38,940 nucleotides of DNA from Deltaproteobacteria bacterium (GTDB taxonomy: Bacteria; Myxococcota_A; Polyangia; HGW-17; SLPX01): contig JAABSF010000002.1 of assembly GCA_011390535.1 (NCBI GenBank), positions 1-38,940 of the forward strand. Reading direction: 5' to 3'. Every line of letters starts with the position of its first letter. Position 1 is the stretch's first letter. The notes under the pieces were generated by a model. It saw only the letters and a list, made by a program, of their open reading frames with translations. It ran no database searches and was not told where the DNA came from. Both the position numbers and the translations under genes were made by a program. Shown one piece after another: positions 1 through 38,940 of this stretch.

Positions 1-1041
1 GAGATCGAAGCTTACCGAGAGAGCGCAGAAGAACGGGTCAGACAACTTGAAGAAGCAATCTCGGAGGCGGTGAGAGAGAAACATATTATTCGAGAGTCCC
101 TTGAATATCGAATTGAGCAGGTACAAAGGTCGGCCGTTCAAGAGATAAATGCGTTTAGGGTGAGGATGGAAAAGGAGAGAGAGGCCCGTATACAGGCGGA
201 AGAACGGCTGGAAAATGAAATAGCCATACGGGTTTCTTTAGAGAAGCAGCTATCGGAGAGCATGGCTGAAGAGGCTGAAGTTACAAGAGAGCGAGAGAAC
301 CTTGTCTATGAATTGAGCCGGGAAAAAGCAGCTCGGGCTAGGCTTGAAGGTCGGATAAAAGACATGACTCAAGGAGTCGAAACACCGGCTTCTTTAGTTA
401 ACGCAGAGAAGATGCAGGATCTCGAGACGAGGCTGGGAGCTGTTCAAATCGAGCTAAGCGCGGCGTTAGAGAGGGCTGATAGAGAGGAAAGGCTCAGGGT
501 TCAAAGTGATTTGAAAATGGAGGGGTTGGAGCAGGAAAAGAACTCTATACGTCGTCTACTGGGTGAAGCACGCAGTGTTCTTGGTGCTCGTGAACAGGAG
601 CTCGCAGAAGCTCGTAGAGCCATTGCTTTTAAGGAAGATGAAATACAAGAGCATAAAAGAAATCTGAAGACATCGAAAGAGCATATAAAGGAAAAAGATG
701 GTGTACTGAAGACCTTGCGGAAAGATCTTTTTGCGGCGAAAGATGCCGTTGTAAAAGCAGAGAAAGAAAAAGCGGCTGCTATAGCCTCGTTTAGAAGAGA
801 TTTGGTGAGAGTTGAACAGGCATACGGTGCTACACTGCATCATTTGAAGATGGAGCTGGAGGTTAGAGCCGATGAGATGGAAGAGGCCGTGCGCCAGTTA
901 GAGCAAGGAGAAGGGATTATCTGGGAACTTCGTGATGAGGCAACCAGGAATGCTGCAAGGTTGGCCGCGAGCCTGGACGCCTTGAAGCAAAAAGAAATTT
1001 TGATTGAGGAGCTACGAGAGAGTTTAGGAGAGAGCCCATAG
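1..1041 (+). CDS. Coiled-coil protein, 5' end outside window
   Basis: The reading frame is open from base 1 to the TAG at 1039-1041, so this is the C-terminal 346 residues of a longer protein. A GTG at position 70 is in frame but has no convincing ribosome binding site, and the residues before it are also coiled-coil in character, so I do not take it as the start. The whole visible part is charged and rich in Glu, Arg, Lys, Ala and Leu, with almost no Pro or Gly, as expected for a long continuous coiled coil. No catalytic domain, signal peptide or membrane segment is visible. It converges on the helix-hairpin-helix gene with only nine bases between stop codons. Function unknown; structural or scaffolding is an inference from composition alone. 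Confidence 0.85.
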   Translation, partial: EIEAYRESAEERVRQLEEAISEAVREKHIIRESLEYRIEQVQRSAVQEINAFRVRMEKEREARIQAEERLENEIAIRVSLEKQLSESMAEEAEVTRERENLVYELSREKAARARLEGRIKDMTQGVETPASLVNAEKMQDLETRLGAVQIELSAALERADREERLRVQSDLKMEGLEQEKNSIRRLLGEARSVLGAREQELAEARRAIAFKEDEIQEHKRNLKTSKEHIKEKDGVLKTLRKDLFAAKDAVVKAEKEKAAAIASFRRDLVRVEQAYGATLHHLKMELEVRADEMEEAVRQLEQGEGIIWELRDEATRNAARLAASLDALKQKEILIEELRESLGESP

Positions 1042-1050
1042 GGTGTGTTT

Positions 1051-1437
1051 TCAGGTCTTTGGACGGTTTGGATTTTTGCTCACGGAGTGTGTAGATTTTT
1101 TGGTTTTTGGTTTTGCTTTTCTAATTGTGGTGGGGCCGGTGACCGTTATGTGTTTTTTGAGTTTTTGAAATGTGCTGCGGCCGATGCCCTTGATTTTGGT
1201 AATATCCTTTGCTTGTCTGAATGGGTGAGCCTTTCGATGTTGAATTATCGCTTTGGCTCGGCTGCGACCTATGTAAGGAAGTATCGTTAACTTACTCAAC
1301 GGGGCTGTGTTTATGTTGCAGACTCCGGCTATTGGGTGGGGCTTTCGGGGAATAGTTCTCTTAGCGCCGCTTGCCGATGTTGCTAAGGCCGTCACAAAAA
1401 TTGCCATGAGCAGACTCGTGTTTACTACTTTTTTCAT
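1051..1437 (-). CDS. Secreted helix-hairpin-helix (ComEA-like) protein
   Basis: This 128-residue protein has an N-terminal Sec signal peptide (MKK, a hydrophobic stretch, likely cleavage near SASGA, about residue 24). It is followed by a helix-hairpin-helix pair at about residues 38-98, with CNINTAP, the hairpin LPYIGRSRA and the second hairpin IKGIGRSTF. This is the ComEA C-terminal fold, which binds double-stranded DNA without sequence specificity. The tail is basic (KAKPKTKKS), consistent with nucleic-acid contact. The ATG has a GGAG ribosome binding site six bases upstream. In competence systems ComEA captures DNA in the periplasm, but no other competence gene is adjacent; the MBL lipoprotein at 21.4 kb is only ComEC-like. 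I am confident in the fold and export, not in a transformation role. Confidence 0.8.
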   Translation of the reverse strand: MKKVVNTSLLMAIFVTALATSASGAKRTIPRKPHPIAGVCNINTAPLSKLTILPYIGRSRAKAIIQHRKAHPFRQAKDITKIKGIGRSTFQKLKKHITVTGPTTIRKAKPKTKKSTHSVSKNPNRPKT

Positions 1438-1548
1438 TTTTTTCTCCTTCTTGTTGTTTGCGGTTTAGAGGTGTTTCGGCACCTTTTTTCCGCGGTTTGG
1501 TTTAAGGGGTGCGTGTTGGTGGTAATCCAAATAACCCCATGAAAACAT

Positions 1549-1827
1549 TTACATATTAGCTGAATCGAAGACACTTCTTTCGTGTCTGTGCTCCTGTAAG
1601 GAGACAGTGTCGTTTGACGGAGACTCTGTTCCTGTATCTTCTCGGTCTTTTCTTTTGTGGTTACGAACATGCAACCGTCCGTTTACAGGCATTGCGTCAA
1701 GGCGGACGTTTATTGATCCGTCTTGGTTGACAAAGCCTATTCCAATGCGGACCCAACGGTTTTTAGCACCTTCTCGTTCTACGATTGTGTAGATTGCCTT
1801 TAACTGGACTCCGGTTTCTTGTGACAT
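1549..1827 (-). CDS. Small conserved protein of unknown function
   Basis: This is a 92-residue protein. The N-terminal 55 residues (AIYTIVERE, WVRIG, FVNQDGSINVRLDAMPVNG, LHVR) match a short family I recall as widespread in myxobacteria and relatives, where it occurs as a stand-alone hypothetical protein. The pattern suggests a small all-beta fold. The last 35 residues are polar and look disordered. The start is secure: ATG at 1825-1827 with GGAG seven bases upstream. A second same-strand reading frame (1434-1670) overlaps its 3' end but has low-complexity content and no good ribosome binding site, so I treat that as a shadow. No function can be assigned; the family recognition is from memory, not a search. 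Confidence 0.7.
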   Translation of the reverse strand: MSQETGVQLKAIYTIVEREGAKNRWVRIGIGFVNQDGSINVRLDAMPVNGRLHVRNHKRKDREDTGTESPSNDTVSLQEHRHERSVFDSANM

Positions 1828-2091
1828 TTGAAAGACTCCTATGGATTTGAAGGTTTAATTTATGAGATGGTGTCATATGCACAGAACATGCCAGGCACAA
1901 AACCGTGTGTTTTTAGATACTTAGAGGGTTTTTGTATTTTGGCTTACATGACAGGTTTGTTTTGTTATGGTGGGTATCCCCTACGAGCATTTCCAGGATC
2001 ATGGTTGTAAAGGGTCAGCGATTTCGGTAAAGCCCTTGGTTTTGATTATTGTTCATGTAGGGTGAGATGAAATGGTGTTTTGAGTGACGGA

Positions 2092-3924
2092 TTAATTGAC
2101 AGGAATGATAGGCTTGGCGGCTATAAAGGGGATTTCCAGGTAAAACAAATCATCGGCTGATGTTTTTAGGTAGCTGTCCCAAAATCCTGGAGCGTCCACA
2201 GTACCCAGCTTTTCCGCCTCAAGATCCCGGTTCATGTCCATCATGGTGACCTCACCGCCCAAGAAAAAAAGATCCTGGCCGACGGGATCAATGGACAAGA
2301 GGCTGGTTTCGAGTCTGTGTGCCGATGCTATCATTGCTGATTCACATGCATCTTCAAGACACCCCTCCGGTTGCTGTATTTCAGAACAGATGATTTTATC
2401 AATGCTTGTACACGCCCTCTCAGTGTCAGTGGAATTGCCTGATAATAAGTGCTCCAGACCGGAAAGAACACTGGGGATGGATGCTCCGAGGTAATGAGAA
2501 TTAAGCACTTGTAGTAAAAGCCGACCGGGTCTAATGGAAAAACCATGTTCTTCAAATAAGAGCACCATTGGAGATGATGGTTCTTTTTCGATGAGAATTG
2601 AATTCGCCCTTGTTATCGGCGCTCCGATACTTTGAATGTCAACGGATGGCATGCCGAAGGCGTCGTAAAAGCGGGCGGTTTTCAAAACATGATCAGCCAC
2701 CCATTGTCCCGGCACACCGATACTTCGAAAGCTCATCATTGAATAGATGGTGAACCTTAATAAGGCGGAACTCTCCGTTTGTGCGAGTGCTTTTAGCTTT
2801 GCTGTGGATTCCTCTCTGCAGACGCTCTCCTGGAGTATTTTGTCCAGAGAGGGTGAATTGCCTTCTGTCCATCCGGTACGACACCGCGCGACTTTTTGTC
2901 CGCGGAGATCTTCAATTTTTAACCCCAACTCATTGGTAGGGGTGGTGTTTCCGCAGGTGAGATCTTCCGGGTCTGTTTCAGGGTTTTCCAAAGCGCTTTG
3001 GAGGCAATCCAAAAAGCTCTCGGCACACCCGTAATCACATTCTCCCATGAATGTCCACGGGCGGAGGGCTGTCATTATTTGTTCGCCTCCGTTTTCTCCG
3101 GAAGGCAGGACTACTTCTGAACGAACTTCGTACAAATCTGAAGGGTTTGGGACCAGATCGTGCATAATGATTATGGTCTGGAGGAAAGCATTTGGTTTTA
3201 GAGCATTTTCTCTGATTTCTTTGCAACCAAATGTTTCTTTTTTTCCCTCATCGTTTTTTGATAGTATGGTTACCGCATATGAAGATAAGAGTGGAAGGAA
3301 CCCGAAAACAGCATTATCTTGCAATGATTCCAGAGTTCTGACTTTTTCGGCTATTATTGGATCGGACATTTCCAGTTCAGAGCATGTTCTGCCCAAATAG
3401 AGCGAAGCTTGTATTTGTTTCAGATCTTCAGGGTTATGCATCCCTTCGTAATCTGTAAAAACAATGAGGGATCCGAAACCGGCATCACTCACGGCGACAT
3501 TATATCTAACCAATGGCGCAGACTCTGCTGTGACATCCACATCAAAAAAGGATTCTTCATAACCTGCCATTAAAAGCATTGTGGCTATTCCATTTTGGTC
3601 TGTGACCGCTTTAGGCTGAGCAAGTGTGGAGCCTCCTGTTTCTCCCCGCATGGCGAAGAGAATTTCCTCGCCGGCCAAAGGATCGCTTGTGTGATCTGTA
3701 TAACGAACCTTCAGCGTTATGGATTCTCCGGGAACAAGCCCTATGTCTCTACCGGGGGGTGACAGAATCGTAAGTAAATTAGGGCCCGTTATTTCTCCGT
3801 CGGGATCTGGCTGACCAGCTGTGTCTGAGCAGCCAAAAAGGGCTACGCTCAGGCAAAACGTTAAGAAACACAATCGTGCAAAAAATGATTGCAAAGAATT
3901 AGGTAGTGAAATCGATCCGTCCAT
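2092..3924 (-). CDS. Large lipoprotein with Ig-like (Big_1-type) domain
   Basis: This 610-residue protein begins with a lipoprotein signal whose lipobox LFGC places the lipidated Cys near residue 32. A short acidic linker follows, then an immunoglobulin-like domain at roughly residues 48-150: TILSPPG, VPGESITLKVRYTD, PLAGEEILFAM, AVTDQNGIATMLLMAG. This is the bacterial Big_1/invasin-type repeat, including the typical TDxxGxA motif. The remaining 450 residues contain many cysteines (for example CDYGCAESFLDC) and resemble no enzyme I know. The annotated ATG has no clear ribosome binding site; a TTG nearer the hydrophobic stretch is an alternative. It is divergent from the mre operon, separated by 271 bases. 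Likely an outer-membrane or surface lipoprotein; adhesion would be a guess. Confidence 0.75.
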   Translation of the reverse strand: MDGSISLPNSLQSFFARLCFLTFCLSVALFGCSDTAGQPDPDGEITGPNLLTILSPPGRDIGLVPGESITLKVRYTDHTSDPLAGEEILFAMRGETGGSTLAQPKAVTDQNGIATMLLMAGYEESFFDVDVTAESAPLVRYNVAVSDAGFGSLIVFTDYEGMHNPEDLKQIQASLYLGRTCSELEMSDPIIAEKVRTLESLQDNAVFGFLPLLSSYAVTILSKNDEGKKETFGCKEIRENALKPNAFLQTIIIMHDLVPNPSDLYEVRSEVVLPSGENGGEQIMTALRPWTFMGECDYGCAESFLDCLQSALENPETDPEDLTCGNTTPTNELGLKIEDLRGQKVARCRTGWTEGNSPSLDKILQESVCREESTAKLKALAQTESSALLRFTIYSMMSFRSIGVPGQWVADHVLKTARFYDAFGMPSVDIQSIGAPITRANSILIEKEPSSPMVLLFEEHGFSIRPGRLLLQVLNSHYLGASIPSVLSGLEHLLSGNSTDTERACTSIDKIICSEIQQPEGCLEDACESAMIASAHRLETSLLSIDPVGQDLFFLGGEVTMMDMNRDLEAEKLGTVDAPGFWDSYLKTSADDLFYLEIPFIAAKPIIPVN

Positions 3925-4000
3925 GCATTAAGAATACCACAGAGCTTTCCGGAAACAATACCTTAAGGAAATATCACTTTTACAATACCTTTTATTTTGC

Positions 4001-4029
4001 TTGAACTCCCAAAAAGGGGGTGCTAATAG
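4001..4029 (+). promoter_or_regulatory. Candidate sigma70 promoter for mre operon
   Basis: TTGAAC at 4001-4006 and TAATAG at 4024-4029 are separated by 17 bases, with a TG dinucleotide just before the -10 element. It lies about 170 bases upstream of mreB, leaving a long leader. The -10 box is a weak match. Confidence 0.35.
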
Positions 4030-4177
4030 ACTTTGGTCATGAGAACAGCTCTGTTATTGGTAACCGTAGTGTTATAAAATGTCTTTTTTTCCAGTAATAG
4101 GGTTCAAAAATTATTGATTTCGGGTTTATACGTGCTTTTTATTGCAGTTTAGATTTTCCTTGGCGAAAAGTGCGTAG

Positions 4178-5230
<1,053 letters not shown>

Positions 5231-5330
5231 CTCTGCTCTGCCTTGACTCATGTTCAGGCTCTCGCCTTGCTAGGTTGGGGAATGCCTGCTACCCTGTTTT
5301 TCCTGAAAGAGAGAGGTTTGTCTGGTTGCC

Positions 5331-6245
5331 ATGGTCTTTGTAATACTTTCAAGAAAGGCCCGGGAGTTGGTTCTTTGTGTTCTGCTCTTAACCCTCCCGG
5401 TGATTTTTCTTTATTCGAACATAAAGAAGCCTTCTGAAATAAACTCCTTTGATCGTGTGATTCTTAAAATATCCGCGCCTATTCAGCAGGCATCGGTTGC
5501 GGTTTTCAGGCGGGTTCTAGCGGTCTGGCAAGACTATCTTTATCTTGTAAAGTTGCGTGCCGAGAACAAAAAAATAAGAAGTGAAAATAAAATATTGAGG
5601 GCAAATAACAGAATCTTAACTGCCTGGGCCGCGCGTGGCCGAAAACTCGAGAGGATGCTTAATTTTAAAAAAGATTCGCCTGCGGAGATGCTGGCGGCAA
5701 AAGTGATCGGTCGTTCTGTGTCGCCCTATTTTAGAGTCGTCCGTATACGCATTGATCGAGGAGATAAGGAGGTTGCTCCGGGGATGCCTGTTGTCGTACC
5801 GGAAGGTGTTGTTGGGCGCATACACAGGGTTTTCGGTGAGTATTCCGATGTTTTGCTCTCTGTAGATCCTTCTAGCCGGATAGATGTTGTGGATTCAAGG
5901 ACAGGTTCCCGTGGTATTTTAAAGGGGAGCGGAGATCAAAAAGGATACACTGCAAGAATAGATTATCTTTTAAGACAAGATGAGGTTCAGGTAGGGGATC
6001 AGGTGGTAACATCAGGGATGGGAGATCTGTTTCCGAAAGATCTTCCCGTAGGGACTATTGTGAAGGTCTTGAAGAAAAGCTATGGCCTTTACCAAGAGGT
6101 AGTAGTCAAACCGGCAGTGGATTTTTCAAGAATAACGAAAGTCATGGTGGTGATTTCTCCACCACCACCGCCGGATCCTACAGCTCCGAAAAAAGGGCAC
6201 CGAAGAACAAGAAAGTCGAGAGTAGGGTTGAGACCTTATGATTGA
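5331..6245 (+). CDS. mreC: Rod shape-determining protein MreC
   Basis: MreC is a bitopic periplasmic scaffold that connects MreB filaments with MreD and PBP2. The protein has 304 residues with one N-terminal membrane segment (about residues 13-29). A coiled coil follows at about 65-105 (LRAENKKIRSENKILRANN), and then the paired beta domains typical of MreC: AAKVIGRSVSPYFRVVRIRIDRG, GMPVVVPEGVVGRI, VQVGDQVVTSG and FPKDLPVGTIVKV. The C-terminus carries a PPPPPDP stretch and a basic tail (HRRTRKSR), a little longer than many homologs. GAGAGAGG lies upstream of the ATG. It sits between mreB and mreD in one operon. Confidence 0.97.
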   Translation: MVFVILSRKARELVLCVLLLTLPVIFLYSNIKKPSEINSFDRVILKISAPIQQASVAVFRRVLAVWQDYLYLVKLRAENKKIRSENKILRANNRILTAWAARGRKLERMLNFKKDSPAEMLAAKVIGRSVSPYFRVVRIRIDRGDKEVAPGMPVVVPEGVVGRIHRVFGEYSDVLLSVDPSSRIDVVDSRTGSRGILKGSGDQKGYTARIDYLLRQDEVQVGDQVVTSGMGDLFPKDLPVGTIVKVLKKSYGLYQEVVVKPAVDFSRITKVMVVISPPPPPDPTAPKKGHRRTRKSRVGLRPYD

Positions 6246-6305
6246 CACAAATTTTTTGAGCAAACTGGTTATGTATTTTGTTTTTGTAAAGGATGCGGGA
6301 AGTAA

Positions 6306-6824
6306 ATGAATCGAAGGCATTTAGTTCTTTTTATTGAAGGGTATCTCGGGTTGGTGCTTTTAGCCCCCCTGAATCACCTGTTGCCTTGGAAGATACCCTT
6401 TCCTGATCTGGTTTTGTTGACGGTTCTTTATACAGCGCTGGCCGTAAAGGGCAGTTTTGCCGCAGGGGCCGCGGTGGCAGTTGGGCTGGGTTATTTGGCC
6501 GATTTGTTTACCGGGGCACCAAAGGGACTTTACAGCTTAACCTTGGGCATTTGTTATTTTACGGTGCGATCCATGAGCGCTCGACTCTATGTGAGAGGAA
6601 AGATCTCCCAGGTGATGGTGGCGTTTTTTGTTGCAATGGGGGTGGGGGTTTTGCAGGCGGTTATGACAGCATTTATTGGTGAGTACTCTTTTTTTCCACT
6701 TTTGAAATCGGCTTTCGGTGGAGCTGTAGCCACGGCCCTTTGTTCTCCGTTTGTTTTTTGGGTATTATGGTCCATGGATCGTAAGGTGGCGCCGGAGATA
6801 ATTTTTGAAGGATTTTTTAGATGA
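6306..6824 (+). CDS. mreD: Rod shape-determining membrane protein MreD
   Basis: A 172-residue, almost entirely hydrophobic protein with five or so predicted membrane helices. MreD-type features are LLAPLNHLLPWKIPFPDLVLL near the start and the central YLADLFTGAPKGLYSLTLGICYF, which corresponds to the conserved D-x-x-x-G-x-x-G region of the family. Position between mreC and mrdA agrees. Its TGA overlaps the next ATG (ATGA at 6821-6824), indicating translational coupling with the transpeptidase gene. GGGAAG lies just ahead of the ATG. MreD sequences diverge quickly, so the call leans on context as well as sequence. Confidence 0.93.
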   Translation: MNRRHLVLFIEGYLGLVLLAPLNHLLPWKIPFPDLVLLTVLYTALAVKGSFAAGAAVAVGLGYLADLFTGAPKGLYSLTLGICYFTVRSMSARLYVRGKISQVMVAFFVAMGVGVLQAVMTAFIGEYSFFPLLKSAFGGAVATALCSPFVFWVLWSMDRKVAPEIIFEGFFR

Positions 6825-8692
6825 TTGGCAGTGGATCACAAGACATAGGTTTCGGAAAGAGGTCGCACTATTTAGTGGCAGTGGTATCGGTCTTTTTCTT
6901 TTTATTGGGCGCCAGACTCTTTCATTTACAGGTTATTGAAGGCGCAGAATATCAAAGGAAAGCTGAGAATAATTTTATTCACAGGGTTGTCCTCTCACCG
7001 GTAAGAGGGCTGATTAAAGATCGAAACGGCAGGGTTTTGGTACATAATCGGCCTAGTTACAATGTTTACATTATCCCTAGGTTTTTCACCGAGAGTGCTT
7101 TTGATAATCTAAAGAGACATCTTGGGTTGGATGACGAACAGATCAACTACATAGACAATAAAATCATAAAAGCGCAAGGGGAGAAGCGGTTTTTTTCTCT
7201 TCTCGCCGTGAGAGACATAGGCAGAGATGAGCTCGCGAAGTTGGAGACCAATATGCATCAAATGCCTGGTGTCAGGGTTGTTTCCGAGACCAGGCGCGTC
7301 TATCCCCACGGCCCCCTGGCCGCACATGTGCTGGGTTATCTCAATGAAGTGTCAGGCAGTGAGATTGAGAGGCTTAAGGGTTATCGACCCGGCGACAAGA
7401 TTGGCAGATACGGTGTAGAGAGGCGATGGGAGTTCTATCTGCGCGGGATTCCAGGTATGGAGTCTTTTGTAGTGAACGCAAGCGGTCAACGTAAAGATGA
7501 AAATGTACAGAACAAGCTTCTTGGTCCTCTATCCAAGCGGCGGGAGGATGCGCGTCCGGGTTATCATTTAGTTCTGACGATAGATGCCGATGTACAGAAG
7601 AGCGCCGAAAGAGCTCTGCGGTGGCATGATTCCGGTGCGGCTGTTGTGCTGGAAGCAAAAACGGGACGAGTGTTGGCCATGGCATCAAAGCCCAGTTTTG
7701 ATCCGAATGTGTTGAGTGGACGGCTCTCTCAAGAGCAAGCTCGCGCACTTTATGATAACCCTTATAATCCGATGTTGGATAAAGTTCTTCAAGGGAGTTA
7801 CTTCCCTGGGTCAACTTACAAAGTCATTCCGGCAATAGCTGCTTTAGAGGAGCGACTGGTAGACACATCTGAAGAGCTTTTTTGTAAAAAATACCACGAA
7901 TATGGGAAGCGGTCTGCCTTTCGTTGTACAAAAATGCATGGACCGATGGATTTATACCGGGCTATTGTACAAAGCTGTAATATCTATTTCTATCACATGG
8001 CCGAGAGGGTTGGGATGGATAGAATGGCACGTTATGCCAGAGATTTTGGTTTGGGGACACCAAGTGGTTTGGGGTTGAACAGCGAACAAGGTGGGTTCAT
8101 TCCGACAAAGGCTTGGTACAACAAGAATATGCCCGGAGGTTTTCGAATAGGTCACACCCTTAACTCGGGTGTCGGGCAGGGTAATGTTACAGTGACACCA
8201 TTACAACTTGCAGTGTTGTTTTCAACCATAGCAAATGGAGGGAAGCTTTATTTGCCTCAGATTGTGGAGAGAATAGAATCCACCGATGGTGAGGTTGTAC
8301 AGGAATTTCCTCCACAAATCAGAAGGCGGGTACAAGTCTCTCAGAAAACACTTCGTTTGATTCGAGAGGCGCTATCAGGTGTTGTCAATCATCCTCTCGG
8401 GACGGCGCATGAAGCTAGGGTCAATGATATCGAAGTAGCCGGTAAGACCGGGACGGCACAGGTAAGAAAAATCGGGAAAGCAAGGCGGGGAGGCAAAGAG
8501 TGGAGAAGGTTTATGGATCATGCCTGGTTTGCAGCCTATGCACCGGTGGGTGATCCGGAGATCGTCGTTGTGGTGTTGGTGGAACACGGCGGAAGCGCGG
8601 CCAAAGTTGCAGCGCCGGAGGCCATAAAAATCATTAGACATTATTTTAAGCAGATCAAGCCTCGGCGCCAACAAAAGGGCGATTCTATTTGA
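6821..8692 (+). CDS. mrdA: Penicillin-binding protein 2 (elongation transpeptidase)
   Basis: PBP2 is the class B transpeptidase that cross-links peptidoglycan during cell elongation in complex with RodA. The 623 residues comprise an N-terminal membrane anchor (about 17-32), the pedestal/dimerisation domain (RGLIKDRNGRVL near 62-73) and the transpeptidase domain. The three active-site motifs are all present: S-T-Y-K with the nucleophile at Ser331, S-C-N at 385-387, and K-T-G at 542-544. The family's FCxxYxxxGxxxFRC pair of cysteines (355 and 369) is also seen. It overlaps mreD by four bases and is followed by rodA, so the elongasome set is complete. Identification secure. Confidence 0.98.
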   Translation: MIGSGSQDIGFGKRSHYLVAVVSVFFFLLGARLFHLQVIEGAEYQRKAENNFIHRVVLSPVRGLIKDRNGRVLVHNRPSYNVYIIPRFFTESAFDNLKRHLGLDDEQINYIDNKIIKAQGEKRFFSLLAVRDIGRDELAKLETNMHQMPGVRVVSETRRVYPHGPLAAHVLGYLNEVSGSEIERLKGYRPGDKIGRYGVERRWEFYLRGIPGMESFVVNASGQRKDENVQNKLLGPLSKRREDARPGYHLVLTIDADVQKSAERALRWHDSGAAVVLEAKTGRVLAMASKPSFDPNVLSGRLSQEQARALYDNPYNPMLDKVLQGSYFPGSTYKVIPAIAALEERLVDTSEELFCKKYHEYGKRSAFRCTKMHGPMDLYRAIVQSCNIYFYHMAERVGMDRMARYARDFGLGTPSGLGLNSEQGGFIPTKAWYNKNMPGGFRIGHTLNSGVGQGNVTVTPLQLAVLFSTIANGGKLYLPQIVERIESTDGEVVQEFPPQIRRRVQVSQKTLRLIREALSGVVNHPLGTAHEARVNDIEVAGKTGTAQVRKIGKARRGGKEWRRFMDHAWFAAYAPVGDPEIVVVVLVEHGGSAAKVAAPEAIKIIRHYFKQIKPRRQQKGDSI

Positions 8693-8722
8693 GTCGACAC
8701 TGCTTTTTGCTCAGGTTTTTGC

Positions 8723-9823
8723 ATGCAAACTTTATTTAGGAGACTTCGAGTTGAGCTTGATTGGACACTATTACTCATTTTGATGTCCATTATTGGGATA
8801 GGTCTGATTAATCTGTACAGTGCCTCGCGGGGTCTTCGTGAGGGGATGTTTTTTCAACAAGTCTATTGGGTGATTTTAGGGTTTTCTGTTTTTCTAGTGG
8901 TAGCGACGATAGACTACAGGCTGTACAATCAGTACGGCTATATTATATATGTTCTAGGGATTTTGACGCTGATATTGGTGGTGCTCATCGGGAGGACGGT
9001 AAAAGGTTCAACTAGATGGCTTGGTTATGGGCCTTTTCAAATCCAACCCTCGGAAATCATGAAGGTAGTGGCTATTATAGCATTGGCAAAATATCTTCAT
9101 AACGAACCTACCCCCGAAGGAAGAAACTTAAAACAGATGGTGATCCCCTTTGGGATAGTGGCTTTGCCCATAGCATTGATTTTGTTGCAACCTGATCTGG
9201 GCACTGGAATGCTGATTTTGCTGATCTTTTTTTCATTGATGCTCATAACGAAGCTCAAGATAAGATCTCTCATTACATTGTTGTCAACGGGGTTTGTGAT
9301 AGTGCCGCTGGTATGGAGCTTCATGCTTAGAGATTATCAAAAGCGGCGAATACTAGTGTTTCTGGACCCATCCTCTGACCCGTCGGGGGCCGGCTGGCAT
9401 TCCAGGCAGTCTATATATGCCATCGGGTCAGGTAGACTTTTTGGAAAAGGATATATGCAAGGAACTCAGCATCAGTTTAAGTTTCTGCCTGAACACTGGA
9501 CGGATTTTCCTTATTCGGTTTGGGCGGAGGAGTGGGGTTTTTTGGGAGCGCTGATTTTGCTCGGGCTTTATTTGTTTCTCATAATATGGTCGATTAGGCT
9601 TGGTGCCAAGGCGAGAGATCGTTTCGGAGCGCTTATTTGCTTCGGAGTGGGAGCCATGTTTTTTTGGCACGTCATTATCAATGTCGGAATGGTTACAGGG
9701 TTGGTGCCTGTCGTTGGTGTTACTCTGCCTTTGTTTTCATATGGGGGGTCTTCCATCCTTACCTTCATGATGGGAGCGGGTTTGTTGATGAGCGTTGGCT
9801 CTCGACGTTATTGGGGTAGCTAA
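8723..9823 (+). CDS. rodA: SEDS peptidoglycan glycosyltransferase RodA
   Basis: RodA polymerises glycan strands from lipid II and works with PBP2. The protein has 366 residues and about ten membrane helices. SEDS hallmarks are GLINLYSASRG in helix 1, the FQIQPSEIMKV motif after helix 3, the LQPDLGTGMLILLIFF stretch containing the essential Asp, FLPEHWTDFPYSVWAEEWGF in the large periplasmic loop, and the C-terminal LPLFSYGGSSILT. It starts 30 bases after mrdA with a modest CAGG ribosome binding site, and ends the conserved part of the operon. Length and motifs are normal for the family. Confidence 0.98.
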   Translation: MQTLFRRLRVELDWTLLLILMSIIGIGLINLYSASRGLREGMFFQQVYWVILGFSVFLVVATIDYRLYNQYGYIIYVLGILTLILVVLIGRTVKGSTRWLGYGPFQIQPSEIMKVVAIIALAKYLHNEPTPEGRNLKQMVIPFGIVALPIALILLQPDLGTGMLILLIFFSLMLITKLKIRSLITLLSTGFVIVPLVWSFMLRDYQKRRILVFLDPSSDPSGAGWHSRQSIYAIGSGRLFGKGYMQGTQHQFKFLPEHWTDFPYSVWAEEWGFLGALILLGLYLFLIIWSIRLGAKARDRFGALICFGVGAMFFWHVIINVGMVTGLVPVVGVTLPLFSYGGSSILTFMMGAGLLMSVGSRRYWGS

Positions 9824-9846
9824 CAAAGAGATCAAGGTTTTAGGTT

Positions 9847-10848
9847 ATGGATTTTTTCTCTCATGGAAAGAAAGATCTTCTTGGATTTGTCGCTAAGAGT
9901 CCGGCTATGGCTCCGGTCAGCGCATTTTTGTCTAGGCAATCAAAAACAAACCTGCCGATCATTATCGAAGGAGAGGCGGGTACAGGTAAAGAATTTGCTG
10001 CGCGGTTTTTGCATTACAATGGTTCCAGGAGGGAGGCTCCCTTTTCCACACTTTCCTTGACATCTTTGCCTCCCGAGCTCGTTTTTAATGAGCTTTTTAG
10101 TGTCACCACAGGAAAGTTTCATGGAACCCGAGGGGGAAGTTTGGTTTTAAAAGAGCTTTGGGCGTTGCCAAAAAAAGACCAAAAACGGCTTGTGGAAATA
10201 TTGAGCGATGATGGCAGGAAGGACAAAACTCCGCTGGAAGTGTGGGATGTCCGTTTGATCATGACATCATCCATGAATCTCGAAAAATCTGTTGAGAGCA
10301 AATTTGTAGATCCTGAGTTGAAGAGATTTCTGCAGCAAAACAGGGTCCTTATCCCCCCACTACGAAGAAGACCTTCAGACATAGGGGGTTTATGTGAGTT
10401 GTTTTTGGAAAGGATGGCAAATGATCTCGAAAGGCCGAAGATCAGGATGGATGCACGAGTTATAGATAGGCTGATTGAATATGATTGGCCCGGCAACATT
10501 AAAGAGTTAAAAGATATTGTAAGGCGAATAGTGGTCCAGGCGACAGAAAACCGGATAACAGAGCACCACCTGAAAGGGATCCTTCCTATGGTAGAAGATG
10601 ATATTCCAGTTGACAGGTTTTCTTTGGAGGAGCTCATGAGAGCCAAGCTCGGGACCTTTTTAAAGAGAATCCGTGGATACCATGTTGAAGGTCTCTACTC
10701 TGAGGTGATGTCTCGTGTTGAGACACCGCTTCTGGAGTTGGTGCTTGAAGAGACGGGAGGAAATCAACTTAAGGCCTCGAAAATATTGGGGATCAATCGC
10801 AACACGCTTCGCAACAAAATCAGGAAAAAGAGCATAAGAGTTCGTTGA
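9847..10848 (+). CDS. NtrC-like AAA+/Fis protein with degenerate ATPase motifs
   Basis: This 333-residue protein has the outline of a sigma54 activator without a receiver: an AAA+ domain (about 10-250) and a Fis-type helix-turn-helix (about 290-333, LEETGGNQLKASKILGINRNTLRNKI). Walker A is present (GEAGTGKE, 42-49) and the sensor II WPGN is kept (214-217). Three other signatures are lost: the sigma54-contacting GAFTGA loop is replaced by TTGKFHG (87-93), Walker B reads LVLKEL (99-104) instead of LFLDEI, and the arginine-finger segment (YRLN) reads KRFLQQNRV. It is therefore unlikely to remodel sigma54 polymerase; a DNA-binding role through the Fis domain is more plausible. It starts 24 bases after rodA, probably cotranscribed with the cell-shape operon. 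Confidence 0.85.
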   Translation: MDFFSHGKKDLLGFVAKSPAMAPVSAFLSRQSKTNLPIIIEGEAGTGKEFAARFLHYNGSRREAPFSTLSLTSLPPELVFNELFSVTTGKFHGTRGGSLVLKELWALPKKDQKRLVEILSDDGRKDKTPLEVWDVRLIMTSSMNLEKSVESKFVDPELKRFLQQNRVLIPPLRRRPSDIGGLCELFLERMANDLERPKIRMDARVIDRLIEYDWPGNIKELKDIVRRIVVQATENRITEHHLKGILPMVEDDIPVDRFSLEELMRAKLGTFLKRIRGYHVEGLYSEVMSRVETPLLELVLEETGGNQLKASKILGINRNTLRNKIRKKSIRVR

Positions 10849-10892
10849 ATTATGATCATTATCTGATTTTATTTCTATTGAATAAGTTGTTC

Positions 10893-10922
10893 TTGCGAAA
10901 ACTCTAGATACTCCGCTAAAAT
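10893..10922 (+). promoter_or_regulatory. Candidate sigma70 promoter for psd
   Basis: TTGCGA (10893-10898) and TAAAAT (10917-10922) are separated by 18 bases in the 100-base gap ahead of the phosphatidylserine decarboxylase gene. The -10 box is close to consensus. Predicted transcription would begin about 20 bases before the ATG. Confidence 0.45.
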
Positions 10923-10948
10923 GAAGAACTCTTTTTTTATGGTGACTT

Positions 10949-11809
10949 ATGACTCAAAAAGAAAATACTGTATTTGCTACATCTTTGTTATTGGATCTTC
11001 TCCCTAAGAAAACCTATACACGTTTAGCAGAGTTAGGTGGCAGGGTTCCAATACCCAGGATTTTTAGAAGAACTGCTTATGATCTTTTTTCTCGTTTATA
11101 CAATATAAACAAAGGTGAGATAGGGGGCGATCTAAGTGATTATGAATGTTTTGATGATTTTTTTACTAGAAAATTGCCCAGCGGTTGTAGAGATATAAAG
11201 ACTCATGAGAGTTTGTTTATAAGCCCTTCGGATTCACAAGTGGTAAGCGTTGGAAAGGTGTCACAAGGGGCAATGTTACAGGCCAAAGGAATGTTTTATA
11301 AGGCAGAAGATCTTCTAGGATCAAAGAAACTGGCCGATGAATTTGAAGGCGGAGATGTTTTAACCCTCTATCTCCGCCCTCGGGATTACCATCGCGTTCA
11401 TTTTCCGGTGTCCGGTGTGGTGGACGAGGTTTGTTATATTCCGGGTAACCGATATCCGGTGATCCCAGCGGCCGTGAATTCAGTGAAAGGTCTCTATAGG
11501 AAAAACGAGAGGGTAGTGACGATACAAAGCAGTTCATTATTGGGCCGGGTGACAACTGTGATGGTTGCTGCCTTGGGTGTCGGCAATGTCTCTTTGAGTT
11601 GGGGTGCGAATGGGCCTGTATATACGGGTGAAAATGTAGATTTTTCCGGACTGGAAAATGTTGAAGTGGATGCCGGAGATGAGTTGGGAATTTTCCATTT
11701 GGGCTCTTCGGTGATAGTCTTGTTTCAGCGAGACAAAATTAAGTTGAAAAGTGTTGATGTTGGCGCAACAGTTCGAATCGGAGATGTGTTGGGAGAGAGA
11801 AAAACTTGA
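10949..11809 (+). CDS. psd: Phosphatidylserine decarboxylase proenzyme
   Basis: The enzyme converts phosphatidylserine to phosphatidylethanolamine at the cytoplasmic membrane using a pyruvoyl group made by self-cleavage. The protein has 286 residues. The autocleavage motif is LGSS at 251-254 (LGST in E. coli), so Ser253 would become the pyruvoyl group. The other members of the proteolytic triad are visible as Asp95 in SPSD and His148 in DYHRVH. The family's N-terminal FFTRKLP and RPRDYHRVHFPVSG motifs are present. The ribosome binding site is weak (GGTG). No phosphatidylserine synthase gene lies nearby. Identification is secure by motif order and length. Confidence 0.96.
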   Translation: MTQKENTVFATSLLLDLLPKKTYTRLAELGGRVPIPRIFRRTAYDLFSRLYNINKGEIGGDLSDYECFDDFFTRKLPSGCRDIKTHESLFISPSDSQVVSVGKVSQGAMLQAKGMFYKAEDLLGSKKLADEFEGGDVLTLYLRPRDYHRVHFPVSGVVDEVCYIPGNRYPVIPAAVNSVKGLYRKNERVVTIQSSSLLGRVTTVMVAALGVGNVSLSWGANGPVYTGENVDFSGLENVEVDAGDELGIFHLGSSVIVLFQRDKIKLKSVDVGATVRIGDVLGERKT

Positions 11810-11871
11810 GTTTTTTAGATGGATTGTGTTCATGAGTAAACGTACTGGTATTATATAGCATCTTGAGGGGA

Positions 11872-13995
11872 ATGGCGTTGAAGACTAGAAACAGACAGCT
11901 TGTGTTTACCAAAAGAGAGTTGCAAGAGATGGGGGCCACCATTCGGGGTGTGGAAGAACCTGAGAGGAAGAAAAAAAAGAAGAGAGGTTGGATGAGCGTG
12001 CCGGAAGACGGCACGAACGAGGAAGAAGAGGCCACAATATTTTCAGGTGAAGGTTCGGAAGCTTTTCGCGAGATGAGTGAAGTTTTGGAGGCTAGTGTAA
12101 ACAAGGCTTTTGATGCTTTGCCGGATTACACTCCTAATCTTCCCATGATGTCGGGGGGGACGTTGCAGGCTCTCGACAATGTCATAGCAGGGCTCTCGGA
12201 TGATGAGTATGCGGTATCAAATGAAAATGAAAGCGCTGAAGATGACTTTATCATTCCAATTACACTGGCAACAAAAGATGATTCGGGTTCTGATGAATCA
12301 ACACAGACTTTTCCACCGCCTGTGCCGGCACATTCAAAAAGCAATGGTGATGTTGATAAAGAAACAGCTTTCAGAGGAGATGGGCACTCGTCGACGACTA
12401 ATGTAAGCGGTGTTGTCGAAAAAGACGAAGCCCTGTTGGAAAAAGACGAGACGGTAAAGAAGAGCACCGGAGGTTTAGAAGAAAATACTGCAATCGTTGA
12501 GAAAACAGATGAGACAGAGAAAAACAAAGCTGAGGCGACAGGCTCTTTTGACAGCGTTTTTAAAGCGTTCTCCTCTTCCGGAGATGTTACTGCAACGAGC
12601 GGAGAGATTGCCTCACATAAGGAACAGGCAGAAGGTTTATTAGCAGGTGGGTCGTCATCGGGGCAAAGTCCGGTTGAGGCATCATTTCAAGATGACGAAG
12701 AGGAGGAGGATAAAGATGGTATTGTAAAAGGAACCAATATCAAAGGGTCGGATACAGTGCGTATTTATAGTGGTGCCTTGGTTAATGATGCACCAGCGCC
12801 GGCATTGGAAGATGAATCAGCCGAATTGTTGGAGCCGCCGCCGGTCCCGGAAGAAGAGAAACCGCCGCCACCACCGGTGCCCGAAGAAGAGAAACAATCG
12901 CCGCCGCCGCCGGTGCCCGAAGAAGAGGAAACATCGCCGCCGCCGCCGGTGCCTGAAGAAGAGGAAACATCGCCACCGCCGGTGCCCGAAGAAGAGAAAC
13001 AATCGCCTCCGCCGGTACCAGAAGATGATAAGAGGACGACCAAATCATTCCCTCCCCCGGTACCGCAAGGTAAACCTGCAGGCCAAGAACCCTTGTCGGC
13101 GGTGGAAGTGGTAGAATCGGAAGAAGGGGGTGGTGCTTCTGCTAAAGGTTTGAAGGGGGAGGATTCTCTCAATGAGAGCTCAAGGGAAAAAGCTTATGAA
13201 AAGCCCTCAGCCCCAAAGAAAAAGAAAAAAGCTAAGCGAAAAGCTAAAAAGAAGACTTGGTTTGAAGGGTTTTTCAATGATGATTACCTGCTGACACTTC
13301 CTTATGAAACCACTGATGTATCCATCATTGAAGCTGATTTTATTCAAAAGCAACTGGATCTTCCCAAAGAGAGCCGGTTACTGGATCTTGGCTGTGGATA
13401 TGGGCGTCATGCGGTGGAGATGGCTCGCAAGGGATATAACTTGGTTGGGTTGGATAGTTCTCTTCCAATGCTGATAAAAGCTGCAGAGTTAGGCGAGCAA
13501 TATGGTGTGGAAGTCAATTTCATGCATGGTGACATGAAAGACATGAGTTTTGAAAATAAGTTTGATGGAGTTTATTGTTTTAATACAAGCTTTGGGTATT
13601 TTGACGATGATCTAAACAAGAAGGTCTTAGGACAGATATTTAATGCGCTGAATCCCGGTGGCCGGTTTCTTTTAGAGGTAGTAAATAGAGATTTTATTTT
13701 GACCGATTTACCCCTCAGGGTGTGGTGGGAGGGGAACGGTTGTGTGGTCATGGAGGAGGTGGAGTTTAATTATTTTACAAGCAGGATCGAATCAAATCGT
13801 TCGGTTGTATTTAATGATGGTCGGCAGGTGGATCACAACCTGTCTATTCGTGTTTACAGTTTGCATGAGCTTGGCAGGTTGCTACATCAGTCCGGATTTG
13901 TTGTACGTTCAGTGACAGGTAATTTAGCTACTCCCGGAAGATTTTTTGGGCCTCATTCTCCTTACCTGATTATCAAGTCAGAAAGAAAAAAATAA
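11872..13995 (+). CDS. SAM methyltransferase with long acidic, Pro-rich N-terminal region
   Basis: The protein has about 707 residues in two parts. The C-terminal 250 residues form a class I methyltransferase: motif I is LLDLGCGYGRHAVEMA, followed by GLDSS, HGDMKDMSF, the FNTSFGYF segment and LNPGGRFLLEV. The first 450 residues look disordered: acidic stretches, basic runs (KKKKK, KKKKKAKRKAKKK) and seven PPPVPE(E/D)(E/D)-type repeats. The domain most resembles stand-alone methyltransferases of myxobacteria; the substrate is unknown. I take the ATG at 11872. AGGGG sits unusually close to it, and an in-frame TTG at 11863 is the alternative. It follows psd after 62 bases. The tail may be a protein-binding platform, which is inference. 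Confidence 0.88.
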   Translation: MALKTRNRQLVFTKRELQEMGATIRGVEEPERKKKKKRGWMSVPEDGTNEEEEATIFSGEGSEAFREMSEVLEASVNKAFDALPDYTPNLPMMSGGTLQALDNVIAGLSDDEYAVSNENESAEDDFIIPITLATKDDSGSDESTQTFPPPVPAHSKSNGDVDKETAFRGDGHSSTTNVSGVVEKDEALLEKDETVKKSTGGLEENTAIVEKTDETEKNKAEATGSFDSVFKAFSSSGDVTATSGEIASHKEQAEGLLAGGSSSGQSPVEASFQDDEEEEDKDGIVKGTNIKGSDTVRIYSGALVNDAPAPALEDESAELLEPPPVPEEEKPPPPPVPEEEKQSPPPPVPEEEETSPPPPVPEEEETSPPPVPEEEKQSPPPVPEDDKRTTKSFPPPVPQGKPAGQEPLSAVEVVESEEGGGASAKGLKGEDSLNESSREKAYEKPSAPKKKKKAKRKAKKKTWFEGFFNDDYLLTLPYETTDVSIIEADFIQKQLDLPKESRLLDLGCGYGRHAVEMARKGYNLVGLDSSLPMLIKAAELGEQYGVEVNFMHGDMKDMSFENKFDGVYCFNTSFGYFDDDLNKKVLGQIFNALNPGGRFLLEVVNRDFILTDLPLRVWWEGNGCVVMEEVEFNYFTSRIESNRSVVFNDGRQVDHNLSIRVYSLHELGRLLHQSGFVVRSVTGNLATPGRFFGPHSPYLIIKSERKK
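12833..13070 (+). repeat. In-frame tandem repeat coding PPPVPEEE units
   Basis: There are seven imperfect units of about 27-36 bases, each coding two to five prolines, V-P and two to four acidic residues. The central units (12890-13010) are nearly identical in DNA (CCGCCGGTGCCCGAAGAAGA core), which suggests recent slippage-driven copy change; the outer units have drifted. Confidence 0.9.
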
Positions 13996-14022
13996 TAAGA
14001 GATGCGATGATGTAACAGTGGA

Positions 14023-14775
14023 TCATCCTTCTATATAAGGGCAATCGAAGCCTTTGGCTTTGAGTTGTGAACAAAGCTTTTTTCTGGCTCTCTCTGCGAT
14101 TTGACGCGCTCTCTCTCTGCTCACACCAAACTCGTTACCTATTTCCGCGAGGGAGCGTGGTTTATCTGCAAGAAAACGTGAATCAGCAATAAATCGTTCT
14201 CTTACATCTAATTCTCTTAACGCGTTTCCAACAGCTTGTTTCAAACGTTCTCTCTCTTGTGAAAAGATAGCTTCTTTTTCAACTCCTTCTTTTGTAGGTA
14301 TGTCGGTTTGACGAATTAAGTCTAAAGAAACATCTCTTTTTGGTGCGTCCGGCGCTGAGGAGCTTCCAAGCAATCGTCTCTCCGCCCTGGTTGTTCCTCG
14401 GGCGGATACACTGCGTGATCTTGCAATGCATTGTCTTATTGCATCACGAATCCACCACGCAGCATAGGTCACAAGCCGCGTCTTTCGATCAGGATCAAAG
14501 CGTTTTACTGCTTCCGCCAAGCCTAAATTTCCAGCTTGCACGAGCTCATTGAGATCGCAACCGTAGCGTCTGTATTCCAAGGCAACTTTGACCACATATC
14601 TGAGGTTTGCCAAAATGAGTTTTTCAGCAGCTGATGAGTCATTTTCATCTCTTAATCTGCGTGCCAGCTCCAGTTCTTCTTCTGTTGATATTGGATGATA
14701 ACGAGCGGCAAGAGAGAGATAGAAAGAAAATCCGTCACGAAGTTCGTTGGTTTTCGGATTTTTTGCAAGAACCAT
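14023..14775 (-). CDS. Compact RpoH-like sigma factor lacking region 3
   Basis: This 250-residue group 3 sigma70-family factor has region 1.2/2.1 (FSFYLSLAARYHPISTEEELELARRL), region 2.2-2.4 (LVQAGNLGLAEAVKRFDPDR, then RLVTYAAWWIRDAIRQCI) and region 4.2 with a clear helix-turn-helix (SLAEIGNEFGVSRERARQI). After region 2.4 the segment GTTRAERRLL resembles the start of the RpoH box (TTKAQRKLFF in E. coli) but the FFNLR half is missing, and only about 55 poorly conserved residues separate it from region 4. The protein is about 35 residues shorter than E. coli RpoH. The ATG has GAGG eight bases upstream. The gene lies downstream of an NtrC-type regulator on the same strand. Which promoters it reads cannot be told from sequence. 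Confidence 0.88.
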   Translation of the reverse strand: MVLAKNPKTNELRDGFSFYLSLAARYHPISTEEELELARRLRDENDSSAAEKLILANLRYVVKVALEYRRYGCDLNELVQAGNLGLAEAVKRFDPDRKTRLVTYAAWWIRDAIRQCIARSRSVSARGTTRAERRLLGSSSAPDAPKRDVSLDLIRQTDIPTKEGVEKEAIFSQERERLKQAVGNALRELDVRERFIADSRFLADKPRSLAEIGNEFGVSRERARQIAERARKKLCSQLKAKGFDCPYIEG

Positions 14776-14893
14776 GATTTTAACCTCACTGTAAAATGTT
14801 CAGAGAGGTGTACTTGCAAAAGTTGTACCGAGGATGTAACGACATAAAAAAGCTTGTATATCAGGAGGTTTCAACAAAATAAAGAGAATCAAC

Positions 14894-14912
14894 AATTTGC
14901 GCAGCGCAAATT
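14894..14912. repeat. 19-bp perfect palindrome upstream of sigma factor gene
   Basis: Arms AATTTGCGC and GCGCAAATT flank a single central A. It lies in the 178-base gap between the NtrC-type gene and the sigma factor gene, about 120 bases upstream of the sigma start. No T-run follows on the minus strand, so an operator is as likely as a terminator hairpin. Confidence 0.5.
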
Positions 14913-14953
14913 TTACGCCAATCGTCCTGGTGGCGCATATTTTGCGTGGTGTT

Positions 14954-16339
14954 TCAGGGTTGGGACATTTGATCTTTTCTATACAGTTTCATCTTGTATT
15001 GGATTTTTCGTTTGCTAATCCCAAGAATCTCAGATGCCTTTTTTGTGGATCCTCCCACCAACTCCAGGGTTTTTTCGATCGCATAGCGTTCAATCTCTTT
15101 AAGTGAAGAACCTGGAATAATTGGGTTTTCTGTTGTGGTTTTTTGAGAGAGATAAGGGGGCAAGTGTTCTTCTTGTATTCGAGGGCCATTGACTAAAACT
15201 ACGGCTCTTTGGATTGCATTTTCCAATTCGCGGACATTTCCAGGCCAGTGATAGGACATCAGAGCTGAAATTGCGTCATCTGCGAAACCCATTATCTCTT
15301 TATTGTTTTCCCTGCAAAATCGCTTCAAAAAGTACATGCATAACAATGGAATATCTTTTGGTTTTTCTCTTAATGCGGGTACATGAAGAGAAATAACATT
15401 TAATCTGTAGAACAGATCTTCGCGAAATTTCCCTTTTTTTACAGATGTTGGAAGATCTTTATTTGTTGCGGCAAGGATACGAATGTCCACATCGATTGTT
15501 TCAGTGCCTCCTACCCGCTGGAATTTTCGTTCTTGGAGAAACCGAAGCAGCTTTACTTGGGTGCCCAGCGGGATTTCCACCACTTCATCCAATAGCAAAG
15601 TTCCTTTGTCTGCGAGCCGAAAGTGCCCTTCATGTCTTTGAACGGCTCCTGAAAAAGCTCCTTTTTCATGTCCAAAAAGCTCGCTCTCTAAGATCCCTTC
15701 AGCGAGTGCGGCACAGTTCAAGGTCACAAAAGGACCGTTGTTTCGAGGACTGTTGTTGTGAATAGCTCTGGCTACAAGCTCTTTTCCGGTGCCGCTTTCC
15801 CCGCAAATAAGTACTGAAGCCTGACTTGGCGCAATTTGCTTTATTGCCCGGTAAAGAGTGTGCATTGGTCCACTAGTCCCAATCAAACCGGAAAAACCCT
15901 CTTCTCCGTCTTCGAAAATCTGCTGTGTTGATTCTTGAGAGAGGCTGCTATTCCTACGCTTTAGTGCTTTTTCTATACTGTCGATGAGAGCATTTTCTTC
16001 TACCGGCGTTCTGAGGAAATCTGAGGCTCCGTCTTTTACTGCTTGAACAGCATCAGTCCATGAACAGGTCTTGTCCATGAAAATTACCGCAATATCAGGG
16101 TCCATTTCCTTTAGTTTCTTTAGTAAACGACGGCCCCATATCCCTTGAGTGTGGTAACATGAAAGAACCAGATCCGGACGGAACGCAGCAAACTTCTCTA
16201 ATGCCTTGAATCCGTCTACGGCGCTTTCTACTTCGTGATCAAAACGTTCCAACAGATCCTTTGTTTCACGACGCAATGTTTTTGCGCCGATGACAAGAAG
16301 TATTCTCCCCTGTGTCTTGCTGTTTATCTCAAAAGTCAT
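14954..16339 (-). CDS. NtrC-family sigma54 activator with pseudo-receiver
   Basis: The 461 residues have NtrC layout: receiver-like domain (12-130), AAA+ (150-395) and Fis helix-turn-helix (about 420-461). The AAA+ part looks fully active: Walker A GESGTGKE (180-187), GAFSGA sigma54 loop (227-232), Walker B LLLDEV (248-253), sensor ATNKDL and arginine-finger FREDLFYRLN. The receiver has lost its chemistry: the acidic pair is gone (RILLVIGAK instead of ILVVDDE), the phospho-acceptor position in PDLVLSC is Cys61 rather than Asp, and the switch Lys in DFLRTP is replaced. Activation by histidine-kinase phosphorylation is therefore unlikely. No kinase gene is nearby. It is divergent from the lipoprotein gene at 16.7 kb, across an intergenic region with paired inverted repeats. 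Confidence 0.93.
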   Translation of the reverse strand: MTFEINSKTQGRILLVIGAKTLRRETKDLLERFDHEVESAVDGFKALEKFAAFRPDLVLSCYHTQGIWGRRLLKKLKEMDPDIAVIFMDKTCSWTDAVQAVKDGASDFLRTPVEENALIDSIEKALKRRNSSLSQESTQQIFEDGEEGFSGLIGTSGPMHTLYRAIKQIAPSQASVLICGESGTGKELVARAIHNNSPRNNGPFVTLNCAALAEGILESELFGHEKGAFSGAVQRHEGHFRLADKGTLLLDEVVEIPLGTQVKLLRFLQERKFQRVGGTETIDVDIRILAATNKDLPTSVKKGKFREDLFYRLNVISLHVPALREKPKDIPLLCMYFLKRFCRENNKEIMGFADDAISALMSYHWPGNVRELENAIQRAVVLVNGPRIQEEHLPPYLSQKTTTENPIIPGSSLKEIERYAIEKTLELVGGSTKKASEILGISKRKIQYKMKLYRKDQMSQP

Positions 16340-16409
16340 GGGTTTTTTCTCATGAATCCTTTGATTTCAATAAGCTGTTGGTGGCTTTTTGAACCTTGAT
16401 TTGTTCAGA

Positions 16410-16424
16410 GCGAAAAATTTTCGC
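16410..16424. repeat. 15-bp palindrome upstream of the NtrC-type gene
   Basis: GCGAAAA and TTTTCGC arms flank one central base, 71 bases upstream of the NtrC-type regulator's start. Possible operator; no supporting copy of exactly this sequence was noticed elsewhere. Confidence 0.35.
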
Positions 16425-16582
16425 ATCTGTTTATTATCACTTAATGTTACGAAAACCAAGGGAGATAAAAAATGATATAGCGGGAGTGCTGTTCTGTGAA
16501 TTAGGACTGTCCACTCGGCCTAGCTTCGACTTTTAGCCACGGTCTTTGTCTACATTATATCCAATTTTTGAAAACCGCGCCC

Positions 16583-16639
16583 ATAGAGTGGTAAAAATCT
16601 GGTATTTTGAATGGATACAAGTAAAATGTACCACTCTAT
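16583..16639. repeat. Perfect 11-bp inverted repeat pair in divergent intergenic region
   Basis: ATAGAGTGGTA at 16583-16593 and TACCACTCTAT at 16629-16639 are exact reverse complements, 46 bases centre to centre. They lie in the 389-base region between the divergent NtrC-type gene and the lipoprotein gene. Apart from this pair and the 15-bp palindrome, I see no gene in the region. Confidence 0.6.
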
Positions 16640-16728
16640 CCCGAAAAAAGGGGAGGGAAAGAAGTACAGAAAAGAGACAGAAGAAAAAGAATTGATTTTT
16701 TAAACGAGAACCGGAGAGGTCATGAAAT

Positions 16729-17451
16729 ATGATGGAATGTTTTTTTCAGAACCCGTCTTTAAGGGGTCTTGCTAGGTTGGAAAAACTCCGGCTCAGCGGA
16801 ATACTATGTGTTTTTGTTTTCCTGTCTGTTGGGTTTGTGTCGTGCAAACAACCGGTGCAAGGGCCCCAAGATACTGTGAAAGCTTATGTTTTGGCTATCA
16901 AACAAAATGATACCGACAGGGCTTATTCGTTGCTTTCAGAAGGTTTGCGGGAAAGATGTACCCGCAGACAGTTTAAGCGCAACTTGAAACAAGCAAGGAA
17001 AAAGAACAAGAAAGAGTTAGAAACTCTATTAAACAAACCGAAAAATATTCAACACACCGCTTCGGTGGATCTTGGGTCCGGTGATAAGCTTCTTTTAGAA
17101 AAAGAAGGAGGTGTGTGGCGTGTTGTAAGTGAACCGTTTTCCTTTTATGGACAGAAGACACCTAGAGAGGCTCTGAGATCTTTTGTGAGGGCGTTGGAGC
17201 GGAAGCGGTATGAGGTTCTTCTTAAGTTTGCTCCAAGGCAGTGGCGCAAACAAATGGAAGTAAAGGATATCAAAAGGTTGTATGAAGGAGAGAGAGCAAA
17301 AAAGACTAGAGTTTTGGTAGCTAATTTGAAAAAGAGCTTGGATAATAGAATAGAGATCAGTGGCGACAAAGCTGTGATGTTGTATGGAGATAATCAGCAG
17401 GTCAGGTTTGCCAAAGAAGAGGGTGTCTGGAAAATTGTGGGTTTTGAGTAA
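16729..17451 (+). CDS. Lipoprotein with two NTF2/DUF4878-like domains
   Basis: This 240-residue predicted lipoprotein has a signal ending near FVSC at about residue 39. Two similar halves follow. The first starts PQDTVKAYVLAIKQNDTDRAYSLLS and ends GGVWRVVSE; the second starts TPREALRSFVRALERKRYEVLLKF and ends EGVWKIVGFE. The pattern of an alpha-helical start and a strand ending in GxWkI is typical of DUF4878/NTF2-like lipoproteins, so this looks like an internal duplication. GGAGAGG lies nine bases before the ATG at 16729; a second ATG directly follows. It is transcribed away from the NtrC-type gene. NTF2-like domains often bind small ligands or peptides; no specific role can be given. Confidence 0.8.
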   Translation: MMECFFQNPSLRGLARLEKLRLSGILCVFVFLSVGFVSCKQPVQGPQDTVKAYVLAIKQNDTDRAYSLLSEGLRERCTRRQFKRNLKQARKKNKKELETLLNKPKNIQHTASVDLGSGDKLLLEKEGGVWRVVSEPFSFYGQKTPREALRSFVRALERKRYEVLLKFAPRQWRKQMEVKDIKRLYEGERAKKTRVLVANLKKSLDNRIEISGDKAVMLYGDNQQVRFAKEEGVWKIVGFE

Positions 17452-17582
17452 CTCTGTTATCAGGGCTTGAAAAATTTTCACGATCTGGGTTTTTGTGCTA
17501 AGTGTTTGTTTTTTCTTATGGTTTAAGAAAAAAAAAGGTTTTAGAGTTTGTGGTTTGGAATAGACATGACAGATGTTTCACA

Positions 17583-17643
17583 GATCGTTCTAAAAAGTAA
17601 GAGAATGGCAGAGCGACGATCCATTATAGAGATCGGGTTTTTT
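17583..17643 (+). terminator. Candidate terminator with competing upstream hairpin
   Basis: CGATC (17617-17621) can pair with GATCG (17631-17635), followed by GG and six T (17638-17643). An upstream GATCGT (17583-17588) can pair instead with ACGATC (17616-17621), which would disrupt the terminator. The stem is only five base pairs, so this is a weak call. It lies in the 313-base gap between the DUF4878-like lipoprotein and the 57-residue gene. Confidence 0.3.
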
Positions 17644-17698
17644 GTCTATTATATCGGGAGCTTAGAGTAACAGCGGCAAAAAAAACAGCTCTCTGGGC

Positions 17699-17727
17699 TT
17701 GCCTGGTCTATGGATTGCATATAAAAT
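17699..17727 (+). promoter_or_regulatory. Candidate promoter for the 57-residue gene
   Basis: TTGCCT (17699-17704) and TAAAAT (17722-17727) are 17 bases apart. Predicted transcription starts near 17734, inside the 31-bp palindrome that begins at 17720. Confidence 0.5.
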
Positions 17728-17750
17728 TGAAGTGAGACTTTAATTTTATA
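17720..17750. promoter_or_regulatory. 31-bp near-perfect palindrome over the -10 box
   Basis: The left arm TATAAAATTGAAGT (17720-17733) and right arm ACTTTAATTTTATA (17737-17750) are reverse complements except for one base, around a GAG centre. It covers the predicted -10 element and ends four bases before the GGAG ribosome binding site of the 57-residue gene, so a repressor bound here would block transcription. An RNA hairpin is also possible if transcription begins upstream. Confidence 0.65.
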
Positions 17751-17764
17751 CTCGGAGAAAGATC

Positions 17765-17938
17765 ATGTTGGATGCATGGATCATCGAACAGATAAAAAAG
17801 GAAGAAGAAGGAACACACGAGCACAGAGATCAACCTCAAGTTCAGATTGATCTTCCAGTGGATTATGAAGAGAGAACCCGAAAGGAAGATCGAGATAAAT
17901 CTGATCGTGGGGTGACCATCGTAGATTATACGGTCTGA
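17765..17938 (+). CDS. Small acidic/charged conserved protein, 57 residues
   Basis: The protein begins MLDAWIIEQIKKEEE and ends RGVTIVDYTV. The order (MLDxWII start, charged middle, central IDLPVD hydrophobic patch, RGVxIVDxxV end) matches a short family I remember from many myxobacterial and related genomes; no function is known to me. GGAG sits seven bases before the ATG, and a good -35/-10 pair and a large palindrome lie directly upstream, so this is a well-supported real gene despite its size. A hairpin with a T-run follows the stop. It looks like a single-gene transcription unit, which implies a dedicated regulator. Confidence 0.8.
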   Translation: MLDAWIIEQIKKEEEGTHEHRDQPQVQIDLPVDYEERTRKEDRDKSDRGVTIVDYTV

Positions 17939-17958
17939 TTTTTTTGTTTGAAGCTTCA

Positions 17959-17998
17959 AGCCCGGGCGATTCAATGTAGTCATCCGGGTTATTTTTTT
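17959..17998 (+). terminator. Intrinsic terminator of the 57-residue gene
   Basis: AGCCCGG (17959-17965) pairs with CCGGGTT (17984-17990), allowing one G-T pair, followed by A and seven T (17992-17998). It lies 20 bases after the stop codon. Confidence 0.6.
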
Positions 17999-18175
17999 GG
18001 TCAAAGCGGGTTTGCCTTTTTAAGCTATGTATTTTTAAAAACGCCTGTGGATGTTATTGTTTTAAAAGCTTGGTAGGGAAGTTATTTATAGGGATCTTGC
18101 AGTTAACAAAGAAGGGTCGAAGTAGATCGGTGTGAATCTGCCGAAGGCTTTTTTGTGTGAGCCTTTATGTTGAGT

Positions 18176-18199
18176 TATTCATAATATGTCTTATGAATA
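18176..18199. repeat. AT-rich inverted repeat
   Basis: TATTCATAA (18176-18184) and TTATGAATA (18191-18199) are perfect reverse complements with a six-base spacer. It lies in the 463-base region between the 57-residue gene and the ExbD-like gene, which otherwise holds a GC-richer stretch (about 18260-18420) with two GTGAGGAGG copies and a GAATAC/GTATTC hairpin. Confidence 0.4.
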
Positions 18200-18401
18200 T
18201 TATCTTAAGGCTCGTCTAATAAATGAACAAACTGGAACCGACTGAATAGTCGTTTCGTTGTCGCCGGTGAAACAAACTGCAACAGGATGTAATTTTTTTC
18301 AGCAAGGCGATGGCAGGACCGAGCGCGTCGAACCGCCTGGCCTGCAACGCGTGAGGAGGGCGAATACATTGTCGTATTCAACCGACCAGGAACTAAACAG
18401 G

Positions 18402-18941
18402 GTGAGGAGGATTGGTGTAAGATCCCCAAGGTTTTTTATAAAGAAGGCCGTGGTGATGGTGCTATTTATTGTTTTGTTTTCTTCTGGTTGCAATAACCGC
18501 CATAAGATGGCTCGTAGAGGTGGCTCCAGCAATGTAGTCAATAATGGGAAAGAGAAAGTTTCATTAAAAGATGCTGAGTCTTTTGAAGGGCCTATCAAAG
18601 ATCCTTTAAAAAAGTATCCAGGTTTATTTCAACGTTATAAAGGTTACTCAATTGTTGTATCCGCCGATCTGAATGGTGTTTGGATAAACGGAAACCTAAT
18701 TGGGAGGCTGATCAAGGGTAGGATTCCGCCCATGGGGCCGTCTGAAGAGATTTCAAGGTTTGCGATTCCTGTTTTAAAAAGACGTTTTGTAAAAGTACTT
18801 GGTTCTGTCCCCATGAGCGAATGGAACCTTTTATTGGTTGTATCTCTCGATGTAGAAATGGATGTAATACAGCGAGTTTTGCAAGCCGCAGGCCTGGCCG
18901 GCATAAATAAATATAAGCTGGAAAGAGTGTTGGAGAGGTAA
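18402..18941 (+). CDS. ExbD/TolR-like periplasmic lipoprotein
   Basis: From the GTG at 18402 the protein has 179 residues with a basic n-region, a hydrophobic stretch and a probable lipobox SSGC at about residue 30. The C-terminal half resembles the ExbD/TolR periplasmic domain: SIVVSADLNGVWINGN, then WNLLLVVSLDVEMDVIQRVLQAAGLAGINKYKL, which parallels the family's aD...y..v..vld.a..aGi..v.l ending. ExbD normally has one membrane helix with a conserved Asp that conducts protons with ExbB; here there is a lipobox instead, so it is not a motor subunit. The start is uncertain: the frame is open back to 18258, and ATG 18456 is possible but leaves no positive charge ahead of the hydrophobic stretch. 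A coiled-coil gene follows after ten bases. Confidence 0.65.
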   Translation: MRRIGVRSPRFFIKKAVVMVLFIVLFSSGCNNRHKMARRGGSSNVVNNGKEKVSLKDAESFEGPIKDPLKKYPGLFQRYKGYSIVVSADLNGVWINGNLIGRLIKGRIPPMGPSEEISRFAIPVLKRRFVKVLGSVPMSEWNLLLVVSLDVEMDVIQRVLQAAGLAGINKYKLERVLER

Positions 18942-18951
18942 ACTTCGCTCC

Positions 18952-19440
18952 ATGAAAGCAAAACAGCAATATCGGCTCGAAGCTTTGCTTAATGTGCGGG
19001 AGAGAGCACTGGAAGACGCTAGAAGAGCATTGTCGTGCGCCACGGATGAAGTTTTTGCTGCTAAAAAAGCGGTGGATCGTTTCCGAGACGAGAAGAAGAA
19101 AAAAAAAGAAGAAATTGTAGAGATGTCTCGTCATCTTGAATTTTCATGCTTGCGCGCACAAGACCTTTTGTTACGGGCATCTACATTGGAAGCTTTAAAA
19201 AAAGATCTATTATGTTTGGAGAAAGAGCTGAACAGAGCGTTGAAAATACATCAAGAAACTCAAAATAAAGAAGCGAAGGCCGCTGCTTTGGTGCGAGAGG
19301 CCCAGGGCGAACTTAAAGTTCTCCAAAAACACAAAGAGAAATGGGAACACGAAAAGAAAAAGTCCGAGGAAAAGCGAGCTGAAGAGATTATGGAAGAGGC
19401 AGCGTTGACTTCATCTTGGCGCAAGGAGTTTGAACAGTAA
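18952..19440 (+). CDS. FliJ/YscO-like coiled-coil protein
   Basis: This 162-residue protein is highly charged and helical throughout. The opening MKAKQQYRLEALLNVRERALEDARRAL matches the usual start of FliJ-family proteins (a short Y/F-R-L-E-x-L-L-x-x-R motif followed by two long antiparallel helices). FliJ escorts export chaperones and activates the flagellar ATPase; YscO has the same job in type III secretion. No flagellar or secretion ATPase lies in this window, so the assignment is by fold only and other coiled-coil proteins are possible. The ribosome binding site is poor (GAGAGG, 13 bases away). It probably forms a two-gene unit with the ExbD-like lipoprotein. Confidence 0.6.
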   Translation: MKAKQQYRLEALLNVRERALEDARRALSCATDEVFAAKKAVDRFRDEKKKKKEEIVEMSRHLEFSCLRAQDLLLRASTLEALKKDLLCLEKELNRALKIHQETQNKEAKAAALVREAQGELKVLQKHKEKWEHEKKKSEEKRAEEIMEEAALTSSWRKEFEQ

Positions 19441-19554
19441 AACTAGCAGCAAACACCGCTCAAATGCGTTGGTTTACACGATCCCACAAAGTGTCGATGT
19501 CGATCGAACAGGCCGTCGTCTTCCGGCGACAGTCGTTGACAGGAACAGCAACTT

Positions 19555-19698
19555 ATGAAACGTAAAAACCCCATGTGTTTTCAGGTTAGTCGTTTGATTA
19601 AGAGTTATGTGATTCAGGACAGAATCACCAGTGAAAGTTTGGGGCTGGTTGGGTTGTTGGCATTTCTCCTTGGGGTATGGTCTGACTCATGTATTTGA
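19555..19698 (+). CDS. Possible 47-residue protein coupled to the symporter
   Basis: This short frame begins MKRKNPMCFQ and ends in a hydrophobic segment (LGLVGLLAFLLGVW) that could be one membrane helix. Its stop overlaps the symporter start by ten bases, as in translationally coupled pairs. The ribosome binding site is poor (AGGA about ten bases upstream), and a perfect GTGATTC/GAATCAC hairpin (19609-19628) lies inside it, so it could equally be untranslated leader. Low confidence. Confidence 0.25.
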   Translation: MKRKNPMCFQVSRLIKSYVIQDRITSESLGLVGLLAFLLGVWSDSCI

Positions 19699-21407
19699 CC
19701 TCCTTTGATTGGACCGTCATTTTCGGTTATGGGGTTCTTGTTGTTGTTATTGGAGTCTTTCTTGCCCGAAGAGCCGGTAAAAACACAGAGCAATTTTTTT
19801 TAGGAGGACGATCCCTTCCTTGGTGGCTGCTTGGGACATCTATGGTGGCGACGACTTTTGCTGCAGACACCCCTTTGGCGATAACAGAAATAGTTCGCAC
19901 TGAAGGTGTCTGGGGAAACTGGTTCTGGTGGACGTGGGCGGTTGGGCACACCCTAGCTGTTTTCCTGTTTTCAAGGCTTTGGCGTCGGGCAGAGGTATTA
20001 ACTGATGCAGAGTTGATCGAGCTCCGATATTCCGGGAAAGCGGCTGCTGCACTTAGAGGTACCAAGGCCGGTCTTATGGCGCTGGTTTTTAATCTCTTGA
20101 TTTTGGGGTGGGTGACCAGGGCAATGGTGACCATTTTAAGGGAGACCATGAACATCCCGGAGGTTTGGGCACTTGTCGCCTGTGGTCTGCTGGCTGTGTT
20201 CTATGCTACGATGGCAGGTTTTTGGGGAGTTGTGATAACAGACTTGATTCAATTTGTGCTGGCGATGATAGGATCCATTTCTTTTGCTGTTTTTGCTGCG
20301 TGGAAGCTGGGTGGGTTGGATTCCTTGTTGGAAAAAGCGGAGTCCGCAAAACCAGGTGTCACAGACCTTGTACCGCAGTTGATGATAGGAGAACCCCAAA
20401 CAACGAAATTTCTCATTTTGATTTTTATAGGATGGTGGGCGACACACAACGCTGATGCCGGGGGGTACATGATGCAACGGCTCAGCTCGGCCAAAGATGA
20501 ACGACATGCGCTGGGTGGGGCAATGTGGTTTGCCGTATCCCATTATGCTTTAAGAGCCTGGCCCTGGATTTTGGTCGCCCTTGCATCTCTGTCTTTTCTT
20601 CCCCTGGATGGGTTTGCTGAACACAAGGCGGCTTATCCTCGTTTGATTGGGATGGTTCTTCCGGTCGGCCTGAGAGGTCTTATGGTGGCCTGCTTGCTGG
20701 CCGCCTTTATGTCTACTGTTGATACTCATTTGAACTGGGGGGCTTCTTATATAGTATCGGATCTTTATAAACGGTTTTTGAAAAAGGATGGCGATGAGAG
20801 ACACTATGTTTTTATCGCCAGAGTAGCTTCGGTTTTTTTAGGCGTAGCGGCGTCTTTTGTTTCTTTGGGAATTGAATCAATCAAAGGGTCTTGGGCACTT
20901 TTATATAGCATGGGCGCCGGATTGGGGCCTTTTCTAATACTCAGATGGTTTTGGTGGAGGATCAACGCATGGACTGAACTGTCGGCGCTTTTTGTATCTG
21001 TTTTTACGGGAGCATTGCTTGCAATGTTAGGGGTGGATTATGAATATCGCCTATTGATAGTTGTAGCGTCGAGTTTGCTGGGCGCATCAATAGTGACATT
21101 TCTAACAAAGCCGGTGGAGCTTTCAAAGCTGGAGAGCTTTTACAAAAAAGTTGTCCCCGGGGGTTTTTGGGGGCCGATTCGAAAGACAATGGAGAGGAAA
21201 CCTGTGCTTGAGCCCATTATGCGAAAAAGCATCGGTGTGGATCTATCCTTGGGCATTATGCTGATATATGGTGCCACTCTGGGGGTGGGAAAACTTCTCT
21301 TTCAAGAGTTGCTTCAAGGTGCATTGTTGTTCTCTATCTGTTTTGTTTCCGGTTCGGTGTTATGGTTTCGGTACAGCGGCAAAAAGTTTTTTCGGCAGGA
21401 TATATGA
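19689..21407 (+). CDS. Sodium:solute symporter family protein
   Basis: The 572-residue integral membrane protein has the SSS/SLC5 layout. The N-terminus carries YGVLVVVIGVFLARRAGKNTEQFFLGGRSLPWW, the family's GRxxxWw motif after helix 1, followed by STxxA-type ATTFAADTPLA. The helix near residue 340 reads LMVACLLAAFMSTVDTHLNWGASYIVSDLYKRFL, which includes the conserved S-T-x-D sodium-site region. About thirteen to fourteen helices are expected. Substrate cannot be told; the ADTPLAI and WFWWTWA details recall the broad proline/solute clade. No ribosome binding site is obvious; a possible promoter (TTGTTG, 16 bases, TATGGT ending at 19681) would make the message nearly leaderless. Its stop overlaps the start region of the MBL lipoprotein, so the two are probably cotranscribed. 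Confidence 0.93.
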   Translation: MYLTSFDWTVIFGYGVLVVVIGVFLARRAGKNTEQFFLGGRSLPWWLLGTSMVATTFAADTPLAITEIVRTEGVWGNWFWWTWAVGHTLAVFLFSRLWRRAEVLTDAELIELRYSGKAAAALRGTKAGLMALVFNLLILGWVTRAMVTILRETMNIPEVWALVACGLLAVFYATMAGFWGVVITDLIQFVLAMIGSISFAVFAAWKLGGLDSLLEKAESAKPGVTDLVPQLMIGEPQTTKFLILIFIGWWATHNADAGGYMMQRLSSAKDERHALGGAMWFAVSHYALRAWPWILVALASLSFLPLDGFAEHKAAYPRLIGMVLPVGLRGLMVACLLAAFMSTVDTHLNWGASYIVSDLYKRFLKKDGDERHYVFIARVASVFLGVAASFVSLGIESIKGSWALLYSMGAGLGPFLILRWFWWRINAWTELSALFVSVFTGALLAMLGVDYEYRLLIVVASSLLGASIVTFLTKPVELSKLESFYKKVVPGGFWGPIRKTMERKPVLEPIMRKSIGVDLSLGIMLIYGATLGVGKLLFQELLQGALLFSICFVSGSVLWFRYSGKKFFRQDI

Positions 21408-22603
21408 TGAATAAATTCCAATTTCTTTTTCTGTTATTTTTTTTGGCGGCTTGTTCGGATACCGGCGGTGAGACGTTGGATGCATCATTAGATGGAGGGG
21501 TTGATCCTGATGGAACACTCCCCCTGGATGCTTCAGACGACGCTACGACTCAACTTGATTCCCAAACACCTGATGCGGAAGTTCCTGAGCTTAATGTGAT
21601 TTTTTTTGATGTAGGCCAGGGAGATTCTACTTTGCTCCAATCATCAAGAAACAGGGCGGCGCTGATAGACACCGGAAGGACAGTGGAGAATGCCGGCAAG
21701 GTGGGCGATGTTTTGTGGCCTTCTTCTTTCTATTATACCGTTTTGGTGACTTCGCATTTTGATGCCGATCACATGGGGTCAGCCTCGAGAATTGTATGTG
21801 GATATGATGGAGCCCCGGGGGTTGCTGGAGTGGATGACAATGGAGATGGTTATACAGACTCACGGGTTTTGCAGGGCGAATACGGTTTTCCAGGGAGCGA
21901 TGATTTTGTTTTTTCTACAGTCTGGGATAGAGGTGATTATGATTTGCCGGACACAACCCTTATGGAAGAATATCTGGCGGCTTTTTACGGTGTACGTTAT
22001 ACCCCTGAGACGGGTGAGTTTTTGAATTTGGGTATGGATGATCTCAAGATCGAGGTTGTTACAGTAAATGGTGAAATACTTGGAGGGGATTTTTTCGAGC
22101 CGGAGGATGAAAACGGTCGCTCCCTTTCTGTGCTGGTTTCCTTTGGTGATTTTCATCTCTTGATTGCTGGTGACTTACCCACAGAAGGCGAAAATATACT
22201 AGCCCAAACTCTTTTCGACAGAGGTGTTGCTCTCAATGTTCTTCGTGCCGGACACCATGGTTCCGATACGTCCACCGGTGAGCTTATTCTTGATTACCTT
22301 CAGCCTGAGGTTGTGGTGATTTCCGTCGGGGACAGCCAGAGTTGTGGCCCGGGGTTCAATGCATATGGGCATCCTTCTCAAGATGTTTTAGATCGCCTGG
22401 CGGCAGGATCCGTGGAAATGGTTTTTCAAACACAACAAGGAGGTGCACGCCCGGCGACAGGGGTATGTACACCAGCGACAGGTGAAACGTATCCCCGCAA
22501 TTATTACAATCTTGATGTAGTATTCGCTTCAGATGATATCTTTCTATCTACTCAAGGAAGTGGTTACACAATAGAAGCGGCAGGAGTCACTTACAGTTTT
22601 TAG
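21407..22603 (+). CDS. ComEC-like metallo-beta-lactamase-fold lipoprotein
   Basis: About 398 residues. A short signal ends in lipobox LAAC (Cys near residue 15), followed by an acidic linker of about 45 residues. The metallo-beta-lactamase domain then shows the ComEC/Rec2 C-terminal pattern: FFDVGQGDSTLL, TSHFDADHMGS (metal site), LLIAGDLPTEGE and RAGHHGSDTSTGE, then VVISVG and YGHPSQDVL. A loop reading DDNGDGYTDS, a calcium-binding type sequence, is inserted soon after the metal motif. The domain would be a phosphodiesterase or nuclease acting in the periplasm or on the surface. ATG 21404 overlaps the symporter stop; ATG 21407 has AGGA at better spacing and is chosen. All metal ligands seem present, so an active enzyme is likely. 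Confidence 0.9.
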   Translation: MNKFQFLFLLFFLAACSDTGGETLDASLDGGVDPDGTLPLDASDDATTQLDSQTPDAEVPELNVIFFDVGQGDSTLLQSSRNRAALIDTGRTVENAGKVGDVLWPSSFYYTVLVTSHFDADHMGSASRIVCGYDGAPGVAGVDDNGDGYTDSRVLQGEYGFPGSDDFVFSTVWDRGDYDLPDTTLMEEYLAAFYGVRYTPETGEFLNLGMDDLKIEVVTVNGEILGGDFFEPEDENGRSLSVLVSFGDFHLLIAGDLPTEGENILAQTLFDRGVALNVLRAGHHGSDTSTGELILDYLQPEVVVISVGDSQSCGPGFNAYGHPSQDVLDRLAAGSVEMVFQTQQGGARPATGVCTPATGETYPRNYYNLDVVFASDDIFLSTQGSGYTIEAAGVTYSF

Positions 22604-22611
22604 GAGTGACT
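22584..22611. repeat. Inverted repeat at convergent gene ends
   Basis: GAGTCAC (22584-22590) and GTGACTC (22605-22611) are perfect reverse complements spanning the stop of the MBL gene. A further GTCAC follows at 22613-22617, and the next gene ends at 22614. It may act as a weak bidirectional terminator, although no T-run follows. Confidence 0.4.
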
Positions 22612-22613
22612 CG

Positions 22614-23162
22614 TCACCCTCCCAGGTAAAGGCCGCAGTTAGGGCATTCCCCTTCTTTCAGCGGCTCTTTAGACCCGCAGGCCGGACAGGCGGGCTCTTC
22701 TCCATCGTCGTCATCATATTCTTCGCCGGATTCTTCATCGTCGCCATGGTTCATTTCTTCTTCTGTCGGTTCTGCTTCACTGTCATTCATAAACTGCAGT
22801 CCGTCTTTTTCCAGCAGATCCTTCCATTCGTCGTTCAAAAGCCCAATTGCTCTTTCTAAATCCTCTTCCGCCACTAATACGTCTAGAACCATCGCGACAC
22901 CTGAGCGGGGGTCTACGTCTTCGGCTGGAATTATTACGGCGGGGATTTGTATACTCAGCAATGTATCTACGATTTCTTTGCAGGCCGACACGCTACCTCG
23001 AACTATCGCTGCAAGTTCTTTGTCTTTAAGAAAATCAACCGCTCTTTCCGGTGTAATTGGCTCCGGCACATCCTCGATATTCGAAACCAGGCCCACATTA
23101 CAGCTCCCACAGACTTCAAACCCTTCTTCAAATTCAGCACGACATTTTGGACAAAATGGCAA
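22614..23162 (-). CDS. Double zinc-ribbon protein with DUF2007-like domain
   Basis: Taking the TTG at 23160-23162, the protein has 182 residues. This start has a strong AGGGAGG ribosome binding site at good spacing; an upstream in-frame ATG would run into the preceding gene. The N-terminus is a zinc ribbon (CPKC, CGSC). The middle (about 45-110) resembles DUF2007, a small signal-type fold with LAAIVRGSVSACKEIVDTLLSIQIPAVII and DVLVAEEDLERAIGLL. A very acidic linker (EESGEEYDDDDGEE) leads to a second zinc ribbon (CPAC, CPNC). It starts one base after the stop of the giant fusion gene, so the two are cotranscribed. Function unknown. Confidence 0.85.
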   Translation of the reverse strand: MPFCPKCRAEFEEGFEVCGSCNVGLVSNIEDVPEPITPERAVDFLKDKELAAIVRGSVSACKEIVDTLLSIQIPAVIIPAEDVDPRSGVAMVLDVLVAEEDLERAIGLLNDEWKDLLEKDGLQFMNDSEAEPTEEEMNHGDDEESGEEYDDDDGEEPACPACGSKEPLKEGECPNCGLYLGG

Positions 23163-23163
23163 T

Positions 23164-26100
23164 TTATATCCTCCCTTTTTTCGATGTATAGGTTGCCAAA
23201 ACAGCTCTGCCCACCGGTTTTGGTTCTGCTGGAGCAACATATGGGGAGCTTTCTATATCTGAACAATATGGCGGGATATTTCTTATGATGCCTTCTGTCA
23301 CAAGGGTGACGCTCCCGCCGGGGTCAAAAGACATTGCCGAGAAAGCCTCTTGCTCTCGCAGCAGTCCGGCGAGCTCTCTATAAGTTGCTCCCACGCTGTC
23401 ACGTATTCTCCCGTTTACGGCAAGCACAATCATCTCTGAATCCCGGGTCAACCCCACACCAAGTTTTGGGCTGCGAAGGTTTTCCAAGTCTACTCTCCCC
23501 GATTGAGTCAATCTGGAATTTCTAGTTTTCCAACCTTCAGCCTTCAAATCTATCGCCATCCTATTGTTTTGTAAAAGCAGGGGACCTGCTTCGATGGCAT
23601 GTACCATGTCTTTCCAAAAACTCGGCCAGGCAAAATCATAAACTATTTCTGTGCCTGCGAAATATGTATCTGCCAGCAAGTCATAATACATCTCCAGATT
23701 TACACTTAAGTGTAGACCCACCGGTTTTAGTTCGATTTCATTTTGGTTTGTTTCGTCAGGCAAAATGATGTCGGTGACGTGTCGGCCGGCGAGTACCAAT
23801 ATTGCTCTGTCTTCTATGGGTATTTTGGGTTTTGAGTGGTTTAGAGTGTAAATGGCTGTTTCGTCGTGTGGTGGAACTTCTGGGTTGATAGCACTTTTTT
23901 TCCAACTGATTCGAGGAGCGGTTGGATTATTTGTTTTAATCGACCCGGGGAAATTTAGTTTCAACCTGGCAATATGGGGGCGACCGTTCTTATCAAAAGC
24001 CAGGGCGGGTCTGTTGAATAAAGGCGGAGATAATATGCGACTGTTGATCATGAGCAAGCCCAGGGGAGAACCTAACAGTTCTTTTGACAAGCCCAATTGA
24101 TGCATCACCTTTTCGCTGATCATATATCCGCCGTTCCATGCGGCAGCTACTTGGTTTCCTGTCTCCCCTTCATAACGCAGAGCTATGTCCAAAACAGTTT
24201 CTTCTGCATGTCTGGCATTTTGCAGTGCAAAGGAGAAAACGGAGTTTTCAGGGTGCATTTTTAAACGTGCAATTACAGATGTATAGGGTAGCCCATCATT
24301 ATGGCGGCCGCACATATGTTCAAGTCGAAGATGTTTTGTTTCGTGGATTTCGGTATTCTTTTCGGTCAGACTTTCCGACAAAATATTTTGTACTGGAGAT
24401 GCTGTCAGCTCTGAATGAGTTTCTATCAGACTCCAAGCTCTATCTTTGCCTCTTTCCAAACACTCTAGTGTGCGAAAAGAAGGAGAGTTAAGCAAACAGG
24501 AGAGATCCTTGCTCGTCTGCAAAGAAAAAGGGTGTCCGATTGTCGGCCGGATTCTTCGAGGCACGAACTGCAGATAGGAAGCTCCTTTGGGAATTCCCAT
24601 GAGGGCAGCCGCTGGGCTTTCGGTTATTGTCCCGAAACGAAAGCAAGGCAGATCCAAGAGGTCCAGGGTGTGTGCATTATGATCTCCCGATGCTGTTATC
24701 ATGCCATTGGACTGTCTAAGAAGCTTTATGCGTGAGAGCAGCTTTTCGCCGAGTTGTCCCAAATCCGTGCCGAAAGATGTGGACTTCGCAGCAATAATTT
24801 GAAAACGGTTTTCTGTCATGGCCTTTTTCAGGGGCGCCAACGTCTCAAGTTCTAAAAGCTGTTTTAAGTCTTGAGTTGTTGTTCTGTCACCTAATGATGT
24901 CTCTCTCGCAACAAATGTTATCGAATAATCCTCTCCGGTTCGTGCGGTTACAGCCCGCCAGTGCTCTAGGAGGTACTGTCCCAAGATAAGCAGTTCAAAA
25001 AACAAAGTCTTCCAGGAGCCTGTAAAATGAATTAAGTGTCGTGGTTGATGAACGACTTCTTGCAGAAAAATGGAGGCGTCATCTATCGGGAGGAACTGGG
25101 ACATGTTCCCAATTATTTGAGATAACAGCTTTGATGTGGGGGTTGTTCCTTCCTTGAGGGAAGAAAATGCTCCCAGTCCACTCAGGAGCCTTAAGCGTTT
25201 CACCCATGTGTTGGCATGAAAAGACAGTGAGCCCCAAAGCGTTTGTGATATTTTCCAATACTCTTCAGGATCTCCGGAGCGAGGCTCGAAATCGGGGCCG
25301 AAAACTTGCTTTGCTACAGTGCCCACTGCTCCCATGATTTGTTGCTCTGTAAGATCTTCATGGAGCCTTTTTTTGAAAAACCGGCGTCTGTACATCAGGG
25401 AGTGGTCTGAGAAGATAGTGGCTGCTTCGCCGGGGAGAGAAAACAATGCCTCGGTAGCCATCATAAAACGGACGAGCATTCTTCTTTGCACGGCGTGGCA
25501 ACGGACCAAGCTCAGAGCAAATCGAAAAATACGCTCTCTCAGCTCTCTCTCCTGGACAAGATGACCTGATTGCTCCATGAGCCCTTGTGTTGTGCTGATA
25601 TACCCCAAAAGCCAATAACCGGGAAGATATTGTCTTGTCTGTGAATTGGTTGCCGCCTTCAATTCCGTTTCTGAGCGGGAATCTATCAAGGTTTCTATCC
25701 CTTTACGCGCAATCCCAAATGCTTGTCTCTGGGACAATATCCACATGTCGGTTAGAATTTGGCGCCACGCCGGAATAAGAACGGTTTGTGAAAATCGCAG
25801 CTTCGCGACCTTCATATTGTGGGCTCGCAGTGAATCCAACTTTTTTCGATCAAAAAGCAGATCCAACGCTTCGGCTATAGCTTCTCTGTCTTTGCCTGGA
25901 CGTAAGGTTATGATTTGTAATCGTTCATCCGGCTCGTCCGGAGAGCCGATAACGTGCTGATACACAGCCTCAGGGGAAAAGTGTGTTGAAAGGATCGGGA
26001 CACCGCTTGCTGCTGCTTCTCTGATTGGCAACGCCCGGCCTTCGGTTTCACTCGGCAACAAGACGAGATCGGCGATTGTGTATATCTCTGAGAGAGTAAC

Positions 26101-27471
26101 GCCGGCAGCCGGAGATTTCTCATTGGGTGAGTCCGAAACCAACTGCCCAAAAAGAAAACCAACAAAAAAGTTTTTTGAGACAGAGGAGTCCATCTGAGAA
26201 AATGTGTAAGCTATTTTGGAGATAAACTCCTCGAAATACAGCTCATAGCCCATCCCTATGCGGCCTGTTATTAAGAGCAATATGTTTGAATATTTTGAGA
26301 GTAATCTTTTTTGCGTCTCTTTTCTTGAGAGCTCCAACAACAAGTCAAGATCACGTTCAACCCTTCTAGCTGGAACCATTCTTGTGGGCTGAAGAAGGAC
26401 AAATGTTTTTGGGTTTATTTCAAGATGAAGGTCTTTTTTTGAACTTAAAATAAGAGGCTGTCTTGAAAGGAAACTGGCAGGCTCAAAGTGATGCGCGGCC
26501 TCTGTTTCCACGGCGGTGCCATCTGATCCAAACATTTGACCGAGCCGATTATATATCGCGGTCCGATTATTTATGTTTACATCGTGGCGAAACTTTTCTG
26601 TATCTACAACTGTAGGTAGAGTGTGTACCCTGGCAGGATTGATTCCTTTGGTTTCTTTTAGATACATGCTCTGCGCTTCCGATGCGTTTGCATGTATCCA
26701 TAATGGAGAATCCCAAGGATATAAAGTCTCCAGAATGGAGGTGATTTCGGGCAAATGCTTGTTTCTATCAAAGCAAACTGATGGTAGTTGGAAGTTGGTG
26801 GCGGGCTTATGTTCCCAGAAAAAACTACCGTTTAAGCAAATCACCGGTATTCTTCCTAGTTCGGCCGCCAAAATGAGCGCTACGGTTGAAGATATGTCCA
26901 TTGGCAGCGAGAGAATATCCGCGGCTAATATAATCTCTGTCCCTGCTTCTTGGAAATAGGCCCCAAGACGTGAAGCAAGCTTTAGGGTCTGTTTCCAAAT
27001 AATCTGAGGTAATGATCGATAGGCTTCATGAGATCTTTCCAGTTTTATTCCAAAGAGTTGATGATAGGCGTCTTTCCATTGATCAAAACCTCCAAACCCT
27101 GGTATTTGGTAGTATTTGTTTTTTGGGCCTCTTATGTGCGGTGTATAAGGTAAAATTCGTCCAGCAATCCAATGGATGATGGCAGTGGGTTCTTTGTCTG
27201 TTTCCAGGGTTTTCCTTATGGCCCAAGCTGTTTTTACCAACTCATTTCCTAAAGAATCCGGGGCGAGGCGATATGAAACTACAGCGATCGAGTGTTTTGT
27301 TTTTTTTAGAAATTCTTTCAGGGAGAGATCCTGATCGCTTGTAGCAATGTCGAGATGTCTACCTTTGAGACCTTCCATCATAAGCGAAAGATCTTGCCAT
27401 GTGCCTACCCCGTATGATTCCAGAGCAGCCAGTTTTTCCACAAGATTTTGGCGTGCGTTATTATCATTCAT
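23164..27471 (-). CDS. Glycosyltransferase-phosphodiester glycosidase fusion, 1435 residues
   Basis: Three regions are visible. Residues about 1-590 are a GT4-like, GT-B fold glycosyltransferase: LLQPTRMVPARRVERDL (359-375) and the EX7E nucleotide-sugar motif ETEGRALPIREAAASGVPIL (475-494). Residues about 590-1040 form a helical and then mixed region I cannot assign. Residues about 1040-1435 match the phosphodiester glycosidase (NAGPA, DUF2233) domain: AAWNGGYM (1110-1117), AIEAGPLLL (1292-1300), LGVGLTRDSEMIVLAVNGR (1337-1355) and SFDPGGSVTL (1381-1390). NAGPA enzymes remove N-acetylglucosamine from a phosphodiester; bacterial members act on exopolysaccharides. No signal peptide or membrane helix is seen, which is odd for the glycosidase part. 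The zinc-ribbon gene follows one base later. Confidence 0.85.
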   Translation of the reverse strand: MNDNNARQNLVEKLAALESYGVGTWQDLSLMMEGLKGRHLDIATSDQDLSLKEFLKKTKHSIAVVSYRLAPDSLGNELVKTAWAIRKTLETDKEPTAIIHWIAGRILPYTPHIRGPKNKYYQIPGFGGFDQWKDAYHQLFGIKLERSHEAYRSLPQIIWKQTLKLASRLGAYFQEAGTEIILAADILSLPMDISSTVALILAAELGRIPVICLNGSFFWEHKPATNFQLPSVCFDRNKHLPEITSILETLYPWDSPLWIHANASEAQSMYLKETKGINPARVHTLPTVVDTEKFRHDVNINNRTAIYNRLGQMFGSDGTAVETEAAHHFEPASFLSRQPLILSSKKDLHLEINPKTFVLLQPTRMVPARRVERDLDLLLELSRKETQKRLLSKYSNILLLITGRIGMGYELYFEEFISKIAYTFSQMDSSVSKNFFVGFLFGQLVSDSPNEKSPAAGVTLSEIYTIADLVLLPSETEGRALPIREAAASGVPILSTHFSPEAVYQHVIGSPDEPDERLQIITLRPGKDREAIAEALDLLFDRKKLDSLRAHNMKVAKLRFSQTVLIPAWRQILTDMWILSQRQAFGIARKGIETLIDSRSETELKAATNSQTRQYLPGYWLLGYISTTQGLMEQSGHLVQERELRERIFRFALSLVRCHAVQRRMLVRFMMATEALFSLPGEAATIFSDHSLMYRRRFFKKRLHEDLTEQQIMGAVGTVAKQVFGPDFEPRSGDPEEYWKISQTLWGSLSFHANTWVKRLRLLSGLGAFSSLKEGTTPTSKLLSQIIGNMSQFLPIDDASIFLQEVVHQPRHLIHFTGSWKTLFFELLILGQYLLEHWRAVTARTGEDYSITFVARETSLGDRTTTQDLKQLLELETLAPLKKAMTENRFQIIAAKSTSFGTDLGQLGEKLLSRIKLLRQSNGMITASGDHNAHTLDLLDLPCFRFGTITESPAAALMGIPKGASYLQFVPRRIRPTIGHPFSLQTSKDLSCLLNSPSFRTLECLERGKDRAWSLIETHSELTASPVQNILSESLTEKNTEIHETKHLRLEHMCGRHNDGLPYTSVIARLKMHPENSVFSFALQNARHAEETVLDIALRYEGETGNQVAAAWNGGYMISEKVMHQLGLSKELLGSPLGLLMINSRILSPPLFNRPALAFDKNGRPHIARLKLNFPGSIKTNNPTAPRISWKKSAINPEVPPHDETAIYTLNHSKPKIPIEDRAILVLAGRHVTDIILPDETNQNEIELKPVGLHLSVNLEMYYDLLADTYFAGTEIVYDFAWPSFWKDMVHAIEAGPLLLQNNRMAIDLKAEGWKTRNSRLTQSGRVDLENLRSPKLGVGLTRDSEMIVLAVNGRIRDSVGATYRELAGLLREQEAFSAMSFDPGGSVTLVTEGIIRNIPPYCSDIESSPYVAPAEPKPVGRAVLATYTSKKGRI

Positions 27472-27857
27472 GCGAATGCTCTATAATAGTCAAATCTATA
27501 CTGCAGATGAAAATTGAATCCATAATGATAAAATAATCCACAGTTGGACGGCAACAGCTTTAGCCTTTAATTGCGTTACCGTCTCAATATCGGCAAAAAA
27601 CCAGCATTTCCTGGAAATAAGTAACAAGTTTTTTTGAAACATTTTCCATGGTTTCTTTTGTGTCGGATGACAGCTTAATAAGCTCATCACCAAATGGTTA
27701 CAATGCAATTATAAATCAAGACGATATCTCGTCATCATAACACACCGAAGTTCTTTTTTTACAGCACTGGTGCAATAATTGAAAGAGTTGTGTAACAATA
27801 ATTCGTTTTCCGAACCAGAAGGAACGAGAAAGGCGGCGGGATGTAATTCAAAAATTT
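27472..27857. other. 386-base intergenic region, no supported gene
   Basis: Between the giant fusion gene and the DUF116 gene, both on the minus strand. A 70-residue minus frame (27496-27708) lacks a ribosome binding site. In another minus frame a short stretch reads plausibly (GDELIKLSSDTKETMENVSKK), bounded by stops and without a start codon, so it may be the remnant of a gene. No structured RNA or tRNA recognised. Confidence 0.5.
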
Positions 27858-28646
27858 TTAGGTTTTTCGTACTTTTTCAAGTGTCGTTTTAATGAGATTG
27901 ACATTTACGCAGGTGTCTTTGCATGGTCCGTTTGGGCGATGGTTTAATATTCCCATCACCGGGAGGTGTGGGATGTCACGAATACCCTCTGTAAGATCTC
28001 TTTCACAAGCTACCGCAATGATTAGTTTGGGACGTGTCTTTTTTACAATCTGACGTGCTACTTCTCCGCCTGTAGCGACGGCGATTGTGACGTTGGGCAT
28101 TTCCTCCATGAGCTCTCTTAATGAACCAAGATCGCATTTTCCACAGCTTTTGCACTTGTGGAGATCATTGGTTACTCTTATCCCGCAACCCGAAAACTGC
28201 AAGCAGTGTGGGACGAGCACAAGAATCGAAGAGTCGGCCTCTACGCTGTCAATGAGTTGACTTTGTGTCAGAGCGTTGTTGACCTCCAAAAATGACCTCT
28301 GGATCTCTTCTTTGTGTAGGCCTATCAAGCGGCCGATTAAGAGGGCCGCCGGTAAGAGAGCTTTAGTCGCCCAGTGCCGCTTGTTTCCGTTTCCCATGAT
28401 GGGTTTGCCTGTGTGAATGGCCAGCGCGGCTAATAACACTCCTCCAAGGAGGTAACTAAGTGCTCCAATGCCGATGACCATCATTACTGGGGATATATAA
28501 GATGATATTTGACGAAGCCTTGGATCCAACAAAAAGATGAACAGCGCAAAGATCAACCCCATGCCCAAAATGCTTAAGAGCGAAAGATAGAAAAAAGTAC
28601 GCTTATGGCTTCTTTCTTTGCTTTCTTCACTTTGTAATTGGCCCAT
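27858..28646 (-). CDS. DUF116 membrane protein with cysteine clusters
   Basis: From the ATG at 28644-28646 (AAGGA seven bases upstream) the protein has 262 residues; an upstream in-frame TTG at 28742 lacks such a site. Two membrane helices lie in the first 90 residues. The rest matches DUF116: VLVPHCLQFSGCGIRVTNDLHKCKSCGKCDLGSLRELMEE, then ATGGEVARQIV, KLIIAVACERDLTEGIR, and NGPCKDTCVNV. At least eight cysteines in these clusters suggest an iron-sulfur or metal site. No function is established to my knowledge. It follows the second lgt gene after 111 bases on the same strand, so a link with lipoprotein maturation or the membrane is suggested only by position. Confidence 0.85.
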   Translation of the reverse strand: MGQLQSEESKERSHKRTFFYLSLLSILGMGLIFALFIFLLDPRLRQISSYISPVMMVIGIGALSYLLGGVLLAALAIHTGKPIMGNGNKRHWATKALLPAALLIGRLIGLHKEEIQRSFLEVNNALTQSQLIDSVEADSSILVLVPHCLQFSGCGIRVTNDLHKCKSCGKCDLGSLRELMEEMPNVTIAVATGGEVARQIVKKTRPKLIIAVACERDLTEGIRDIPHLPVMGILNHRPNGPCKDTCVNVNLIKTTLEKVRKT

Positions 28647-28757
28647 TTGCTCTTCCTTTGGAACGCTTACATCGTTATGTTGTGTATAATAGTATTCTGA
28701 AAAAAAGTCTACCCTTCTATTTTTGTTGTAAGAGAGGTTCAATGTGTAGGCAGAATG

Positions 28758-29660
28758 CTATTTCGGAGGATGAGGTGAATTTCCATGGTGCGCTTTTGCT
28801 TGACGCTGGTATAGTAGGATAAAGGCGGTTACAGTTACAAAACAAAGGATAATTGAGACTAGCTGCGATGTAGAAAGAAAAGAGGGTGCCCCCTCTGGGA
28901 TCGACAAATATTTGTTTAACAAAGGAGTCTCCAGCTTTTTGATGTACCCCCTCGTAGGATCTCCACGAAAAATTTCGGTAAAAAACCTCAGCACCGCATA
29001 TGCGATGAGATAGAGAAAAATCACCCCTCCGTGAAAAGGTTTCTTGCGCTCGAAATACAAGATTCCCATAAAAATGGCAACTTCACCAAATGATTCGTAG
29101 AGCTGTACGGGGTGCAGGGGCATTGTCTCTGATGCTGTTACGGCGAGGACACCTTTGTTTTGCAAATCATCCATTGCGACAGATTCAGCGGGAAAACGTG
29201 CCGACAGAAAACCTGTTGCAGGTTTTCCCCAACAGCATCCGACACCGTAGCAACCCAAACGACCAAGGGCGTGACCTATGGACAGACCAGGTGCGATACC
29301 ATCGGCGGCTTTCAAAAAAGAAATTTTCTTTAGTTTAACCACCAAGGCCCCGGCGCACAAGGCGGCGATTACTCCTCCATAGAAAACAAACCCTCCATCC
29401 CAAAAAGCAAAAACAGTCAAAGGGCGGGCGGAAAAGCTCTGCGGGTTTGTCAATACATACATAATTCTTGAGCCGACGATAGAGGAAACCAATATCCAAA
29501 AAAGCAGATCGAGCATGTCATCTCGCTCTATTTTCAGAAAAGCGCTTCGCCGATAGATTACAACCAACGCAGCGAGATAGCCCACCGACATCATCACACC
29601 GTATGATCCGATTACTATCGGATGCCCCAATATTTCGAACTCAAACAGTTTCGGAAGCAA
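28758..29660 (-). CDS. lgt: Prolipoprotein diacylglyceryl transferase, copy 1
   Basis: Lgt moves diacylglycerol from phosphatidylglycerol to the lipobox cysteine of prolipoproteins, the first step of lipoprotein maturation. The protein has 300 residues and seven or so membrane helices. Family motifs are IGSYGVMM near the start, FWDGGFVFYGGVIAAL (the HGG motif, here YGG), the signature GRLGCYGVGCCWGKP (R and G retained; C where E. coli has the signature Asn), PLHPVQLYES, and RFFTEIFRGD. The Cys-rich signature form occurs in many non-enterobacterial Lgt enzymes. The start is TTG with an excellent AAGGAG eight bases upstream, and it overlaps the end of the other lgt gene by 20 bases. Confidence 0.93.
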   Translation of the reverse strand: MLPKLFEFEILGHPIVIGSYGVMMSVGYLAALVVIYRRSAFLKIERDDMLDLLFWILVSSIVGSRIMYVLTNPQSFSARPLTVFAFWDGGFVFYGGVIAALCAGALVVKLKKISFLKAADGIAPGLSIGHALGRLGCYGVGCCWGKPATGFLSARFPAESVAMDDLQNKGVLAVTASETMPLHPVQLYESFGEVAIFMGILYFERKKPFHGGVIFLYLIAYAVLRFFTEIFRGDPTRGYIKKLETPLLNKYLSIPEGAPSFLSTSQLVSIILCFVTVTAFILLYQRQAKAHHGNSPHPPK

Positions 29661-30615
29661 TGTTTCGGCTCCTTGCCAAAGAACGGTAGAAATAAAGGGC
29701 GACCAGAACTACCAGCAAACTGATTATTTGTGAGGTGCTCAAAAACAGCCAACTTCCACGCATGTCGGCTCTGAAGAACTCGAAAAAAAACCTGCCCAAG
29801 GAATATAGCCCCAAAAACGCAATCATAACTTGTCCGTGGAATTTTTTGCGGGGTCTTACGAATAAATAGACGATAAAGAAAATGGTTAGATTCGTAAATG
29901 CTTGATAGATCTGTGTTGGATGAACCGGGAGAGAAGGAAGATTAGCGGTTGTTAACAAACCCTCTCTGTATTGTTGCCAAGAGGCAAGGCTTCCGGATGG
30001 AAACACGGCGGCCCAAGATGCATCTGTGGTTTTACCGAAGCAACAGCCGTTCAGGTAGCATCCTATGCGGCCGAAGGTTAGGCCGAGGGGTAATAGAAAT
30101 CCGTAAATGTCCAATACTTTACCCCACTGTAATCTATGGCGCTTTACAAAAACGTAAGCAAAAAGCATGGCTGACAAAAACCCCCCATAATATGTCAACC
30201 CTCCTTGCCAACCACGAAAAGGTGCGAGGCAATCTCTTGGCGGGTGGCATTTGCCATGGGCCAAGGAACATAAGTATGAGATGTCGCCGAGCCTACACTG
30301 AGAATCATTAACGCAGCTCCGGTTTTCCAGCCCGACAGCCGGGAGCGCTTGGGGGTTTGTACAGAGCAGGATGTAGTCACCCAACATTCCGTCGAAGAGC
30401 ACATGTGCCAGCCGGGACCCGATCATGGCGAATATAACGAGATAAACCCACATGTCGGTTATTTTCACTACATTAAGATCAGTTCTCCTTGCTTCGCGGC
30501 GTGATAGGTAGAGGCTCAACCCGAAGGCCAGGGCCAGGAGAAAAAAATAGGAGGGAATAACCACTCGGCCTATGTAGGGGATTCCGCTTTCCCAGTCGAT
30601 CAGTTGAGGTCTCAT
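29641..30615 (-). CDS. lgt: Prolipoprotein diacylglyceryl transferase, copy 2, with Cys-rich insert
   Basis: This second Lgt has 324 residues: VVIPSYFFLLALAF, GWQGGLTYYGGFLSAM (YGG form of the HGG motif), signature LTFGRIGCYLNGCCFGK, LPVHPTQIYQAF and RFFFEFFRADMRGSW. It differs from copy 1 by an insert of about 45 residues (85-131) in the periplasmic loop just before YGG, with six cysteines spaced like a small disulfide domain (C-x5-C-x8-C-x6-C-x5-C at its core). Two tandem copies in one operon are unusual, since one Lgt normally suffices. It starts one base after the lspA stop and overlaps copy 1 by 20 bases, so all three are translationally linked. Catalytic residues look intact in both copies. 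Confidence 0.92.
   Translation of the reverse strand: MRPQLIDWESGIPYIGRVVIPSYFFLLALAFGLSLYLSRREARRTDLNVVKITDMWVYLVIFAMIGSRLAHVLFDGMLGDYILLCTNPQALPAVGLENRSCVNDSQCRLGDISYLCSLAHGKCHPPRDCLAPFRGWQGGLTYYGGFLSAMLFAYVFVKRHRLQWGKVLDIYGFLLPLGLTFGRIGCYLNGCCFGKTTDASWAAVFPSGSLASWQQYREGLLTTANLPSLPVHPTQIYQAFTNLTIFFIVYLFVRPRKKFHGQVMIAFLGLYSLGRFFFEFFRADMRGSWLFLSTSQIISLLVVLVALYFYRSLARSRNIASETV
30229..30363 (-). other. Cys-rich periplasmic insertion in Lgt copy 2
   Basis: This segment codes residues 85-129 of the second Lgt and has six cysteines (LLC, SC, QC, LC, KC, DC). The spacing and the xxDSQC / GKC steps resemble the Cys-rich repeats of the lipoprotein encoded at 33.3-34.1 kb (EFDGDC, EGYC). Confidence 0.7.
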
Positions 30616-30616
30616 G

Positions 30617-31372
30617 TTAACTTTTCCGGTTGCAGGGTTTTGGCTCTTTCATGGTTTTTTCTGTTTTTATATCGCTGGTAAACAAGAAAACAGCCAGAAA
30701 AAACATTCCAAGGGTTATTGCAATATCCGCCACATTAAAAATGGGCCACTCCACACCTTTGTGCCAATCGATGAAATCCACTACATATCCCCATCTCAAC
30801 CTGTCATGGAGGTTTCCCAGTGCACCTCCCAGCAGTGATGCAAAACCGAATATCATGATGGACTCATTAGCGCTGATCGGCCAACCCTTTTTTGAAGTTT
30901 CAATTAAAACTGAACTGTTTTCCGTTGCGGCTGATGATGTGATGGGTTTATTTCTGTGTGAATCGGAGACGGGTTCAGGCTCGGCTTCAGCGTTTTGTTT
31001 AGAGCTGTTTTCAAGACAGGTCCGTTCACGAAAGAAGGAAAAAACAAACAAACAGATGATTAGAATTGAGACCACTGACATCACCGTCAAGAAAAGGGCA
31101 CGCGTGTCTTTTGAAACAAAAGAGAAAAGTCCCCATGCTCCGGCGTGGTTTTCGGCATAGGTAAATCGCAACCACCCAGCTATTAACTCTAGGCCTGGCC
31201 CATGAGCGAGGGAGCTTTTAGCCCACGTTTTTGTAAGGATGTCCAGAATAAACCACGATAAGACCAAAAGGGTGAGCGTAATCCATCCGAAATGTTTTGT
31301 TTTTGTAGTTTTTAGAGTAGCTGGTGCTCCTGTAGATAATCTGTTTGGTTTATCGTTTTCCATCGGGTTCAC
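30617..31372 (-). CDS. lspA: Signal peptidase II with enlarged cytoplasmic loop
   Basis: LspA cleaves the signal peptide from diacylglyceryl-prolipoproteins. The conserved elements are all present: DILTKTWA in helix 1, FTYAENHAGAWG, GGALGNLHDRLRWGYVVDFID with catalytic Asp199, and PIFNVADIAI with catalytic Asp216. At 251 residues it is far longer than the usual 160-170. The excess lies in an N-terminal extension of about 27 residues and a hydrophilic, Ser/Glu-rich loop (about 115-168) between helices 2 and 3, predicted cytoplasmic. GTG at 31372 or ATG at 31363 could be the start; neither has a strong ribosome binding site. It is the first gene of the lspA-lgt-lgt operon. Confidence 0.95.
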   Translation of the reverse strand: MNPMENDKPNRLSTGAPATLKTTKTKHFGWITLTLLVLSWFILDILTKTWAKSSLAHGPGLELIAGWLRFTYAENHAGAWGLFSFVSKDTRALFLTVMSVVSILIICLFVFSFFRERTCLENSSKQNAEAEPEPVSDSHRNKPITSSAATENSSVLIETSKKGWPISANESIMIFGFASLLGGALGNLHDRLRWGYVVDFIDWHKGVEWPIFNVADIAITLGMFFLAVFLFTSDIKTEKTMKEPKPCNRKS

Positions 31373-31421
31373 AGGACGTTTTTCTTTCGGTGCTTCGCTT
31401 TTTGCGTTGTTTTCATTGCAG

Positions 31422-31451
31422 TTTATAGCTCTGGAACCTTAACTCGCTTAA
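31422..31451 (-). promoter_or_regulatory. Candidate promoter for the lspA-lgt-lgt operon
   Basis: On the minus strand TTAAGC (31451-31446) and TATAAA (31427-31422) are 18 bases apart, 50 bases upstream of the lspA start. The -35 box is weak. Confidence 0.35.
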
Positions 31452-31577
31452 AACGTTAAGCTACCAGCAGTGTGCGTGAAGGGCAATAATACTGGAGTTG
31501 ATTTGTGAGGGCAATCCATCTGGAGACGTTTCTCAGGGTGATAAAAATAGCACAGTCGGCATAAGGTTATGGAAAAC

Positions 31578-31607
31578 TTGTTTTTTGTCGGTTTCTTGAG
31601 CTATACC
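31578..31607 (+). promoter_or_regulatory. Candidate promoter abutting nadB start
   Basis: TTGTTT (31578-31583) and TATACC (31602-31607) are 18 bases apart. The -10 box ends seven bases before the nadB ATG, so transcription would begin at or next to the start codon, giving a leaderless message. No ribosome binding site is visible, which fits. Confidence 0.4.
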
Positions 31608-31614
31608 TCGTTAC

Positions 31615-33234
31615 ATGGCTAATAAAAAAACGCTCCCTTCATATATTGAATGTGATTATCTGGTGATCGGGTCGGGTATCGCCGGACTTTATTTTGCACT
31701 AAATGCTGTTGAGCATGGAAAAGTCATCATAGTAACAAAAAAAAAGGCTAGCGATTCAAATACTTGGCTTGCACAAGGTGGAATAGCCTCTGTGTTGGGA
31801 GATGATGATTCCTTCGAATCTCACATAGCAGATACCGAAAGAGTGGGTGCGGGGTTATGTGACCACGAGATCGTTGAAACGGCCGTTAAAGAAGGGCCGA
31901 AGTGCATTAAAGATCTAGCAGAGCGGTTCTCTGTTTCTTTTGACACACGAACAGGAGATTCTTCCTATGACTTAGGCAAAGAGGGTGGGCATAGTCATCG
32001 CCGGGTGGTACATGTCCGGGATCTGACTGGTAAGGAGGTGGCTGAACGTTTGTTGGAAGCGGCGAAAAATCATCCCGGAATAAACATTTATGAAGATTGC
32101 ATGGCTGTGGATTTGTTGAGTAGCGCCAAGTATGGAGGTGCTAATGCTTGTTTTGGCGCCTACATTTTGGACAAGAGCACGAATGAAGTCTCTACGATAG
32201 TCTCTCGTGTGACGGTCATGGCTTCAGGTGGTGCGGGGAAGGTTTATTTGTATACATCGAACCCTGATGTTGCGTCAGGGGATGGTATAGCGATGGCCTA
32301 TAGAATCGGAGGCGCTGTCGCGAACATGGAATTTATACAGTTTCATCCCACATGTTTATTTCACCCCGAGGCCAGGTCGTTTCTTATAAGTGAAGCGCTG
32401 AGAGGTGAGGGAGGAAAGCTTGTCCTGGAATCAGGTGAGCGGTTCATGGGCGAATATCATCCGGATCAAGAGCTGGCCTCTCGAGATGTTGTTGCAAGAG
32501 CAATAGATGATGTATTGAAACGAACAGGTGAAGATTGTGTCTTTTTGGACATGACACATTTGGACCCTGTGTTTTTGCAAAAGCGATTCCCCAACGTGTA
32601 TGAGACTTGCCTCTCTTATGGTATAGACATAACCAAACAGCCTATACCGGTAGTCCCAGCGGCGCATTATTTATGCGGAGGAATCAAAACGGACTCCTAC
32701 GGTCGTACGTCCGTACAAAACCTACTGGCCATAGGCGAGGTAGCCTATACAGGTTTTCACGGAGCGTGTCGGATAGCATCCAATTCACTGCTGGAGGGGC
32801 TGGTTTTCAGCCGGCGTGCTGGAAAGGTTGCTCGTGACTTGGGTTGGCAAAATCCGAGTGTGGTGGCTTCTTGGAGTGCGGCTGGTGCTATTGATTCCGA
32901 TGAGGCGGTTGTTGTGAGTCATAACTGGGATGAGATTCGTCGGCTTATGTGGAATTATGTGGGAATTGTTAGAAGCACCAAGAGGCTTCAAAGAGCCAGA
33001 AGCCGAATAGGGCTTATTCGGGAAGAGATAAAAGAATATTATTGGAACTTTAAGATCAACTCTGATTTTTTGGAGCTTAGAAACCTCGCATTAGTCGCTC
33101 ATCTTATAATCGCATCGGCTCAGAGCCGTAAAGAGAGCCGAGGTTTGCATTATATGTTGGACTACAAGGATCCAGTGGAGAGTATGCAGAAAGATACGGT
33201 CTTTGTTCGAGGATCAGGCCCTCCTCCTCTTTGA
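31615..33234 (+). CDS. nadB: L-aspartate oxidase
   Basis: NadB oxidises L-aspartate to iminoaspartate with FAD, the first step of de novo NAD synthesis. The 539-residue protein shows the FAD-binding start CDYLVIGSGIAGLYFALNA, the NTWLAQGGIASVLGDDDSFESHIADT segment, EGGHSHRRVVHVRDLTG, MEFIQFHPT, EALRGEGGKL, and the VPAAHYLCGGIKTDSYGRTS and RIASNSLLEGLVF motifs that separate NadB from succinate dehydrogenase flavoproteins. Length is typical. nadA and nadC are not in the window. The gene is divergent from lspA and convergent with the Cys-rich lipoprotein gene. Confidence 0.97.
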   Translation: MANKKTLPSYIECDYLVIGSGIAGLYFALNAVEHGKVIIVTKKKASDSNTWLAQGGIASVLGDDDSFESHIADTERVGAGLCDHEIVETAVKEGPKCIKDLAERFSVSFDTRTGDSSYDLGKEGGHSHRRVVHVRDLTGKEVAERLLEAAKNHPGINIYEDCMAVDLLSSAKYGGANACFGAYILDKSTNEVSTIVSRVTVMASGGAGKVYLYTSNPDVASGDGIAMAYRIGGAVANMEFIQFHPTCLFHPEARSFLISEALRGEGGKLVLESGERFMGEYHPDQELASRDVVARAIDDVLKRTGEDCVFLDMTHLDPVFLQKRFPNVYETCLSYGIDITKQPIPVVPAAHYLCGGIKTDSYGRTSVQNLLAIGEVAYTGFHGACRIASNSLLEGLVFSRRAGKVARDLGWQNPSVVASWSAAGAIDSDEAVVVSHNWDEIRRLMWNYVGIVRSTKRLQRARSRIGLIREEIKEYYWNFKINSDFLELRNLALVAHLIIASAQSRKESRGLHYMLDYKDPVESMQKDTVFVRGSGPPPL

Positions 33235-33308
33235 TGGACAATGCTGGTTAAGTTGAAGTTGGTTTTGAAGGGGTTTGGGTGAAGGGCAGTGATTTGTTAC
33301 AAGTCTTT

Positions 33309-34118
33309 TTAATTCTCCGGACGGTAATTGGCTACGCAGACACCCATGTCACAGATTTCCATTTCAGAACAATCATCACGAGTATCGCAGAGGGGGCGGC
33401 AGTAAGTATTTATACATAAGCACCCTCTGTCTCCACAGATGTCCAAGCTTGCACAATCGCTGCTGAAAACGCATGCGTTTTCGTGATCTCCTATTGTATC
33501 CGGGACACACAAATTCTCTTCCGAGCAGGTTTGACTGTAAGGACAATCTTCAGGTATTTCGCAAGTGAAAATACACATACCCTTAGAGGAGCAGACCCTG
33601 TCAGCGCCACACTCTTCGCTTGTTTCACAGTATGTTTTGGTGTCACCACATGCAGGGTTCTCTTCTGGGACGCAACGGTTACACTCCGGGTTGCAGACGT
33701 AGCCTTCTCCGCAGTCGTCATCTTCACGACAGCCGGATTGACAGGTCATAACCTCATCTTCATCAGGTTCACAGATGAGGCCCGCTCCGCAGTCATTGTC
33801 GTCTTCACACTCATGATTGGGTTCAGCCGCCGGCCCGCAATAGCCTTCGGGCAGACACCGCTCACCTTCTGCACAGTCTCCGTCGAATTCGCACATTTTA
33901 GCGCAGATCCCATCTGATGTGCAATGCTCGTCAGCTGCACAGCCATCTTCGCAGGAAGAGTTGTCAATCTCCCAGCAGAAGCAACTGTCTGTGTCGCAAG
34001 CATAACAGCCCGAATCATCGCAATAGACGGCCCGACACTCAGCACCTCCTGAATCTGAACAGGCAAAGGAAAAAAGAGCCGCAGTTAAAACAGCTCCAAG
34101 AAAACAATAGCGACGCAT
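33309..34118 (-). CDS. Cys-rich lipoprotein with repeated disulfide modules
   Basis: This 269-residue protein has an N-terminal signal and a Cys after FSFA at residue 20, followed by SDSGG as in other lipoproteins here. About 36 cysteines follow in at least six modules with spacing close to C-x5-C-x6-C-x5-C, for example CEFDGDCAEGERCLPEGYC, CREDDDCGEGYVCN and CDTRDDCSEMEICDMGVC. These resemble the Dickkopf-N/EGF-like modules abundant in secreted proteins of myxobacteria and Bradymonadota. The modules are very acidic and would bind calcium or partners; no enzyme domain is present. Transcribed toward nadB with 74 bases between stops. Function unknown; the same Cys pattern recurs inside Lgt copy 2. 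Confidence 0.85.
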   Translation of the reverse strand: MRRYCFLGAVLTAALFSFACSDSGGAECRAVYCDDSGCYACDTDSCFCWEIDNSSCEDGCAADEHCTSDGICAKMCEFDGDCAEGERCLPEGYCGPAAEPNHECEDDNDCGAGLICEPDEDEVMTCQSGCREDDDCGEGYVCNPECNRCVPEENPACGDTKTYCETSEECGADRVCSSKGMCIFTCEIPEDCPYSQTCSEENLCVPDTIGDHENACVFSSDCASLDICGDRGCLCINTYCRPLCDTRDDCSEMEICDMGVCVANYRPEN

Positions 34119-34499
34119 GGTTCACCTCCGATTGATTTGCGGCCACCAAAAGCCTTTGTTTTTTGTCAGCTCTCTACATGGACACAAAATTCAAGTTTCT
34201 AATACTGATCTGTTCTACTTCAATATTCATGCCAGGAGTAGGACATGTAAAGCCTTTTTTGTGACATGGATCTGTTGTTTTTTCTGGCTTGTGTGAACGC
34301 TGGTTGACGGGGACGGTCTAATATAGTCATCGCAGGTTCACATGTTTGGATACAGGATGGATCCGAAAATGTAAAAACTGCAGCTTCTTTGAAGATCCGT
34401 TATCCAGGTATCTTGACTTCCTGAAGTAAATATCATATCGCCAATTTTATTGTTTTTTTTTCATAAACCCTCCGGACTTTAAGCGGAAATGGAGTTATC
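34119..34499. other. 381-base divergent intergenic region
   Basis: Between the Cys-rich lipoprotein (minus) and inositol-phosphate synthase (plus). A candidate plus-strand promoter is TTGACT (34413-34418) with TATCGC (34436-34441) 17 bases apart, a good -35 but weak -10. No gene or structured RNA recognised. Confidence 0.4.
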
Positions 34500-35825
34500 A
34501 TGACAAGATTAATCCAAGAAAAGGTTCAGATTGAACCGGCGGATGGAAAGCTGGGCGTTTTAATACCCGGTCTGGGAGCAGTGGCCACAACTTTTATTGC
34601 CGGTGTAGCCGCTGCACGTAAAGGCTTGGGGAAGCCAATCGGATCTCTCACTCAAATGAGCACCATCCGGCTGGGGAAAAGGACGGACGATCATTCACCG
34701 TTGATAAAAGATTTTGTACCTTTGGCCGAGATGGATGATTTGGTGTTTGGTGGCTGGGATATTCATGGCGAAAACGCATATGAGACAGCCAAAAGAGCGG
34801 AAGTTCTCGAGCCGGCCCTTTTAGAAGAACTAAGAGAAGATCTGGAATCGGTAAAGCCGATGAAGGCAGTGTTTATGAGAGAATATGTGCGGAATCTGGA
34901 GGGACCGCATGTAAAAGAAGAAAAAAACAAGTGGGAGCTTGCTCAAGCGCTTGTGGAAGATATTCAGAGTTTCAAAAAATCGAATGGTTTGAATCGCGTG
35001 GTGATGGTCTGGTGTGCCAGCACCGAGACTTATATGCAAGAAGGGGACGGCCATAAAACGCCGGCGGATTTTGAAAAAGCTTTGAAAGAAAATGATCCAT
35101 GCATTCCACCATCCATGATTTATGCTTATGCTGCGCTGAAAACAGGTGTCCCTTTTGCGAATGGAGCGCCTAATTTGACCGTAGACATAGCTGCTTTGAG
35201 AGAGTTGGCGACGATTCAAAAGGTTCCTATCGCAGGGAAGGATTTCAAGACAGGTCAGACGTTGATGAAAACCATTATCGCGCCGGGCTTAAAAGCGCGT
35301 ATGCTTGGTATAGAAGGTTGGTTTTCAACAAACATTTTAGGCAACGTCGATGGCTTGGTTTTAGATGATCCCGGATCTTTTAAAACGAAAGAAGAGAGTA
35401 AGCTCTCTGTTTTGGATGTTATCCTTCAGCCGGATTTATATCCGGATCTGTATAAAGATCTGAATCATAAAGTTAGGATAAATTACTATCCTCCGCGAAA
35501 GGACAACAAAGAGAGCTGGGATAATATTGATATTGTGGGTTGGATGGGCTACCCGATGCAGATCAAAATTAACTTTTTGTGCAGGGACAGTATTTTGGCG
35601 GCTCCTGTTGTTTTGGATTTGGTTTTGTTCATGGATTTGGCCAAACGAGCGGGAATGTATGGTATTCAGGAATGGCTCTCATTTTACTGGAAGAGCCCCA
35701 TGACCGCACCGGAGCTTTATCCGGAGCATGATCTTTTCATTCAACTCAGCAAAATGAAAAATACTCTGCGGCACATAAAGGGAGAAGATCCCATAACCCA
35801 TATAGGGCTGGAATATTATAAGTAA
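34500..35825 (+). CDS. ino1: Inositol-3-phosphate synthase
   Basis: This enzyme converts glucose 6-phosphate to 1L-myo-inositol 1-phosphate using NAD. The 441-residue protein shows the Rossmann start LGVLIPGLGAVATTFIAGV, MSTIRLGKRTDD, FGGWDIHGENAYETA, NRVVMVWCASTETY, FANGAPNLTVDI and the catalytic-domain motifs GKDFKTGQTLMKTIIAPGLK, STNILGNVDGLVL and NNxD-like DNIDIVGWMGYPMQIKINFLCRDSILAAPVVLDLVLF. Length and motifs match the bacterial/eukaryotic MIPS family. GGAG is seven bases before the ATG. Downstream on the same strand lies an SMS/PAP2-like phosphotransferase, which suggests that the product feeds an inositol-containing lipid or polymer (inference). Confidence 0.96.
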   Translation: MTRLIQEKVQIEPADGKLGVLIPGLGAVATTFIAGVAAARKGLGKPIGSLTQMSTIRLGKRTDDHSPLIKDFVPLAEMDDLVFGGWDIHGENAYETAKRAEVLEPALLEELREDLESVKPMKAVFMREYVRNLEGPHVKEEKNKWELAQALVEDIQSFKKSNGLNRVVMVWCASTETYMQEGDGHKTPADFEKALKENDPCIPPSMIYAYAALKTGVPFANGAPNLTVDIAALRELATIQKVPIAGKDFKTGQTLMKTIIAPGLKARMLGIEGWFSTNILGNVDGLVLDDPGSFKTKEESKLSVLDVILQPDLYPDLYKDLNHKVRINYYPPRKDNKESWDNIDIVGWMGYPMQIKINFLCRDSILAAPVVLDLVLFMDLAKRAGMYGIQEWLSFYWKSPMTAPELYPEHDLFIQLSKMKNTLRHIKGEDPITHIGLEYYK

Positions 35826-35863
35826 TTTGGTATTTATAGTGCCGTTGGATTTTCGGGTTTCGT

Positions 35864-36268
35864 GTGAAAAAAGTCCAAAATACTCAGCAAGTAAACCTTG
35901 CGAATGCTTCCCTGACAAGAAAAATGAAAGAGATGTTGTGTCATCAGCATCCTAGGAGGGATTGGCCTGTTAAGGAATTCCTGGTGATCCTTGTTTTGAT
36001 AGTCTCTGTATGGGTTTTTGATGTGTTTGTGTTGCGTGACTCATACGATGAGAATTATTTCATAGTACAGAAAACAGTTAGGAAAGCCGGTCTTCACTGC
36101 CGGGATATGATTATAAACAAAAAAGGGATTATCACCTACGAAGTGGAGACATGTGGCAAGCGCTATACATATGAAGTGAGAGGCAACAGCGCTGTTGTGA
36201 TCGACGTTGTGAAAATAGTCGGGGATCCGAGAAAAAGGTGTCCCCGGAAAGAAAAAACCGGGCAGTAA
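35864..36268 (+). CDS. Single-pass membrane protein, unknown
   Basis: This 134-residue protein starts at a GTG 38 bases after the inositol-phosphate synthase gene. One membrane helix is evident at about residues 37-58 (FLVILVLIVSVWVFDVFVL), with a basic cytoplasmic N-terminus. The periplasmic part (about 60-134) has three cysteines and a beta-rich look (KKGIITYEVETCGKRYTYEVRGN). I do not recognise a family. It lies between the inositol enzyme and the PAP2-like gene, three bases before the latter, so the same operon is likely. A weak CCCGG/CCGGG hairpin (36243-36262) lies just before its stop. Confidence 0.7.
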   Translation: MKKVQNTQQVNLANASLTRKMKEMLCHQHPRRDWPVKEFLVILVLIVSVWVFDVFVLRDSYDENYFIVQKTVRKAGLHCRDMIINKKGIITYEVETCGKRYTYEVRGNSAVVIDVVKIVGDPRKRCPRKEKTGQ

Positions 36269-36271
36269 TAG

Positions 36272-36997
36272 ATGATGGAACCGATTCGTATTTTATTTCG
36301 GCACATCGGTAATAAGTGGAGGGTCGCCATGACCCGTCCTTATGCACTACATTCTATTCTTTTAGGGTTGGTGTTATTCTTTTTTTCCATATCTTTTATG
36401 TTGAATTGTGCCCGTTTTGCCGAAACTTATCCGTATACGCCTCGTTTGGATGACCTAGTTTTGGACCATCTCCCCGTTTGGGATCTGAACACATTATCCA
36501 CACTGGGAATAGAGCTCTTTATTTGGGGGTTTTACGGGTTCTGTTTGTTGTTTTATCCCGAGAGATTCGCGTTTGGTATCAAGACATTCGCGATTTTTAA
36601 ACTATTCAGAGGCGTATGTCTTACTCTGACGCATCTGGGTCCGCCTCTTTATATGGTAGAAGATGGTTTTCCGGGATCTGTTTTTGGTGGTATGTTTTTT
36701 ACCAAAGATCTTTTTTTCTCGGGGCACACCGGATATCCCATTTTGGCGGCTATGGTTTTTTGGGATATCAAATGGTATCGCTACATAGGGATTTTTGCTG
36801 GTGTTGTCTTAGGTGTGTCCACTCTGTTTATGCACGACCATTATACGATTGATATAATCGGTGCCGTTTTCGCATGTCCGTTGGTATGGCTGCTTTCACG
36901 TTGGCTTTTTACTTCAGACTATGAGGCGGGAGTTGATCCATACAAAACGGATTTGGAGCTGCGTCGCGCAAGAGAAATTTTTCAAACCGATCAATGA
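36272..36997 (+). CDS. PAP2/sphingomyelin-synthase-like membrane phosphotransferase
   Basis: The 241-residue membrane protein has about six helices. Active-site pattern: FKLFRGVCLTLTHLGPP, then FFSGHTGYPILAAMVFW and LFMHDHYTIDIIGA, giving the His-His-Asp triad of the PAP2_C/sphingomyelin synthase family rather than the KX6RP motif of ordinary PAP2 phosphatases. Known members move phosphocholine, phosphoethanolamine or phosphoinositol between lipids. It sits two genes after inositol-phosphate synthase, so making or remodelling an inositol phospholipid is a reasonable hypothesis, although the true substrate cannot be read from sequence. Two ATG codons in tandem (36272, 36275) could start it; the ribosome binding site is weak. 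Confidence 0.85.
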   Translation: MMEPIRILFRHIGNKWRVAMTRPYALHSILLGLVLFFFSISFMLNCARFAETYPYTPRLDDLVLDHLPVWDLNTLSTLGIELFIWGFYGFCLLFYPERFAFGIKTFAIFKLFRGVCLTLTHLGPPLYMVEDGFPGSVFGGMFFTKDLFFSGHTGYPILAAMVFWDIKWYRYIGIFAGVVLGVSTLFMHDHYTIDIIGAVFACPLVWLLSRWLFTSDYEAGVDPYKTDLELRRAREIFQTDQ

Positions 36998-37036
36998 GAT
37001 TTTGATAACCTTGTTGTGCTGGAAAAGAGGCCGCAA

Positions 37037-37501
37037 ATGGCAAAGGTGTTTTTCAATCCCCTAAATTATTGGTTGATGGTGACCGCTCTTTTAGTGGTTG
37101 TAGATAAAATGGCGGGAGAAAAACTGTATTTTGTTTTAGCTGGAGTGGCAGCTTTTGCAGCGGCTTTCGCGGCATCGGTTTCTCTAGGGCTGGTATGGCA
37201 GGTGAGTGTATTTTTTGTTGTAGTAACGCTATTGTTTAAATTTGCGCGCAAGCCTTTGTTGAGAACACGGAATGATTCGTTAGATAGTATAGAAGAAGCT
37301 ATTGGTTGGTATAAAGGAATGAAGGGAGTTGTTTTGGTGGAGACCTCGTCTACGAGGCCGGGGCGAGTGGTTTTTGATGGAACGTTAGTTTTTTCAGCGC
37401 GATCAGGGAAAAAACTGCGTCCGGGTTTCGTGGTAGATTTTGACTCTATGCGTTTGGGAGAGATTTGGGTTAAGGGCTCTAAGGAGTGTGAAGAAGTATG
37501 A
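37037..37501 (+). CDS. NfeD-like membrane protein
   Basis: From ATG 37037 (AAGAGG six bases upstream) the protein has 154 residues; the GTG at 37016 is an alternative. Two or three membrane helices occupy about residues 12-75. The C-terminal part (about 88-150) resembles the OB-fold domain of NfeD proteins: GMKGVVLVETSSTRPGRVVFDGTLVFSARSGKKLRPGFVVDFDSMRLGEIWVK, in which the order is G-x-V, GxxxxDG and VxVxxxxGxxLxV-type strands. NfeD proteins partner membrane proteases or stomatins, but none lies here. Its TGA overlaps the next ATG by four bases (ATGA), so the following lipoprotein is coupled to it. Confidence 0.65.
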   Translation: MAKVFFNPLNYWLMVTALLVVVDKMAGEKLYFVLAGVAAFAAAFAASVSLGLVWQVSVFFVVVTLLFKFARKPLLRTRNDSLDSIEEAIGWYKGMKGVVLVETSSTRPGRVVFDGTLVFSARSGKKLRPGFVVDFDSMRLGEIWVKGSKECEEV

Positions 37502-38940
37502 ACGGATGGAGCTTGTTTTATCGTAAGTACCCCAAAATATTTATATTCTTTGTGTTGGTGTTAATGGCTTGTGGCGGCGAGAGGAGTGGATTGTCCCAGA
37601 CTCAGGATTCTTCAACGAATGTGGTGGATGTTTTTGTGGAGCCGCAAACATTTGATGCATCTACCAAAGAAGTGAAACCTGAAGGAGGATCCGTTTGGCA
37701 TTATGAGAATGGTGCTTGGGTCGCCATTTCCAAGAAGACCGCGCAAGAAAAAGGGCTTTTTGTTTTAGATCTAAGCGATGAATGGGCTCCGTTTATTTTT
37801 TCTGAAGAAACCCCCGGTCAAGAGGGGCACAAAGAAAACTATTACCGAAAAATTTTTGTCGGGTTGGCGAATGATCAAAACGACAACGAAGGAAAGCCCT
37901 TAAAAAATGGGAGACATAATTATTTAGAGCTCTTTGGTGTTTTTCCTACACTCTCGGTATTGAAAAAACGCGCGATAGGAGAGTTGGATAAAACCTGTTA
38001 CGAAAAAATAGACTATTCAGTGTTCAGTGAAAAGCTTCCATATCCTGTCCGTTACGATGGGGAAAAGAATGATAAGAGGTACAAACAGCGCTATTTGAAC
38101 AGAAAGCGAAACATAAAAAAGATGATGCGCAAAGCAGGCATCAAGAACGAGCCGGAGTTTCTGGAGAAAAGGAAAGCTTCTTGGGAGGTGCAAGCCTATA
38201 AAAAAGTGAGACGTGTATATCACGCCCTTGTGGAGGCACAAAAAAGACTGGTATGTGAAGGACTGTTACGCAAAAAAAGGATGGAAGTCGGCGTGATGGA
38301 TTGGCAAACACACCAGGCTTTGAAGCGGTTTGAGCGAAAACACAAGATATTCGGCTGGGGGATGATTTGGAAAGAGACACGGGAGGTGCTGGCTCGGTCT
38401 CCTGAGGAGAACCTCCACAATGCTTTAATAAGAGTGTTACGGGAGCGGATCGCAAATCAAGTCCCTGTTATTGAAGATGGGACCGTTAAAACTGATGGCA
38501 AAAAAAAGGCGAGAAACATTGTTGAGGAATTCACAAAGGAAGCTGTTAAGCAAATGAATATTGTGGATGTAGACCGTGGGATTGATTTCTTGACGAAGCC
38601 GCCGGTGGAGAGTTTCAAAGAGTTCAAGGTCGCCGTTAAGTTTCCGAAGTTACCGGACTATTACAGTGAAAAGATGAAATTCTCCGTTACCATAAAGAGA
38701 GGTGATGTATGGTATGAGTTCCCTTATGATGAAAAGGGAAACAAGAAGCCTCAACCAAGAGCTCTTCGTCCCTGGATCATTTTATATGCACACCATGAGG
38801 GAAAAAAAATACCCCTTGTTCAGTGGCCGACAACTATTGGGGGGTGGCGCTCGGAACACTACAAGGGTCATGAGTATTGGAGTTACAAGAACTCTTCCAC
38901 TGGGCAGTGGTTATGGAAATATGTTGTGGCTGCACCGGTC
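37498..38940 (+). CDS. L,D-transpeptidase-like lipoprotein, 3' end outside window
   Basis: The frame is open from ATG 37498 to the window end, giving the first 481 residues. The lipobox is LMAC (Cys about residue 25), followed by a short linker. A segment near residues 255-282 (LLRKKRMEVGVMDWQTHQALKRFERKHKIFGWG) looks like a peptidoglycan-binding domain. The end visible here (PLVQWPTTIGGWRSE, Y-K-x-S, GQWLWKYVVAAPV) matches the catalytic-domain beginning of large L,D-transpeptidase-like proteins I know from myxobacteria; the catalytic Cys would lie beyond the window. Such enzymes make 3-3 cross-links in peptidoglycan or attach proteins to it. Coupled to the NfeD-like gene by ATGA. The recognition of the transpeptidase region is from memory. 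Confidence 0.75.
   Translation, partial: MNGWSLFYRKYPKIFIFFVLVLMACGGERSGLSQTQDSSTNVVDVFVEPQTFDASTKEVKPEGGSVWHYENGAWVAISKKTAQEKGLFVLDLSDEWAPFIFSEETPGQEGHKENYYRKIFVGLANDQNDNEGKPLKNGRHNYLELFGVFPTLSVLKKRAIGELDKTCYEKIDYSVFSEKLPYPVRYDGEKNDKRYKQRYLNRKRNIKKMMRKAGIKNEPEFLEKRKASWEVQAYKKVRRVYHALVEAQKRLVCEGLLRKKRMEVGVMDWQTHQALKRFERKHKIFGWGMIWKETREVLARSPEENLHNALIRVLRERIANQVPVIEDGTVKTDGKKKARNIVEEFTKEAVKQMNIVDVDRGIDFLTKPPVESFKEFKVAVKFPKLPDYYSEKMKFSVTIKRGDVWYEFPYDEKGNKKPQPRALRPWIILYAHHEGKKIPLVQWPTTIGGWRSEHYKGHEYWSYKNSSTGQWLWKYVVAAPV

Follow-up and report, generated by a model that had tools for sequence, protein, structure and literature searches.

A conserved lspA–lgtA–lgtB unit of Myxococcota with two deeply separated Lgt paralogs, one bearing a Cys-rich arm-2 insert

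Lgt is usually taken to be the only enzyme of its step and is considered a target for antibiotics. The window—the whole stretch of 38,940 nucleotides analyzed here—features two lgt genes, one behind the other, directly downstream of lspA (Table 1). This arrangement raises the question of what a second Lgt, encoded in the same unit as the first, would be kept for, and whether the two copies do the same work.

The stop codon of lspA is separated from the ATG of lgtA by a single base, and lgtA and lgtB overlap by 20 bases. These distances, as well as the reading frames and coordinates given in the original prediction, were all borne out on re-reading the sequence. The TTG start of lgtB is credible since an AAGGAG lies 8 bases upstream of it and the encoded N-terminus, MLPKLF..., fits the consensus MxPxLF of clade B, to which this copy belongs. 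We infer that lspA, lgtA, and lgtB are co-transcribed, and the overlapping genes lgtA and lgtB are likely coupled in translation. LspA matches Pfam Peptidase_A8 (PF01252, E = 5.8e-33) and TIGR00077 (78.9 bits at a cut-off of 73.95), and its translation contains both Asp motifs, namely GNLHDR (GNxxDR) and FNVADI. The two conserved halves of this LspA are separated by approximately 60 extra residues, which are mostly polar.

Table 1. Features of the lspA–lgtA–lgtB unit and of its downstream neighbor (window positions)
Feature	Coordinates	Strand	Remarks
lspA (lipoprotein signal peptidase), 251 aa	30617-31372	-	GTG start; opens the unit
lgt copy 1 (clade A, lgtA), 324 aa	29641-30615	-	ATG start; lspA-proximal
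lgt copy 2 (clade B, lgtB), 300 aa	28758-29660	-	TTG start
DUF116 gene	27858-28742	-	TTG start, or ATG further in; directly downstream of lgtB
Cys-rich arm-2 insert of lgtA, residues ~75-129, six Cys	30229-30393	-	between TM2 and YGG motif
lgtA signature GRIGCYLNGCCFG	30034-30072	-	alignment to E. coli Lgt; N146C, E151C (E. coli numbering)
lgtB signature GRLGCYGVGCCWG	29226-29264	-	alignment to E. coli Lgt
AAGGAG, likely lgtB ribosome-binding site	29669-29674	-	read from sequence; within the 3' end of lgtA

By Pfam and NCBIfam profiles and by predicted structure, both copies are Lgts with the seven-TM Lgt fold. PF01790 (Pfam LGT, cut-off 24.9) recognizes lgtB with E = 1.5e-54 and lgtA with E = 1.2e-53, both at 182 to 185 bits. 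The cut-off of TIGR00544 (NCBIfam lgt, 118.9 bits) is exceeded by lgtB with 147.6 bits and narrowly missed by lgtA with 110.5 bits, probably because its insert interrupts the domain. The AlphaFold models are confident (pLDDT 92.2 for lgtA and 89.8 for lgtB), and the sole significant PDB match of either model is E. coli Lgt (5azb) at a TM score of 0.67 to 0.75, with E = 1.4e-10 for lgtB.

Trees were calculated for 132 Lgts and, more carefully, for 78 Lgts with outgroups. Both trees place copy 1 in clade A and copy 2 in clade B (30 and 19 rows, respectively, in the tree of 78). A and B are mutually separate in 200 of 200 bootstrap trees, and clade A as a whole has a support of 100/95. Identity between the window copies is 33%, and A and B members of one genome share 33 to 41%; identity to the counterparts in G001, a genome of the same family, amounts to 60% for copy 1 and 46% for copy 2. 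Recent tandem duplicates were rejected, given this separation and the fact that the copies are not nearest neighbors in the tree. Clade B lies near GCC-type Lgts that are single genes in Thermodesulfobacteriota and Nitrospinota, and A and B as one clade yield p = 0.2 in the AU test, which is compatible with a duplication within Myxococcota or an earlier origin. The dN/dS ratios—from close pairs only, the window's own pair being saturated at synonymous sites against its nearest relative—are 0.07 to 0.13 for clade A, and 0.20 and 0.33 for clade B. Both clades are under purifying selection, and neither resembles decaying genes; clade B diverges somewhat faster than A, also in the window's own lineage. 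The separate ancient clades that the original prediction had envisaged are, hence, seen in the tree. Neither relaxed selection nor residue loss in one copy was found, both copies retaining their arginines, and, within the reach of sequence evidence, the notion of two functional paralogs of ancient origin is upheld. A young duplicate pair of which one copy is decaying, or an artefact of assembly, would be conceivable in a host genome this fragmented (G000; a draft of 3.4 Mb in 755 contigs, 66% complete), but its probability is negligible in view of the depth of the clades, the purifying selection, and an identical gene order in 16 other loci, including G001 with its upstream nadB.

Alignment to E. 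coli Lgt shows Y26, G142, R143, G145, G154, Y235, R239, E243, and R246 (E. coli numbering) conserved in both window copies, and H103, N146, and E151 replaced in both, by Tyr, Cys, and Cys, respectively. The intact signature regions ascribed to both copies, hence, hold for R143, G142, G145, G154, Y235, R239, and R246, but not for positions 103, 146, and 151. Throughout clades A and B, R143, R239, E243, R246, G145, and G154 are present in every row, Cys occupies 146 and 151 in all rows, and Tyr occupies 103 in all but one. A loss of catalytic residues confined to one copy was rejected, as both share one residue state. E. coli Lgt requires Y26, H103, R143, N146, G154, and R239 (PMC13251419), and in an earlier study H103A, H103N, H103Q, H103R, and H103Y did not complement (PMC4728403); the change of N146 and H103 in both copies speaks against two active enzymes. 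The lack of the canonical signature (N146, E151, and H103) in either copy is by itself no bar to Lgt membership, because distant Lgts have such replacements: a 2026 paper describes distant Lgts with C or C/D in place of N146 and E151, proposes a stabilizing disulfide for the Leptospira Lgt, and presumes weak activity for a homolog from M. smegmatis that carries N146C and also Y26H (PMC13251419). The GCC signature is, thus, not new but previously reported. Six genomes from other phyla have a single PF01790 match, an Lgt with the GCC signature; they are the complete Brocadia pituitae genome and those of Akkermansia, Endomicrobium, two Desulfobacteraceae, and one Planctomycetota. The signature appears compatible with being the only Lgt of a genome, activity being judged from sequence; in what appears to be the sole Lgt of several phyla, other residues stand in for N146 and H103, which E. 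coli needs.

The same residues bear on the idea that lipoprotein transfer is the task of just one copy, the other having shifted to another lipid donor or acceptor or to a role in regulation. N146, E151, and H103 are missing from both copies, and some divergent Lgts, Myxococcales included, may have another substrate or mechanism (PMC13251419). The Myxococcales outliers of that paper, however, are without R143 and R239, both of which are kept in clades A and B; moreover, A and B are each found beside lspA without the other, and GCC Lgts stand alone in genomes of several phyla. Such a shift of one copy is, hence, unlikely.

The gene order of the window recurs in related genomes, where the original prediction had proposed to look for tandem pairs. 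Seventeen distinct tandem lgt loci from several Myxococcota classes were found (the window, G001, G002, G013, G015, G017, G021, G039, G053, L159, L164, L169, L181, L184, L188, G120, and G130), duplicates being merged (G101 is the L181 locus and G039 the L162 locus). The first copy belongs to clade A in 17 of 17, and the second falls with or close to clade B almost throughout, the second copies of L164 and L184 having less firm placements; lspA was detected directly upstream in all loci except L169 (16 of 17). The genes upstream of the unit vary: a divergent nadB in the window and G001, and ileS in G053 (by eye, from the translation). In a scan of the genome collection with clade A proteins, the closest matches came from Polyangia and other Myxococcota (Sorangium, Polyangium, Sandaracinus, Labilithrix, and metagenome genomes), so that the host is probably an uncultured member of Polyangia. 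The lspA–lgtA–lgtB arrangement is old and widespread in Myxococcota. In the literature searched, with most subscription papers beyond reach, no description of a tandem lgt pair or of multiple lgt genes in Myxococcota was found. Another class features a further tandem lgt pair in family f33 (L290 to L293), which forms its own clades outside A and B and is linked to lspA in three of four cases.

Some genomes carry only one of the two genes at this site. Only A stands beside lspA in G014, G022, G030, G054, and G020; only B does so in one Anaeromyxobacter draft and in G005, G023, G031, and G029. The full match lists of these G-numbered genomes contain no other A or B member. The only-A and only-B genomes are draft assemblies, and since they usually also have a clade D copy, and in some cases one of clade E or another clade, neither gene is strictly the sole Lgt there. 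G005, which has B only, belongs to the same genus as G002, which has both. Because either gene can be missing beside lspA, the distribution suggests that the functions of A and B overlap. It also bears on an obligate LgtA–LgtB heteromer, the second option of the original prediction, which would fit the gene overlap with its likely translational coupling and the fixed order. Yet each gene occurs without the other, and clade A is solitary, away from B-like genes, in several relatives of the order, so that such a heteromer is very improbable.

The downstream DUF116 protein (Pfam DUF116, E = 1.8e-46) had been singled out as a neighbor of the pair. A link between them was not supported: DUF116 is absent beside the pair in G001, although nadB is retained there next to lspA–lgtA–lgtB, and it adjoins the pair in no tandem locus other than that of the window (17 loci). 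As a member of the unit, DUF116 was rejected for Polyangia, since it is missing beside the pair in relatives. Its proximity to lgt recurs outside Myxococcota, as DUF116 lies approximately 1.5 kb downstream of lspA–lgt in some Thermodesulfobacteriota and related genomes (L229, L230, and L233).

A second Lgt had been taken as exceptional, a view that was not supported: PF01790 matches are found in 59 of 59 relatives, mostly several in each—these tallies often list a clade A gene twice because its insert splits the profile match—and about 1,300 of 12,956 genomes have two lgt genes, some species reaching four (PMC13251419). The host genome itself contains further lgt genes or fragments, as the search for a third copy revealed. 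Contig C354 carries a canonical Lgt at a GC content of 51% versus 45% for the window and is a possible contaminant; the end of C173 (L009:4566-4817) holds the 5' part of a clade D gene; and the end of C166 holds a 3' lgt fragment that matches Lgt clades other than D. Clade D comprises Lgt-like proteins (23 rows) that carry the motif HDHPG and have F in place of Tyr26, C at position 146, and D at position 151, and is present in many Polyangia genomes (C173, L065, L147, L078, and others); on C173, the gene follows a bactofilin-like gene, as judged by eye. In the Myxococcota families f28, f32, and f34 (L297 to L303, L314, and L317), the sole strong Lgt match features GRxGCFLVGDDYG (or WG).

Several lgt genes in most genomes of the host's class would agree with mere redundancy or dosage, that is, with two copies that act alike on a shared set of substrates and are retained for capacity in lipoprotein-rich cells. 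The key residues common to both copies and the loss of either one beside lspA point the same way. Recent duplicates, however, would supply mere dosage more readily than clades that have remained distinct within genomes in an order fixed across classes, and the elaborate Cys pattern of clade A is missing from B. Redundancy alone is, hence, possible but rather improbable.

This Cys pattern is located in arm-2, taken here as the segment between E. coli positions 73 and 98. The segment has a median of 66 residues with 6 Cys in clade A (at least 4 Cys in 34 of 36 rows) and of 39 residues with 2 Cys in clade B; other clades have approximately 21 to 24 residues without Cys, and E. coli has 24, likewise without Cys. 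The clade B copy of the window's lineage has no Cys in arm-2. The lgtA insert of the window reads DGMLGDYILLCTNPQALPAVGLENRSCVNDSQCRLGDISYLCSLAHGKCHPPRDC. In the A1 alignment, C85 and C129 are invariant, and C107 and C123 are nearly so. The structure model of lgtA is confident across the insert, a Pfam search found no domain in it, and its Cys are probably disulfide-bonded. In E. coli Lgt, mutagenesis has attributed the specificity for protein substrates to H103, the head domain, and residues of arm-2 (PMC13251419). The insert of clade A is, hence, lineage-specific and located in the region governing substrate choice. What is new here is this Cys-rich insert on copy 1 as a concrete structural candidate for substrate division, a plausible idea for which the original prediction had offered ordinary versus Cys-rich lipoproteins as an example.

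Taken together, the locus is probably a conserved lspA–lgtA–lgtB operon of Myxococcota encoding two Lgts that would both be active and overlapping, most likely with different prolipoprotein preferences or conditions. Both LgtA and LgtB would act as diacylglyceryl transferases on the lipobox cysteine of prolipoproteins, ahead of cleavage by LspA, and their functions would overlap enough for lineages to lose either. The conserved Cys-rich insert of LgtA sits on arm-2, which lines the cleft of presumed substrate entry, and through this difference LgtA and LgtB may best serve different prolipoproteins or differ by conditions. A difference in substrate handling would be the likeliest reason for keeping both, because the insert sits in the region of substrate choice. 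A stricter version, in which the two enzymes divide the lipoproteome and the LgtA mini-domain serves in docking or redox sensing for one class of prolipoproteins, such as Cys-rich ones like that at 33309-34118, is doubtful; if true, it would establish a two-branch lipoprotein pathway within one operon. The product of 33309-34118, predicted to be a lipoprotein and rich in Cys, weakly resembles the Cys-rich repeats of the Dickkopf type (E = 0.006, below cut-off). The at least six lipoproteins attributed to the window were not reproduced, as a crude lipobox scan gave five candidates.

Two deep Lgt lineages in an order fixed across the phylum, one of them with an insert, offer a natural system for studying substrate division between paralogs. 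Compared with E. coli Lgt (PDB 5azb/5azc), the window copies share the fold, R143, R239, G154, Y26, Y235, E243, and R246, and differ by H103Y, N146C, and E151C, by the Cys-rich arm-2 insert of copy 1, and by two lgt copies in one unit with lspA. The GCC Lgts of Thermodesulfobacteriota, Nitrospinota, Planctomycetota, Verrucomicrobiota, and Elusimicrobiota share GRxGCxxxGCCxG with the window copies and often lie directly downstream of lspA, as in the window unit; however, they are mostly single genes, and the aligned ones are without the insert of lgtA. Streptomyces coelicolor, Mycobacterium smegmatis, and the B. cereus group likewise have more than one lgt per genome, but are not described in that work as having an lspA–lgt–lgt unit of two deep clades, and the second copy of M. 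smegmatis is without Y26, which both window copies have (PMC13251419). The lspA1–lspA2–lgt operon of Myxococcus xanthus (PMC8689077) belongs to the same phylum and also features clustered lspA and lgt genes with a duplication within the unit; there, the duplicated gene is lspA and a single lgt is described, whereas in the window unit it is lgt that is duplicated.
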